Source: Acidobacteriota bacterium
GTDB taxonomy: Bacteria > Acidobacteriota > Blastocatellia > Pyrinomonadales > Pyrinomonadaceae
NCBI GenBank assembly: GCA_029557535.1
Contig: JAKQII010000130.1
Span: forward strand, 1 to 53,879
Reading direction: 5' to 3'
DNA length: 53,879 bases
Under the pieces are notes generated by a model. The model made no database searches. It was not told where the DNA came from and saw only the letters and a program-made list of their open reading frames with translations. Position 1 is the first letter of the stretch; each line of letters begins with the position of its first letter. This document shows, one piece after another, positions 1 through 53,879 of this stretch. Both the position numbers and the translations under genes were made by a program.

Positions 1-88
1 CTCGCCGCGAAATCCGAACGTCTTCGTCTATTCTGCCGGAACGCTTGCCGCGAAATCCGAAATCCGAAATCGGCTATCCCAAATGCGT

Positions 89-132
89 CGGCCGCCGATG
101 TTGCCGGGAAACCCAGACACCAACGGCGGCCG
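89..132 (-). terminator. Hairpin downstream of pepA
   Basis: CGGCCGCCG (89-97) and CGGCGGCCG (124-132) form a perfect 9-bp stem just past the pepA stop. There is no clear U tract, so it may only stabilise the 3' end of the transcript. The remaining bases of 1-164 contain the short direct repeat GCGAAATCCGAA and no gene I can support. Confidence 0.35.
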
Positions 133-164
133 TTCATTCGCCAAGAATGATTTGCAATTCCAAT

Positions 165-1664
165 CTACGCTGAGCGCTCGACGAGATTCACCAGTGTGCG
201 GATCGCGACTCCGGTCGGTCCTTTCGCCTGGAAAGGCCGCTCGCTGTCGCACCACGCGGTGCCGGCGATATCGAGATGCGCCCACTTTGCCTTGTCGATA
301 AATTCCTGAATGAAGACGCCGCCGATGATCGTTCCGGCCTTGCGCGCCGGTCCGATGTTCTTGACGTCCGCAATGTCTGACTTGATCGACTTGCTGTATT
401 CGGGTCCAAGCGGCAGTTGCCAAAACTTTTCCCCGGCCGCTTTACCGCTGGCAATGATCTCGTCGACGAGCCCCTGGTCATTGCCCATGATCCCGGTGTT
501 GACGTCGCCGAGCGCGATGATCACGGCGCCGGTGAGCGTCGCCATATCGACGATCCGCGTCGCGCCCTGCTTTTCAGCGTAGGCAACCGCGTCCGCCAGA
601 ACCAGGCGGCCTTCCGCATCCGTATTCAGGATCTCGACCGTTTTCCCGTTCATCGCGGTCACGACATCGCTTGGACGCGTCGCTCTCCCGTCCGGCATGT
701 TCTCGACCGCGGCAACGACGCCGAGAACGGGCACCGACGGCTTGAGGAGCGCGATCGCGCGCATCGTCCCGAGGACCGTCGCGCCGCCCGACATGTCGTA
801 CTTCATCGCGTCCATTCCCTCACCGGGCTTGAGCGAAATGCCGCCGGTGTCGAACGTAATTCCCTTCCCGACCAACGCGAGCAATTCGCCTTTCTTCGCC
901 GTCGATTTCTTGGGCTCGTATTTGAGCACGATCAGTTTCGCCGGCTGTTCGGACCCAAGTGAAACGCTGAGCAGCGAACCCATACCGAGTTTCTGCATCT
1001 TCGCTTCATCAAGAATCTCGCACTTGAGGCCGGTTTCCTTGGCCATCGCCTGCGCGCGTTTCGCCATCTCGGTCGGATGAAGGATGTTCGGCGGTTCGTT
1101 CGCGAGATCGCGGGCGAAGTTCATCGAGTCCCCGATCGCCACTCCGCGCGCGAGACCCGATTTCAACGCCGATTCTTCGGCGCCTTCGACGAACAGAACC
1201 ATCGAATCGACCGACTTGCTGTTCTTGTCCTGCGTCCGGTACTTGTCGAGCTCGAACTGGCTCGTAACGTATCCCTGCGCCGCGCTCTGTGCAACGGTCG
1301 CGGCGTCATCCTCACAGCGCGGCATGAGCGCAAAGCTCTTCACGTTTCGCTTCCGCAAAAAGCGTGTCGCCGCTCCGGCAACTCCCGAGACGCTCGCCGC
1401 GTTGTAGTCGGCTTTGTCGCCGACTCCGACAAGCAGCAGCCGCGACGCTTTGACCTTTCCTTTGGCACTGAATCGGATCAGGGCGGTTTCCCCGATCTCA
1501 CCTTTGAAATCCTCGTCCTTGATGATCGGAGCGAGAAGTCCGCCGGTGAGTTTGTCGAGTTCCTTAAGCGTCGGGCTGGTGGCCTTTTCCTGCTTGAAAA
1601 CGGCGACGGCGAGGGCTTCGACGCCGGCTTCGGAAAAATTCGAATTGATTCCCTGGGTTTTCAT
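165..1664 (-). CDS. pepA: Leucyl aminopeptidase (peptidase family M17)
   Basis: This is a cytosolic two-metal exopeptidase that removes N-terminal residues from peptides during protein turnover. The 499-residue length is normal for M17. The N-terminal third matches the M17 N domain. The catalytic domain holds GKGITFDTGG near residue 265, which carries the metal- and substrate-binding lysine and aspartate, and the family signature NTDAEGRL near residue 346. There is no signal peptide. The ATG at 1664-1662 is preceded by a GAGG ribosome site at suitable spacing. It is followed on the same strand by a strong hairpin at 89-132. smpB lies 56 bp upstream on the same strand, so the two may be co-transcribed. 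The assignment is secure; whether its main role is peptide recycling or something more specific cannot be read from the sequence. Confidence 0.97.
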   Translation of the reverse strand: MKTQGINSNFSEAGVEALAVAVFKQEKATSPTLKELDKLTGGLLAPIIKDEDFKGEIGETALIRFSAKGKVKASRLLLVGVGDKADYNAASVSGVAGAATRFLRKRNVKSFALMPRCEDDAATVAQSAAQGYVTSQFELDKYRTQDKNSKSVDSMVLFVEGAEESALKSGLARGVAIGDSMNFARDLANEPPNILHPTEMAKRAQAMAKETGLKCEILDEAKMQKLGMGSLLSVSLGSEQPAKLIVLKYEPKKSTAKKGELLALVGKGITFDTGGISLKPGEGMDAMKYDMSGGATVLGTMRAIALLKPSVPVLGVVAAVENMPDGRATRPSDVVTAMNGKTVEILNTDAEGRLVLADAVAYAEKQGATRIVDMATLTGAVIIALGDVNTGIMGNDQGLVDEIIASGKAAGEKFWQLPLGPEYSKSIKSDIADVKNIGPARKAGTIIGGVFIQEFIDKAKWAHLDIAGTAWCDSERPFQAKGPTGVAIRTLVNLVERSA

Positions 1665-1720
1665 GAAATTCCTCGTTATAAAATTTTGTTATTTGCGCAA
1701 AACTCGTTTAATTCTATAAC

Positions 1721-2182
1721 TTATCTTAGCTTTTGTTTCAACTCCTGACGAGTTTCCCGCTCGATCGTGCGTTTCAATTCGGTTTCGCGTTTGTCGTAGA
1801 GTTTCTTCCCGCGCGCGACGCCGATCTCAAATTTTATCCGGCCGTTTTTCCAGTAAATACGCGTCACGACGAGCGTCATGCCTTTCTGGGTAGTTTCCTT
1901 TTCCAGTTTGGCGATCTCGCGACGGTGGAGCAGCAGCTTGCGGGTCCGCACCGGATCGTGATTCTCGCGATTGCCATGCGAGTACGGCGAAATATGGGCG
2001 TTCATCAGCCAGACCTCGCCGTCGCGAACCGAGACGTACGAGTCCTTGAGTTGAATCCGGCCCGCCATCACGCTTTTCACCTCGGTTCCCTGCAGGACGA
2101 TCCCCGCTTCGTATTTGTCCTCGATGTAGTATTCGTGAAACGCGTGCCGGTTGCCGACTATTTCCTTTCCGTCCACCGACAT
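1721..2182 (-). CDS. smpB: SsrA-binding protein SmpB
   Basis: SmpB binds tmRNA and brings it to stalled ribosomes for trans-translation. The 153-residue protein has the family layout: an N-terminal segment with NRHAFHEYYIEDKYEAGI, the OB-fold core with LQGTEVKSVMAGR and LKDSYVSVRDGEVWL, the HGNRENHDP stretch, and a basic C-terminal tail rich in Lys, Arg and Glu (KLYDKRETELKRTIERE) that mimics the missing mRNA in the ribosomal channel. Length and motifs are typical. No tmRNA gene (ssrA) is recognisable in this window. It sits between pepA and tRNA-Gln and is transcribed away from the tRNA. Confidence 0.97.
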   Translation of the reverse strand: MSVDGKEIVGNRHAFHEYYIEDKYEAGIVLQGTEVKSVMAGRIQLKDSYVSVRDGEVWLMNAHISPYSHGNRENHDPVRTRKLLLHRREIAKLEKETTQKGMTLVVTRIYWKNGRIKFEIGVARGKKLYDKRETELKRTIERETRQELKQKLR

Positions 2183-2339
2183 AAACTACTATTCTGCCCG
2201 TCAAACCCACGCGTGGCAAGCCGCATCCGAACGCCGATTCGCCGAAACGCTAATTAATACAGCAATTGCACTTAACACGCACGTTGGATATCCGGTTTGA
2301 CAAGTTTGGCCGCGATTCTTAAATTAGTATTCAGCCAGT

Positions 2340-2413
2340 TGGGAGATCGTCTAATGGTAGGACTCAAGATTCTGGCTCTTGCTATCGGGGTTCGAATCCC
2401 TGTCTCCCAGCCA
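2340..2413 (+). tRNA. tRNA-Gln (anticodon CTG)
   Basis: A full cloverleaf can be folded by eye. The acceptor stem TGGGAGA (2340-2346) pairs with TCTCCCA (2403-2409), the discriminator is G, and CCA is encoded at 2411-2413. The anticodon arm is CAAGA-TTCTGGC-TCTTG, giving anticodon CTG, which reads the CAG glutamine codon. The T arm contains GGTTCGAATCC. A strong hairpin follows directly. Confidence 0.96.
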
Positions 2414-2423
2414 AATTTCTTGC

Positions 2424-2457
2424 AAAGGCCCGTTCCGGCGACGGGCCTTTTCCTTTT
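2424..2457 (+). terminator. Rho-independent terminator of tRNA-Gln
   Basis: AAAGGCCCGT (2424-2433) and ACGGGCCTTT (2441-2450) form a perfect 10-bp stem with a 7-nt loop, followed by TTTTCCTTTTT. It separates the tRNA from the tetR promoter. Confidence 0.9.
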
Positions 2458-2465
2458 TGGTCCGT

Positions 2466-2505
2466 TTGACTCGTTCATTGCAATAACTTACTATCCGGTC
2501 AGTAA
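2466..2505 (+). promoter_or_regulatory. tetR operon promoter with overlapping operator-like palindrome
   Basis: TTGACT (2466-2471), a 17-bp spacer and TACTAT (2489-2494) make a plausible sigma-70 promoter. The imperfect palindrome TTACTATCCGGTCAGTAA (2488-2505) has TTACT/AGTAA arms around a CCGG centre, matches its own reverse complement at 14 of 18 positions, and covers the -10 element and the predicted start near 2501. This is where a TetR repressor controlling its own operon would bind. The implied leader is only about 10 nt and no Shine-Dalgarno sequence precedes the ATG at 2511. Confidence 0.65.
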
Positions 2506-2510
2506 CTAAA

Positions 2511-3188
2511 ATGAGTTCGGACGTCACTTCCAGCGAAATTCCCGGCACCCGTTGGCGTCGCCGAAAAGAAGCCCGCCCCGGCGAGATTCTCGAAGCCGCC
2601 CTCAGATGTTTCGCGGAGCGCGGTTTCGCCGCCACCAAGCTCGATGATGTCGCGAACCGCGCCGGCGTCACGAAAGGCACCGTCTACCTTTATTTCCCGA
2701 ACAAGGAAGAACTGTTCAAGGCCGTCGTGCGGACCGAGATCGTGCCGAACCTCGAAAGGATCGAAAGCACCGTCGCGCGCGAAAACCTCTCGGCGACCGA
2801 AGCGCTTGCGAGCGTCATCCGTTTTTTTGGAGAGCGGTTTCACAAGTCGCGCTTTGCACCGCTCCCGAAACTGGTGATCTCCGAGTCAGGCAACTTCCCT
2901 GAGCTCGCCCGGTTTTACGTCGACGAGGTCGTCGGCCGGGGATTTTCGCTCATCGGCGGAATCGTCAGACGCGGGATCGCTTCCGGCGAGTTCCGCGAGG
3001 CCGATGTCGAAAGCGTGGTTTACTGCGTCATCGCACCCGTGATCTTCGCCACGCTTTACCGGCATTCGATCGAGCCGCACGCCCCGGGACGACCGATCCC
3101 TGAAGACCTGATAGAAACGCACATTTCCCTGATTCTCGGCGGAATCCGCCGGGTTTCGGTGACAGAGGGTACGGAAGATGAGCAATAA
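2511..3188 (+). CDS. TetR/AcrR-family transcriptional repressor
   Basis: A 225-residue one-component regulator. Residues about 22-68 form the TetR N-terminal helix-turn-helix (ILEAALRCFAERGFAATK, then VTKGTVYLYFPNKEELF, the typical recognition helix and its continuation). The rest is the all-helical ligand and dimerisation domain, which does not predict the ligand. Its 3' end overlaps the start of the HlyD-type gene by 11 bp, so it is translationally linked to the export genes. A palindrome over its own promoter suggests autoregulation. In E. coli the same gene order (cecR-ybhGFSR) encodes a TetR regulator and an ABC exporter linked to antibiotic sensitivity, so drug or xenobiotic sensing is a reasonable guess but remains inference. 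Confidence 0.93.
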   Translation: MSSDVTSSEIPGTRWRRRKEARPGEILEAALRCFAERGFAATKLDDVANRAGVTKGTVYLYFPNKEELFKAVVRTEIVPNLERIESTVARENLSATEALASVIRFFGERFHKSRFAPLPKLVISESGNFPELARFYVDEVVGRGFSLIGGIVRRGIASGEFREADVESVVYCVIAPVIFATLYRHSIEPHAPGRPIPEDLIETHISLILGGIRRVSVTEGTEDEQ

Positions 3189-4434
3189 CGAACAGACATC
3201 GGCGGATCCCGTTGCGCCGGTCGCCGAACCGGCACCGCCGCCCGCACATCGGCCGAGCCGCGCCCGGCGTGTCGTTCCGGCGATCGTTCTTTTGGCGCTG
3301 ATCGGATCCGCGGTCTGGTACTTTTTCCTGCGCCGGCCGGTGACCGCGACGAACGTCGTCAAGGTCAGCGGACGAATCGAGGCCGACGATTCCGCGATCG
3401 CCGCCAAGGTCGCCGGACGGATCCGCGAGATCACGGTCCGCGAAGGCGACATCGTCAAGGCCGGACAAACGATCGCGACGCTTGACGACGAACAGGCAAA
3501 AGAACGCGAATCGCAGGCACAGGCGGCCGTCGAACAGGCGGAAACGCGCGTCAGGCGTGCCACTCAGCAGCTTTCGGTCATCAACGAACAGATCAACCAG
3601 TCTGATCTGACCGTCGATCAGGCACGGCTCGATGCTCGCGGGCGCGTTTCGCAGGCAGAATCGCAGGTCGCGGCCGCCGAATCACAGCTCGCGCAGGCCG
3701 AGTCTAATTACCAGCAGGCGCAGTACGACGCCGAAAAGTTCGAACGGCTGTTCAAAACCGGCGATGTCTCGGAACGCCAGTACAAACAGGCGCAAACGAC
3801 GCTGGCGTCGCAGCTGAGCATCGTTCGCAGCCAGCGAAAACAGGTCGATGCCGCACGCAGCGCGCTCACCGTCGCCCGCGCGAGCCTTGCAAACCCGAAG
3901 ATCCGGTCAGCGCAGACCGCAACGCTCCGCGAGCAGTTCAAGCAGGCGCAATCGGACGTCGATGCCGCCAACGCCGACGCCGACAAGGCGCGCGCCGCTT
4001 TGCGCGAAGTGACCGCGAACCGAACCGATCTGACCGTCGTCGCGCCGTTCGACGGGACGATCACAACGCGCGTCGTCGAGCCGGGCGAGGTCGTCACTGC
4101 CGGCACGACCCTCGTCAAATTGGTCAACCTGAACGCCATTTACCTGCGCGGATTCGTTCCCGAAGGGCAGATCGGCAACGTCAAGATCGGACAACCGGTC
4201 CGCGTCTTCCTCGACTCTGATCCGAATCATCCGCTCGACGCCGAGGTCACGCGGATCGATCCCGAGGCGACGTTCACTCCTGAAAACACGTATTTCCAAA
4301 ACGAACGCGTCAAACAGGTCGTCGGCGTCAAGCTGGCGATCAAGGTCCCCGACGGATCGGCGAAGCCCGGAATGCCGGCCGACGGCGAGATCCTTATCTC
4401 CGGCGAATGGCCGGGTCCGGGCCGGACCGAATGA
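3178..4434 (+). CDS. HlyD/YbhG-type membrane fusion protein
   Basis: A 418-residue periplasmic adaptor of an ABC exporter. The proline-rich cytoplasmic N-terminus is followed by one membrane helix near residues 31-51 (VVPAIVLLALIGSAVWYFFL). A first half-lipoyl motif follows (KVAGRIREITVREGDIVKAG), then a long Gln/Ala-rich coiled-coil hairpin at about residues 100-280, the second half-lipoyl segment (VVAPFDGTITTRVVEPGEVV) and a beta-barrel domain. It starts inside the tetR 3' end and its stop overlaps the ATG of the ATPase gene (ATGA at 4431-4434), so the operon is tightly coupled. By analogy with YbhG it links the inner-membrane ABC-2 complex to an outer-membrane channel, which is not encoded here. 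Confidence 0.93.
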   Translation: MSNNEQTSADPVAPVAEPAPPPAHRPSRARRVVPAIVLLALIGSAVWYFFLRRPVTATNVVKVSGRIEADDSAIAAKVAGRIREITVREGDIVKAGQTIATLDDEQAKERESQAQAAVEQAETRVRRATQQLSVINEQINQSDLTVDQARLDARGRVSQAESQVAAAESQLAQAESNYQQAQYDAEKFERLFKTGDVSERQYKQAQTTLASQLSIVRSQRKQVDAARSALTVARASLANPKIRSAQTATLREQFKQAQSDVDAANADADKARAALREVTANRTDLTVVAPFDGTITTRVVEPGEVVTAGTTLVKLVNLNAIYLRGFVPEGQIGNVKIGQPVRVFLDSDPNHPLDAEVTRIDPEATFTPENTYFQNERVKQVVGVKLAIKVPDGSAKPGMPADGEILISGEWPGPGRTE

Positions 4435-6380
4435 ATCCGACCGAGCCGAACGGAAGATCGAAAGAATCCGCGATCCGAGTTCGCGGACTGGTCAAACACT
4501 ACGGCAAAACACAGGCCGTTCGCGGGATCGACCTCGACATCGGTGTCGGCGAGATCTACGGCCTGATCGGCCCCGACGGCGCGGGAAAGACCTCCGTCTT
4601 TCAGATCCTCGGCGGCGTCATGCCCGAGACTTCGAGCGTCGAGACGGCGATGCTCGGAAAACCGCCGCGCGAGGCCCGCAACTACACCGGCTACCTGACG
4701 CAGACGTTCAGCCTTTATCAGGATCTGACGGTCCGCGAGAACCTTCGGTACATGGGTGATCTCAGGTTGCTCTCGAAACACGACATCGAAGAACGCGGGA
4801 TGCATTACCTGCGACTGTTCGACATGGACCGCTTCACGGAACGCCTCGCCGGACGCCTCAGCGGCGGCATGAAACAAAAACTCGCCCTCGCCTGCGCGCT
4901 GATCGCCGAACCGCGGATCCTGCTCCTCGACGAACCGACGACCGGAGTCGATCCGGTGTCGCGCCGCGAATTCTGGGACACGCTTGCATCGCTCTCGTCC
5001 GAAGGAATGACGATCGTCGTCGCGACGCCGTATCTTGACGAGGCCGAACGCTGCACGCACCTGTCACTGATGTTCAACGGCACGATCATCCGGACCGGAA
5101 CGCCGAAGGAGCTGAAATCGAGCCTCGGATTGAAACGTCTTGAGGTTCGCGCCTCGGACCTCGGCCGGGCCGAATCGGTCCTCCAGGACGAGCCCGCGAT
5201 CGAAGACGTTCAGCGCTTCGGCGACCGCCTCGATGTCATGGTGCGCGATTCCGAGAACGGGACGGTGGCCGCCCGCAATGCGCTCGGGAAGCAGAACATC
5301 GCGATCGGGCAGATCCGGACCGGCGATCCGACGCTTGAGAATACCTTCGTTTCCCTTCTGCGCGATCTCGAGGGCGACCACCACAGTCCGCCGTTTCCGC
5401 GTTCGCGTGAATTTCAGGAGCGGTCGGCGGATGCCGTCGCGATCGGCGCGGAGGGGGTCTCCAAATACTTCGGGGATTTCGCGGCCGTCAAGGGCATCGA
5501 TCTGACGATCAGATACGGCGAGATCTACGGGCTCCTTGGCGCGAACGGTGCCGGCAAAACGACGACGATCAAAATGCTCTGCGGACTGCTCGAACCGACC
5601 GACGGACTGATCGAGCTCGCCGGTGAGCGGGGACGTGCCCGTTCGCAATTCGTCCGCCAGCGGCTCGGCTACATGTCGCAGAAATTCTCGCTCTATGATG
5701 ATCTGACGATCGAGGAGAACCTCGATTTTTTCGCCGGTGTTTACGGCGTCCCGCGAACCGAACGCGAGAAGAAAAAGAAATGGGTCATGGAATTTTCGGG
5801 GTTGCAGGGCCAGGAAAAAATGTTGACGGGAGAACTTCCGGGCGGCTGGAAACAGCGCGTCGCCTTCGGGTCCGCAATTCTCCATGAACCGAGCGTGCTC
5901 TTTCTCGATGAACCGACGTCGGGCGTCGATCCGCTGGCCCGGCGCGCGTTCTGGAGAATGATCAACGAACTCGCCGACCGCGGCGTCGCGGTGCTGGTCA
6001 CGACCCACTATCTTGAAGAGGCCGAACAATGCAACCGGCTTGGATTCATGGTTGCCGGCGAGGTCGTCGCCGAAGGTACGCCGACGAGCGTCAAGGCGGC
6101 GCAGAGCGGGCACCTGATCTCGATCGTCACGGATCGGCCGCAGGCTGCCTCGAATTTTCTGAAGTCGGTTATGGATCCGTGGCGGGTGTCGATCTTTGGC
6201 GACAGGCTGCACGTCGTGATCGAAGAGGACGGCGTGCGCGGCGTCGACGGTTTGAAAAAACTGCTCGCCGATAACGGGATCGAGGTTTACGGCGCGAGCG
6301 AGGAGACGCGGTCGCTTGAAGACGTTTTTATCGCCGTCGTCGAGCAGCGCCGCGGCCCCGGTGACCGATTGGAGGAGTGA
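4431..6380 (+). CDS. Double-domain ABC exporter ATPase (YbhF-like)
   Basis: The 649-residue protein contains two complete ABC ATPase domains in one chain. Domain 1 has Walker A GPDGAGKTS near residue 46, signature LSGGMKQK near 142 and Walker B ILLLDEP near 163. Domain 2 has Walker A GANGAGKTT near 369, signature LPGGWKQR near 469 and Walker B VLFLDEP near 490. The first P-loop has Asp where Asn is usual (GPDGAGKT), as in YbhF, and the second signature has Pro for Ser, again as in that family. I chose the ATG at 4431, which overlaps the upstream stop as ATGA, over an in-frame start 24 bp earlier. It should power the two ABC-2 permeases that follow. Confidence 0.94.
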   Translation: MNPTEPNGRSKESAIRVRGLVKHYGKTQAVRGIDLDIGVGEIYGLIGPDGAGKTSVFQILGGVMPETSSVETAMLGKPPREARNYTGYLTQTFSLYQDLTVRENLRYMGDLRLLSKHDIEERGMHYLRLFDMDRFTERLAGRLSGGMKQKLALACALIAEPRILLLDEPTTGVDPVSRREFWDTLASLSSEGMTIVVATPYLDEAERCTHLSLMFNGTIIRTGTPKELKSSLGLKRLEVRASDLGRAESVLQDEPAIEDVQRFGDRLDVMVRDSENGTVAARNALGKQNIAIGQIRTGDPTLENTFVSLLRDLEGDHHSPPFPRSREFQERSADAVAIGAEGVSKYFGDFAAVKGIDLTIRYGEIYGLLGANGAGKTTTIKMLCGLLEPTDGLIELAGERGRARSQFVRQRLGYMSQKFSLYDDLTIEENLDFFAGVYGVPRTEREKKKKWVMEFSGLQGQEKMLTGELPGGWKQRVAFGSAILHEPSVLFLDEPTSGVDPLARRAFWRMINELADRGVAVLVTTHYLEEAEQCNRLGFMVAGEVVAEGTPTSVKAAQSGHLISIVTDRPQAASNFLKSVMDPWRVSIFGDRLHVVIEEDGVRGVDGLKKLLADNGIEVYGASEETRSLEDVFIAVVEQRRGPGDRLEE

Positions 6381-7489
6381 TGAGACGCGTCGTCGCACAG
6401 GCAAGAAAAGAACTGACGCAGGTCATGCGCGACCGGCTGACGCTGGCGCTCGCGCTGGTGCTCCCGCTCGCGCTGCTCGCGCTTAACGGAACCGCCATCT
6501 CGCTCTCGGTCACCGATCTTCCGATCGTCGTTCAGGACCTCGATGCGACGGCGAGTTCGCGGAGCCTCGTCGAGGCGTTTCGGGGATCGCTTACCTTCCG
6601 GATCGTCGAGCTCAAACCCGACGAGCAGCCCGAAGAGGCGCTGCTCGAAAACCGCGCACGGGCGGCGATCGTGATTCCGCGCGGATTCGAACGCGATCTG
6701 CTCCGCCGTGAATCGACCGAAACCCAGGTCCTGATCGATGCCAGCGACGCGAATACGGCGAATGTCATGCGCGGCGCGGCGACTGCTGTCATCCAGAAAT
6801 TCAGCGCGTCGGTCAGCGGGGTCGCGGCTTCGGGACTCCCGATCAATCTCGAAACGCGGCTCTGGTTCAATCCCGGGCGGCAGTCGGACAAATACATCGC
6901 GCCGAGCATGCTGGCCGTGGGTCTGGCGCTGTTTCCGCCGCTGCTTGCCGCGCTGGCGATGTCGCGCGAAGGGGAGCAGAAAACGATCATGCAGGTCTAT
7001 GTTTCGAGCATCACGGCCGGGGAATACCTGCTCGGGAAGGTCGCGGCGTACTTTCTGATCGCGCTGGCAGAATGGTTCCTTTCGCTGTTGCTTAGTTTTG
7101 CGATGTTCGGCCTGAGCGTCCGCGGCGATCCTTCGGCGCTGTTCGTCTGCACGGTCGCGTATTTGTTCACGAACGTCTGTTTCGGAGCTATGGTCGGCGT
7201 GCGGATCCCAAACCAGGCGGCGGCGATCCAAGCCGTGCAGATCGTCGGATTTTTGCTGTCGTACCTGCTTTCCGGAGCGATCTTCCCGCTCTCGAACATC
7301 CCGGTCCAGATCCGTTGGATCTCGAACCTGATCCCGGCACGATACTACATCGACGTCGTCCGCGACACGCTGGTGCGCGGCAGCGGCTGGGAGGGACTGT
7401 GGCTGACCCCGTTTATCCTGAGCGGGATCGGGCTTTTCTTTTTTCTTATGGCCTGGATGAGGATCAGGCGAATGCAGATCGAGGCTTAG
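6380..7489 (+). CDS. ABC-2 type exporter permease (YbhS-like)
   Basis: A 369-residue inner-membrane permease of the ABC-2 class. It has an N-terminal helix (LALALVLPLALLALNGTAIS), a large extracytoplasmic loop at about residues 45-165, then five hydrophobic segments including MLAVGLALFPPLLAALAMS and the conserved block with PARYYIDVVRDTLVRGSGW near the C-terminus. The ATG at 6380 overlaps the ATPase stop (TGATG) and has GGAGG at 6371-6375; a GTG three bases earlier is possible but sits too close to that site. It probably pairs with the next gene as a heterodimer driven by the double ATPase. Confidence 0.93.
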   Translation: MRRVVAQARKELTQVMRDRLTLALALVLPLALLALNGTAISLSVTDLPIVVQDLDATASSRSLVEAFRGSLTFRIVELKPDEQPEEALLENRARAAIVIPRGFERDLLRRESTETQVLIDASDANTANVMRGAATAVIQKFSASVSGVAASGLPINLETRLWFNPGRQSDKYIAPSMLAVGLALFPPLLAALAMSREGEQKTIMQVYVSSITAGEYLLGKVAAYFLIALAEWFLSLLLSFAMFGLSVRGDPSALFVCTVAYLFTNVCFGAMVGVRIPNQAAAIQAVQIVGFLLSYLLSGAIFPLSNIPVQIRWISNLIPARYYIDVVRDTLVRGSGWEGLWLTPFILSGIGLFFFLMAWMRIRRMQIEA

Positions 7490-7495
7490 AGGGCT

Positions 7496-8674
7496 ATGTT
7501 TGTCGAACTCGGGCGGTGGCTCGCATTATTCGTCAAAGAACTGAGGCAGATCGGGCGCAACCGGCGGCTGATCGTGATGCTCATCATTCCGCCGACCGTC
7601 AATCTGGTGCTCTTCGGCTTTGCCCTCAACCCGACCGTGACAAACCTGCGGCTCGGCGTCGTCGACAACAGCAGCTCGGCCGAAAGCCGCGAGCTAGTCA
7701 CCGCGTTCACCGAGAGTCTCGCGTTTAAGGTCACCGGATATTACCTGTCGGAAAGCGAGATGTCGGAGGATCTGAGCGAAGGCAAGCTGAACGCCGGAAT
7801 CGTGATCCCGTCCGACTACGCGGACAAACGTACGCGTGGCGAATCGGCGAACATCCAGTTGTTAGTCGATGCGGTTGATTCAAATACCGCGACGATCGCC
7901 GCCGGGTATGCGGGCCGGATCGTCGCCAGCCTCAACCAAACGATCGTCGCCTCGACGCCGAGGAAGTCGCCCCAGGCGGCCCCGGGCGGCTCCGCACAGA
8001 CACCCTCCGTACCGCCACGTGCGTCCCGTGCGTCGATCACGCCGCGCGTTGCGCTGCTCTACAATCCGGCGCTTCTTAATTCGTGGTTCATCGTCACCGG
8101 ACTCATCGGTGCGCTGCTCGTGCTTCAGGGATCGATCGTCGCCGCCGCGTCGATGGTGCGCGAGAAGGAGGTCGGAACGATCGAACAACTGCTGATGACC
8201 CCGGCCGAGGCCGGGGCGATCATCACGGCGAAGATCGCACCGATATTTCTGCTTCTTACCGCGGATATCGGGCTCAGCCTGACAGTCGCGCGGATCGTCT
8301 TCGGCGTGCCGGTCCGCGGCAGCCTCTTGCTCTTCGTCGTATCCGGATCGCTGTGCGTGCTGTCGGGCATCGGGATCGGAACGATGATCGCGACGTTCGT
8401 CAATTCGCAGCAGCAAGCTCAGTTGATGAGCTTTTTCGTCAATCCTCCGCTTATTCTGCTCTCCGGTGCGATGACCCCGATCGAGGCGATGCCGCAGTGG
8501 ATACAGCCGTTGACGCTGCTGAATCCGGTCAGGCATTTCGGTGTGATCTCTCGCGGCATCCTGCTCAAAGGAACCGGCATGGACGTTCTGTATCCGAATT
8601 TCCTTGCGCTCTTGGGATTCTGCATCCTGCTGGTTTCGATCAGTGCGTGGCGATTCAGGCGGCAATTGCGCTGA
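7496..8674 (+). CDS. ABC-2 type exporter permease (YbhR-like)
   Basis: The second permease of the operon (392 residues), with the same architecture as its neighbour: an N-terminal helix (RLIVMLIIPPTVNLVLFGFA), a long periplasmic domain, then a membrane domain containing VREKEVGTIEQLLMTP, the typical ABC-2 cytoplasmic coupling segment, and the C-terminal block LLNPVRHFGVISRGILLKG. An Ala/Pro/Ser-rich insert at about residues 155-180 lies just before the second membrane helix. The ATG at 7496 has GAGGG upstream, and 6 bp separate it from the preceding stop. It completes the five-gene TetR-MFP-ATPase-permease-permease unit. Confidence 0.93.
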   Translation: MFVELGRWLALFVKELRQIGRNRRLIVMLIIPPTVNLVLFGFALNPTVTNLRLGVVDNSSSAESRELVTAFTESLAFKVTGYYLSESEMSEDLSEGKLNAGIVIPSDYADKRTRGESANIQLLVDAVDSNTATIAAGYAGRIVASLNQTIVASTPRKSPQAAPGGSAQTPSVPPRASRASITPRVALLYNPALLNSWFIVTGLIGALLVLQGSIVAAASMVREKEVGTIEQLLMTPAEAGAIITAKIAPIFLLLTADIGLSLTVARIVFGVPVRGSLLLFVVSGSLCVLSGIGIGTMIATFVNSQQQAQLMSFFVNPPLILLSGAMTPIEAMPQWIQPLTLLNPVRHFGVISRGILLKGTGMDVLYPNFLALLGFCILLVSISAWRFRRQLR

Positions 8675-8696
8675 ACTACCGGCGTTCGGGAGCGAT

Positions 8697-9146
8697 ATGT
8701 TAGATTCAGTCAATTGGGAAGCGTCAACAATGAACGAATGGCATGACACGAAGATCCGCGTCCGGTATGCGGAGACCGATCAGATGGGCGTCGTCCATCA
8801 CTCGAACTACCTCGTCTGGTTTGAACTCGGACGCAGCGACTTCTGCCGCGCCCGCGGTTTTTCGTATAAGGACATGGAAGAAAAGGATGACGCGCTGATG
8901 GTTGTCGCCGAAGCCTATTGCCGCTACAAATCACCGGCTTTCTATGAGGACATTGTCACGATCCGCACGAAGATCGCCGAGATCCGCAGCCGTAGCGTGC
9001 AGTTCGTTTATGAGGTCTTCCGGGAATCCGACAACCTGCTTCTCGCCGAAGGCGAAACGCTCCACCTCGTAACCGACAAAAACAAAAAGGTCCGCTCGCT
9101 GCCGGCACAATACAAAGCCATGCTGCTCGGCGAAAGCGGATCCTGA
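8697..9146 (+). CDS. Acyl-CoA thioesterase, 4HBT/YbgC-like hotdog fold
   Basis: A small hotdog-fold thioesterase expected to hydrolyse acyl-CoA or acyl-ACP thioesters in the cytoplasm. The motif YAETDQMGVVHHSNYLVWFE is the classical 4HBT active-site region, with the catalytic Asp in TDQMGVV. The rest (YKSPAFYEDIVTIRTKI, then LLAEGETLHLVTDKNKKVRSLP) matches the family to its end. ATG 8697, with GGGAG just upstream, gives 150 residues; ATG 8730 gives 139 and begins right at the conserved domain, so either may be used. It lies 22 bp after the permease gene and could be part of that operon, but no functional link is evident. It converges with the phosphatase gene, leaving 12 bp between them. Confidence 0.9.
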   Translation: MLDSVNWEASTMNEWHDTKIRVRYAETDQMGVVHHSNYLVWFELGRSDFCRARGFSYKDMEEKDDALMVVAEAYCRYKSPAFYEDIVTIRTKIAEIRSRSVQFVYEVFRESDNLLLAEGETLHLVTDKNKKVRSLPAQYKAMLLGESGS

Positions 9147-9158
9147 TCTATCAAAAGT

Positions 9159-10811
9159 CTACTTACGTTTTACGATCACAAGCGTGATGTCGTCGCCGGC
9201 CGGAGCGTTCTGCGTGAACGTCGAAAGCGACGATTCGACCTTGTCGCGCAGGCCAGATGCCGAAGCGGTCAGATTCCTGCTCACGACCTCTGAAAGGCGA
9301 TCGAGGCCGAACTCGTCGCCCCGAAGGTTTGCGGCCTCCGAGACGCCGTCCGAGTAAACCACGAGTGCCTCACCGGGCGCCAGGCTTGTTTCGCCCAATT
9401 CATACTCGGCCGTCGGCAGAATTCCGAGCGGGAACCCACCCGATTCCAACTGTTCGACGCGACCGTCCGCACGACCGACGATCGGAGGATTGTGGCCCGC
9501 ATTGATGTACTTGAGCGTTCCCGTCACCGGATCGAGTTCCGCCGCAAAAAGCGTCACGAAGCGGTTCGCGGGTGTGTTGTGCGCGAGGTACTGATTGACG
9601 GACGTCACCGTTTCGGCCAGCGAGTTCTTCGCCGAGACCTGCGCATGGATCGCCGCGTGGAGCGATGACATCAGAAGCGCCGCGGCCGTCCCCTTCCCGG
9701 AGACGTCACCGAGCGCGATCAGCATTTTCCCGTCGTCGCGGGCGATGAAATCGTAGTAGTCGCCGCCGATCTCATAACACGAAAACGAGATGCCCTGGAA
9801 CTCATAGCCGTCGATGATCGGCATTGCCGACGGTTGGAACCGCTGCTGGATCTCGCTGGCGAGCTCGAGTTCGCGTTCCATTCTCTCGCGCTCGAACCGC
9901 TCTTCAAGGAGTCGCGCATTCTCGACCCGGATAGAAGCGACCGACGCAAGCGTCGTCAGAATGTTGAGATGTTCTTCGGTAAACGTCGCTTCGTATGTCG
10001 GCGAATCGGCATAGACGAGACCGAAGACCTCCATTTCGTTGACGCTGAGCGGCACCGCGAGAACCGAGCGGATCCCGAGCAGCGCCATCGTCTGACTCGC
10101 GTAGCGCGGATCGTGCTGGGCATCGGATGTGAGGACAGACTTGCCGTTCTTGAGAACCTCGTCCATCACGGTCCGGCTGATCCGCACTTCTTCGAGCGGT
10201 TCGTCCCTGCCGCGCATGCGCGCCGCCGAGATCTTCGTTCCGCCCTCGGCTTCGTCGTCGCGGAGCATGATCACGCAGCGTTCGGCCGGAACCGCCTCGA
10301 AGACCAGCGACGCGACCTGATTGAGCGTCTCGTCGAGCCCGCTTGACGAAAGGAGCGCGATCCCGACTTTGCTGATCAACCCGACAAGGTCGTTGCGCGT
10401 CGTGAACTGCGCCTCCAGAAATTCGGACGTCGGATTGCGTCTCGAGAAGGCGATCGTCTTCGACGGATCGAGCGCGTCGGTGTGATCCGCGATCAACGTC
10501 GCGCTGCGGTGCGACGGGAGCGAGTCGTCCTGAAAGACGATCGTCGTTTCGCCAATCTGGATCTCACCGCCGGGAAGCAACGGGATCGGCATGCTCACCA
10601 GCGACCCGTTGTAGCGCGTGCCGTTCGCGGATCCGAGGTCCTGCAGCCAATAAGCGTCGCCTTCCTTACGAATCTCGGCATGCAAACGCGACGCAAACGC
10701 GTCAGGAATACAAACGTCGCTGCGTGCGGATCGACCGATCGTCGTCCGCAGCCGCGAGATAACGTAATTCTCGTTCTTGAGATCAGCAGTCCTGATGTTG
10801 AGCTGGGGCAT
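9159..10811 (-). CDS. FHA-GAF-SpoIIE protein phosphatase (PPM family)
   Basis: A 550-residue signalling phosphatase. An FHA phosphothreonine-binding domain lies at about residues 20-90 (TTIGRSARSDVCIPD, then LQDLGSANGTRYNG). A GAF-type sensor domain spans about 130-290 and a short helical linker follows. The SpoIIE/PP2C catalytic domain runs from about 330 to the end, with metal-binding motifs GGDYYDF, GDVSGKGTAAALLMS, YSDGVSEA and DDITLV all intact. It is predicted to dephosphorylate Ser/Thr residues, perhaps on partners modified by the kinase two genes upstream, with FHA docking it to phosphorylated targets. It is the last gene of a four-gene minus-strand operon, 15 bp after the RDD gene. 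Confidence 0.94.
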   Translation of the reverse strand: MPQLNIRTADLKNENYVISRLRTTIGRSARSDVCIPDAFASRLHAEIRKEGDAYWLQDLGSANGTRYNGSLVSMPIPLLPGGEIQIGETTIVFQDDSLPSHRSATLIADHTDALDPSKTIAFSRRNPTSEFLEAQFTTRNDLVGLISKVGIALLSSSGLDETLNQVASLVFEAVPAERCVIMLRDDEAEGGTKISAARMRGRDEPLEEVRISRTVMDEVLKNGKSVLTSDAQHDPRYASQTMALLGIRSVLAVPLSVNEMEVFGLVYADSPTYEATFTEEHLNILTTLASVASIRVENARLLEERFERERMERELELASEIQQRFQPSAMPIIDGYEFQGISFSCYEIGGDYYDFIARDDGKMLIALGDVSGKGTAAALLMSSLHAAIHAQVSAKNSLAETVTSVNQYLAHNTPANRFVTLFAAELDPVTGTLKYINAGHNPPIVGRADGRVEQLESGGFPLGILPTAEYELGETSLAPGEALVVYSDGVSEAANLRGDEFGLDRLSEVVSRNLTASASGLRDKVESSLSTFTQNAPAGDDITLVIVKRK

Positions 10812-10826
10812 TTCGTTTCCTTTCGC

Positions 10827-11351
10827 TTACTCGTTCGAATGGCTGCGAACGCGACGGTTTCCGTAGATCACGATGGTCCCCGCGAAGTAATCGTGCAAAG
10901 CGCGTCCGCGCAGCGTCACCGCGGCCAAAATAAATCCGATTCCAGCCGAAAGCACGGTGACCGCATAACCAACGGTGTGCCGAATGAGAATACGGCCGAA
11001 TGATGCCGCCGTACCGTCGGACTTGACGATCCGGATCCCGGTCATCATCTTGCCGAGGCTCTGTCCGCTGAACATCGGAAAAATAATGAAATTCGTCAGC
11101 CCGAGCAGGACCATCACCAGCCAACCGGTGTTCGAAATCTCGCTCGTCAGCAGTTTCGTGCCGTCAACTCCGAAGAGCCGTCCGACGATCAGGCTCAGGA
11201 CGGGGATCACCATCAGCAGGATGTAGTCGATAAACAACGCTCCGCACCGCAATAGGAACGGCGCCTGAAGCCGTTCCGCGTCAAAGTCGACCACAACTTC
11301 CTCGGCTCGCATCCGCGGGATCGCCGGGTTCTTTTCAACCTTTGCATTCAT
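10827..11351 (-). CDS. RDD-family membrane protein
   Basis: A 174-residue integral membrane protein with three hydrophobic segments (FIDYILLMVIPVLSLIVG, TGWLVMVLLGLTNFIIFPMF, YAVTVLSAGIGFILAAVTL). The conserved Arg and Asp of the RDD family are seen in LLRCGALFIDYI, and FSGQSLGKMMTGIRIVKSDG is the typical RDD block before the last helix. The family has no agreed function; some members are proposed ion transporters or accessory membrane proteins. It sits between the kinase and phosphatase genes with 15-18 bp gaps, so it may be the membrane component or a substrate of this signalling module. Confidence 0.88.
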   Translation of the reverse strand: MNAKVEKNPAIPRMRAEEVVVDFDAERLQAPFLLRCGALFIDYILLMVIPVLSLIVGRLFGVDGTKLLTSEISNTGWLVMVLLGLTNFIIFPMFSGQSLGKMMTGIRIVKSDGTAASFGRILIRHTVGYAVTVLSAGIGFILAAVTLRGRALHDYFAGTIVIYGNRRVRSHSNE

Positions 11352-11369
11352 ACGAAATGAAACTTTGAC

Positions 11370-13982
11370 TTACCCGATCGAGAATTGAAGGGTCGTGTCT
11401 CCGACCCGGAAACGGTCCCCGTTCGTCAAGAGCCGAGGCTGGTGCGGCAACAGACGCGCCGAGTCGGTGCCCGACATCAGGATCGTCCCATTCGACGAAC
11501 CAAGATCTTCAAGCAGGAAACTCGACCCCTCGCGCCGCACCCGGGCATGCCGCCGCGAGATCTTCGTCTGCGGATCGAATTTCGAAAGATCGACCTCCGG
11601 AAAGATGTTCGACATCGGATCGCGCCTGCCGATCAGGTTCTCGTCCTTCTCGAGCGTGAAACCCGAACTGTCTAGATCGTTCGTCAGAATCACGTACAGC
11701 TTGGCGGTCGCGGCCGGGGCGGCCATGACGGGCGCCTGGTGAAAACTCTGTTGGGCGATGGGCTGCTGCGAACCGCAGAACGCACAGAACACGTCGCTGG
11801 CAACGATCTGCTTTCCGCAAAATCCACAAAAAACAAGCTGTTCCGAAAAACTGACCGCCGACGGCGCGGCCTTGACCCCGTAGGTCAGCTTGCCAGATCT
11901 CAGATTCATCAGATGTTCTTCGAGAGCGCCGCGCAACTCGCCGGCCGAACGGAAACGCATGTCAGCGTTGTATTCGACCGAGCGCATGATGATCTGCTCG
12001 ATCTGATCCGAAAGCTGTGAATTGATCTGACGCGGCCGTGGATTCTTCTGGAAATCGAAGATCAGCAGCGGATTGCTCTGCGGGTCGGCGCCCGTCAAGA
12101 GATGGAACATCGTCGAGCCAAGCGAATAAATATCGGATCGGGGTTCGACGTTCCCGCTGAACAACTCGGGCGGTGCGTAGCCCATCGTGCCGACGGCGGT
12201 CACGCCCTTTTCCTCTTTGTTTATCGAACGGGCGATCCCGAAATCGATCAGCATCAGGCGTCCGCTGTTACCGTCGATCATGATGTTCGCCGGCTTGAGA
12301 TCGCGGTAAACGATCACCGGATCCTGCTGATGGAGATAGTCGAGCACATCCGCGATCTGGATAGCGAACTCGGTTACCGTCTTTTCGTCGAGGCGGCCTT
12401 CCGGATTCGCCCGAAGCCGCGCTGACAGATCGCCGCCGGAGATGTACTTCATGACGAGGTAGAAACGCCCTTCGGTTTCGTCGAAGAAATAGTCGTAGAT
12501 GGTCGGGATCGACGGGTGCTCGAGATTCGTGAGGATCATCGCCTCACGCTGGAAATCGGCGATCGCCTTGTCCTGCTGCTCGCTCTCGATATAACTCTGG
12601 ACCATTTCCTTGACGGCCCTGAGGATTCCGCCGAGATTGCGGTCGTTCGCAAGGTAGACAGCGCCCATTCCGCCGCCGCCGATCTTGCGGACGATCTCGT
12701 AGCGATTATTGAGGACCTTTCCCTCGTCGAGCGGTTTCAGCTTCGCGGCCTTGCGACCGTCGGTATCGCCGTTGCCGAAATTGGGTTTCGTCGATGAAGG
12801 CGGTTGTTCCGGTTGAATTTCGGGCCGAACGCCCTCGTCGGCGACCGCTGCGGCTTCCGGCATCGCCGTTTCACCGGTATCGGGAACCGGAGCATCTTCA
12901 GCCGCCGGAAGCGTCGGCGCTTCGATTTTCGCCACAGGTTCCGCCGCGGGCTCGGGCAGAGATTCCGGTTCATCGACGGGGGACACGGCCTCTACGAACG
13001 GGAGTCCCGGTGTAAGCGGCAGTTCCGGTTCGGGGATAACGTCCGACATTATCTCGAACGACTTGATCGCCGACGGATCGACCGGAAGATCATCAATCGG
13101 CGTTTCACCCCCGGTGATTTCAAAAGACTTCTCGAGCGGAGTCTCGTCCGCGACTTCCGCAACTTCCGCGACTCCCTCAACTTTCCCGACCGGCGTGAAC
13201 TCGCTCACGGCTTCAGGCTGCGCGGCGGCAACCGGCTCTGCGACGGGTTCTTCCGTAACTTCCGCAACTTCCTCAACTGCCTCAATTGTCCCAACTTCCC
13301 GAACTTCCTCAATTTCCCCAACTTCCTCAACTTCCCCGACCGGAACGAACTCACTCACGGCTTCAGGCTGCGCGGCGGCAACCGGCTCTGCAACGGGTTC
13401 CTCCGTAACTTCCCCAACTTCCTCAACCTCCCGAACTTCCCGAACTTCCGCAACTTCCCCAACTGGAACGAACTCACTCACGGCCTCAGGCTGCCCGGCG
13501 GCAACCGACTCTGCGACGGGTTCTTCCGTAACTTCCCCAACTTCCTCAATTTCCCGAACTTCCGCAAATTCCCGAACTTCCTCAACTTCCCCAGATTGAG
13601 GAGCTCGTGCGCTTTCGAGATCGAGAATGACTTTCGGGGTCGGCACGTCCTCAACCGCGGAGGGGAGGTCCGGAACACTCGGCTCGGCTGCAACTGCCGC
13701 CGGCATCTCGGCCACGACCGACTCAAGCGATTCGTCGGTCGATGAGATCGGATCGCCCCCGGACGGCGCGAACGGCGACGGTATCGGTGCCGGAATCGCT
13801 ACGTTGGCCGGCGCGTTCACGGACACGTCAGGAGCCGGAAAATCACGTGGACTCGCGACAATCGTCGCGGAAAGAGATGGGTCTTCGGGTTCCGGGGCTA
13901 CCGGTGTCAGCGAAATCCCGCAATACGAACAAAAGATATCGAGGTCGGCGATTTTCTCACCGCATTCTGGGCAATTTGACAT
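11370..13982 (-). CDS. Ser/Thr protein kinase with zinc ribbons and C-terminal FHA domain
   Basis: An 870-residue cytoplasmic multidomain kinase. It begins with a zinc ribbon (CPECGEKIADLDIFCSYCG), followed by a roughly 370-residue acidic Val/Glu/Pro-rich linker. The kinase domain (about 425-690) has the glycine loop IGGGGMGAVYLA, the lysine in AVKEM, a YRDLKPANIM catalytic loop (Tyr replacing the usual His) and DFG in LIDFGIARS. A second zinc ribbon (CGFCGKQIVASDVFCAFCG, about 719-742) precedes a C-terminal FHA domain (NLIGRRDP, KISRRHARV, LEDLGSSNGTI; about 775-860). There is no membrane segment. The Glu/Val linker holds near-identical internal repeats. It shares an operon with two other FHA proteins and a phosphatase, suggesting FHA recognition of its phosphorylated targets or of itself. 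Confidence 0.95.
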   Translation of the reverse strand: MSNCPECGEKIADLDIFCSYCGISLTPVAPEPEDPSLSATIVASPRDFPAPDVSVNAPANVAIPAPIPSPFAPSGGDPISSTDESLESVVAEMPAAVAAEPSVPDLPSAVEDVPTPKVILDLESARAPQSGEVEEVREFAEVREIEEVGEVTEEPVAESVAAGQPEAVSEFVPVGEVAEVREVREVEEVGEVTEEPVAEPVAAAQPEAVSEFVPVGEVEEVGEIEEVREVGTIEAVEEVAEVTEEPVAEPVAAAQPEAVSEFTPVGKVEGVAEVAEVADETPLEKSFEITGGETPIDDLPVDPSAIKSFEIMSDVIPEPELPLTPGLPFVEAVSPVDEPESLPEPAAEPVAKIEAPTLPAAEDAPVPDTGETAMPEAAAVADEGVRPEIQPEQPPSSTKPNFGNGDTDGRKAAKLKPLDEGKVLNNRYEIVRKIGGGGMGAVYLANDRNLGGILRAVKEMVQSYIESEQQDKAIADFQREAMILTNLEHPSIPTIYDYFFDETEGRFYLVMKYISGGDLSARLRANPEGRLDEKTVTEFAIQIADVLDYLHQQDPVIVYRDLKPANIMIDGNSGRLMLIDFGIARSINKEEKGVTAVGTMGYAPPELFSGNVEPRSDIYSLGSTMFHLLTGADPQSNPLLIFDFQKNPRPRQINSQLSDQIEQIIMRSVEYNADMRFRSAGELRGALEEHLMNLRSGKLTYGVKAAPSAVSFSEQLVFCGFCGKQIVASDVFCAFCGSQQPIAQQSFHQAPVMAAPAATAKLYVILTNDLDSSGFTLEKDENLIGRRDPMSNIFPEVDLSKFDPQTKISRRHARVRREGSSFLLEDLGSSNGTILMSGTDSARLLPHQPRLLTNGDRFRVGDTTLQFSIG
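13197..13534 (-). repeat. Three intragenic ~65-bp repeats joined by 9-bp-period DNA in the kinase linker
   Basis: Near-identical 65-bp blocks start at about 13197, 13347 and 13470 and encode the peptide EEPVAEPVAAAQPEAVSEF with one or two changes. They are separated by stretches with a 9-bp period encoding (x)EV triplets such as GEVEEVGEIEEVREV. Block spacing differs (150 and 123 bp), so the linkers vary in length while staying in frame. This looks like repeat expansion and contraction producing an extended acidic spacer between the zinc ribbon and the kinase domain. Confidence 0.85.
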
Positions 13983-14020
13983 TGTTCTCTAATTCAGCGT
14001 CGCTAATCTCAATTTCGAAT

Positions 14021-14593
14021 CTACGCGGCAGCAAACCGCAGGAAAGTCTTTCCGACTATGATCTCGTCTCCGCTGCGCAGCACGTGCGGACTTCCGGGAA
14101 TCAACCTTCTTCCCCTGTTGACATAAGTTCCGTTCGTCGAACCAAGATCCTCGATCACATAGGTCGCGTTCCGAAAAACGATCCTCGCGTGCCGGCGCGA
14201 GATCTTTGCTTCCGGATCGAAAGCGTCAAGATCCACATCGGGAAAGATCCCGTTGTCGGCATCCCACCGCCCGATATACGACTCCTCACCGGTCAATTGG
14301 AACTCCTTGCCGACGGCGGTTCCGCGTTCGATCGTGAGCGTCGCGTGGACGCCGTCGGTCTGCCTGGGATCGGACGGATTCGCGGGAGTCGGTTCAACCT
14401 GTTCGATGAGCGGCTCGATACCGATCGACGTCACGCTCGCCGCCTGAAAGGACGGTTCCGAGATAGGTGGCTGGTATCCCGGGGAAGCGAAACTGCTTGG
14501 ACCGTTGTTCCGCGCGCCGAGGCTTGTGCCGCATTCGTCGCAGTAAAGCGATCCGTCCAGATTATCGGTTCCGCAAGACTGGCATTTTATCAT
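14021..14593 (-). CDS. Zinc-ribbon FHA-domain protein
   Basis: A 190-residue protein. The N-terminal zinc ribbon (CQSCGTDNLDGSLYCDECG) is followed by a Pro/Ser-rich linker and a C-terminal FHA domain (SYIGRWDADNGIFPDVDLD, KISRRHARIVF, IEDLGSTNGTYVNRG) with all core phosphothreonine-binding residues. There is no catalytic domain. It reads as a phosphopeptide adaptor. Its domain ends closely resemble the first and last domains of the kinase immediately downstream, as if it were that kinase without linker and catalytic domain, so the two probably arose by duplication. It is the first gene of the four-gene operon, 38 bp before the kinase. The 261 bp to the divergent efflux gene at 14855 hold no further gene. 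Confidence 0.93.
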   Translation of the reverse strand: MIKCQSCGTDNLDGSLYCDECGTSLGARNNGPSSFASPGYQPPISEPSFQAASVTSIGIEPLIEQVEPTPANPSDPRQTDGVHATLTIERGTAVGKEFQLTGEESYIGRWDADNGIFPDVDLDAFDPEAKISRRHARIVFRNATYVIEDLGSTNGTYVNRGRRLIPGSPHVLRSGDEIIVGKTFLRFAAA

Positions 14594-14854
14594 CTCAAGT
14601 TTTCCTGCGTGTCGAAGCTATTAATGGCAAGAGGTATTTTACCTTGATTCCGGACGTTCGTAAATCGGAAAGCCGAACGTCGAACACGAGTCATTGTTTA
14701 TTTCAATCCGCTGAATCCAAACGGCTTGAGCGTTCACTTTTTTGAAACTTACGGAAAAATCCGGACGTAGTATTCCGGTGACGCTTGGTATTCATAAGAT
14801 TTGCGTTACGATCGTACTTTTCATCATCAACACATTCAAGAGGAACTTTAGGAA

Positions 14855-16438
14855 ATGGCACTCAGCCGGAAAGGAAAATTCATCATTGGCGGAAGCATTG
14901 GCGCGCTCTTGCTCATCATCATCGTCGCCGCGGTCTTTGCGACGCGAAAGGACGTTCCCGAAGTAACCGCGGTAAAGATCGAGAAACGAAAGGAATTGCG
15001 TTCCATCGTGACGGCATCGGGCGAGATCCGTCCGATCCAGTTCATCAATCTCACCAGTGAGGTTCAGGGCCGGATCGAGGAGATCTATGTCAAGGAAGGA
15101 GATGCGGTAACCAAAGGCACGCCGCTCGTTAAGCTTGACCCGACGCAGCTGAATTCGAGCACCGACGCACAGCTTTCGGCGCTTCAGGCTTCTCAATCAG
15201 ACGCCCAGGTCGCGCGGTCGCAGATCATCGCCGCCCAGAATCAGTTGGCCCAGGCTGAGCAGGGGCTGACGGCCTCGCGGGCAGCGGTCGATACCGCGCA
15301 GCAACAGGTGACGTCCGCCAGACAGAACGTGATCGCCGCCGAAACGGATGTCGATCGCGAACAAGTGAATCTAAACACTGCCAACCGCGAACTCAAGCGC
15401 ACCACGGATCTTCTCGAATCGGGAGTCGCCTCGCGCTCCGAATACGATGCCGCCAAAGATCGCGTGGAGACGTCGCAGGTCGCCCTTCGGAACGCTCAGT
15501 CGAGACTCCGTTCTTCGCAGCTCGCGGTCAAGGAAGCCGAGCTCCGGGTAACGGAATCGAAGGCCCGCGCGGGCCAGCAGGAAGCATCCGTGCGCGACGC
15601 CCGGCGCGGTGTCGAAACGGCCAATCTTTCTGCCGGTTCGAGCCAGAAACGCGCCGAGCAGCAGGCGGCGGTCTTTCGCGGTCAGCGGACGCAGCGCGAC
15701 AAGACGCTTCAGGTCGCTCCGATCAACGGTGTCATTGCGAACATCCCGTCAAAAGTCGGCGAATTCGCGGTTGCCGGTCTTTCGACCACCGCGCTGCTGA
15801 CGATCGCCGACATGTCCTCGATCAACGTCGAGGTCAAGGTTGACGAAACCGAGATCGACAAGGTCGAAGAAGGCCAGAAAGCGAAGATCAAAGTCGATGC
15901 ATTCGGCGAGAAGGAACTGATCGGCGAGGTTTATCAGAAAACCCCGCTCGCGGTCGGCAAATCGCAGACGTCCGGCGGATTGTCGACGAACATCAACGTT
16001 CAGGAAGCAAAAGAATTCAAGGTCGTCATACAGCTCAAGGACATCCCGAAGGAGATCCAGGAAAGTCTCCGGCCCGGTATGAGCGCGACCGCGACGATCA
16101 CGACGAAAACGGCCGAGGACCTGATCGCGGTTCCGCTTCAGGCACTTATCGAGAAGAAGCCGGAAGCGTCGCCGTCACCGACGATCCAGGGCGACGTTCA
16201 GATGCCGGCCGAGAAACCTAAGACGATCAAGGGCGTTTATGTCCTCGAAGGCAACAAGGCGAAGTTTATCGAGGTCACGACCGGGATCACCGGCGAAAGC
16301 GACATCCAGATCCTGAGCGGACTCGAAGCAGGCCAGGAAGTCATCACCGGGCCAAGCAGGATATTGAATACGCTCAAGGATGACACGGTCGTCAAAAAGG
16401 CCGAGAAAAAGGAAGGCGAGAACGCCAATAAATCGTAG
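14855..16438 (+). CDS. MacA/RND-type periplasmic efflux adaptor
   Basis: A 527-residue membrane fusion protein. It has an N-terminal anchor helix ([18 protein letters not shown]), a first lipoyl half ([20 protein letters not shown]), a long coiled-coil hairpin rich in Gln, Ala and Arg at about residues 95-280, the second lipoyl half ([20 protein letters not shown]), a beta-barrel domain and a membrane-proximal domain. The AGGAA before ATG 14855 supports the start. Two bases separate its stop from the MacB-type ATPase start, so it forms an efflux system with that ATPase and the four permeases downstream, coupling them to an outer-membrane channel encoded elsewhere. Confidence 0.94.
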
Positions 16439-16440
16439 CG

Positions 16441-17187
16441 ATGTATAAGTTTATGGAAAACGAAAATGCGCCTGCGGTTGAGACGAACCTCCGCCCGGCC
16501 GGCGAATCGCTGATCTCGATGCGTGACATCTGGAAGACGTACCAGATGGGTACCGAACAGCTGCACGCGTTGCAAGGGGTCTCTTTCGACGTCAAAAAGG
16601 GCGAATATGTCGCGATCATCGGCCCGTCGGGTTCGGGAAAATCGACGCTGATGAATCTCATCGGCTGCCTCGATTCACCGTCCCGCGGCCAGTACTGGAT
16701 CAACGGCAACCAGGTTGCCGAAATGACCGACGACGAGTTGGCGAAGATCCGAAACAAAGAGATCGGCTTCGTCTTCCAGACATTCAATCTGCTGGCCCGC
16801 GCGACCGCGCTTCACAACGTCGAGCTCCCGCTGATCTATGCCGGAATGCGTGCCGGCGAACGCCATGACAAGGCTCACGCGGCTCTCGAATCCGTCGAAC
16901 TGGGCGACCGCGTAACGCACAAGCCCAACGAGCTTTCGGGCGGACAGCGCCAACGCGTGGCGATCGCGCGTGCGCTGGTCAATCACCCGTCGATCCTGCT
17001 CGCGGACGAACCGACCGGAGCGCTCGACTCGAAAACGAGCGTCGAGATCATGGCGCTGTTCGAGAAGCTCCACGAAGAGGGCAACACGATCATCCTGGTT
17101 ACGCACGAACACGATATCGCCGCTCGTGCGCACCGCATCATCACCATCAAGGACGGCCGTATCGAAAGCGATGAAAGAGTGAGATGA
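16441..17187 (+). CDS. MacB/LolD-type ABC transporter ATPase
   Basis: A 248-residue nucleotide-binding subunit of the type VII (MacB/Lol/FtsE) class. Walker A is [12 protein letters not shown] near residues 61-72, the Q loop is VFQTFNLL, the signature is [16 protein letters not shown], Walker B is ILLADEP, the D loop is GALDSKTS and the switch histidine is in VTHEHD. It is separate from any permease, unlike E. coli MacB, where ATPase and permease are fused. It is the only ATPase next to four permease genes, so it likely serves all of them. A second ATG 12 bp downstream is also possible. Confidence 0.95.
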
Positions 17188-17325
17188 TCGAATTCCAAAA
17201 TTCGAGATTCGAAAGATTCAAGATTCAACATTCAACATGTCCTTTGAATCTTGGATTTTGAATAATTTGAATCTCGGACTTTGAATCTTGAACTTTGAAC
17301 TTTGAATCTGGAGTCCTGGAATATC
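17188..17325. repeat. TTGAATC heptamer array in inverted orientation
   Basis: Right after the ATPase stop there is a run of GATTCAA-type units (GAGATTCGAAAGATTCAAG and similar) followed by the same unit reversed (TTTGAATCTTGGATTTTGAA and onward). The approximate period is 7 bp. The two halves can pair into a long imperfect hairpin in RNA. Arrays with the same word recur in several other gaps of this window. No open reading frame of interest lies here. Confidence 0.8.
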
Positions 17326-17353
17326 CTTGCAGCCTGTCGGCGAAATGCATCTA

Positions 17354-17812
17354 GTTCGGAACTCGCCGCAGGTCGACAATAAACACGCATCGAGCCCCGC
17401 AGGGGCGCAGAAACGATAACCCAGGCGCGCGAAGCAAGCCTGTGGGAGACGGCGAGAACCGCATCCAAGCCCCGAAGGGGCGCAGCAAACCCTACTCTTC
17501 AGATCAAGTACCGCTCGTCACAATCGACATTGTTCTAGATCAACACGCGCTCGACATTTGATACGCTGACCGGGAACGCACCGTAGCGTTCGGCCGAGGC
17601 AAATTGCCGGTCACAGGCTCCTTGTTTTGTGAGTTGTGACAGGATATTGGGTCGCTCCGGCGAAGGTTTTCAAGTTTGCGCGCCCCTTCGGGGCTGCTGA
17701 ATCCGATTCGGATCCCGTCCCCAGGCTCCGCTTCGCGCGCCACGGGTCACAGTTGCGGCGCCCCTTCGGGCTCAGACGAGTTTCTTGCAGACCAGCGGCG
17801 AGCTCCGAACCG
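17354..17812. repeat. Two inverted copies of a ~140-bp palindrome-bearing (REP-like) element
   Basis: The stretch 17354-17492 reads GTTCGGAACTCGCCGC, then AGCCCCGCAGGGGCGCAG, then a central segment with AGGCGCGCGAAGC, then AGCCCCGAAGGGGCGCAGC. The complement of 17671-17812 shows the same blocks in the same order (GTTCGGAGCTCGCCGC, GAGCCCGAAGGGGCGC, GGCGCGCGAAGC, AGCCCCGAAGGGGCGC). Each copy therefore has two GCCCCGAAGGGGC-type palindromes flanking a common core, and the copies face each other across about 180 bp. No transposase lies nearby. Confidence 0.8.
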
Positions 17813-17877
17813 GACGCACTTCTCCCACAGGTTCCTAATCTCAAATCTTGAACTCAATTTTGAATCCTAGGAACCTT

Positions 17878-18175
17878 TCGGAATAATCCACAAGCACGGA
17901 TTGTGGGCCCGATTCTGCGTGCGGAGCACGCGTTGGGACGATAGCACCACGTGGAGCGAAGCGGAACGTGGTGTGTCGATTCGGAACCAAACAAAGCGTG
18001 CGAAACACGCACGTTCATCAGACGTCGCGTGTTTCACAGGCTCCGGGTTTACGGGTACGAACCCACTTCGGGGATTGGCCACGATCAGAAATCTTCAGAA
18101 TCAGCACGATCAGCACCTTGATTCTTGAATTTTGAATCCCGAATTTTGAATCCCGATTTCTTGGAATCCTAAACA
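17878..18175. other. Non-coding hairpin-rich stretch before the first permease
   Basis: Several imperfect palindromes are visible, including ACCACGT-GGAGCGAAGCGGA-ACGTGGT near 17946-17973 and GTGCGTGTTTCGCACGC-like sequence near 18000 on the minus strand. The stretch ends with another TTGAATT/TTGAATC heptamer run (about 18118-18165). I see no credible gene between 17188 and 18204, so these repeats split the efflux locus between its ATPase and its first permease. Confidence 0.55.
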
Positions 18176-18204
18176 AACCCTGGTGGAAAGCGTAGAATAT
18201 TGGT

Positions 18205-19458
18205 ATGCGACTCGCCGCGAACATTCGGGTTCTTTCGGAATCGTTCAAGCTCGCCCTTTGGAGTTTGCGAAGCCATAAGCTCCGGACGTTCCTGACCCTT
18301 CTCGGAATCATCGTCGGTGTGGCGTCGGTAATCGCCGTGATGACGATCATCAGCGGTCTCGACCAAACTGTTTCAAGCGCATTTTCTTCTCAGGGATCGA
18401 CCGCATTCAGTGTCTCGAAACGCCCTCTCGTGATCACCTCGCGCGAGGACATGATCAAGTTCAACAAGCGCAGGGATGTGACTCGCGAGGACGCCGACGC
18501 GATCGCCCGACTTTGCCGCGACTGCTGGCGAGTCGGAATGGCGGTAAACGGAATGGGCCTCGTCAAGCACGCGGACAACCGCTCCGAAGGCGTCTCCGTG
18601 CGCGGCCTCAGTCTGCCGATGTTCGAGATCGAGAACGTCGCGATCCAAAACGGAAGGGTTTGGACTGAAGCGGAAGGTGGCGCGGGACGCAACGTCTGCG
18701 TGATCGGGACCGACCTCATCGAGAATCTGTTCCCGGGAGGTTCTGCCGACTCGGTCGTCGGCGACGAGATCCGCGTCGACGGCGTGCCGTACAAGATCCT
18801 CGGAGTCGCCGCGCCGTTCGGGAAAGTCCTCGGATTCTCGCGCGACAACTTCGTTTACATCCCGTTTCAGACGGCCCAGAAGATGTTCGGCGCCCGCGAC
18901 TCGATCACGGTTCACATTCAGGTCCGGGACGCTTCCCTTTTCGAAACCGCCAAGGACGAGGTCCGCACCATCATGCGCAACCGGCGCGGCAAGACCTTCG
19001 GAGACGAGGACGACGGCGTTTCGGTCGAATCGCAGGACGCGTTCATCGGTATCTACCAGAACGCGACGTCCGGAATATATTTCGCGACATTCGGTGTCGC
19101 GGCGATCTCGCTCGTCGTCGGCGGGATCGTCGTCATGAACATCATGCTCGTTTCGGTAACGGAGCGGACGAAGGAGGTCGGCCTGCGCAAAGCGGTCGGT
19201 GCACGACGGGCGGACATCCTTCAGCAATTCCTGATCGAGGCAGTGACGGTGACGGTTTTCGGCGGCGCCGTCGGCGTTGTCGTCGGTTACGGACTGGCGT
19301 TCACCCTATCGCTGCTGATGGGATTTCCGGTCCTTGTGAGCGCGCAGTCGGCGTTCTTGGGCGTGACCGTTTCGTTCGTCGTCGGACTCGCGAGCGGACT
19401 TTATCCGGCTTGGCGCGCGGCGCTGCTGAGCCCGATCGACGCGATGAGAGCGGAATAG
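18205..19458 (+). CDS. MacB-like ABC permease, type A (first of four)
   Basis: A 417-residue permease with the MacB/FtsX plan: one N-terminal membrane helix (FLTLLGIIVGVASVIAVMTI), a large periplasmic MacB-PCD domain (about residues 45-270), and three C-terminal helices around the FtsX motif. The motif reads SLVVGGIVVMNIMLVSVTER, followed by KEVGLRKAVGARRADILQQF, with Val where type B copies have Gly. It ends LSPIDAMRAE. It differs most in its periplasmic domain, suggesting a different substrate or partner. It is separated from its ATPase by about 1 kb of repeats, so it may have its own promoter. Confidence 0.93.
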   Translation: MRLAANIRVLSESFKLALWSLRSHKLRTFLTLLGIIVGVASVIAVMTIISGLDQTVSSAFSSQGSTAFSVSKRPLVITSREDMIKFNKRRDVTREDADAIARLCRDCWRVGMAVNGMGLVKHADNRSEGVSVRGLSLPMFEIENVAIQNGRVWTEAEGGAGRNVCVIGTDLIENLFPGGSADSVVGDEIRVDGVPYKILGVAAPFGKVLGFSRDNFVYIPFQTAQKMFGARDSITVHIQVRDASLFETAKDEVRTIMRNRRGKTFGDEDDGVSVESQDAFIGIYQNATSGIYFATFGVAAISLVVGGIVVMNIMLVSVTERTKEVGLRKAVGARRADILQQFLIEAVTVTVFGGAVGVVVGYGLAFTLSLLMGFPVLVSAQSAFLGVTVSFVVGLASGLYPAWRAALLSPIDAMRAE

Positions 19459-19575
19459 AAATTCCAAGATTCCGAGATTCCAAATTCCAAGATTGGCGTT
19501 CGTCATGAGGCGGAATCCGGGAATCGAGAGTGATGGAATCTTGGAATTGTGGACTTTGGAATCTTGGAATACTGA
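19459..19575. repeat. Heptamer (AGATTCC/GGAATCT) inverted array between permease genes
   Basis: The gap opens with AATTCCAAGATTCCGAGATT and closes with the same word reversed (GGAATCTTGGAATTGTGG and following). It resembles the other heptamer arrays with a one-base variation in the unit. Pairing of the two halves would place a hairpin in the intercistronic mRNA. Confidence 0.75.
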
Positions 19576-20817
19576 ATGTCTTTCGATGACCTAAAAGAAT
19601 CGGCCGTAATGGCGCTCGCGACGTTGCGCGAGAACAAATTGCGATCCAGCCTGACCATCCTCGGTGTAGCGGTCGGAGTCTTGACGGTACTCGCGATGGT
19701 CTCGATCATTCAGGGTTTGAACCGCACTTTCACCGAGCAGATCGAATCGCTCGGTTCGAACACGATCTTCGTTTCGAAATTCAGTCCGAGTTTCGGGCGC
19801 CCGCCGGGACAAGAAGAACGCCAGCGGAAGGAGCTGACGCTCGAAGATGCCGACGCGATCCGAGCCGAGGCAAGCTCGGTTGCAGGTGTTTCACCGCTCC
19901 AGCGGAAGATCTCCGCGACCGTGCGTTACGAGGAAAAGGAAACCGATACGCCGGTTTGGATTGGGGTCACGCCATATTATGAGTTCGTCCATTCACAGTA
20001 CGTCGAGACCGGCAGGTTCATCAGCGACACCGACGTCCGCGAGCGCTCGAACGTCGTCGTCCTTGGCCGCGACGTCGTCAAAGCGCTTTTCCCGAACGAC
20101 GAGCCGATCGACAAGGAGGTCAGGATCGCGGGGACTCCGTTCAGGGTCATCGGTGTGATGGAGACGCTCGGATCATTCTTCGGACAGTCCCGTGATAATT
20201 CAGTCTTCGTTCCGATCACGACATTTCAGAAATACTATCCGGAACTGCGGCCTCCGGAAACGGTATTCGTGATCATAATCCGGCCGAAGACCCGCGAGTT
20301 GGTCCCGGCCGCGACGGAAGAGATCCGGGACATTCTTCGGCGGCGGCGCGGACTCGCGTTCGGCGAGCCTGACAATTTCGGCATTTCGTCGCAGGACGCG
20401 CTGCTCGACGTGTACAACCAGCTTACGGGCGCGACGTACCTTGTGCTGACGGCGATCTCGGCGGTCGCGCTCATGATCGGCGGGATCGGAGTGATGAACA
20501 TCATGCTTGTCTCGGTGACGGAGCGGACGAAGGAGATCGGGATCCGAAAAGCGGTCGGCGCGACGCGCAACAGCATACTCTCGCAGTTTCTGATCGAAGC
20601 GGTGATCCTGACCGGGATCGGCGGCGTCATCGGGCTGATCTTCGGCGAGGCGATCAGCTACCTCATCAACACCTACTCGCCGCTGCCGGCTTACATCCCG
20701 ATCTGGGCGATCTTTGTCGGGCTCTTCGTTTCGGCCGCGGTCGGGATCGTCTTCGGCCTCTATCCCGCGTGGAAAGCAGCGCGCCTCGACCCGATCGACG
20801 CATTGCGGTGGGAGTAG
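19576..20817 (+). CDS. MacB-like ABC permease, type B (second of four)
   Basis: 413 residues. It has an N-terminal helix (SSLTILGVAVGVLTVLAMVS), a periplasmic MacB-PCD domain, then the C-terminal membrane part with ALMIGGIGVMNIMLVSVTER and KEIGIRKAVGATRNSILSQF, ending DPIDALRWE. The LMIGGIGVMN motif and the aromatic-Glu ending are shared with the fourth permease (22566) and not with the first or third, which marks it as type B. It needs the separate ATPase at 16441. Co-occurrence with a type A gene directly upstream suggests an A-B heterodimer. Confidence 0.94.
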   Translation: MSFDDLKESAVMALATLRENKLRSSLTILGVAVGVLTVLAMVSIIQGLNRTFTEQIESLGSNTIFVSKFSPSFGRPPGQEERQRKELTLEDADAIRAEASSVAGVSPLQRKISATVRYEEKETDTPVWIGVTPYYEFVHSQYVETGRFISDTDVRERSNVVVLGRDVVKALFPNDEPIDKEVRIAGTPFRVIGVMETLGSFFGQSRDNSVFVPITTFQKYYPELRPPETVFVIIIRPKTRELVPAATEEIRDILRRRRGLAFGEPDNFGISSQDALLDVYNQLTGATYLVLTAISAVALMIGGIGVMNIMLVSVTERTKEIGIRKAVGATRNSILSQFLIEAVILTGIGGVIGLIFGEAISYLINTYSPLPAYIPIWAIFVGLFVSAAVGIVFGLYPAWKAARLDPIDALRWE

Positions 20818-20903
20818 TTCGAAATCCGTATTTCTTGAATGAAAATTCAAGGATCAAAATTCACGAATCGAGGCGCCGCGATTTTTTGCTTTGGTTTTGA
20901 TAT

Positions 20904-21016
20904 TGCCACGACCTTCAGGTCGTGGTCCGGATCATGAATCAACCCGGCTTCAGCCGAATTTGGGCTGAAGCCCGAGCCAATGACAGCCGGCAACCACGGC
21001 CTGAAGGCCGTGGCAA
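20904..21016. mobile_element. MITE/REP-like element with 23-bp palindromic terminal inverted repeats
   Basis: The left end TTGCCACGACCTTCAGGTCG (continuing TGG, 20904-20926) is nearly the reverse complement of the right end (20994-21016, CCACGGCCTGAAGGCCGTGG then CAA), with two differences in 23. Each end is itself a perfect hairpin. Between them lies a third hairpin, CGGCTTCAGCCG-AATTT-GGGCTGAAGCC (20945-20972). The element codes for nothing. Such compact multi-hairpin elements are usually moved in trans by REP-associated transposases or related enzymes, none of which is visible here. Confidence 0.75.
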
Positions 21017-21328
21017 CGTCAAGACAAAGTCGTCCGTCGTACCAGCGGTCACGATTGTAATGAAGACCGGTGAAATCGTCATACTCGCGGCCGGCCTTTC
21101 AATATTCGATTCGCGATTTGTCGTATCCGCATCTTGCGCCTCCGGCGCCCGGATGTGCGGAAAAGCTCCGCTTTTCCGGGCCGCACTCTACTGAAATCAA
21201 GCGGCTCCGCCGTCAAACCTTCTAGCTCTTGAATTTTGAATTTTGAATTTGAACCTCGAATCCCTCTCAATAACTTTCTGAGTCTTCCTTGCGTATTAGC
21301 CACTTGCTTACCTAGGATTGAGCAGACG
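21017..21328. other. Non-coding remainder of the gap before the third permease
   Basis: It contains the hairpin GGAAAAGCTCCGCTTTTCC near 21159-21177 and a short heptamer run (TTGAATTTTGAATTTTGAAT, about 21231-21250). An in-frame ATG at 21236 would add 31 unrelated residues to the third permease and falls inside the heptamer run, so I treat the stretch as untranslated. Confidence 0.6.
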
Positions 21329-22564
21329 ATGAATTTTTCCGAAACAATTAGGCTCGCTCTTTCGGCGATCTGGTCTCACAAACTGCGATCGTTCCTGACG
21401 CTGCTCGGAATGATCATCGCGGTCGCCGCGTTCATGCTCGTTCTTTCGCTGCTGCAGGGATTCAACGCCTATGTCGACGAAAAGATCGCCGGGATCGGCT
21501 CGAACGCGTTCACGATCAGGCGTTTCAGCTTCGACGATTTCAAGAACACCGACACGATCGCCGAGGCCCAGCGCCGCAATAAGGAACTGACATTCGAAGA
21601 ACTCGAGTACATCCGTGAACGATCGCAGTTGATTGGAAAGATCGGCGCCAAGGCGCTCCCCAACTCCGCCGAGATCAAACGCGGAACCGAAAGTCTGAAA
21701 GACGTCATGGTCGAGGGCTTCGAACCGGTGATCGGCGAGATCGAGAACATCGATATTGCCCAAGGGCGGTTTTTCACGAACGCCGAGAACAATAACTCGG
21801 TTCGGGTTGCATTTATCGGCTCCGAAGTGGCGGACAAGTTGTTTCCCGACGGAAACGTGCTTGGCGAAGAGTTTACGATGCGCGGAATTCCGTACCGCGT
21901 GATCGGCGTCCAGACGACAAAGGGGACGGTCTTCGGTCAGTCGCAGGACCTTTTTGTCTGGCTCCCGATCCAAACCTACGGTTCCAATTTCGGAGGATTG
22001 ACCCGAGGCCGCGGCCTCTATTTCGAAGGTACGGCGATCAACCCGAAGCTGTTCGATGCGGCGGTCGACGAGGCGCGGACGCTGATGCGCGTCAAACGCC
22101 GGCTTTCGAGCGGCGAAAAGGACAATTTCGGGATCCTGACGCCGGACGCGATCGCGAGCCTTCGCGATTCGATTCTGAAGCCGATCTTCACGGTGATCCT
22201 GATCGTACCCGCGATCTCTCTGGTCGTCGGCGCGATCGTCATCATGAACATCATGCTCGTCGCCGTGACCGAGCGGACGAAAGAGATCGGCATCCGGAAA
22301 AGCCTCGGCGCCAGGCAGACGGACGTTCTGCGGCAATTCTTGTTCGAATCCGCGACGCTCGCGGCGATCGGCGGGTTCATCGGACTCGGTATCGCAAAGC
22401 TTCTCGGCTATATCGTGACGCATTACCTGATTCAGACCGTGATCCCGTGGTGGGCGGCGGTCGTCGCGATCGGCGTCTCGGCCGCTGTCGGCATTCTTGC
22501 CGGGATCTTCCCCGCGTGGAAAGCGGCGAGGCTCGATCCGATCGAGGCCCTGAGGGCTGACTGA
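21329..22564 (+). CDS. MacB-like ABC permease, type A' (third of four)
   Basis: 411 residues from ATG 21329, which puts the first membrane helix (FLTLLGMIIAVAAFMLVLSL) about 20 residues in, as in the other copies. The periplasmic domain is followed by SLVVGAIVIMNIMLVAVTER and KEIGIRKSLGARQTDVLRQF, ending DPIEALRAD. The motif ISLVVGxIVxMN is shared only with the first permease, so it belongs to type A. It abuts the fourth permease with one base between stop and start, which makes this A'-B' pair a clear translational unit. Confidence 0.94.
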   Translation: MNFSETIRLALSAIWSHKLRSFLTLLGMIIAVAAFMLVLSLLQGFNAYVDEKIAGIGSNAFTIRRFSFDDFKNTDTIAEAQRRNKELTFEELEYIRERSQLIGKIGAKALPNSAEIKRGTESLKDVMVEGFEPVIGEIENIDIAQGRFFTNAENNNSVRVAFIGSEVADKLFPDGNVLGEEFTMRGIPYRVIGVQTTKGTVFGQSQDLFVWLPIQTYGSNFGGLTRGRGLYFEGTAINPKLFDAAVDEARTLMRVKRRLSSGEKDNFGILTPDAIASLRDSILKPIFTVILIVPAISLVVGAIVIMNIMLVAVTERTKEIGIRKSLGARQTDVLRQFLFESATLAAIGGFIGLGIAKLLGYIVTHYLIQTVIPWWAAVVAIGVSAAVGILAGIFPAWKAARLDPIEALRAD

Positions 22565-22565
22565 C

Positions 22566-23831
22566 ATGATTCTTAAAAGCAACGCGTTTTACGAGAACAT
22601 GAAGATGGCCTTCGCGACGCTGAGGGCAAACAAGTTGCGTTCGTTTCTGACGATCATCGGCGTCGTTATCGGCGTCGTGGTCGTGATGACGATCTCGTCG
22701 ATCATTTCCGGCATCGATCTTGCGGTCAAAAAGCAGATCGAATCGTTCGGGACGCGCTCGATCTTTCTTCGAAAGTTCGACATCAAGGCGATCCAAACCG
22801 GCCGGCGCAGCCAGGAAGAGCGGATGCGGAAACCGTTGACGGTCGAAGACGTCGAGGCGCTGAAGAATCTTTCATCCATCGAGGTCGCCGTTCCGTTTCT
22901 CGATATCACGAACAACTTTTTCGGCCAGAAACTGCTCGTCTCGGGCCGTAATGGAAAAACCTCTTCGAGCGTCAGGCTTCAAGGCACGATGCCCGACGTT
23001 GAGAAGACTTCGACCGTGATCCTCAAGGAAGGGCGATGGTTCACGACGAACGAGGCCGACGACAAAACGGACGTCTGTCTGATCGGATCGTCCGTCGCCG
23101 AAGCCTACTTTCCGTTCGGATCGGCGATCGGCGAAGAACTCGAGGTCGGGGGACGGATCTTCCGGGTCATCGGCGTGTTGGAAAAGAAGGAGCAGTTATT
23201 CGGCGGCGGCAGCGGCAGCAACGATCAGAACAACGTCATTTACATGGGACTCGGATCAGCGTTGCGGCTCAAGCCCTACGCCGACGACCTTTTCATCCTC
23301 GCGGTGGCGAAAGAGGGGCGTCTTGATGACGCCAAGGATCAGGTGCAGGATCTGCTCCGCGTCCGTCGTCAGGTAAAGTTCGGCGAACCGAACAATTTCG
23401 GAATGGAGACCGCGGCCGGGATCATCGAACAATTTCAGTCGATCACCGCGGGCGTCGCGCTCGCGATGGTCGTGATCTCGTCGATCGGACTGATGATCGG
23501 CGGAATCGGTGTCATGAACATCATGCTCGTGTCCGTCACGGAACGCACGCGTGAGATCGGGATCCGAAAGGCGATCGGCGCGCGGCAAACCGACATTCTG
23601 CTCCAGTTTCTAATTGAAGCGGCGACGCTGACGGGATTCGGCGGACTCGTCGGACTGTCGTTCGGGTGGGTACTGACGCTGCTGATCGCGCTCGTCTTTC
23701 CATCCTATGTTCCGTGGTGGGCGCCGCCGCTTGGTTTCGGTGTCAGCGTCGGGATCGGGGTCATTTTCGGTCTTTTCCCGGCGTGGAAAGCGGCGCGGCT
23801 CGACCCGATCGAATCTCTCCGATATGAGTAA
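22566..23831 (+). CDS. MacB-like ABC permease, type B' (fourth of four)
   Basis: 421 residues with an N-terminal helix (FLTIIGVVIGVVVVMTISSI), a periplasmic MacB-PCD domain with a Gly/Ser loop (GGGSGSNDQNN), and the membrane part LMIGGIGVMNIMLVSVTERT, then REIGIRKAIGARQTDILLQF, ending DPIESLRYE. The LMIGGIGVMN motif and LR-aromatic-E ending match the second permease. It is coupled to the third permease. Being last, it is followed by 460 bp of repeat DNA and then a gene on the opposite strand. Confidence 0.94.
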   Translation: MILKSNAFYENMKMAFATLRANKLRSFLTIIGVVIGVVVVMTISSIISGIDLAVKKQIESFGTRSIFLRKFDIKAIQTGRRSQEERMRKPLTVEDVEALKNLSSIEVAVPFLDITNNFFGQKLLVSGRNGKTSSSVRLQGTMPDVEKTSTVILKEGRWFTTNEADDKTDVCLIGSSVAEAYFPFGSAIGEELEVGGRIFRVIGVLEKKEQLFGGGSGSNDQNNVIYMGLGSALRLKPYADDLFILAVAKEGRLDDAKDQVQDLLRVRRQVKFGEPNNFGMETAAGIIEQFQSITAGVALAMVVISSIGLMIGGIGVMNIMLVSVTERTREIGIRKAIGARQTDILLQFLIEAATLTGFGGLVGLSFGWVLTLLIALVFPSYVPWWAPPLGFGVSVGIGVIFGLFPAWKAARLDPIESLRYE

Positions 23832-23948
23832 CGGAATCTGCCCGCGCATCACACGAATAGACGCGAAATCAGCATTTATTTTGACTTGTGTCAGTTGCTT
23901 GATTCTTGGATCGCAATCCTAAGAAAATGGCGCAAGCCGCAACTAAGT

Positions 23949-24234
23949 TTTTCGCGTGATTCGCGGGCAAAAAAGCACTTTGTCCACGAGGAAGCACGAA
24001 GTCTGCTCGAAGGATTTTTCGTTTGATGGGCAAGAAACATTTTGTCCACGAAAGAATGCGAAGGTCACAAGAAGCAGTTTTCGCGTGATTCGCGTGATTC
24101 GCGGGCAAAAACACTTTGTCCACGAAGAAGCACGAAGTCTGGACGAAGGATTTATCGTTTGATGGGAAAAAACACTCTGTCCACGAAAGAACGCGAAGGT
24201 CACACGAAGCCGTTTTCGCGTGATTAGCGGACAA
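23949..24234. repeat. Tandem direct repeat, two ~130-bp units plus a partial third
   Basis: Unit 1 (23949-24077, 129 bp) and unit 2 (24078-24212, 135 bp) share TTTTCGCGTGATTCGCGGGC, CACTTTGTCCACGA, GAAGCACGAAGTCTG, GATTTTTCGTTTGATGGG-like sequence and CGAAAGAATGCGAAGGTCAC with few changes. Unit 2 has one extra GTGATTCGC. The first 20-odd bases start a third unit at 24213. Unit 1 and the preceding stretch (23832-23948) hold no gene; the six-frame reading of the repeat is open in several frames only because the unit is low in stops. Confidence 0.85.
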
Positions 24235-24291
24235 TACAACGCCCGCCGGACTTCAGCAGAATCCGGCGGGCATCTCTTGTGTGGAAATCGA

Positions 24292-25092
24292 CTAGCTCGG
24301 GTTTCCCGACGTGAACGCGCCGACGACCCGCAGCGCGATTCCGATCAACGCGATGATGATCGTGATCGCCCACGCCGAGGCAGACGAGATCTTGTTCATG
24401 ATCCGCAATCCGATCGCCGCGAGGATCCAACCCCAGATCGCGAACAGATCGATGACGCTGACGAGCGTCGCCAGGACCGGCATCCCGGTTCCGTCCCAAA
24501 ACATCAGGGCATTCGCTTTCACGAGTCCGCGCTGAGCCGCACCGAAGTCGATCTCATCGGTGCTCTTCAAAAACAGGACGATTACGTTTGCGACCATAAA
24601 GAGGATCGTCGGCGGCAAACTTGAATAAATGAATACTGAAACCGACTGCAGAAACCCGGCCTGGCCGCCGAACGCCTTGCCTCCGACCCAATAGAACAGG
24701 CCGCCGAGCAAAATGCCGATGCACGCGAAGACAGGCACGGCGAACCGCGTGTACTTCATGATCGTGAGCTGCAAGCTGATCGCCTGCTGCTTTTGTTCGC
24801 CGGTCATCGAGGCCGTTCGAGGATTCTTGTCAAACTGGTCGGTCATCCAGCGGCGCATTCCGTCGTCACCGACACGCATCGCCAATCCGAATGTCCAAAC
24901 GGTTGCCAGTATGGCGATGATGACCGCTCCGATCACGAATCGGGGTTTGCGACGCAGATCTTCGAAGGTCGCACCCGGATCGAAGAAGATATTGCCGATC
25001 GTCGCGATCTCGGACATCTGCGCCGGCTCCGCCGCTGGAGCGGGCATTTCGGGCAACGGTGGCTCCTGCCAATCATTCTTGGGCTCTTCCAT
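24292..25092 (-). CDS. Yip1-domain membrane protein
   Basis: A 266-residue protein. A Pro/Glu-rich cytoplasmic N-terminus of about 35 residues leads into the typical Yip1 opening (NIFFDPGATFEDLRRKPRFV) and about five membrane helices (for example FVIGAVIIAILATVWTFGLA and AVPVFACIGILLGGLFYWVG). Bacterial Yip1-like proteins are common in Acidobacteria-type genomes but have no firm function; roles in membrane organisation or transport have been suggested. It lies 75 bp downstream of the oligopeptide ATPase gene on the same strand and may share its transcript. Confidence 0.88.
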   Translation of the reverse strand: MEEPKNDWQEPPLPEMPAPAAEPAQMSEIATIGNIFFDPGATFEDLRRKPRFVIGAVIIAILATVWTFGLAMRVGDDGMRRWMTDQFDKNPRTASMTGEQKQQAISLQLTIMKYTRFAVPVFACIGILLGGLFYWVGGKAFGGQAGFLQSVSVFIYSSLPPTILFMVANVIVLFLKSTDEIDFGAAQRGLVKANALMFWDGTGMPVLATLVSVIDLFAIWGWILAAIGLRIMNKISSASAWAITIIIALIGIALRVVGAFTSGNPS

Positions 25093-25167
25093 GTTGGTTT
25101 CTCCTCAAATTGTAAAGTTATGTAAAGCGTCTGAAATGGATACGCTGCGAGTCGGACCAGCGTTTCA

Positions 25168-26157
25168 TTATTCACCGTCGATCCGGATGCACGCGGCAAA
25201 ATGCCCGGGCCGGATCTCGCGCAGTTCCGGTTCCTCGTTCGCGCAATCGCCGATCGCGATCGGACAACGCGTTCGGAAACGGCAGCCCGACGGCGGATTG
25301 ATCGGCGTCGGCACGTCGCCGCTAAGCACGATCCGTTCGCGCTTCTGCGTCGGATCCGGGATCGGGATCGCCGACAGCAGCGCCTTTGTGTACGGATGAA
25401 GAGGCAACTCGTACAGTTCCTCCGCATCCGCGATCTCGACGATCTTGCCGAGATACATTACCGCGACGCGGTTCGAAATATGCTCGACGACCGCAAGTCC
25501 ATGCGAAATAAAGAGATACGTCAGTCCGAACTCGGCTTGCAGGTCCTGGAGCAAATTGACGACCTGCGCCTGAACCGAGACGTCGAGCGCCGAAACGGGC
25601 TCGTCGGCGATGATCAGCTTCGGATTGAGCGCGAGCGCCCTCGCGATCCCGATCCGCTGCCGCTGGCCGCCCGAAAACTCATGCGGATAGCGGTGCATGT
25701 AGTCGGGATCGAGCCCGACCTTCTTGAGAAGATCTGCGACTTTCTCGCGCCGATCGGCCTTGGTTCCGATCTTGTGGATGGTGAGCGGCTCGGAGACGAT
25801 CGAGAAGATCGAGAGCCGCGGGTTCAGGCTCGCGTACGGATCCTGAAAAATGATCTGCATTTCGCGGCGCAGCGCCTGCATCTTGTCATGCGGAAGATTC
25901 GTAATGTTCTCGCCCTCGAAGAAGACTTCCCCGCTCGTCGGTTCATGAAGACGCAGCAAACAGCGTCCGACGGTCGATTTTCCGCAACCCGACTCGCCAA
26001 CGAGTCCGAGCGTTTCGCCGGCGCGGATGTCGAACGAGATCCCGTCGACGGCGCGCACGACATCGTCCGAGTCTTCGACCGGAAAATGCTTGACGAGGTC
26101 CGTCACCGCGACGAGTTCGCCGAATGCCGCTTCTGCTGCTTTTGAATCCCTAGTCAT
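25168..26157 (-). CDS. Oligopeptide/dipeptide ABC transporter ATPase (OppF/DppF type)
   Basis: 329 residues from ATG 26157. The nucleotide-binding domain has Walker [14 protein letters not shown] loop [12 protein letters not shown], signature [16 protein letters not shown], Walker [13 protein letters not shown] and switch His in FISHGL. The C-terminal oligopeptide-transporter extension carries the Pro-rich, Cys-containing motif ([14 protein letters not shown]). Residues before the conserved start could extend from an earlier codon at 26190, but that would overlap the upstream gene. It is paired with the OppD-type gene 11 bp upstream. No permease or binding-protein gene is adjacent, so the membrane parts must be encoded elsewhere. 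Confidence 0.94.
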
Positions 26158-26168
26158 CGATCTATTTC

Positions 26169-27146
26169 TCAAACCCGATAAAGCACGCACCTTACTTTTG
26201 CATCACCGGCGACGTCGAGCAGCGGTATGTCGCCCTTCGCGCACTCATCCTTCCGATACGCGCAGCGCGGCGCAAAGTGACATCCGTCCGGCAGTTGCGT
26301 CGGGCTCGGGACCGTTCCTTCGATCGTCTGCAGGCGCGTCACCTTGTCGATCTCATTTGAACTCAGCTTCGGCACCGAACGCAGCAATCCCTGCGTATAC
26401 GGATGCTTCGGGTTTCCGAAGATCTCGTCGACGCCCGATTCCTCGACGATGCGCCCCGTGTACATCACCGAAACGCGGTCGGCGACCTCGGCGACGACCC
26501 CGAGGTCATGCGTGATGAGCAAAACCGCGAGTTTGCGCGTCTTCCGCAGTTCGTCGAGAAGCTCGAGGATCTGCGCCTGGATCGTCACGTCGAGCGCCGT
26601 CGTCGGCTCGTCGGCGATCAGAAGTTCCGGATCACACGCCAGGGCCATCGCGATCATCACACGCTGGCGCATTCCGCCTGAAAGCTGATGCGGATAGTCC
26701 GCGACGCGACGCTCGGGCGACGGAATCGCCACCTCCTTCATCGATGCGATCGCCGCTTCCCATGCGTCCTTTTTGTTCAGTTTGCGATGCAGTCGCAGGG
26801 CTTCGGCGATCTGCTCCCCGACCGTATAGACCGGATTGAGCGACGTCATCGGATCCTGAAAGATCATTCCGATGTCGTTGCCGCGGATCTCGCGCATGCG
26901 TTCGTCGGAGGCGTCGGTGAGTTCCTCGCCCTTGAACTTGATCGATCCGCCGGCGATCTTCCCGGGCGGCGCAATCAGGCGCATGACCGAAAGAGCGGTG
27001 ATTGACTTCCCGCAGCCGGATTCTCCGACGAGCCCGAGAAGCTCGCCTTCGTCGATGTTGAAACTTACGTCATTGACGGCCTGCACCAGGCCGGCACGGG
27101 TCGGAAAGTGGGTCTGAAGATTTTTTACCTCAAGCAGATGGGTCAT
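26169..27146 (-). CDS. Oligopeptide/dipeptide ABC transporter ATPase (OppD/DppD type)
   Basis: A 325-residue importer ATPase. Walker A is [14 protein letters not shown] loop [12 protein letters not shown], signature [16 protein letters not shown], Walker [13 protein letters not shown] and switch His in LITHDLG. The C-terminal extension holds [20 protein letters not shown], the Cys-containing segment typical of OppD/DppD and OppF. It begins close to the start of the divergent S41 peptidase transcript. With the following gene it forms the two-ATPase engine of a peptide or nickel-type importer; the substrate cannot be deduced. Confidence 0.94.
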
Positions 27147-27347
27147 TCGGTTTCAACAAATCGCGCGATCCCAATCGGAACCCCAGAATCCCGATATCGA
27201 TACTCGAAATCCAAAAAAACATCGGATATTAGCGGACCGGCGAGCGTTAGGCATGCAACTCTTTTAATCGCTTTTTCTTCAAACAGATGTTATCATTTTT
27301 GCCAACTTTTTGTATTCGCCAGGGCAGATTTAGGGAGAGTTCTTGTA

Positions 27348-29075
27348 GTGAAAAAAAATTCGGCACCATTTACGGTCTTCCTGACCGTAAGTCTAACGGT
27401 CTCTAGCATTTTCGGCCAGACAGGCGCGCTGAACAAAGTCAATTCGCGGCCCCTCGGCGATTCCAAGCCGGAAGCCAAGACTTCGAAGCCGGTTGCCGTG
27501 GAGGACATCGAATCGGATGTCGCGGAGGCGCTTTCGATCATCGAGGACAATCACGTCGACGGCAAGAAACTCGACTACAACGAGGTATTCAAGTCGACGA
27601 TCGACTCGATGCTCCACACACTCGATCCCCATTCAAACTACTTCGACGCCAAGGAGTTCGAGCAGTTCCGTACCGATCAGAGCTCAAGATATTTCGGGAT
27701 CGGAGCGACGATCGGCGATCTGACCGACGCGAAAGGCAAGATCGTCGCCACGTTCATCAAAGCGACTTTCGACGGCGCACCGGCAAACCGCGCCGGCCTG
27801 CGGTACGGCGACAAGATCGTCGAGGTCAACGGCACGTCGATGCTCGGGAAGCCGTTCAGCGAAGTGCGCACATTCCTGCGCGGACCGCGCGGCACGTTGG
27901 CTAAACTCGTCATAGAGCGATACGGAACCGGCAAACGCGAATCCGTCGAGATCATCCGCGACGCCGTATCACAGCCGTCGATCTCGGAAGCCTACATGCT
28001 TCGGCCCGGGGTCGGCTATATCAACCTTTCAGGCGGATTCAACCAGACGACGTACAACGAGTTCAAGGAAGCGATGACGGACCTGAAATCGCGCGGCATG
28101 AAGGAACTCGTGCTCGACATCCGCAATAACGGCGGCGGTCTCGTCAATCAGGCCTACTACATCGCGAACACATTCTTGTCAAAGGGCCAGACGATCTTTA
28201 CCCAAAAAGGGCGTGTTGAAGGTTCGGCCGAATCGTATCCGTCGACGAACGTCAACCCTGACGACTCGACGCTTGTGCTGCTCGTGAATCGCAATTCCGC
28301 CTCGGCGTCCGAGATCCTTGCCGGAGCGCTTCAGGACCACGACCGGGCGTTGATCGTCGGCGAGAACACGTTCGGCAAGGGTTTGGTTCAGAATCCGTTC
28401 CAGATCGACTATGGTTCGATGCTGCTGCTGACGATCGCGAAGTACGAAACGCCGTCCGGCAGGCTGATACAGCGCGACTACTCGGATGGCAATCTCTACA
28501 ATTACTACACGAAGGGCGGAACCTATCGCGACGAGACGTCGAAGGAAACACCGCGGACCGAGGAACGGAAGACGGATTCGGGCCGGCTCGTTTACGGCGG
28601 CGGCGGGATTCGTCCTGACGAGGAAGTCAAGGTCAAGACAATCTCGGACGAAAGCTATCGGTCACAGCAAAAGCTGCTCAACCCGCTGCTTCTTTTTTGC
28701 TTTGAACTGGCGTACGGCAAGGTCCCGGGATTCGAATCCTACAAGGTCGACAAACCGATCAAGTATGACTACGACATCACCGGCAAGGATTTTGCCGTCA
28801 CCGATGCGCTGTTCCAGTCGTTCAAGAGGTTCGCTTACGAGCGTTACCGGGTCGCGCCTGCCGTGATCGACCGCGAACGCGAGTTTTGCGAACGGACCAT
28901 CCGTTCGGAACTGGTTACGGCGGCGTACGGTTCGACGACGTCGTTTCAGGTATTCAACGAGTTTGACAATCAGTTGCTGCGGGCCATCGAACTGATGCCT
29001 CGGGCCAAACAGCTGGCGCTCGAAGGCAAACGTGCCAATGAGAAAAAACAGGGTTCGCTTACACCGGACGAGTAA
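27348..29075 (+). CDS. Secreted S41 C-terminal processing peptidase with PDZ domain
   Basis: 575 residues from a GTG at 27348, preceded by AGGGAGAG. This start yields a clean signal peptide (VKKNSAPFTVFLTVSLTVSS, cut near IFGQ), whereas the longer frame from 27108 overlaps the oppD start. A helical N-domain is followed by a PDZ domain (about 110-200) and the S41 catalytic core with LDIRNNGGGLVNQAYYIA. The catalytic Ser is in NSASASEILAGAL (near 317) and the Lys in ENTFGKGLVQ (near 342). A C-terminal helical domain rich in Tyr, Phe and Arg follows. It likely degrades or processes cell-envelope proteins. It is the first of four peptidase genes across 27-35 kb. Confidence 0.93.
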   Translation: MKKNSAPFTVFLTVSLTVSSIFGQTGALNKVNSRPLGDSKPEAKTSKPVAVEDIESDVAEALSIIEDNHVDGKKLDYNEVFKSTIDSMLHTLDPHSNYFDAKEFEQFRTDQSSRYFGIGATIGDLTDAKGKIVATFIKATFDGAPANRAGLRYGDKIVEVNGTSMLGKPFSEVRTFLRGPRGTLAKLVIERYGTGKRESVEIIRDAVSQPSISEAYMLRPGVGYINLSGGFNQTTYNEFKEAMTDLKSRGMKELVLDIRNNGGGLVNQAYYIANTFLSKGQTIFTQKGRVEGSAESYPSTNVNPDDSTLVLLVNRNSASASEILAGALQDHDRALIVGENTFGKGLVQNPFQIDYGSMLLLTIAKYETPSGRLIQRDYSDGNLYNYYTKGGTYRDETSKETPRTEERKTDSGRLVYGGGGIRPDEEVKVKTISDESYRSQQKLLNPLLLFCFELAYGKVPGFESYKVDKPIKYDYDITGKDFAVTDALFQSFKRFAYERYRVAPAVIDREREFCERTIRSELVTAAYGSTTSFQVFNEFDNQLLRAIELMPRAKQLALEGKRANEKKQGSLTPDE

Positions 29076-29154
29076 TCCGGGATCGCGGCGGAAAAGCGGA
29101 GAGGCGTTCGGAGGTTCCGGACGCCTCTTTCATTCGGTTCACGCTTTTTTTATC

Positions 29155-29400
29155 CCAGATTACGCGTTGAAGATCTTTGACCGCGAAATACGCGACAAGC
29201 GCGAAAGCCGCGCCGGATGTCGGTCGCTGCACAAAAGCGTTACCCGCTGCCATTCCGGATCACAAGTATTGCAAAGAAGCGGTTTACGGTCGCAAGCGAT
29301 CAAAACATCGAACATCCGACCGAGGTCTTGAAGGAAGGTCATTTTTCGCGTGTTTAGCGTGTTTCGCTGGAAGCAAATCCTATTGCGCAATCCCGGTTTA
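29155..29400 (+). repeat. Dispersed ~247-bp repeat, copy 1
   Basis: This segment aligns end to end with 47783-48030 in the same orientation, about 86% identical by my count (32 mismatches, two single-base indels). The core 29252-29309 differs from its partner by a single inserted base over 58 positions. It starts 80 bp after the S41 stop and ends inside the stop codon of the small minus-strand gene at 29398. Reading frames shift at the indels, so it is unlikely to be coding. The stretch 29076-29154 holds nothing else that I can name. Confidence 0.85.
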
Positions 29401-29565
29401 TGAGATCAGCCAGCGGATCAGATAGAAGATACCGACACCGATCCCGGCGATGACGAGAAGCAGTCCGACGATCAGTCCCGCAATGATCAATTTGAACTTG
29501 CGGTAACGGTTCTCGTCGGGCGGCGAAAGCTGGTTCTGCGGAAAATACGGGGGCGGCCTGTTCAT
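29398..29565 (-). CDS. Small single-span membrane protein (55 residues)
   Basis: Reading the minus strand from the ATG at 29565 gives a 55-residue protein: a Pro/Gln-rich cytoplasmic head (MNRPPPYFPQNQLSPPDENR), a basic stretch YRKFK, one long hydrophobic helix (LIIAGLIVGLLLVIAGIGVG and IFYLI) and RWLIS at the end. The charge pattern suggests Nin-Cout topology. No clear Shine-Dalgarno sequence precedes it. Function is unknown. Its stop codon is the last base triplet of repeat copy 1. It is transcribed away from the M28 gene region and toward S41. Confidence 0.65.
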   Translation of the reverse strand: MNRPPPYFPQNQLSPPDENRYRKFKLIIAGLIVGLLLVIAGIGVGIFYLIRWLIS

Positions 29566-29698
29566 GAGAATAACTTAGCAAACGCGGCGGCGATTGGCGA
29601 GTGCGTACTGCAGAACCCCAAACGCCGTAACCGGGCGAGCGATCGCCGCACTGCTGAACTCCGCAATCCGAATTCCCAAATTCCAAATCCCAATGCAA

Positions 29699-31117
29699 TC
29701 ACCGTGGCAGCGGCGTGTCGAGATCGGCGATCCCGTAGGCAAGCACCGCCATTACCGAGCAATTTTCGGCAAGTTCTTTCGGATCGACCTTGTCGAACGT
29801 GTCCGCCGCCGTGTGGTGGTAATTGAAGTATGTCCGGGTGTCGAACCATGGTCCGAACGACGGAACGCCAAGGCTCGTCAATGTGCTGATATCGGAACTC
29901 GCGTTCGGCTGGCGGTCGATCAGGCCCGATCCCTGAGAGGCCAGGATCTTTGCCAGCGGCGTGAGAAACGGCATCGCCTCGTCCTTTCCGGAGAAGATGA
30001 ACCCGATCGGATGGCTCGCCCCGAGATCGCCCTCGATCGCCGCGATGTGCTTCGACGCGTCCGCCTCTTTCGCGTACGTCGTTGCCCCGACGAAACCGTT
30101 CTCCTCGTTCATGAAAGCGACGACTCGGATCGTGCGCTTTGGCCGCAGTTTGAGCTGCTTCAAGACGTACGGAACCTGCATCGCCATCGCCACGCCAACG
30201 GCGTCGTCGAGCGCCCCCTGACCGAGATCCCAGGAATCAAGATGACCGCCAACAACAACGATCTCGTCCGGCTTCTCGGTTCCTTTGTAATCGGCGAGCA
30301 CGTTGTAGCTGGTTGTATCGGGCAGTTGACGCGGCGTCAGTATCAGCTTCATCCGGACCTTCCCCGCTGAAGCGAGCCTGGCGATCGTTTCAGCGTCCTC
30401 ATACGGGACCGCGGCGGCCGGGATCTTCGTCACGCCGTCCACGTAGCGCGTCGCGCCGGTATGCGCGAGCCGGTTTTGCGAGCCGCCGGCAGAGCGGACG
30501 AGAACCGCCACAGCACCGAGTTTCGCCGCCGCGACCGGGCCGCCGCCCCGATACGCGGCCACTTGACCGTAGGCTGCGCCGGCCTCGTTTCGCGCCGCTA
30601 ATCCGCGGTCGAATTTCACGTTGAAAAGAACGATCTTGCCCTCGACTTCTTTTCGGCCGAGTCTTTCGAGCTCCTCAAAACCGCTGACGACGACAACGTC
30701 GGCGATCAATCCGAAGTCGGGCGTCGCGACGCTGCCGCCGAGCGCCGTCAGTACGACTTTCTGTGTCGTCCCCGCAGCCATGCCGTCAAATTCGACAAGT
30801 TCGCCGGTTTCCGCGCCGCGTACCCAATGCGGAACCAAGAGTTTCTGCAGAGTCACGGTCAGTCCGAGCTTTCGCATCTCGGCGGCGACATACTCAACCG
30901 CCCGATCGGCCTGCGCGGATCCGGAAAGTCGCGGACCGATGTTGTTTGTGAGATACGCGGTCTGCTTGTACGCGTAATCGCTGTCGAGCGATGCACGCTG
31001 GATGCTTTTGAGATCAGCAAGCGCCGCCTCTGAGTAGATCGACGGTGACGGCGTGTTCTGCTGACCGACCACCGGAAATGCGATTAGAATCAAAACAATA
31101 AGACTTCGGATTTTCAT
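29699..31117 (-). CDS. Secreted M28-family zinc metallopeptidase
   Basis: 472 residues from ATG 31117, which provides a signal peptide (MKIRSLIVLILIAFPVVGQQ). Upstream in-frame codons encode no signal and are omitted. An inserted PA-type domain lies in the middle (about 120-250, VVVSGFEELERLGRKEVEGK). The M28 metal site is complete: His in VVGGHLDSWDLG, Asp in GALDDAVG, Glu-Glu in MNEENG, Asp in EGDLGA and His in NYHHTAADT. It is predicted to be an exported aminopeptidase or carboxypeptidase acting on peptides outside the cytoplasm. It is divergent from the S9 peptidase, with 127 bp between the two start codons. Confidence 0.93.
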   Translation of the reverse strand: MKIRSLIVLILIAFPVVGQQNTPSPSIYSEAALADLKSIQRASLDSDYAYKQTAYLTNNIGPRLSGSAQADRAVEYVAAEMRKLGLTVTLQKLLVPHWVRGAETGELVEFDGMAAGTTQKVVLTALGGSVATPDFGLIADVVVVSGFEELERLGRKEVEGKIVLFNVKFDRGLAARNEAGAAYGQVAAYRGGGPVAAAKLGAVAVLVRSAGGSQNRLAHTGATRYVDGVTKIPAAAVPYEDAETIARLASAGKVRMKLILTPRQLPDTTSYNVLADYKGTEKPDEIVVVGGHLDSWDLGQGALDDAVGVAMAMQVPYVLKQLKLRPKRTIRVVAFMNEENGFVGATTYAKEADASKHIAAIEGDLGASHPIGFIFSGKDEAMPFLTPLAKILASQGSGLIDRQPNASSDISTLTSLGVPSFGPWFDTRTYFNYHHTAADTFDKVDPKELAENCSVMAVLAYGIADLDTPLPR

Positions 31118-31244
31118 GGGTGAAATAATAGCCGACCGCGGGGCTTGATCCAAAATCCCGACGGACGTTCGAGTTCGCGAACCGCGCCTCGCTTGTGAGA
31201 TAATCCTTGCTGTAATTTCTATTCCATCCTCGAGGCGATTCACT

Positions 31245-33302
31245 ATGAGAAGACTACCGGTAATTTTCTGCATCGTAATGGTTTGCGCCGTTGCGGCCCT
31301 GGCCCAGACGTTCGATTTCGACGTCATGCTCAAACAAAGGCGCGTCGGCGATCCGCAGCTTTCGCCCGACGGCCGGACCGTGGCATTCACGATCGGCGAC
31401 GTCGACAAGGCCGCAAACAGGTCGCTGACCCATATTTACACGGTTTCGATCGACGGCGGGACGCCGCGTCAGATCACGAAGGGCGATAAGTCAAGTTCGT
31501 CGCCGCGCTGGTCGCCCGACGGCAGGAAGATCGCGTTCGTCACCGGCGGACAGATCTGGACGATGGACGCGGACGGCGACGACAAGAAGCAGATCACGAA
31601 GATCTCGACCGGCGCGGGCGGGCCCGTCTGGTCGCCCGACGGAAAATGGATCGCGTTCTCTTCGGAAGTCTACCCGGAATGCGCCGACGACGCCTGTAAC
31701 AAAGCGGAGGACGAGCGGGTCGGGAACAGCAAAGTCAAAGCGATCGTCACGGACCGTCTCCTTTACCGTCACTGGGTCGAATGGCGCGACCGCAAACGGA
31801 CGCACGTCTTTGTCATCGCCAGCAATGGCGGGACTTTTGAGGACTTGACGCCCGGCGACTTCGACTCGCCGCCGTACGCCGCTTCGACCGGCTCCGATTA
31901 CGCCTTTTCGCCGGACTCGCGGCAGATAGCGGTGCTCCGAAATCCGGACAGGATCGAGGCTATTTCGACGAACTCCGATGTTTATTTGGTCGGATTGCCG
32001 GCGGCCGCCGGCAAATCGGCGAAAACCCAGTGGGCGAACGGCGACGTCAAGAACATCACCGCGACGAATCGCGGCTACGATGTTTCGCCGATGTACACGC
32101 CGGACGGCAAATATATCCTGTTCCGCTCCCAGGCGCGCGAAGGGTTCGAAGCCGACCGGTGGCGGATCATGCGTTACGACCGCAGCTCCGGAGAAACACG
32201 CGAGCTGACGATCGGATTCGATCAGCAGGCGGACGACGTTGTGTTGTCGACCGACGGCGCAACGGTTTATTTCACCGCCAACACGCGCGGCCGGCAGCCT
32301 GTCTACAGCGTTCCGCTCGAGCCGAACTTTAGACTTCGGATCGCGACTCACGTGCGGCAGGTTCGCGACGACGGATATTTCGGCGGCCTTTCCGTCAATG
32401 GCAACGGACGCTTCGTCGCGTTGATGAGTTCAATGACGAAGCCGGCCGAAATATACAGCTTCGGCGCGGATGGCGAGGTCAAGAACCTCAGTAACGCGAA
32501 CCGCGATCTCGGGCTGATGAAGGCGGAATCGACGGAGTGGCGCGGCGCCTTGAACGCGAAGATCCAGGGGTGGATCGTCAAGCCGATGGATTTCGATCCG
32601 TCGAAGAGATACCCGATGATCGTTCTCATCCACGGCGGCCCGCAAGGCGCCTGGAACGACAACTGGGGATATCGCTGGAACCCGCAGATATGGGCGAACT
32701 CCGGATACGTCATCTTCATGCCGAATCCGCGCGGATCGACAGGCTTCGGACAGAAATTCGTCGACGACATCTCGGGCGACTGGGGCGGCAAAGCCTACAT
32801 CGACATCATGAACGGCGTCGCCGAAATGACGAAGAGACCTTACGTCGACAAGAACCGGATCGGCGCCGCCGGCGCGAGCTACGGCGGGTACATGGTCGAT
32901 TGGATCCTCGGCCACAACAAGGATCCGAGGTTTCAGTTCAAGGCGTTCTTGTCGCATGCCGGCGTCTACAATCTCGAGAGCATGGCCGGCGCGACCGAAG
33001 AACTCTGGTTCGTGAATTGGGAGTTCAAGGGAATGCCGTGGCAGAACCGGGTCAATTACGATCGCTGGTCGCCGCATCGGTTCGCGGCGAACTTCAGCAC
33101 GCCAACCCTCGTTACCGCCGGTGAACTCGATTATCGCGTCCCGGTCGATCAGTCGTATCAATTGTTCACGGCATTGCAGCTGAACAAGGTTCCCTCAAAA
33201 TTGATGGTGTTTCCGGACGAAGGTCACTGGATCCTGAAGCCGCAAAACTCCGAATTCTGGCATAAGAACGTGCTCGCGTGGTTTCGGGAGCATCTGAAGT
33301 AA
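31245..33302 (+). CDS. Secreted S9-family prolyl oligopeptidase-like peptidase
   Basis: 685 residues with a signal peptide (LPVIFCIVMVCAVAALAQ). The N-terminal half is a TolB/PD40-type beta-propeller with repeats such as PQLSPDGRTVAFTIG, PRWSPDGRKIAFVTGG and PVWSPDGKWIAFSS. The C-terminal alpha/beta-hydrolase has the nucleophile serine in GAAGASYGGYMVDW (near 542), the acid in TAGELDYRVPVDQS (near 626) and the histidine in FPDEGHWI (near 659). This is the acylaminoacyl-peptidase/DPP-IV-like branch. It likely cleaves short peptides in the periplasm or outside the cell. It is followed after 67 bp by the M1 peptidase. Confidence 0.95.
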   Translation: MRRLPVIFCIVMVCAVAALAQTFDFDVMLKQRRVGDPQLSPDGRTVAFTIGDVDKAANRSLTHIYTVSIDGGTPRQITKGDKSSSSPRWSPDGRKIAFVTGGQIWTMDADGDDKKQITKISTGAGGPVWSPDGKWIAFSSEVYPECADDACNKAEDERVGNSKVKAIVTDRLLYRHWVEWRDRKRTHVFVIASNGGTFEDLTPGDFDSPPYAASTGSDYAFSPDSRQIAVLRNPDRIEAISTNSDVYLVGLPAAAGKSAKTQWANGDVKNITATNRGYDVSPMYTPDGKYILFRSQAREGFEADRWRIMRYDRSSGETRELTIGFDQQADDVVLSTDGATVYFTANTRGRQPVYSVPLEPNFRLRIATHVRQVRDDGYFGGLSVNGNGRFVALMSSMTKPAEIYSFGADGEVKNLSNANRDLGLMKAESTEWRGALNAKIQGWIVKPMDFDPSKRYPMIVLIHGGPQGAWNDNWGYRWNPQIWANSGYVIFMPNPRGSTGFGQKFVDDISGDWGGKAYIDIMNGVAEMTKRPYVDKNRIGAAGASYGGYMVDWILGHNKDPRFQFKAFLSHAGVYNLESMAGATEELWFVNWEFKGMPWQNRVNYDRWSPHRFAANFSTPTLVTAGELDYRVPVDQSYQLFTALQLNKVPSKLMVFPDEGHWILKPQNSEFWHKNVLAWFREHLK

Positions 33303-33325
33303 CTGGTCATCTTGTCGTTTCCTTT

Positions 33326-33360
33326 GCGCGGCGCATACGGGTTCACTCGGTGCGCCGCGC
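33326..33360 (+). other. Strong hairpin between S9 and M1 peptidase genes
   Basis: GCGCGGCGCA (33326-33335) and TGCGCCGCGC (33351-33360) form a perfect 10-bp GC-rich stem with a 15-nt loop. There is no U tract, so it is not a typical terminator. It ends nine bases before the M1 ATG, occupying the place where a ribosome-binding site would be, and could limit translation or protect the mRNA between the two genes. Confidence 0.5.
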
Positions 33361-33369
33361 GTTCTCAAA

Positions 33370-35046
33370 ATGCGTTCCAAACCGATTCACATGATATTCA
33401 TCGGCATCGTCGCGCTGTACGCGGCATTGCCGGCCTGGGCTCAGACCTCTCCGACCGAATTCAATCGCGTCCGGACGTTCGATGCGGAGCACTATTCGAT
33501 CCGCACGAAGGTCGATCAACGGCGAAAGTCGATCGACGGCGAAACTGTCATCACACTGCGACCGCTCGCCGACGGCTTCCGCTCGCTCGAACTCGATTCG
33601 GAGGGATTGAGGTACGCCGGCGCCGAACTGCTTCCGGATCTGACTCCTCTGAAATTTCAGATCGCGCCGGGCAAGGTCATTGTGGATCTCGGCCGGTCGT
33701 TCGGCGCCGGCGACGTCGTCAACGTTCGGCTCCGGTACAGCTCGAAGCCATCGAAAGGCGTTTACTTCGTCGATCCCCGGCGCGACCCGCGGGCGGTCGC
33801 GAAGGACCCGCAGGTCTGGACGCATAACGAACCCGAACTGGCGCATTACTGGTTCCCTTCCTACGATTTCCCTGACGACAAGGCGACAAGCGAACAGTTC
33901 ATCACCGTCGAACGCGGACAGACGGTGATCGCGAACGGTGAACTCGTCAGCATCGCCGACAGCGACGGGCGGTTTCGCACGTTCCATTTCCGCATGACGC
34001 GGCCGCACTCGACGTACCTGACCTCGTTCATCGTCGGAAGATTCGAAAAGATCACTGCCGATCACAATGGCATACCGCTCTCGTTCTACTATTATCCGGG
34101 ACATGAATCGACGGCGCGCAAGGCCTTCGGACCGACCGCCGGAATGATGGCCGTTTTCGACGAAGTCACCTCAATTCCCTATCCGTTCGATAAGTACGAC
34201 CAGACGATAGTCGCTTCGTTCCCGTTCGGCGGGATGGAGAATGTCACCGCGACCACGCTCCTGGACCGCGATGTGTTTCTTGTCGAGGAACGTTTCGGCG
34301 AACAGATCGTCATTGATCTGGTTTCGCACGAATTGGCTCACTCGTGGTTCGGCAACATGGTCACATGCCGGAATTGGGCCGAACTTTGGCTGAACGAGGG
34401 ATTCGCGACGTACATGGAAGCGGTTTATCGTGAGAAACGATTCGGGAAAGCCGAGTATCTCCGCAAGATCCTTGAAGACACCGATGTCTATTTCGCGGAA
34501 TACGCGAAGTCGAAACGCAAACGCGGCGTGTTCAATCAACTGGCCCGTGCCGACGATTCGATCTTCGACGCGATCACTTACGAAAAGGCCGGCGTCGTCA
34601 TCCACATGCTCCGGAGAATGCTTGGCGACGAAGCGTTCTGGCGCGGGATCCGGACCTATCTTCGCCGGAACGCCTGGAAAAACGTCGAAACGGCCGACTT
34701 GCGTTCGGCCCTGGAGGAGGCTTCAGGACGCGACCTGAATAAGTTCTTCGGTCAATGGATCTACGGTGCACGCCATCCGATGCTTCGGTACCGCGACTCA
34801 TATGATCCGGCGACAAAGCGATACACGCTGGCGATTGAACAGGTACAGCCGGCAGATGAACTTACGCCTGAGGCGTTCGAATTCCCGCTGGTCGTCGACG
34901 TTCCGGTCAGAAGCGGACGTGTTACAAAAACATTGCAAATCGACCGTCGCTTACAGGAATTCACCTTTGACGTGCCGGAAAAGCCCGGCAATCCGATATT
35001 CGATCCCGAAAAAGACATTCCGCTGATCCAGATCCGCGAAAAATAG
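33370..35046 (+). CDS. Secreted M1-family aminopeptidase
   Basis: 558 residues with a signal peptide (MIFIGIVALYAALPAWAQ). The GAMEN-type exopeptidase motif appears as GGMEN (near 287). The zinc site HELAHSWFGN (near 319) has its third ligand in LWLNEGFATY (near 341), and a catalytic Tyr is likely in the region following AITYEKAG. It is short for M1: it contains the N-terminal beta domain and catalytic domain, then ends with a beta segment and lacks a long helical C-terminal domain. It probably trims N-terminal residues of extracytoplasmic peptides along with the S9 and M28 enzymes. A c-di-AMP riboswitch transcript points at its 3' end from the other strand. Confidence 0.94.
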   Translation: MRSKPIHMIFIGIVALYAALPAWAQTSPTEFNRVRTFDAEHYSIRTKVDQRRKSIDGETVITLRPLADGFRSLELDSEGLRYAGAELLPDLTPLKFQIAPGKVIVDLGRSFGAGDVVNVRLRYSSKPSKGVYFVDPRRDPRAVAKDPQVWTHNEPELAHYWFPSYDFPDDKATSEQFITVERGQTVIANGELVSIADSDGRFRTFHFRMTRPHSTYLTSFIVGRFEKITADHNGIPLSFYYYPGHESTARKAFGPTAGMMAVFDEVTSIPYPFDKYDQTIVASFPFGGMENVTATTLLDRDVFLVEERFGEQIVIDLVSHELAHSWFGNMVTCRNWAELWLNEGFATYMEAVYREKRFGKAEYLRKILEDTDVYFAEYAKSKRKRGVFNQLARADDSIFDAITYEKAGVVIHMLRRMLGDEAFWRGIRTYLRRNAWKNVETADLRSALEEASGRDLNKFFGQWIYGARHPMLRYRDSYDPATKRYTLAIEQVQPADELTPEAFEFPLVVDVPVRSGRVTKTLQIDRRLQEFTFDVPEKPGNPIFDPEKDIPLIQIREK

Positions 35047-35053
35047 CAAACGA

Positions 35054-35083
35054 AAAAAGTCCCGCCGAATGACGGGACTTTTT
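35054..35083. terminator. Bidirectional terminator after the M1 peptidase
   Basis: AAAAAGTCCCG (35054-35064) and CGGGACTTTTT (35073-35083) form a perfect 11-bp stem with an 8-nt loop. Both strands have a U-rich tail, so it can stop the M1 transcript on the plus strand and any riboswitch read-through on the minus strand. Confidence 0.9.
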
Positions 35084-35118
35084 CTCTTTGAGAAGACCGG
35101 ACGTCTGTTTGATTTGTT

Positions 35119-35156
35119 GAAAAAATCAAAGGCACGAAGCACTTCGAGAATCGCAC
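35119..35156 (-). terminator. Expression-platform hairpin of the c-di-AMP riboswitch
   Basis: On the minus strand GGTGCGA and TCGTGCC form a 7-bp stem (35150-35156 with 35131-35137), with an alternative inner hairpin CGAAGTGCTTCG. UUUGAUUUUUU follows (35130-35120). It lies 35 nt after the aptamer and would end the RNA at about 220 nt. Confidence 0.7.
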
Positions 35157-35190
35157 CTAAACAGGCAAATCTTTTCGTAGCTTCTTCGCC

Positions 35191-35328
35191 CACCTACGAG
35201 GTTAGCTGTCGGGCTAGGAATGAAGAAGTTTCCCCGCATTCAAGTGAATGCCTCGCCCCGTGTTCCGCAAAATGCGTAACGTTTGGTTCCCCCGCGCCGC
35301 AAAACAATAAAAACGGCTTCGGCGTCTC
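35191..35328 (-). promoter_or_regulatory. c-di-AMP (ydaO/yuaA) riboswitch aptamer
   Basis: Read on the minus strand, the conserved blocks of the ydaO aptamer occur in order. GACGCCGAAGCCG comes first, pairing with CGGC to close P2. GCGGGGGAACC and CGGGGCGAGG follow, then a hairpin GCATTC-ACTT-GAATGC, then GGGGAAACTTC, and finally CCCGACAGCTAACCTCGTAGG. The last block is the most diagnostic: the Thermoanaerobacter aptamer ends CCCGACAGCUAACUCCGG, as I recall it. CGCC at the 5' end pairs with GGTG at the 3' end as P1. A promoter lies about 20 nt upstream and a terminator hairpin 35 nt downstream. Known members sense cyclic di-AMP and usually switch off cell-wall hydrolase or potassium/osmolyte genes. 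Here no gene follows on the same strand. Confidence 0.9.
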
Positions 35329-35345
35329 AATTTTCAACAAAAGAG

Positions 35346-35375
35346 AATATAGCACCCGAATATCTGAAAAATCAA
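35346..35375 (-). promoter_or_regulatory. Promoter of the riboswitch transcript
   Basis: On the minus strand TTGATT (35375-35370), an 18-bp spacer and TATATT (35351-35346) give a near-consensus sigma-70 promoter. Transcription would start near 35338, about 10 nt before the aptamer. It lies wholly in the gap below the DUF420 stop codon. Confidence 0.75.
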
Positions 35376-35392
35376 GAGTTTATCGGATTTTT

Positions 35393-35935
35393 TTACCTCA
35401 CCGGGAAGAGGTGATAAACGAAAGCGTAGACGAACACGCCCGAGACGGCAACATAGAGCCAGATGGGGTACGCAAAGCGTACGATCCGCCGGTGCTCGTC
35501 GAACCGACCCGACGCGGCGAAATACATCGCGCGGAGTACCAGCGGCAACACGACCAGCGAGAGTCCGACGTGTGTGATCAACGTGAAGAAATACAAATAC
35601 CGGACCAAACCCTCTCCGCCGAACCTATTCGAAGGATTCGAGACATGATATGTCACGTAGCATATCAGGAACAGCCCGCCGAGACCGAATGCCAGCGTCA
35701 TCATCACCTGATGGAGCCTGATCTTCCGTAGTTTGATGAAAACCAATCCAAGAACGAGCGCGGCGGCCGTCAGGGTGTTGATCGTTCCGATCGCATGCGG
35801 GAGCCTTTTCGTCCATGAACCGAGGTCAACCTTCTGCGGAACGCCGAGGAGGATCGCGACGACCAGCGGAACGACGATCGAGATGGCATTGATCACCGCG
35901 TTTGAGTTGCGTTGGGACCGAACCGCTGTATCCAT
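35393..35935 (-). CDS. DUF420 (CtaM/YozB-like) oxidase assembly protein
   Basis: A 180-residue membrane protein with five hydrophobic segments and the DUF420 hallmarks: LPHAIGTINTLTAAALVLGL, HQVMMTLAFGLGGLFLICYV with its His, YHVSN, and THVGLSLVVLPLVLRAMYFA. The Bacillus relative CtaM is needed to make functional caa3/aa3 oxidase. Four bases separate it from the subunit III gene upstream and CtaB precedes that, so it belongs to an oxidase assembly operon. Oxidase subunits I and II are not in the window. Confidence 0.9.
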   Translation of the reverse strand: MDTAVRSQRNSNAVINAISIVVPLVVAILLGVPQKVDLGSWTKRLPHAIGTINTLTAAALVLGLVFIKLRKIRLHQVMMTLAFGLGGLFLICYVTYHVSNPSNRFGGEGLVRYLYFFTLITHVGLSLVVLPLVLRAMYFAASGRFDEHRRIVRFAYPIWLYVAVSGVFVYAFVYHLFPVR

Positions 35936-35938
35936 CGG

Positions 35939-36631
35939 CTATTTCCAGAATCCTAGAAGTACGAAAAGAACGATCCAGAGAGCGCCCATGAAATGCCAGT
36001 ACCAACCGACGGCGCCGGCGATATCGGTTGCCCGTTCGTGCTTCGCTTCGAATCTTGGCTTTTCCCAAACCATCAGGACGACATAGCCGAGCGCGATGAT
36101 CCCGCCGGCGACGTGAACCGCGTGCAGCGCCGTCAGAATGTAGAAAAACCCCGCGTACGGATTGCTCTGCATATAAATGCCGCGTTTGACGAGCTCGTAC
36201 CAGGCAAGGATCTGGGAAGAAATGAACGCCGCTCCGAGAACCGTCGTCGCGAGCAGCCAGGTCCGCGCCGGGGGCTGATTTCCCTTCCGGATCAGGCCTT
36301 CGGCGGCAACGTACGTTCCACTCGAAGCGAGAATTATCGCGGTGCTGATCCAGACCTGCACAGGAAGATCGAAAGGATTCCATTCGAGAACGCCGTTCGT
36401 CGAGATCACGACGTACGCGCCGATGACCCCTCCGAACGTCATCAGGACGACAAGCATCAAGAACCACGTTAGTACTCTCGATTTCGGGAAGCTCCTTTCG
36501 TACTCGGTTTCGTTAAGATCGTCCGGGTCCCCGCCCGACCCGGACCGACGCGTCGCGCGCGGATCGCCCGGCCCTCCTGCGACCGGGATACCGGCAATCG
36601 CCGAACCGAATTTTCTTTCCCTAGTCACCAT
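35939..36631 (-). CDS. Heme-copper oxidase subunit III
   Basis: A 230-residue membrane protein. A Gly/Asp-rich N-terminal tail of about 50 residues is followed by five helices, including VLTWFLMLVVLMTFGGVIGA, WISTAIILASSGTYVAAEGL and, at the end, WHFMGALWIVLFVLLGFW, the signature C-terminal helix of CoxC/CyoC-type subunits. FFYILTALHAVHVAGGIIAL is the other conserved block. It helps the aa3/bo3-type oxidase stay active and move protons. It is one base from ctaB. The disordered tail is longer than usual for this subunit. Confidence 0.92.
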   Translation of the reverse strand: MVTRERKFGSAIAGIPVAGGPGDPRATRRSGSGGDPDDLNETEYERSFPKSRVLTWFLMLVVLMTFGGVIGAYVVISTNGVLEWNPFDLPVQVWISTAIILASSGTYVAAEGLIRKGNQPPARTWLLATTVLGAAFISSQILAWYELVKRGIYMQSNPYAGFFYILTALHAVHVAGGIIALGYVVLMVWEKPRFEAKHERATDIAGAVGWYWHFMGALWIVLFVLLGFWK

Positions 36632-36632
36632 C

Positions 36633-37535
36633 TTACCGGCGGTTCAGAACCATCAGCGCGAAGATCAGCGGAAGATAAATAACTGACACCATCAGAAGCT
36701 TCCGGGCTTTTTCGACTGTTTTTGCCTTCGCCATCGAGACACTGGCCCAAAGGAACCAGCCTCCGAGGAGCGCCGCCCCGATCAGGTAAATGATCCCGGT
36801 CAAACCGAGGAAGAATGGTGTCAGACTGAGCGGCACGAGCATCATCGTGAACACCACGATCTGGCGAGCGGTAACGCGGCCGTCGCGTTCGACGACAGGA
36901 AGCATCAGGATCCCCGCCTTCGCGTATTGATCCTTGTACATCCAGGCGATCGCCAGAAAATGCGGGAATTGCCAAAGGAAAAGGAGTGTGAACAGCGTCC
37001 ACGCGTTGAGATCGATGGCATTCGCCGCGGCGGTCCAGCCCATCAGCGGCGGCATCGCGCCCGGAATCGCGCCGATCGCAGTCGAGGCGGTCGTGCGGGT
37101 CTTTAGCGGCGTATAAAGAAGAACGTAACCGACGATCACGACCAATCCGAGGACCGCCGTCAGTCCGTTGACCAGAAACCACAAGTACAGTTCGGCGGTT
37201 GCGCATTGGGCGACCCCAAATACCAGCGCTTCACCGGGTGTGATCTTCGACGTCGGCAACGGCCTCCTTGCCGTGCGCTCCATCAGTGCGTCGGTCCGGC
37301 GCTCGAGATACTGGTTGAGGGTCGCAACGCCGAACGCGAGCAGCGTGATGCCGATCATCGCGTTGATGAAAACGACAAAATCGAATCCCTTGGAAGTTCC
37401 CAGATAAAACCCGGCCGCCGACGTCAGGACAAGCATGAACGCGATCCTCGGCTTCGTCAGCTCAAAATATGCGGACAACTTTTCGCGCAAACCGAATACC
37501 TTTGCGCTTTCCAATTCTGCACCTGCAGTTCCCAT
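36633..37535 (-). CDS. ctaB: Protoheme IX farnesyltransferase (heme O synthase)
   Basis: A 300-residue UbiA-family enzyme that adds a farnesyl group to heme b to make heme O for terminal oxidases. Seven to nine helices are visible. The first Asp-rich loop is NQYLERRTDALMERTARRPL, with the allylic-diphosphate Asn/Asp and the RT-RPL motif. The second is VLLYTPLKTRTTASTAIGAI. ATG 37535 gives a conventional start just before TKPRIAFMLVLTS; an in-frame TTG at 37598 would add 21 residues of poor similarity. It heads a three-gene operon with subunit III and the CtaM-like protein, divergent from the cytochrome c biogenesis genes. Confidence 0.95.
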   Translation of the reverse strand: MGTAGAELESAKVFGLREKLSAYFELTKPRIAFMLVLTSAAGFYLGTSKGFDFVVFINAMIGITLLAFGVATLNQYLERRTDALMERTARRPLPTSKITPGEALVFGVAQCATAELYLWFLVNGLTAVLGLVVIVGYVLLYTPLKTRTTASTAIGAIPGAMPPLMGWTAAANAIDLNAWTLFTLLFLWQFPHFLAIAWMYKDQYAKAGILMLPVVERDGRVTARQIVVFTMMLVPLSLTPFFLGLTGIIYLIGAALLGGWFLWASVSMAKAKTVEKARKLLMVSVIYLPLIFALMVLNRR

Positions 37536-37735
37536 TCTTATTGCTTTGGCTCGTCCAAGTGTAAAGACAAGAATATCGTTTCGGCTCAATTTTTCCAAAC
37601 AGCATCAAAAGGTCCATTCATTAATTAGACAAGTAGGACTAATTTCTCCGCACATGACAAAATCGGTGTGCTGGGCTATCCTTTCGGTATAGTGAAGGCG
37701 GTATTTTCTCCTCGAATCGCCGAACTAATTACAAG

Positions 37736-39382
37736 ATGTCAGCCGCAGAAGAAACCCTTAAACAAACAGAGGCTTCACGGGACAAGTCCGCTCCCGTAAT
37801 CAACAAATTTCTCGATTTCATTAGTTCCGTCAGGTTCGGAGTCGTCATTCTCTGCATTCTTGTCGCACTTTCCGTACTGGGAATGGTCGTCATTCAGCAG
37901 AACGTCGAAGGATTCGACGCCTACTATGCGACGCGGACTCCGGCGGAACGGGCTTTGTACGGCGGTTTGGGGCTGTTCGATGTCTATCACAGCTGGTATT
38001 ACAACGCGCTCCTGCTTGTTCTTTCGCTGAACATCGTCCTCGCGTCGATCGACAGATTTCCGGGCGCGTGGGCGTATATCACGAATGCGAAGAAGACCGC
38101 GACGCGCGATTTCCTTCTGAAATTGAAGGATCACGCGATCGTCGAGACGAACGCAACGAACGAAGCCGCGGTGATCGACAAACTGAAGGCCGACTTTTCC
38201 GCATCCGGATTTTCGCCGGTCGTATCTGAAGACGAGATCACCAGCTACGCGGTCGATGAGTCCGGCAAGAAGGACTTTTCGCGCATGGAGACGAAACGGT
38301 ACAGCTATGTCTTCGGCGAACGCGGAAAATGGAACCGGATCGGTGCCTACATCGTCCACGTGTTCCTGCTCATCCTTTTTCTCGGACACTTCGTTGCTCT
38401 CCAGTACGGATTCGACGCCGATGTCGCACTGACGCCGGATACCAATCCCCAAGTTCAACGAGACTTCAATGCGGCGAACAAAACGAGCACGATCCAACTG
38501 ATCCGATTCAATCTGGACAAGAAGGAACGCTACAACGTCGAACTCCCGTTTACGATCACGTGTACAGAGATCTCGCAGAGCCTGATCGACACTGGCGGAC
38601 AGATCGGCATCGACAATACGATGGACTGGCGCACGCAGATCCGGATCGACGATCCCGAGTACGGTCAGACCGTCGCCGATGTCAGTCTCAACAACCCGTA
38701 CACGTATCGCGGCTACCGGTTCTTCCAGGCGAGCACGATCGCCGTCGGAAGCGCGAGCTCGATGACGCTCGAACTCACGCCGGCAGGTCCGGACGGGAAT
38801 GTGCTGCCCGATCAGAAGCCGATCACGGTCGTCCTCAAGCGGAACGAGAGCGCGACGCTTCCCGACGGAACGCGGATCGATTACGACAATTTCGTCCCGG
38901 ATTTCTCAATGCGCGGGAACCAGATCACGACGAACAGCGCCGATTACAACAATCCGGCCGCGATCCTCAATGTGACGACTCCGGCCAAGGGCGACAAACC
39001 GGAGGAAACGATCAAGGTCTTTGCGTTCGCCAACAAGCTGCCCGACAACGCGCCGATCGCGGCCGCCAAGGCCGGTTACAAATGGTTCATGAAGGAGTAC
39101 GTGAAATCGCCCGTAGCGCACGTTCTTTCGATCAAATACGATCCGTTCAACGCCGCGTTCGTCGCCTGGTACATCGGCGGCTTCGGGCTGATCATCGCGC
39201 TTGGTTTTATCTTTTTCACATCGCACCGCCGGGTATGGGCGATGGTCGAGCCGAAAGGTGACGACAAATTCGAGGTGGTTTTTGGCGGCGACGCCAATCG
39301 CAACAACCTCGCGTTCGGAGACAGGTTCCGCTCATTGATCGGGCGGTTTTCAGGCAATAACAGCAGCGAAAACAAGGGGTAA
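37736..39382 (+). CDS. resB: ResB-family cytochrome c biogenesis protein
   Basis: 548 residues; a system II (Ccs) heme delivery and ligation component. It has an N-terminal helix (VRFGVVILCILVALSVLGMV), a second helix (WYYNALLLVLSLNIVLASID), a third (IGAYIVHVFLLILFLGHFVA) and a large periplasmic domain (about 235-465). The fourth helix comes near the end (AWYIGGFGLIIALGFIFFTS). The pattern of three early helices, a long loop and one late helix is the ResB plan. It precedes CcsA by 5 bp, and the two form the complete heme lyase that attaches heme to CxxCH proteins such as the lipoprotein at 49323. Confidence 0.93.
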   Translation: MSAAEETLKQTEASRDKSAPVINKFLDFISSVRFGVVILCILVALSVLGMVVIQQNVEGFDAYYATRTPAERALYGGLGLFDVYHSWYYNALLLVLSLNIVLASIDRFPGAWAYITNAKKTATRDFLLKLKDHAIVETNATNEAAVIDKLKADFSASGFSPVVSEDEITSYAVDESGKKDFSRMETKRYSYVFGERGKWNRIGAYIVHVFLLILFLGHFVALQYGFDADVALTPDTNPQVQRDFNAANKTSTIQLIRFNLDKKERYNVELPFTITCTEISQSLIDTGGQIGIDNTMDWRTQIRIDDPEYGQTVADVSLNNPYTYRGYRFFQASTIAVGSASSMTLELTPAGPDGNVLPDQKPITVVLKRNESATLPDGTRIDYDNFVPDFSMRGNQITTNSADYNNPAAILNVTTPAKGDKPEETIKVFAFANKLPDNAPIAAAKAGYKWFMKEYVKSPVAHVLSIKYDPFNAAFVAWYIGGFGLIIALGFIFFTSHRRVWAMVEPKGDDKFEVVFGGDANRNNLAFGDRFRSLIGRFSGNNSSENKG

Positions 39383-39387
39383 CGATT

Positions 39388-41022
39388 ATGGAAGACGCAA
39401 CTAGAATTCATTCGGACGTATTTATTGGAAGCGAAAAGGTCCAGTCGGTCGAAATGCCGGGCATCAAGTCGTTCATGCCGGCGATACTGGCCGTGGTCGG
39501 GGCGTTCGCGATGGTCGGACTCCGCATTCAGATCGGAACGGGATTCATTTCCGACACCGCGCTGATGATGCTCGCTCTCGCATTCTATATCCTCGGCGCG
39601 CTTTTTGAACTGACGAATCTCTATGCGCCGTCGGGAATGGCGAAGAAGATCGGGTTGTGGGGAGCGACGCTGGGCGTTTTCTTCAACATTTCGAGCTGGC
39701 TCGTCCGGTGGGTGAACGCCTACGATTTCGAGCTCGAAAAACTCGTCGCCAGCGGAAACAACGTCAAACCGTGGCTCTTCCGATATATCCCGTTCGCGAA
39801 CCTCTACGACCTGAGTCTCGCGTTCGCGTTCGGAGCGGGGCTGACGACGCTTCTTCTCGTTCATCGCCGAAACTTCCAATTCCTGAGCGCATTCACGCTT
39901 CCGCTGGCAGCGCTGATCCTGACGCTCGCGCGGTTCATCGGCGGCGAGCATTCTAACCTGATGCCGATCCTTGATTCATACTGGCGGCCGATCCACGTCG
40001 GCGTCGCTTCGCTGAGCTACGGCGTCGCGCTCGTCTGTTTTGCGATCGCCGTCATTTACCTGCTCAAGGACAATGTCAAGGTCGAAGCGATGGCGATCTG
40101 GTCGAGCATTTTCGGCCTTAGCGTTTTTGCAACGATCAGCGGGTTCTCGGTCTTTACCGCCGGTGTCTACCGCGCCGGGACGTTTCTTCCGAACCCGATG
40201 GGCGGCAAGCCGTTCAATGCGTTTTTCAGGGCTGATATTCCGTACGTCGGATGGGTGCTCGTCGGTGCCGGGGTCCTCCTCGCAGGTGCCATCGCGATGT
40301 TTCTCGCATACCTTTACCGGAGCGATGAGAAGGCACGTACGATCGGTCATCTTCTTTTGAAACTGGCGTTCGTCGCGCAGATCCTCGCCGTCGTTTTCTG
40401 GGTCACGGGCGTGAAGTCGGCCGGCAGCATTCAGGAATCGCTTCAGGCGCAGCTCAACAAGGATCCGGCGCAGTACCTCGCCGTCGGGCGCGAACTCGCC
40501 GCGCGTGAGAACCTCTCCGCGCAGGAATTTGCCGCTCTGACCCCGCAACAGCTTGAGATGGCCGGTCGCCAGTATTTTCAGGCCAACGGCGGAAAGCTGT
40601 TCCTCAGCCTGAACACGAACCCGGTCGAATTCGCAGGTCTGCTAACGGCGCTTTCGGGGACATTCTTCGTGATCCTTTTCTCGTTCAAGACGGATACGAT
40701 CCGTGAACGGCTTCCGTCGCTCGACGCGCTCGACAGCCTGATGTACAAGACGGCATGTCTCGCGTTTGCGGGATTGGCGATGCTGCTCATCACGGGTGCG
40801 ATCTGGGCGAATGAGTCGTGGGGTCGTCCGTGGGGTTTTGACTCAAAGGAGACCGGAGCGCTGGTCGCATGGCTGACCTATGCGGCGTTCCTTCATACAC
40901 GCATTTCGCGCGGCTGGAAAGGACGATCGTCGGCGTACTTCGCGATCATCGGGTTCCTGCTAGTGATCTTTACGTATCTCGGCGTCAGCTACCTGCTGCC
41001 TGGCCTGCACAGCTACGCGTAG
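39388..41022 (+). CDS. ccsA: CcsA/ResC cytochrome c biogenesis protein
   Basis: 544 residues, longer than a typical CcsA of about 320-400. It has many helices and a WWD-type heme-handling motif near residue 478, seen as WGRPWGFDSKETGALVAWL, with Phe where the classic motif has Trp. Conserved His residues of the family are likely those in RPIHVGVASLSYG and FLHTRISRGWKG. A non-hydrophobic insertion of about 90 residues (around 350-440, LNKDPAQYLAVGRELAAREN) sits between the middle and last helices and is unusual. Together with ResB it forms the system II heme lyase. It ends 48 bp before a strong terminator. Confidence 0.93.
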   Translation: MEDATRIHSDVFIGSEKVQSVEMPGIKSFMPAILAVVGAFAMVGLRIQIGTGFISDTALMMLALAFYILGALFELTNLYAPSGMAKKIGLWGATLGVFFNISSWLVRWVNAYDFELEKLVASGNNVKPWLFRYIPFANLYDLSLAFAFGAGLTTLLLVHRRNFQFLSAFTLPLAALILTLARFIGGEHSNLMPILDSYWRPIHVGVASLSYGVALVCFAIAVIYLLKDNVKVEAMAIWSSIFGLSVFATISGFSVFTAGVYRAGTFLPNPMGGKPFNAFFRADIPYVGWVLVGAGVLLAGAIAMFLAYLYRSDEKARTIGHLLLKLAFVAQILAVVFWVTGVKSAGSIQESLQAQLNKDPAQYLAVGRELAARENLSAQEFAALTPQQLEMAGRQYFQANGGKLFLSLNTNPVEFAGLLTALSGTFFVILFSFKTDTIRERLPSLDALDSLMYKTACLAFAGLAMLLITGAIWANESWGRPWGFDSKETGALVAWLTYAAFLHTRISRGWKGRSSAYFAIIGFLLVIFTYLGVSYLLPGLHSYA

Positions 41023-41070
41023 CCGAAGCCGAGGCCCGGAGTTTCCGAGCCGATTGAAATAGCGTTGAAT

Positions 41071-41109
41071 AAAAAAAGGGCGGCGCTCGGCGCGCCGCTC
41101 TTTTTTTTT
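41071..41109. terminator. Bidirectional terminator between ccsA and the PPC-like gene
   Basis: GGGCGGCGC (41078-41086) pairs over 9 bp with GCGCCGCTC (41092-41100). A-rich sequence precedes and nine T residues follow, so both convergent transcripts can end here. Confidence 0.9.
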
Positions 41110-41126
41110 GAGAAATCCCGCCCGGA

Positions 41127-42179
41127 TCATTCAATCGAGAATTTTGCGACGTCAATCAAAGGGTAACGGCCGATCGAGCCGTCCTTGTGGATGATCGTCA
41201 GGACCGCTTTGACGACAATGATCCGAAGCACATCCGTCATCGGGCGCTCGATCTTCGAGCCATCCTTGAAAAGAACGATCAGCCGAACGTTCGCCATCGG
41301 ATCCGGAACCGGGGTCCGTTCCTCCGGTTTTGGCGTGGTTTTCGCCGGCGTCTTTCTTGACGGCGTCGCCGCGACTTTCTTCGGAAGCGTCTTCGGTTTC
41401 GGCTTCGGTTCGGCGACCTTCGATTCGCTGTCCGTGGCCGGCTTCGGCAACTCGTCGGTCACAACGACCTCGGGCTTCGGTCGCTCCGGTTCTTCCGATC
41501 TTCGTTCCGCCTTCTCTTCATCCACCCGCTTCGGAGTTGGGACCTCATCGACACTCTTCGGCTCTACTCTCGCGGGTTTCTCCGGCTCCGGGACGGTTTC
41601 CACTCTCGGCGTCGGGGTCGGTTTCGGCTTGACCGCGACGATAGTCCCGACCGAATTTACTTTGACCTCGGCGTCCGGATCGGGCTTGACGGTCGGGAGC
41701 TTAGGTTCCTCGCTTTCGGCAACCGCGGTCGACGGCGCAAAACTGCCCGCGAACTTGATTTTGAAAGTCGCCGGTTCATCGGTGGCCGCGCGGCCCTCGA
41801 TCCGCAGGATCAACTTTTCCGGCTGACGAAGATAAATGACCCGGCCGGTCTCGTTGTCCGGCGAATCCGAGTAAACGACGATCTTGGTCAGCGGTTTGAG
41901 GGTATCGGCCGTGAAGACGTCAATGTCGCCGTCGAAATTCTTCGTCACGACGTTGATGAATATGTCGCCCTGATCGCCGTTGAACGCGAAATAATATGTC
42001 GTGCGGCGCGGATCCCCAAGGTCGCGGGCGCGGATGGCGCCGCTGATTTCGTTGGATCTCAACGGTGTCGGAAAGTCGCGGCTCGTCGATTGGGCAAATG
42101 CCGCCCCCGACACGAGGAGCAGCAACAGGATCGCGGCCAGGCATGACGAGACAGTCGGGCGGTTTTCTCGACGCGGCAT
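41127..42179 (-). CDS. Secreted protein with PPC-like domain and charged Pro-rich region
   Basis: 350 residues with a signal peptide (CLAAILLLLLVSGAAFAQ). Residues about 35-150 resemble the bacterial pre-peptidase C-terminal (PPC) beta-sandwich (TYYFAFNGDQGDIFINVVTK, then RVIYLRQPEKLILRIEG). A long low-complexity region rich in Lys, Pro, Glu and Thr follows (about 165-290). The C-terminus is a compact beta segment repeating a motif (LIVLFKDGSKIERPMTDVLR, then LTIIHKDGSIGRYPLIDVAK). It is likely an envelope or exported protein with adhesion or regulatory roles rather than an enzyme. It is followed by GNAT upstream with a 4-bp gap. Confidence 0.75.
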   Translation of the reverse strand: MPRRENRPTVSSCLAAILLLLLVSGAAFAQSTSRDFPTPLRSNEISGAIRARDLGDPRRTTYYFAFNGDQGDIFINVVTKNFDGDIDVFTADTLKPLTKIVVYSDSPDNETGRVIYLRQPEKLILRIEGRAATDEPATFKIKFAGSFAPSTAVAESEEPKLPTVKPDPDAEVKVNSVGTIVAVKPKPTPTPRVETVPEPEKPARVEPKSVDEVPTPKRVDEEKAERRSEEPERPKPEVVVTDELPKPATDSESKVAEPKPKPKTLPKKVAATPSRKTPAKTTPKPEERTPVPDPMANVRLIVLFKDGSKIERPMTDVLRIIVVKAVLTIIHKDGSIGRYPLIDVAKFSIE

Positions 42180-42183
42180 CGGG

Positions 42184-42639
42184 TTACTCCAGTTCCTTGC
42201 GCAGGTGCACGAGCCGCGATGTAACTTCGTAACCCAGTTTCAGATGCGCCTCGAGACTGAGTTCATTGCCGATCTCCGAATCCGAAGCCATCTCGGTGCA
42301 GCCTTTCCGGCGCGCCCAGTTCTCCGCCGCACGCACGAGTTCCCGACCGACACCGTGCATACGATAATCGGACTCGACGAACCAGCCCTCGAGATATCCG
42401 ACGTGGTCGGTCTCGCAATCCTCGACAAACGGTCGGATGCTGGCTTCGAGAAATCCCGCCAGACGGCCGTCGACGTCAGCGACCACGACCAACTGCGTAT
42501 CGGGATGCTCGTAAATTCCGAGCATTTCCGACTTGTGATCGTCTTCGGAAAGCTCGTCCCAGAGCAGACACCGCAACCGGAACCACTCGGCGAGATCCGA
42601 TTCAACGAGCGGACGTACGGATAAGTTGTTGGCGGTCAT
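42184..42639 (-). CDS. GNAT acetyltransferase resembling aminoglycoside AAC(6')
   Basis: 151 residues from ATG 42639. The GNAT fold is complete, with the acetyl-CoA P-loop as RMHGVGRELVRAAENWARRK. The order of motifs resembles chromosomal AAC(6')-I enzymes: LRCLLWDELSEDDH near the start, GFLEASIRPFVEDC in the centre, YLEGWFVESDYR, GCTEMASDSEIGNELS and LGYEVTSRLVHLRKEL at the end. The substrate cannot be proved: close relatives without antibiotic activity exist. It is co-directional with the PPC-like gene and lies 4 bp upstream of it. No regulatory signal is visible. A longer start at 42660 adds seven residues. Confidence 0.8.
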   Translation of the reverse strand: MTANNLSVRPLVESDLAEWFRLRCLLWDELSEDDHKSEMLGIYEHPDTQLVVVADVDGRLAGFLEASIRPFVEDCETDHVGYLEGWFVESDYRMHGVGRELVRAAENWARRKGCTEMASDSEIGNELSLEAHLKLGYEVTSRLVHLRKELE

Positions 42640-42724
42640 TATCAGCGATGATTCTAACAATGTTCGCGCGATACGCCAAACGGTTCTTAATCCGGAATTC
42701 GACGTCCGAAGTTGGCCGTCAATG

Positions 42725-45700
42725 TCAGATTTTGACGAGCGCCGGGAGATCCGGCACGTCGTTCAGCCAATTGCGGGTGATCTCGACCAACTCGTTCCGC
42801 GACACGTAATCGCTGGTCTCCGGGAACGACGATTTGAACAAGAGCGTTGTCGGAATATTCTCGAAGATCTTCTGCAGGATGATCAGCTCGGCATTCGTCA
42901 ACGGGGGGATCGAGCGGCCTTCGGCGAAGATCCTCATTAGGGACGATGCGGCGGTCGTGTACTCGTCGTCGACATCGCGTTTGACGAAGTGACCGAGCAG
43001 TTGTAGGACGTTCTCGCCGAGTTGAAGCAGGATATTGCGATAGCTCGCGAGCGCCGCGTCGATCGTCGCCGTCATCTTCTGCGGAAGCCGCTCCCATTCA
43101 GGAATTTGCGCAAGGTTGAATGAACATGCGCAGAACGGATGTGTCTTGAGCATTTCACGAACGCTGAAACGGCAGTCCAGTTCACGGAACTGGCGACACA
43201 GTTCCTGCGTTTGCCGCCAATAGTGGCCCGGAAAGACCGGAAGTTTGGAGAGATTTTCGAATTCCCACCATTCGTCGCTCCGCATGATCTCGTCAAAGCG
43301 CTCCTGGAGGTGATGCGACTTCATGATCATGTCGTGTTTGATGGCGAAATGCTCGGAATAGCGGTTGTGGAACGACTGCCAAAAGTTCTCCATCTCCCGG
43401 TTGACCAGTTGATTCGGATTAGCGATTGTTTCCTTGATCACGGCGAGCAGTTTCTCGCGGAAGAACTCGATCTTGTCGTCCTCGGTGACCTCGCAGACCG
43501 CGACATATGACCAGATCTCCTCGCGCCGCTTGGTCCCGCTGATAAAGTCTTCGAGCACGACAAGATCCTGTGTGCGGGCGAAGAAATCTTCCTCTGAATC
43601 CGTGAATGCGTCGGCGATCCGCTGGAGGCCGTCGTCAAGCGTGATCGAGCCGTCAACGACCGACGATACGACCCGCGCGACGGTGCCGAAGGTCTTTTCG
43701 GCGAGCACCGATAGACGCCAGATTCGGGTATTCAGGATCTCGTCCGGAAGTTCGTTGAACCGCTCGAGCAGTTTTGCGGCGTTCCAGTCATTGAGCCAGA
43801 TCTTGAGCGTTTCGACAGTTGCGGCACGGTCGATCGCGTCCTCGATCGATCTGATCCGGTCGTTCGTTGTGATCAATCGCGCCCAGTTGGTCAGCCGTTC
43901 GTTCGAGTACGCGACGCTCGTCGGTTTCGCGATGCCCTCGATGTCGTCCCAAATGATCTTGAGATCCAGCGACCGGCGGTTGATCCGATCGCCCTTCGTC
44001 GTGACGAACTCGATCTTCCGGTTCGCGACAAGTGCCGCGAGAACAAGATGCTGTGCTTCCCGAACCATGCCGACCGGGGCGCGTTTTAGTCGTCGATAAA
44101 TCGATTTGAGCGATACCGTGGCGTCTCCGGCGGCCGAGACGAGGCCGAGGATCTCCCTCGCTGCCGGGAGTTCGAGAAGTGCATCCTCTGATTCCGGGAC
44201 ATACTCGTTGCCGCGTTGGGCGACGAGACCGAGCGGGTACGCAAAAACCTCGGCGAGATGTTGGATCCGACCAAGGTTCTGCCGGGCGCCGCTGAAAAAG
44301 TCCAGGACGAGCGTTGAAACATCGGTCATGCCCAGTGTCTGCGTGAAACGCGGATGATCGGGAAATTCAAGTTCAAACAGCGGCTCCAGCATTTCGCTGA
44401 AGACGTCGGCAAGTTGCTGCGTGTTGCGGGCGTCCTCGGAGAAGTTGTAATCGAGTCCCTGTATGACGAGTTTTCCGTCTTCAAGAAAGATCCGGCGCCA
44501 GATTTTTTCGACCGAATGGCTGTGCGAATGACCGACCGTACGGATCTGATCGCCGAACGACGAGCGCAGGGTCGCATCATTGAGAAGAACGTGATACCGC
44601 TTGATCGTTTCGATCTCATCCGGCCGTAGCCGTGCATGCTGCCAATAGACCTGCGGGATCGGATCGTCGGAAGTGATCACTGGGACGCCGGAGTCTTCGG
44701 ACGTAATGAACACGATCCAATCGATGAATTCAGCGTTGAGCGCCAGCGGCTCGGCCGATGTGCCGTCTACCGACCAACAGATCCGCCCGCGGCGAAGTCC
44801 GCCGCGCCATGAGATCTGGGAATCCGTCCAGTTCGTGTGCTTGGGATCCGAGTCCTCGGGGAACGTCCAGTCTGAATACCTTTCTCGCGCGACCTTGCGC
44901 AGTATTGACGGGACGACCGCCTCGCTGATCGCTGCAACGGCCTCGTTGAGCGCGTTGTTCAGATCGTCCGTGGCGCTTACCTTAAGGCTGTATCGGATAT
45001 CACGTCCGGAATCAGCTTTCCGCTGGATCTGGTCGGGCAGGACCGCGACGAACTTCTCCAAAAGGTCCTCGACGGCTTTCGCGCTCGCCGCCGGACTTGC
45101 TTCGTCAAAGATGAGCATCGCGGCCGAGATCTCGCCGGCGGTGGTTCCGTTGCCGTCGAGCGACAGGAGCAGCAATCCTTTGAGAATGAGTTTGGCCTGT
45201 AGCCGCTGCATCACGGGGATCTGGCCGACGACGTCGGCGTTCAGTTTGTCGTAGGCGGCAAAAGCGTTCTGGAGATCATCGACTTTTCGCAGTTCCTTTT
45301 CCGCGCAATCGAACGCCTCATCGAGCGCGATCAGCGAGTTCGCGGGTCGGCCAAGAACACGCGCTCCCGCTTCAGAAGCGAACCCCAGAAGTGCGAACGC
45401 CGGCGCGTAAAACCTGATGTAAGGCGCGACCTCGAGGATCATCGGGTGTAGCGGATAGAGGGCGCTGAAGCGTTGTTCGCTCCATCGGAAATGCGGGAGC
45501 ACCTCGCGGAAATACTCGTAAATATCGTGAATCAGCGGCTGGGTATGCCGCGATTTCGGAAAAACGTGAGTATCGACGATCCGATAAAGATGTTCCTGAT
45601 CGAGGTAATCGATCGCGAAAGAGCGCGAGATCGCGAGATTTGCTCCGTCAGCACCGGCGATGTCGTCGTCGAGCGCGACGCCGACGAACATGTTCAGCTT

Positions 45701-46273
45701 CGACGCATGCTGAGCGATCGCTCCGAGCGTTTCGCCGTCGTTCCGCGCGACCCGTGCCGAGCGTTCGAGCGCCGTATCGATGATCAGCACGAACGGAAGC
45801 TCACCTGCCCGCTCCGCGGAATCGGCCAGCACTTCCGATAGCTCTGAAGACAAACTCGCGACGGGGATCTCGAAGGTTCGGGCGATCGACTCACGCAGTT
45901 CATCGAGCAGACTGTCGCACGTCCCGCGTTTTACAAAGGTGACCGGATAGCGACGTCGTTTGAGCCGCTGGGTACTGACGGAAACATGATTGTCGGCGAT
46001 CCGGGAACGAAGCTCCGGCTGAGTGAGGATTGCCCCGAATGCTGCCAGAAAATGGCTTTTGCCGACGCCGCGATAACCGGCGAGCGCGAGCGAATGACCG
46101 GTGTCCGGTTGCACATCGCTGACACGATCGAGCCATTTAGCCATCATGTCCGCGGTCGTTTCCGTGAACTGATAGGCGCTCAAGGTCTCGGTCGGATCCT
46201 TGAAGAAATCCTGCAGGCTCTTGAAGTTCCTGACCTCAATCAGGTCTTTGACCTTTTCGTTTATCCGTTTCAT
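42725..46273 (-). CDS. Large P-loop ATPase of the PglY/BrxC (DUF6079-like) group
   Basis: An 1182-residue single-chain protein. A short N-terminal segment leads to Walker A GYRGVGKSHFLAAF (near 63-76). Walker B is FVLIIDTALERS (near 158), where the usual catalytic Glu after Asp is replaced by Thr. YPLHPMILEVAPYI (about 265) resembles a conserved block of the DUF6079/DUF499-type ATPases. The remaining 800 residues are mostly helical, with no membrane segment and no recognisable nuclease or methylase domain. PglY and BrxC are ATPases of BREX phage-defence systems, but no other BREX gene is adjacent. The family assignment rests on domain layout and motif order; precise function unknown. Confidence 0.7.
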   Translation of the reverse strand: MKRINEKVKDLIEVRNFKSLQDFFKDPTETLSAYQFTETTADMMAKWLDRVSDVQPDTGHSLALAGYRGVGKSHFLAAFGAILTQPELRSRIADNHVSVSTQRLKRRRYPVTFVKRGTCDSLLDELRESIARTFEIPVASLSSELSEVLADSAERAGELPFVLIIDTALERSARVARNDGETLGAIAQHASKLNMFVGVALDDDIAGADGANLAISRSFAIDYLDQEHLYRIVDTHVFPKSRHTQPLIHDIYEYFREVLPHFRWSEQRFSALYPLHPMILEVAPYIRFYAPAFALLGFASEAGARVLGRPANSLIALDEAFDCAEKELRKVDDLQNAFAAYDKLNADVVGQIPVMQRLQAKLILKGLLLLSLDGNGTTAGEISAAMLIFDEASPAASAKAVEDLLEKFVAVLPDQIQRKADSGRDIRYSLKVSATDDLNNALNEAVAAISEAVVPSILRKVARERYSDWTFPEDSDPKHTNWTDSQISWRGGLRRGRICWSVDGTSAEPLALNAEFIDWIVFITSEDSGVPVITSDDPIPQVYWQHARLRPDEIETIKRYHVLLNDATLRSSFGDQIRTVGHSHSHSVEKIWRRIFLEDGKLVIQGLDYNFSEDARNTQQLADVFSEMLEPLFELEFPDHPRFTQTLGMTDVSTLVLDFFSGARQNLGRIQHLAEVFAYPLGLVAQRGNEYVPESEDALLELPAAREILGLVSAAGDATVSLKSIYRRLKRAPVGMVREAQHLVLAALVANRKIEFVTTKGDRINRRSLDLKIIWDDIEGIAKPTSVAYSNERLTNWARLITTNDRIRSIEDAIDRAATVETLKIWLNDWNAAKLLERFNELPDEILNTRIWRLSVLAEKTFGTVARVVSSVVDGSITLDDGLQRIADAFTDSEEDFFARTQDLVVLEDFISGTKRREEIWSYVAVCEVTEDDKIEFFREKLLAVIKETIANPNQLVNREMENFWQSFHNRYSEHFAIKHDMIMKSHHLQERFDEIMRSDEWWEFENLSKLPVFPGHYWRQTQELCRQFRELDCRFSVREMLKTHPFCACSFNLAQIPEWERLPQKMTATIDAALASYRNILLQLGENVLQLLGHFVKRDVDDEYTTAASSLMRIFAEGRSIPPLTNAELIILQKIFENIPTTLLFKSSFPETSDYVSRNELVEITRNWLNDVPDLPALVKI

Positions 46274-46500
46274 TTGTCTCGTGCGCGCGGTCGGATAGGA
46301 TCAAAAGCGGGGACCGAAGTAAAATCCGGCATTATTACTTTAGCAGTTTTTGTTCGCGAATCAAACAGTTTTAACAGACAGATGTGAAATATTTTTGAAG
46401 TGCGATCACAATTGCCAACTTCCTCAAATCACCTCGCATCAAAGAAGCGTTGATTAAGGTTGTACGGAAAGTTAAAATTCCGAATCAAGGAGCCACGACG

Positions 46501-47637
46501 ATGCAAAGAACATTTTCGGAAAGATTGGGCGCGCTGATTCTGACGTTCGCCGTGTTTGTCGGCGCGACCGCGTTCACTCCGCTCGCGGCGAGCGCGCAAA
46601 CGACCGACGAAAAGTCGAAAGACAAGCAGACCCAAACTTCGAACAAGCCGCTGTCCACCAATGAAAACCCCGAGATGATCGGTAAGCGCAACATCAACGG
46701 CGGGGGCGACAAGTTGTGGGGATGGCTTGGCGGTTCGCAGGAAAAGGAAATTCAGATCGGCCGCCAGCTCGCCCTCGAGGTTGAGCAATCGGCGAAGATG
46801 ATCGACGACGAGGTCGTGACCGAATACATTAACCGCGTCGGCCAAAACATCGTGCTTCATTCGGATGCCAAGATCCCTTTCACGATCAAGGTCATTGACA
46901 GTGACGAGGTCAACGCGTTCGCGCTCCCGGGCGGATTCTTTTTCGTCAACAAGGGGCTGATCCTGGCTGCGGATAACGAATCTGAACTTGCCGGCGTCAT
47001 GGCGCACGAGATCGCGCACGTCGCCGCCCGCCATGCGATGGAGAACGCGGGCAAAGGCCAGGCGCTGAGCTACGGGATCCTCGCGGGGATCATCTTTACC
47101 GGCGGAGTCGCGGGTACCGTTCTTCAGAACACGGCCGGCCTCGCCCAGATGCTCGCATTCTTCAAGTTCAGCCGAGGTGCAGAAGAGGAAGCCGACAAAC
47201 TCGGCGTCCAGTACCTCTATGCGGCCGGCTATGACCCGACCGGAATGGCGACAATGTTTGAAAAGCTCGCTTCGCAGAACCGGAAAAAGGCCAGCACTCT
47301 TTCCAAGCTCTTTGCGACCCACCCGCAGTCGGTCGAGCGGCGCGATTCGAGTCTCGCGCTCGTTGCCCGATTCCCTGAAAAGGAAGAGTACATCATCAGC
47401 ACTTCGGAATTTCAACGAGTGAAAGCTCACCTGATGAGGCTTTCGAACACAAAGGCCGGGCTGTCGGTGGACGTCGACGAAACGGAAGTGAACCGGCCGA
47501 CCCTCAAGCGGCGGCAGCCGGATTCCGACCCGTCGGTGAGTGATCCGACGAGCAATGACAATGACAAAACGGATGGCGGACCGCCCGTTCTTAAGAAGCG
47601 TACGGATCCGACTCCGACTCCGACTCCCGACAACTAG
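46501..47637 (+). CDS. Secreted M48-family zinc metallopeptidase
   Basis: 378 residues from ATG 46501, which has AAGGAG eight bases upstream and provides a signal peptide (LGALILTFAVFVGATAF up to ASAQ). The active site is VMAHEIAHVAARHA (near 168), with the third zinc ligand in SRGAEEEADKLGVQYL (near 228). The propeptide-like N-terminal part carries EKEIQIGRQLALEVE, typical of BepA/LoiP-like M48 proteins. A Thr/Pro/Asp-rich tail ends the protein (TPTPTPDN). It likely handles misfolded or assembling outer-membrane proteins. A terminator follows at 47661. Confidence 0.93.
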   Translation: MQRTFSERLGALILTFAVFVGATAFTPLAASAQTTDEKSKDKQTQTSNKPLSTNENPEMIGKRNINGGGDKLWGWLGGSQEKEIQIGRQLALEVEQSAKMIDDEVVTEYINRVGQNIVLHSDAKIPFTIKVIDSDEVNAFALPGGFFFVNKGLILAADNESELAGVMAHEIAHVAARHAMENAGKGQALSYGILAGIIFTGGVAGTVLQNTAGLAQMLAFFKFSRGAEEEADKLGVQYLYAAGYDPTGMATMFEKLASQNRKKASTLSKLFATHPQSVERRDSSLALVARFPEKEEYIISTSEFQRVKAHLMRLSNTKAGLSVDVDETEVNRPTLKRRQPDSDPSVSDPTSNDNDKTDGGPPVLKKRTDPTPTPTPDN

Positions 47638-47660
47638 TCGCGACGATTCGAATTGAAAAG

Positions 47661-47694
47661 AAAGACCGGTCGAGCTTTCGGCCGGTCTTTTTTG
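47661..47694 (+). terminator. Rho-independent terminator of the M48 gene
   Basis: GACCGGTCGA and TCGGCCGGTC pair over 10 bp (one G-T) around a GCTT loop, with AAA before and TTTTTT after (47661-47694). Confidence 0.9.
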
Positions 47695-47782
47695 GTTTTG
47701 TCATTGGTCATTCGTCATTAGTCATTCGTTATCGGTCATAAACATCAAAACCTATCTGCAGTTTGAGATCTGAGAATTGAAT

Positions 47783-48030
47783 CCAGTTTACGCGTTAAAG
47801 ATTCTTGCCCGTAAAATACGCGAAAAGCGCGAACGCCTCGTCGGTTGTTTGGCGGTATGCAAAAGCGTTACCGGCTGCGATTCCGGATCACAAGTATTGC
47901 AAAGAAGCGGTTTACCGGTCGCAAGCGATCAAAACATCAAACATCCGACGGAGGTCTTGCGGGACGGTCATTTTCTCGGGTGTTTAGCGTGTTTCGCGGG
48001 AAGCAAACCCTATTGCGTAATCCCGGTTGA
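47783..48030 (+). repeat. Dispersed ~247-bp repeat, copy 2
   Basis: The partner of 29155-29400, same orientation and nearly full length. Its core (47880-47938) reads ATTCCGGATCACAAGTATTG and onward and differs from copy 1 by one inserted C. Its 3' end (GTGTTTAGCGTGTTTCGCGG) resembles the repeat unit at 23949. The surrounding 47638-48175 contains the M48 terminator, this repeat and a heptamer run, and no gene. Confidence 0.85.
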
Positions 48031-48045
48031 AACGGGAAACAAACC

Positions 48046-48170
48046 GTCGAACTCCAAACTTCGAACTTCTGCCTTTGGATCTTGAACTTGGACCCTTAGA
48101 TTTGGGACTCGAATCTTTATCGAAGACGTCAGCAGTATTGAATTTTGAATCCTGATTCTTGGTTCTCCAG
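48046..48170. repeat. Degenerate TTGAATC-type heptamer run
   Basis: Words such as TTGGATCTTGAACTTGGAC, GACTCGAATC and TTGAATTTTGAATCCTGATT recur with a roughly 7-bp step at the 3' end of the NHL gene. They are more diverged than the arrays at 17.2 and 49.8 kb. Confidence 0.65.
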
Positions 48171-48175
48171 CGACT

Positions 48176-49204
48176 TCAACCCAGCAACATTCCCTTCTGG
48201 CCGAACGGAATGCTGAATACCGAGTCGTTGGTTGCGACGATAAGTTCGCCTTTCCGGGTGAAACACAGCCCGACCACATTGTTCCCCGCGACACACAACT
48301 CAGCCTCGTCGCCGCCCGGCGGGATCCGCACGATCCCGCGTCGTCCCTGATAGCACGCCGCGACGAAAAGATTCCCTCCGGCATCGAACGCCAGTCCCTG
48401 CGGACGTCCGAGCCCCTTGAAGAATTTTGTATCGAACCCATCGGGACCGATTGCGTACACCGAGTCGAAACTGGAGAGTCCGGGTGCGGTTACGTATAGT
48501 CTGTCATCATTCCCGAACGCCAAATGATAAGCCGCGACCGACGGTTCGACCGTGGCGAAAGGTTCGGGATTGCCCTGATCGGAAATCCGATGGATCGTCC
48601 CGGCCCGATCGCCCACGAACATCGTGCCGTTGCGATCAAAGGCGATCCCGGTAGCGGTCCCCAAACCGCTCGCGAATGTCATCACGTCCTCGTCCCTAAC
48701 TACCTGACAGACTTCCCCGGCGGCGCGGTTTGTCACGAAAAAACGGCCGCGGGCGTCAAAAGCGATTCCGGTCGGATTCATGACGTCCGCCATGATGTCC
48801 GATACGAACCCGTCCGTATCGATGCGGAACAGCGTCGTCGACAGCTTTTGTCCGCGCGATCCGGATCGGGTGACGATGAGCGAATCATCCTTCGGATCGA
48901 TCGCCGGATTGGCGACGATATGCATTTCATCCGCGAGTTTCCTTCCCACGATCAACTCGACGCCGTTTGTGCGTCCCCCGTACGATGAGAGGCTGACGGA
49001 AACGTTTGTCGAATTGAGGCCCTCCGGAACCGAAGCGATCACCCGCCGCGACGATGCCGCCAGAATCCGGCCCTCGACGTCGTCGAAATGAACCGCCTGG
49101 TCGCCGGTCGCGGACGCCGGGAAATTCTCGCAATCGATCAAGATCTCGCCGCGCGGGATCGCAAATTTCGGACTGATGCCGATAATCTCAGACGTATTTG
49201 CCAT
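48176..49204 (-). CDS. NHL/SMP-30-like beta-propeller with N-terminal IPT-type domain
   Basis: 342 residues without signal peptide or membrane segment. Residues about 5-85 form an immunoglobulin-like IPT/TIG domain (EIIGISPKFAIPRGEILID). The rest is a six-bladed propeller whose blades begin with similar strings: PTGIAFDARGRFFVTNRAAG, ATGIAFDRNGTMFVGDRAGT, PQGLAFDAGGNLFVAACYQG and VVGLCFTRKGELIVATND. Enzymes of this fold (gluconolactonase, paraoxonase-like) bind calcium, but I cannot confirm a calcium site here. Role unknown; it could bind a ligand or protein. It is divergent from the cytochrome c gene across a 118-bp gap. Confidence 0.85.
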   Translation of the reverse strand: MANTSEIIGISPKFAIPRGEILIDCENFPASATGDQAVHFDDVEGRILAASSRRVIASVPEGLNSTNVSVSLSSYGGRTNGVELIVGRKLADEMHIVANPAIDPKDDSLIVTRSGSRGQKLSTTLFRIDTDGFVSDIMADVMNPTGIAFDARGRFFVTNRAAGEVCQVVRDEDVMTFASGLGTATGIAFDRNGTMFVGDRAGTIHRISDQGNPEPFATVEPSVAAYHLAFGNDDRLYVTAPGLSSFDSVYAIGPDGFDTKFFKGLGRPQGLAFDAGGNLFVAACYQGRRGIVRIPPGGDEAELCVAGNNVVGLCFTRKGELIVATNDSVFSIPFGQKGMLLG

Positions 49205-49322
49205 GCTGTTCCGGCCGAAAGCGTATCGTATCGCTTTCGGAATTCAAAAACAAACAAAACTGTATTTTGCGATCCGGGGAAGCTGGGCTAAACTCTTCAG
49301 AAAATTTATCTTGGAGAACCCG

Positions 49323-49745
49323 ATGAGACTAATCAAACTGACTATCATTGCCTTGGCGGCCGCAATCTTCGCGATCGCATGCGGCGGCGGATCGAACAAT
49401 CAGACCACTTCGAACGCACCGAAGAACACGGCCCCGGCGAACGCGACGCCGGCGGCGTCCGCTACTCCGGACGAACTCGCGGCGGCGAAAAAGATCTATT
49501 CCGAAAAATGCGTCAAATGCCACAAAGAGAACGGCACCGGCGGCGAGACCGACCTCGACGGCGAGAAGATCAAGGCGCCCGATTTCACTGCGGCAAAACT
49601 TAAAGAAGCGTCCGACGACAGCTTTGTCGATACGATCACCAACGGCGAGAAGGAAGAGGGGATGCCCTCCTTCAAGGGCAAACTGACTGACGACGAGATC
49701 AAATCGATGGTGAAGCTGATCCGGAAGGAATTTCAGAAGAAGTAA
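49323..49745 (+). CDS. Cytochrome c lipoprotein (monoheme, class I)
   Basis: 140 residues from ATG 49323, with GGAG eight bases upstream. The signal peptide ends in a lipobox (AIFAIAC, Cys20), giving a membrane-anchored periplasmic protein. An Ala/Thr/Pro linker of about 30 residues follows, then a cytochrome c domain with the heme site CVKCH (residues 63-67) and the distal methionine in EEGMPSFK (near 113). It could pass electrons to the oxidase whose subunit III and assembly factors lie at 35-37 kb. Heme attachment would use ResB/CcsA. Confidence 0.93.
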   Translation: MRLIKLTIIALAAAIFAIACGGGSNNQTTSNAPKNTAPANATPAASATPDELAAAKKIYSEKCVKCHKENGTGGETDLDGEKIKAPDFTAAKLKEASDDSFVDTITNGEKEEGMPSFKGKLTDDEIKSMVKLIRKEFQKK

Positions 49746-49850
49746 TTCAAGAATCAAGATTCACTATTCAAAAATTCAAGAATCAAAAGGTCTAGATGTT
49801 TCTTGGCTCTTGAATTTTGAATCTTGAATTTTGAATCTTGATTCGCGAAT
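49746..49850. repeat. TTGAATC heptamer array, inverted halves
   Basis: The first half reads TTCAAGAATCAAGATTCAC and similar; the second half reads TTGAATTTTGAATCTTGAAT and repeats of it. The halves are complementary over about 25-30 bases, so a hairpin can form between the cytochrome c gene and tRNA-Arg. It is the most regular 7-bp array in the window. Confidence 0.8.
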
Positions 49851-49886
49851 TGTCCTATCGGACGGTGGCCGCTAAAATAGTTCCGA

Positions 49887-49963
49887 GCACCCTTAGCTCA
49901 GTTGAATAGAGCGTCTGACTTCGGATCAGAAGGTCGCAGGTTTGAGTCCTGCAGGGTGTACCA
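49887..49963 (+). tRNA. tRNA-Arg (anticodon TCG)
   Basis: The acceptor GCACCCT (49887-49893) pairs with AGGGTGT (49953-49959) (closing G-T), A73 follows and CCA is encoded (49961-49963). The anticodon arm TCTGA-CTTCGGA-TCAGA gives anticodon TCG, reading the CGA arginine codon. The T arm has GGTTTGAGTCC, with TTTGA for the usual TTCGA. It borders the phage-like cassette and is a likely integration site. Confidence 0.94.
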
Positions 49964-49990
49964 ATCTTTTCAGCACTTTGCGTGATGTTT

Positions 49991-50019
49991 AGGTGAAAGT
50001 CGATGTAAAGCTTTCACCT
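49991..50019. other. Inverted repeat next to the tRNA 3' end
   Basis: AGGTGAAAG (49991-49999) and CTTTCACCT (50011-50019) form perfect 9-bp arms around 11 bp, and two more TTTCACC words follow (near 50024 and 50059). It could be a recombinase binding region of an attachment site or an RNA hairpin; I cannot tell which. Confidence 0.45.
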
Positions 50020-50079
50020 TATTTTCACCCGACAGCCGTAGTATCGCCCGTCTGATGTTTCACCTTAACGCAAAAAGGT

Positions 50080-50130
50080 GCGGCGTCCGAAACCCGCGCG
50101 ATCTGGGCGCAATGCCTCTTCGGACGCCGC
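50080..50130 (-). terminator. Terminator of the minus-strand phage-like cassette
   Basis: GCGGCGTCCGAA (50080-50091) and TTCGGACGCCGC (50119-50130) form a perfect 12-bp stem. On the minus strand the stem is followed by ACCTTTTTG. The loop is 27 nt. From 50131 to 50378 I see only GC-rich non-coding sequence. Confidence 0.7.
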
Positions 50131-50378
50131 GTTTTGCCACCGAACAAACTCCGTTTGCGTCTCACGAAACTCAAAAGAAGCCAAAAGAACGGTGCGCGGT
50201 AACTCGTGCGATCCGTCGTCGGAGGCGGCGTGGGCATCATCACCGGCAAAGATGACCGCTGCCGTTACAATGGGGCGCCGCGGCTGGCGGCCGCGCGCTC
50301 TTACGGGGGAACCGTCACACAACCCCGTGCCGGCTTTTCACCGACAGCCCGTCTCCGACGACGAACTTCCGTAATCCG

Positions 50379-50870
50379 TCAGGTATCGTCCGAAGCGGCA
50401 CGTTTGGCCCGCGTTCGGCGTTTCTCCTCACGGCGCCTCAGGACGTAATCCATTTCCTCTTTGCTCAGTTCAATGCCCAGTGATTTGCCGCCGAGCCGGT
50501 TGAGAACGAGCGGAACGCTGCGCGTGATCTCGGTCGAGAACACCCCGGAAAAACCCGACGCCAGCGCGAACTTCCAGGCATCGTCTTCCACGATCCTGAA
50601 ATGCGCCAGCGTGAGTGCCGTCATCCAGCCGACGAACATGGAGATCCCGATGTTCAGGAAAAAAGTGATCCAGTCGAAGCGGATGCGCGACCGGTCGCGC
50701 TGCTCGACGTATTTCAAGGCGTAACGCACGCCACCGGCCGCTGCGCCGGCAACGCTGATGATAATGATCGCGCGCGGGTCCTCGAAGGCCGCGATCACGG
50801 CAAACAGATAACCGCCCGCCGTCATGAACGTAGTTGGGAGTGACATCAGCAGTTTCATCCTGTAGGGCAT
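50379..50870 (-). CDS. Small multispan membrane protein, possible holin
   Basis: 163 residues with about four hydrophobic segments (TTFMTAGGYLFAVIAAF, AIIIISVAGAAAGGV, WITFFLNIGISMFVGWMTAL, then a weaker one) and a highly charged C-terminal tail (LRRREEKRRTRAKRAASDDT). A membrane protein with several spans and a basic tail in the last position of a phage-like late operon fits a holin, but no signature sequence is recognised. A start at 50870 follows the upstream stop by 3 bp; a second ATG lies 12 bp downstream. Confidence 0.65.
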   Translation of the reverse strand: MPYRMKLLMSLPTTFMTAGGYLFAVIAAFEDPRAIIIISVAGAAAGGVRYALKYVEQRDRSRIRFDWITFFLNIGISMFVGWMTALTLAHFRIVEDDAWKFALASGFSGVFSTEITRSVPLVLNRLGGKSLGIELSKEEMDYVLRRREEKRRTRAKRAASDDT

Positions 50871-50873
50871 TAT

Positions 50874-51689
50874 TTATCTGACCGGCCGGACGATAATGCC
50901 GTCCGCCTGAACAAAGGTACCGTCAGCGGTTGCAAGCCCCTGCACGGCCGTTACTGCCGGCACGCGTGTGCTTTTTGGCGCAACCGCCGAAGACGTTTCC
51001 GGCGGCCGCGGTAAAAGCGGATGGGTCGGACCGTGAATGATCGTCCGCCAGAACCACTCGTAGCCGTCCGGATACGTGTTCGGATTCATCGCCAGTACAA
51101 TATGGTCGAACCCGTTCGGTACTGCTTCACCAAGTATCTCCGGGCAGGCGAACATCTTGCCGGTGCTTCCGTTCGTCCCGAGATCGATCACCATTTCGGC
51201 CGCGAGGATCACCGCGACATCATCCGTCTGATAGAGATAGGTGATGCCGTTGCGGACAACCGGAGACGGCAGTTTCCCTTTCGTGTTCAGCTGATCGTAC
51301 TCGGATCCGTCATACTCGGCCGAGCCCCGGACCTTGAACGAATAGACCCGCTGGACGGGTGACTGAACGCAGTCGGTCCACGGCTGGAACACGGTATAGA
51401 ACTCGGGCTCGAGCGCGAGCGTGTGGCCGTCCTTTCGGGCGACCGCGACCCTTGCCAGAAACCCCTCATCCATTGCCTGCATCTGCGCCGGGGAGAGTGC
51501 CCGGCGGCCGTGCCACCGGATCCCGGCCGGAGACGTTTGCTCGACATCGCCGACGATCGCGTAACCGCCGACCGGCATCTTTTTCCATTCCGCGATCGAG
51601 GACGGCTCGCCGCCTCCGCACTTGAAAGCGAGCGAGCATAGCGCCACGACGCAAACAAGAAGCGCGACCTGGATTGTCCTACTGTTCAT
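50874..51689 (-). CDS. Exported hypothetical protein
   Basis: 271 residues from ATG 51689, which has GAGGAAA upstream and gives a signal peptide (TIQVALLVCVVALCSLAF). A lipid attachment at Cys24 is possible but the lipobox is poor. The mature part is Tyr- and Trp-rich (EPEFYTVFQPWTDCV, YPDGYEWFWRTIIHGPTHPL) with no known domain. Several Cys residues could form disulphides. It overlaps the next upstream gene by 11 bp in a different frame. Confidence 0.7.
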   Translation of the reverse strand: MNSRTIQVALLVCVVALCSLAFKCGGGEPSSIAEWKKMPVGGYAIVGDVEQTSPAGIRWHGRRALSPAQMQAMDEGFLARVAVARKDGHTLALEPEFYTVFQPWTDCVQSPVQRVYSFKVRGSAEYDGSEYDQLNTKGKLPSPVVRNGITYLYQTDDVAVILAAEMVIDLGTNGSTGKMFACPEILGEAVPNGFDHIVLAMNPNTYPDGYEWFWRTIIHGPTHPLLPRPPETSSAVAPKSTRVPAVTAVQGLATADGTFVQADGIIVRPVR

Positions 51690-51846
51690 CGGTCTTTTCC
51701 TCGTGGCCTTCGAGCAGAAGGTTCTTGGCGTTCTCCTCGACATCGACCCACGTCTTTGCCTCGGAAAGCGTCACGTCCCCAAGCGTGTCGATCAGGATTC
51801 GGAGAATCTTCGAGATGGTCTCCGATGCGGATTGTTCAGGCGTCAT
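51679..51846 (-). CDS. Small acidic protein (55 residues)
   Basis: Reading the minus strand from ATG 51846 gives MTPEQSASETISKILRILID, then a helical, acidic tail ending EEKTDEQ. GGAGG sits four bases upstream, and its start overlaps the stop of the preceding gene (ATGA). The next gene starts before its own stop. This coupling makes it a real gene despite its size. Soluble; function unknown. Confidence 0.75.
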   Translation of the reverse strand: MTPEQSASETISKILRILIDTLGDVTLSEAKTWVDVEENAKNLLLEGHEEKTDEQ

Positions 51847-52322
51847 ACGGCCTCCAATTGCGTCCGTACCGCCGTGCCCCGTCCGAACGCCTTGGCGATG
51901 GTCAGAACAGCGAGCCGGAGCAGGTCAATAACCTCACCGATCCGTGAATCGGCCGGAAGTACTTTCAGGGTGCGCAGCACGTCAAGGAACTTGCCGACAA
52001 CGAGGGAACTGAATACCTCGAAGAGTTTGTCGATCTCCGGACGCGGCACGTCCGGGCCGTAAGCGGCCTTGAGCCCCTTTACCGTTTCGTCGAACGTCTG
52101 CCCGGCCTGCGCAAGCGCGATAAAGCCGGTCGCGACCTTATCCTTTTGCTCGAGCGTCAGGAGTTGCTCGCGGAACATCGCCCGCGTTATCTCGACGCCC
52201 TGATTGGCGTAACCGGCAAGCTGCGCCGACTTCTTCTCGGCGGTCTCGATCGTCTTCGACGGGCAGGCCGTGCCGATGACCGCGATGGTCAGTATCAACA
52301 GATAAGCAATTGTCCGTTTCAT
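51843..52322 (-). CDS. Small lipoprotein of the phage-like cassette
   Basis: 159 residues with a signal peptide and lipobox-like end (LILTIAVIGTAC, Cys20). The mature part is predicted mostly helical with an Ala/Leu-rich heptad-like middle (VATGFIALAQAGQTFDETVK). Its start overlaps the upstream membrane-protein stop, and its stop overlaps the ATG of the 55-residue gene. No family recognised; a membrane-tethered helical lipoprotein next to small membrane proteins could be an o-spanin-type protein, which is guesswork. Confidence 0.7.
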   Translation of the reverse strand: MKRTIAYLLILTIAVIGTACPSKTIETAEKKSAQLAGYANQGVEITRAMFREQLLTLEQKDKVATGFIALAQAGQTFDETVKGLKAAYGPDVPRPEIDKLFEVFSSLVVGKFLDVLRTLKVLPADSRIGEVIDLLRLAVLTIAKAFGRGTAVRTQLEAV

Positions 52323-52633
52323 TCAGATTTCCCTTTTGCCAGCACAAGCGCCGTGATCGCGGCGCCGATGACGGCATTGCTTGTGATCTCGACCGGCAGT
52401 CCCGCCTGCGAGAGCAGGGACGAGAGGCCGGCGGGATCAGCAAGCATCAACAGTTGAATAAGCAGAACGCCGATCCCGATCAGGAGCAGGCGGCCTTGGT
52501 TCTCCGCGAGAAAGATGCGGAACGAAAAGTGATCTCCGGCCGTCGTGACCGCGCGGAACCAGAGCGGAACAAGCGCACCGACTGCGCACGTGAAAACAGC
52601 GAGCAGAAACGTGATTAGGGTAGAACGTGTCAT
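52319..52633 (-). CDS. Small membrane protein, holin candidate
   Basis: 104 residues with GGAGGATAA just before ATG 52633. Three hydrophobic stretches (LITFLLAVFTCAVGALVPLW, LLLIGIGVLLIQLLMLAD, AVIGAAITALVLA) and a short charged end. Size and position fit a holin. The 3' end overlaps the lipoprotein start. Confidence 0.7.
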   Translation of the reverse strand: MTRSTLITFLLAVFTCAVGALVPLWFRAVTTAGDHFSFRIFLAENQGRLLLIGIGVLLIQLLMLADPAGLSSLLSQAGLPVEITSNAVIGAAITALVLAKGKSE

Positions 52634-52742
52634 TTATCCTCCGGGCGGCTGCGTAAATCATCACGAACAGCACTGTCAGAGCACCGATGAGCGCCACGAC
52701 CGTGATGAGGAACAGCAGCCATTGTTTTTCAAACTTAGTCAT
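52437..52742 (-). CDS. Possible short membrane peptide overlapping the holin candidate
   Basis: The frame opens at ATG 52742 with a good transmembrane helix (WLLFLITVVALIGALTVLFV) followed by MIYAAARR, and then reads through in a different frame from the next gene for about 195 bases. The tail is Arg/Pro/His-rich and looks like an accidental translation. Only the first 40 residues carry signal, so the real product may be truncated, or the frame may contain a sequencing error. Function unknown. Confidence 0.35.
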   Translation of the reverse strand: MTKFEKQWLLFLITVVALIGALTVLFVMIYAAARRINDTFYPNHVSARCFHVRSRCACSALVPRGHDGRRSLFVPHLSRGEPRPPAPDRDRRSAYSTVDAC

Positions 52743-52888
52743 CCGACCCCCGACCGCCGGCGCGGGAGAACCGCGAATCAGGCGGGAAGAAAAACGCAGA
52801 TGCGTTCGGTGTAGCTACACCTGACTTGCGCGCTTCCCGACGCGCCGTCGATCGAGACTAACCGGCCGGCTTTGCGCCGGCCTCACGT

Positions 52889-53476
52889 CTAAAATTCGCG
52901 CAGCAGGACATAAGTCAAACGCTTGTTGTCCGCGGTGCGCTGCATAAAATCGTTGAATCCCTGCCGGTTGCCGAACACTTGGCAACCGAGCGACCATCCG
53001 CCGATGAACTGACGGATCGTGGTTGCGGCCGAGTTGTAGTTGCTTGGGTGGATATTGATCCCGAACAACCCCTTGTCGAGCATCCCCTTTTCCGTGTTCT
53101 TGGAATCACGGTCGCTGTCGCGCCAGACGGGGAGCGGTTCGCACTGGACCCACGCGCGGACCTTGCCGCGGTGCATCCCGTGCTGCCAGCACTCGTAGTA
53201 CCATTCATTCGCTTTGAGAACCGCGGTCCCTTTCGGGTTCTGCGGATACCTCAGGCCGGAGAGTCCGGCATTGGTCGTGAAATCCCGATAGACCTGAAGG
53301 AACTTCGGATCCGCGCCGCCGGCCGTTCCGTCAAAGAGATAGAGCTTGTCGTCGAACCGGTCGGGAAGATCCGCGGCGGAACGCACGCCGATCCCGAACG
53401 GTTTTGTCGGCCAGCCCTTGAACGAGTCGAGGGACTTGGCCTGCGTCAAAAGTTGTTCGTCGGTATAGATTTTCAT
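52889..53476 (-). CDS. Endolysin-like protein with L,D-transpeptidase-type His-Ser-Gly-Cys motif
   Basis: 195 residues without a signal peptide. The C-terminal half contains GLFGINIHPSNYN, then IGGWSLGCQVFGNRQGF. The order His-(x)n-Ser-x-Gly-Cys is that of the YkuD-type L,D-transpeptidase catalytic site, although I cannot confirm the fold. The N-terminus is Lys/Asp-rich (YTDEQLLTQAKSLDSFKGWP). In a phage-like cassette, a peptidoglycan-acting enzyme without a signal peptide fits an endolysin. The ATG overlaps the upstream stop (TGATG). The 146 bp between this gene and the next (52743-52888) hold no gene. Confidence 0.6.
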   Translation of the reverse strand: MKIYTDEQLLTQAKSLDSFKGWPTKPFGIGVRSAADLPDRFDDKLYLFDGTAGGADPKFLQVYRDFTTNAGLSGLRYPQNPKGTAVLKANEWYYECWQHGMHRGKVRAWVQCEPLPVWRDSDRDSKNTEKGMLDKGLFGINIHPSNYNSAATTIRQFIGGWSLGCQVFGNRQGFNDFMQRTADNKRLTYVLLREF

Positions 53477-53879
53477 CAGTTCATCCTCACGGTTCCTGAG
53501 AGCTTCACTGTGCCTGTAGTTGAGTTGCTGGTGCCGCCTCCGCCCTCCGCGCCGGGAACAAGGATCATCGCGCAGAAATCGGGGCAGGTGGTCGGGGGCG
53601 TGTAGCCGAGCCCGACCGGGGCCGCGACGTTGAGCGCCGCGCCGTTCAGCGGGACGCTGACCGTAGGCGAACCGGAGTTGTACGTTCCGGTCGCGACAAC
53701 AGGACCAAAATAATCGAAAGCATTCCTAATCTCGTATCCCTGTCCGTTCACGAGGCCTAGTTGGGAAAGGTCAACATTGACCGATGTTGCACCATTTGCA
53801 TAAACTAGGACGTTACCACGACCTGTTTGATATGAATTCGGTCGCACGACAACCGTGGTTGGCATCGGTGTCGATGTTT
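53476..53879 (-). CDS. C-terminal part of a larger exported or tail-type protein, cut by the window edge
   Basis: The frame stays open to the window end, so the N-terminus is missing. The visible part reads as a beta-rich protein with Gly/Thr/Val/Asn repeats (GNVLVYANGATSVNVDLSQL, then FDYFGPVVATGTYNSGSPTV). The last 40 residues are Gly/Ser/Thr-rich (GAEGGGGTSNSTTGTVKLSG). Tail or surface beta-helix proteins look like this, but no family is recognised. Its stop overlaps the endolysin-like start. Confidence 0.6.
   Translation of the reverse strand, partial: TSTPMPTTVVVRPNSYQTGRGNVLVYANGATSVNVDLSQLGLVNGQGYEIRNAFDYFGPVVATGTYNSGSPTVSVPLNGAALNVAAPVGLGYTPPTTCPDFCAMILVPGAEGGGGTSNSTTGTVKLSGTVRMN

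Follow-up and report, generated by a model that had tools for sequence, protein, structure and literature searches.

The window analysed here, a 53,879-nucleotide stretch of an Acidobacteriota genome, carries near its right end a tRNA-Arg(TCG) gene followed by two inverted repeats and eight minus-strand ORFs, one of which runs off the window end (Table 1). A sequence-only reading had taken this tRNA as the border of a phage-like cassette and had expected the integrase, along with a repeat of the tRNA 3' end, outside the window. Using ARAGORN we confirmed the tRNA, and both of the missing elements were recovered from another contig (C7) of the same genome: a tyrosine integrase (L011 184-1449; PF00589, 2.5e-18; phrog_1, 2.2e-50) and, 180 bp past it, a copy of the tRNA-Arg 3' end that an exact shared-stretch comparison found to be identical at 45 of 45 bp. 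On the opposite side of the tRNA lies a host cytochrome c gene, whose orthologue in the relative G076 flanks an uninterrupted site with the order cytochrome c, tRNA-Arg(TCG), a 310-aa gene and histidine ammonia-lyase; the right flank of this arrangement, with the tRNA-Arg adjoining the 310-aa gene and histidine ammonia-lyase, is also seen in G066. Given the att repeat, the integrase on C7 and the empty site in relatives, the right end of the window lies inside a tyrosine-integrase prophage inserted in the 3' end of tRNA-Arg(TCG), and the 4 kb of it within the window are probably its late lysis end.

Table 1. Features at the right end of the window
Feature	Position	Strand	Basis or remark
Host cytochrome c-type lipoprotein gene; left chromosomal flank of the insertion	49323..49745	+	Pfam Cytochrome_CBB3, 1.7e-12
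tRNA-Arg(TCG); integration target	49887..49963	+	ARAGORN
Attachment core, 45 bp, anticodon loop to CCA end	49919..49963	+	identical to contig C7 (L011) 1629-1673
Inverted repeat 3' of the tRNA, 18-nt arms, 78% complementary	49982..50028	n/a	
Inverted repeat, perfect 12-bp arms and minus-strand U-tract; probable lysis-operon terminator	50080..50130	-	
163-aa membrane protein, holin-like (LydA / Phage_holin_3_3)	50379..50870	-	two predicted TM stretches
271-aa probable lipoprotein, Tyr/Trp-rich	50874..51689	-	signal peptide with AFKC
55-aa acidic protein; gene coupled to those on either side	51679..51846	-	
159-aa probable helical lipoprotein	51843..52322	-	signal peptide ending GTAC
104-aa protein, holin candidate	52319..52633	-	three predicted TM stretches
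101-aa ORF, one TM	52437..52742	-	only first ~35 codons credible; remainder under next gene
195-aa candidate endolysin of L,D-transpeptidase fold (PHROG 3000)	52889..53476	-	motif His143 ... Ser162-x-Gly164-Cys165
C-terminus of secreted beta-helix-like protein	53476..53879	-	gene start on contig C398 (L010:3025); 141-bp overlap, continuous frame

Layout and small genes of the cassette

The inverted repeat and strong minus-strand terminator that had been read next to the tRNA are both present: the second repeat is terminator-like, with a run of UUUUU behind a minus-strand fold of -37 kcal/mol (z -2.6), and it probably ends the lysis operon. A simple terminator scan overlooks it because its loop exceeds 8. 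The ORFs, described earlier as eight coupled genes, are present, and their coupling is real: the stop of the beta-helix gene and the start of the enzyme gene share a TGATG, the 104-aa/159-aa and 159-aa/55-aa pairs show ATGA-type overlaps, and the 55-aa and 271-aa genes overlap by 11 nt. The count of eight needs qualification at the 101-aa ORF, which we rejected as a full gene, since it lies mostly under the next gene and has a GC3 of 0.51 as against 0.69-0.77 in the other cassette ORFs. Nested Rz/Rz1-type spanins at this position were likewise rejected, given the same GC3 and an overlapped partner that is not a lipoprotein. Spanin features of the cassette amount to two probable lipoproteins, with no spanin family match and no clear i-spanin.

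Among the small genes, the 163-aa membrane protein matches the Pfam Phage_holin_3_3 model (5.1e-06; 26.9 bits over 78 residues, the curated cut-off being 28.4) and the phrog_785 holin family (5.1e-06). The Tyr/Trp-rich 271-aa protein, earlier read as exported, is itself a probable lipoprotein and has its coupled start at 51689 rather than 51743; Pfam, PHROG and phage tblastn searches gave no relatives of it, and a single-sequence structure prediction (pLDDT 34) was useless. The 55-aa acidic protein matched no Pfam or PHROG family, and the 159-aa lipoprotein, which might speculatively be put forward as an outer-membrane lysis factor, had no relative among phage records. Single-sequence queries of viral contigs with a 289-aa ORF and the 163-aa protein returned no close relatives, and comparison of the cassette genes other than the enzyme with annotated phages recovered none. 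Most of the cassette genes other than the enzyme are orphans.

The 195-aa enzyme and its family

The 195-aa enzyme matches phrog_3000, which is annotated as being of "unknown function" (E 5.6e-23), and does not reach phrog_33083 ('endolysin') at E 0.001; all 33 of its aligned relatives match phrog_3000 and 32 of these also match phrog_33083. No Pfam or NCBIfam model of relevance corresponds to PHROG 3000. Neither the window protein nor 10 relatives matched the classical endolysin families in Pfam (GH24, amidase, M15, CHAP, NlpC/P60 and others) or PF03734 (YkuD), such that the protein is not filed as a Pfam YkuD family member; an hhalign comparison of the PHROG 3000 family with the host's own YkuD protein gave no signal, and a PDB sequence search found nothing relevant. 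The AlphaFold2 model of the enzyme (pLDDT 93.8) recovered 19 structural matches at Z >= 6.4, all of them L,D-transpeptidases or LD-carboxypeptidases and headed by Pgp2 (Z 10.2), Csd6 (9.8), Bd1075 (9.3) and LDT-Go (9.3), the next row being an unrelated protein at Z 2.8. A structural match in BFVD carries the name 'Lysin'. Furthermore, H143, S162, G164 and C165 are invariant across 33 diverse sequences. This confident model predicts an L,D-transpeptidase (YkuD) fold for the enzyme and, as neither Pfam nor hhalign links it to YkuD by sequence profile, the proposed homology rests on the predicted fold and the motif. The sequence-only reading had singled out this gene as the only one with a readable, endolysin-like function; no Pfam endolysin family was matched. 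The protein lacks a signal peptide.

A profile was needed to find relatives of the enzyme, as a single-sequence query of viral contigs gave no close ones; with it, at least 590 viral contigs were found to encode a relative, and a few relatives are located on bacterial chromosomes where phage genes are not obvious. The genes at positions +1, +2 and +3 downstream contain a TM stretch in 62/76, 56/71 and 45/65 cases, respectively, against a background of 24%, and some of these neighbors are Rz-like spanins or holins. Across the family, small membrane genes (holin/spanin-like) usually follow the enzyme gene directly. No Pfam peptidoglycan hydrolase was detected among 133 neighbors in 14 loci, and a lysozyme-like gene accompanies the enzyme in a few loci (L047/L048). 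In the Pseudoalteromonas phages ACA1 and ACA2 the homologue is gp35, which shares the motif and in ACA1 sits among tail genes, with the tail tube on one side and the tail chaperone on the other; in the Bacteroides phage crAss002 it is gp5, in a genome with an annotated holin and no endolysin annotation. ACA1 and ACA2 likewise have an annotated holin but no identified endolysin.

Role of the enzyme and nature of the element

The best explanation, to which we assign a probability of roughly 0.7, is that the cassette forms the terminal lysis end of the tRNA-Arg(TCG) prophage, with the L,D-transpeptidase-fold enzyme as its endolysin. Contig C398, which overlaps the right end of the window exactly over 141 bp, encodes tail-fibre-like proteins and secreted proteins active on polysaccharides (lectin/glycosidase/beta-helix proteins). 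On the minus strand these genes lead by translational coupling into the lysis genes, which run from the signal-less cytoplasmic enzyme through the small membrane proteins (holin candidates), two lipoproteins and the LydA-like holin to the terminator by the att site. The holins would breach the inner membrane and let the enzyme escape, whereupon the Cys165/His143 pair would attack an L-D bond in the peptidoglycan stem peptides, either mDAP3-D-Ala4 or L-Ala1-D-Glu2, and hydrolysis of the acyl-enzyme would cut the wall, the enzyme acting as an endolysin. The lipoproteins may aid the breach of the outer membrane. We infer this role of the lipoproteins, the bond attacked, and hydrolysis in place of cross-linking; L,D-transpeptidases may cross-link instead of cleave. 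The earlier suggestion of a lysis or host-interaction module unlike standard ones holds for lysis, and host interaction better fits the genes on C398; it is also apt in calling the module unusual, with its holin-like protein near the LydA cut-off, further genes for membrane proteins and lipoproteins that have no known relatives, and a peptidoglycan enzyme of L,D-transpeptidase fold outside the known endolysin families.

It is unlikely, in our estimate, that the protein is instead a virion- or tail-associated peptidoglycan enzyme for entry, as might be suggested by its lack of a signal peptide, the position of its gene directly after the tail-fibre and beta-helix genes and the tail genes flanking the ACA1 homologue. 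Family-wide, however, the downstream genes code for small membrane proteins; the tail genes of P2-like phages normally host the lysis module (PMC10612066); and a weak peptidase/baseplate-hub-like segment in the tape measure encoded on contig C64 could already serve entry. Slightly less likely still is a wall-modifying role, in which the enzyme would cross-link or, as an LD-carboxypeptidase, trim stem peptides, and thereby protect the cell, delay lysis or exclude phages. The closest folds do include LD-carboxypeptidases (Pgp2, Csd6, Bd1075) alongside transpeptidases, and the YkuD enzymes act as transpeptidases, carboxypeptidases or endopeptidases (PMC12729407), but without a signal peptide such an enzyme would depend on holin release, no other peptidoglycan hydrolase was recognised in most loci examined, and the related PHROG is labeled 'endolysin'.

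Phage structural genes, which had been expected outside the window, were found elsewhere in the genome on C64, which encodes an HK97-type capsid with a fused protease, the tape measure, and tail genes including a tail tip, and is itself unjoined to C398 or C7. Its PF05065 match is the sole one in the genome, and this only HK97-type capsid/tail module probably belongs to the same phage as the lysis genes. Capsid relatives occur in 68 viral contigs, which have the capsid and in some cases also a neighboring gene and the tape measure in common with C64; as they share no lysis, fibre or integrase gene, we rejected them as a link between C64 and the lysis genes, and they are no proof that C64 belongs to the element. 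Tetranucleotide profiles did not discriminate. A phrog_2 search of the genome yielded no accepted terminase, its weak match being rejected on reading the locus (the ORF is PhoH-like), and a PF04860 search of the assembly found no HK97 portal. These absences and the scatter of the element over several contigs would suit an element other than a prophage integrated at the tRNA, either a genomic island or a gene cluster for phage-derived particles (tailocin or gene-transfer-agent-like), but this is very improbable in a genome with an HK97 capsid, fused protease and tape measure and with integrase, att and lysis genes all present, and parts get lost in an assembly of 404 contigs where the ends of C398 and C7 are dead ends.

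Relation to known systems

Beyond this prophage, we lean towards the view that PHROG 3000 is a widespread, hitherto unrecognised class of phage endolysin with an L,D-transpeptidase fold, whose members are Cys/His enzymes that cut the wall instead of linking it. If so, it would provide both the lysis enzyme of this prophage and the missing endolysin of ACA1/ACA2 and crAss002, the gene being present in hundreds of phage contigs and in at least two cultured phage types with holins and no identified endolysin. Phages of Bacteroidota, Pseudoalteromonas, Bdellovibrio and the present host would then have repurposed the catalytic machinery of wall cross-linkers for cutting, and a stand-alone endolysin of this kind would add a rarely recorded fold to the phage lysis enzymes. 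The prediction is directly testable in culturable phages, with ACA1 gp35 and crAss002 gp5.

The 163-aa protein resembles the LydA / Phage_holin_3_3 holins over the matched residues, and differs from them in scoring below the curated cut-off and in its longer C-terminal tail. The enzyme shares its predicted fold and the His...Ser-x-Gly-Cys arrangement with the YkuD-fold proteins Pgp2, Csd6, Bd1075, LDT-Go and DpaA, to which it is 12-14% identical in structural alignments; unlike them, it has neither a signal peptide nor a PF03734 match and is encoded in a phage lysis cassette. The entries for PHROG 3000 and PHROG 33083 do not give a fold or mechanism. ACA1/ACA2 and crAss002 share with this prophage a homologous protein with the same motif, but as P2-like and crAss-like phages, respectively, they have other virion types and another gene order around it. 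Earlier surveys record a few YkuD-domain lytic proteins, namely 10 in PhaLP (PMC8310338) and one GH25/choline-binding/YkuD protein among gut phage endolysins (PMC13284279); those were found via existing YkuD models, whereas PHROG 3000 comprises stand-alone proteins of ~180 aa without a Pfam match.

Prophage borders at tRNA-Arg

The window corresponds to one (C181) of the 404 contigs of the genome assembly, and the final 45 bp of its tRNA-Arg(TCG) gene, from the anticodon loop to the CCA (49919-49963), recur with zero mismatches on a second contig, C7 (L011:1629-1673), the chance expectation of such a match between the two stretches being near 1e-19. The C7 copy lies 180 bp past a gene for a 421-residue tyrosine integrase (PF00589, 2.5e-18; phrog_1, 2.2e-50) and is followed on its right by chromosomal genes. 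In the related genome G076 the order is uninterrupted, namely cytochrome c, an intact tRNA-Arg(TCG), the orthologue of the first C7 gene (56%) and histidine ammonia-lyase (69%); the right-hand side is arranged likewise in G066. C181 and C7 are therefore the two borders of one insertion absent from the relatives. The cassette to the right of the tRNA gene is the end of a prophage; for prophages, tRNA genes are a commonplace site. Eight minus-strand ORFs lie beyond both inverted repeats (see table), and their start/stop overlaps bear out the translational coupling proposed in the sequence-only reading.

Features of the prophage end and related loci (cassette genes in order of transcription)
Feature	Location	Strand	Remarks
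Dispersed repeat, ~45 bp	49800-49851		between cytochrome c gene and tRNA; dozens more copies in the same genome, 81-100% identity
tRNA-Arg(TCG)	49887-49963		
Inverted repeat	49982-50028		3' of the tRNA
Second inverted repeat	50080-50130		strong minus-strand hairpin and U-tract, -37 kcal/mol, z -2.6
Beta-helix-like secreted protein	53476-53879	minus	1st; C-terminus only
195-aa enzyme	52889-53476	minus	2nd
101-aa ORF		minus	3rd; credible at start only
104-aa protein		minus	4th; three TM stretches
159-aa probable lipoprotein		minus	5th
55-aa acidic protein		minus	6th
271-aa Tyr/Trp-rich probable lipoprotein		minus	7th
163-aa LydA-like holin candidate		minus	last
Chromosomal relatives of the enzyme, other genomes of the phylum	L025:13206-13775; L117:9457-10404; L118:8025-9887		no obvious phage genes; one adjoins a small membrane protein, one lies within a 620-aa protein
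Sites of beta-helix sharing	53686-53879; L010:3094-3325 (C398); L018:11556-11786 (C347); L009:4729-4922 (C245)		

Extent of the element across contigs

Contig C398, reversed, overlaps the right end of the window by exactly 141 bp and the end of contig C245 overlaps C398 likewise; the assembly therefore forks here. C398 codes for a tail-fibre-like ORF, a LamG-domain protein (PF13385, 1.5e-08), a 470-residue protein whose only match is GH30-like and very weak, and a beta-helix protein, the last three having Sec-type N-termini as read from the sequence. These three genes stand in a row (L010:807-4557), with the tail fibre on one side and the lysis enzyme on the other; such signals are unusual for tail proteins, and the products may be depolymerases that the cell secretes ahead of lysis or as it occurs.

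A head-tail module on contig C64 contains a capsid with a fused protease (PF05065, 2.1e-35; phrog_617, 1.9e-64), a tape measure and a tail-tip protein (Phage-tail_3). It has no contig overlap with the prophage but probably belongs to it, since PF05065 is matched nowhere else in the genome and PF00589 only four times; one of these four matches is on C7, and two, judged by their strength and size, look like Xer recombinases. Genome-wide searches recovered neither a terminase (phrog_2) nor a portal (PF04860), and C398 and C7 each come to a dead end on their outer side. Residues ~358-453 of the C64 tape measure (L201:5589-8210) weakly resemble a peptidase/baseplate hub (phrog_21656, phrog_196) and may act as an enzyme of entry.

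The prophage beta-helix gene is 95% identical over 232 bp to the end of host contig C347, where the copy is frameshifted (an FG-GAP/linker protein adjoining exopolysaccharide-type genes), and 99% over 194 bp to the end of C245, which bears glycosyltransferase-type genes. Such sharing points to exchange between a prophage gene active on polysaccharide and a surface-polysaccharide locus of the host. The ORFs that end beside the C245 copy (L009:3235-4347; PqqD-like, transglutaminase-like and shortened asparagine-synthase-like) resemble, by eye, a putative broken lasso-peptide cluster.

Family and predicted fold of the 195-residue enzyme

Comparison of the enzyme with Pfam, NCBIfam and PDB sequences gave nothing relevant, and it matches PHROG 3000 ('unknown function'; E 5.6e-23). 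A profile scan of 600 candidate stretches confirmed at least 590 relatives in viral contigs; a further 287 occur in bacterial genome contigs, the best 80 of these being mostly from Bacteroidota, and the family is rare inside the host's phylum (4/396 genomes). R32, D43, H102, R119, D120, N141, H143, S162, G164 and C165 are invariant in 33/33 diverse members.

In a structural comparison using an AlphaFold2 model (pLDDT 93.8, pTM 0.90), the best 19 rows were all L,D-transpeptidases or LD-carboxypeptidases, led by Pgp2 (Z 10.2, 132 aligned, 3.7 A), Csd6 (9.8), Bd1075 (9.3) and LDT-Go (9.3 over 159 residues), with mycobacterial LDTs, DpaA, YcbB and others following; the next row was an unrelated fold with Z 2.8. 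Plain Foldseek was concordant for Pgp2 (7.6e-04). The family's invariant GINIH ... WSxGCQV is the counterpart of the His and Ser-x-Gly-Cys of the L,D-transpeptidase superfamily, the corresponding motif in the host's own YkuD protein (L292:1411-1953) being VHGGG ... WTWGCIA. Sequence profiles gave no connection between the family and this host protein, so the prediction that the enzyme has an L,D-transpeptidase fold rests on modelled fold and motif.

A candidate phage endolysin

Genes downstream of the viral relatives frequently encode a TM stretch (+1, 62/76; +2, 56/71; +3, 45/65; background, 264/1091 plus-strand ORFs of the same loci), and some are Rz-like spanins (phrog_739) or holins. The Pfam families of 133 neighbouring proteins from 14 loci include portal, holin and other phage families and no peptidoglycan hydrolases. 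PHROG 33083, which carries the name endolysin, is also matched by 32/33 members, and the BFVD structural match A0A8D9C939 bears the name Lysin; members in annotated phage records are nearly all labelled 'hypothetical protein'. In Pseudoalteromonas phage ACA1, a cultured phage in which a holin but no endolysin has been identified, gp35 is the relative; it lies in the tail region, the usual site of the lysis module in P2-like phages (PMC10612066). In Bacteroides phage crAss002, also cultured and with gp5 as the relative, a holin is annotated but an endolysin is not. When 82 proteins from Bdellovibrio phage phi1422, ACA1 and crAss002 were scanned with Pfam, the majority were without assignment, and the 25 families listed out of 26 include no peptidoglycan hydrolase. 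Against a lysis role, a lysozyme-like protein adjoins the family member in a few loci (L047, L048), and some relatives lie in bacterial chromosomes without obvious phage genes; those within the phylum are possibly domesticated lysis genes.

As an endolysin, the enzyme would wait in the cytoplasm, because it lacks a signal peptide, until the inner membrane is opened by holins; the 104- and 163-residue proteins are candidates for these. In the L,D-transpeptidase superfamily the cysteine attacks bonds that join an L- to a D-centre. There is precedent for this fold cutting stem peptides or cross-links, as transpeptidase, carboxypeptidase and endopeptidase activities are described for YkuD enzymes (PMC12729407). 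Both lipoproteins sit where an outer-membrane lysis factor would be expected; neither has relatives supporting that role.

YkuD domains in phage lysins are recorded but rare, with 10 in PhaLP (PMC8310338) and one in a multidomain gut endolysin (PMC13284279). Within the literature and family libraries searched, neither the predicted L,D-transpeptidase fold and catalytic motif of the common family PHROG 3000 nor its fit as the endolysin that ACA-type and crAss002-type phages seem to lack appears to be recorded.
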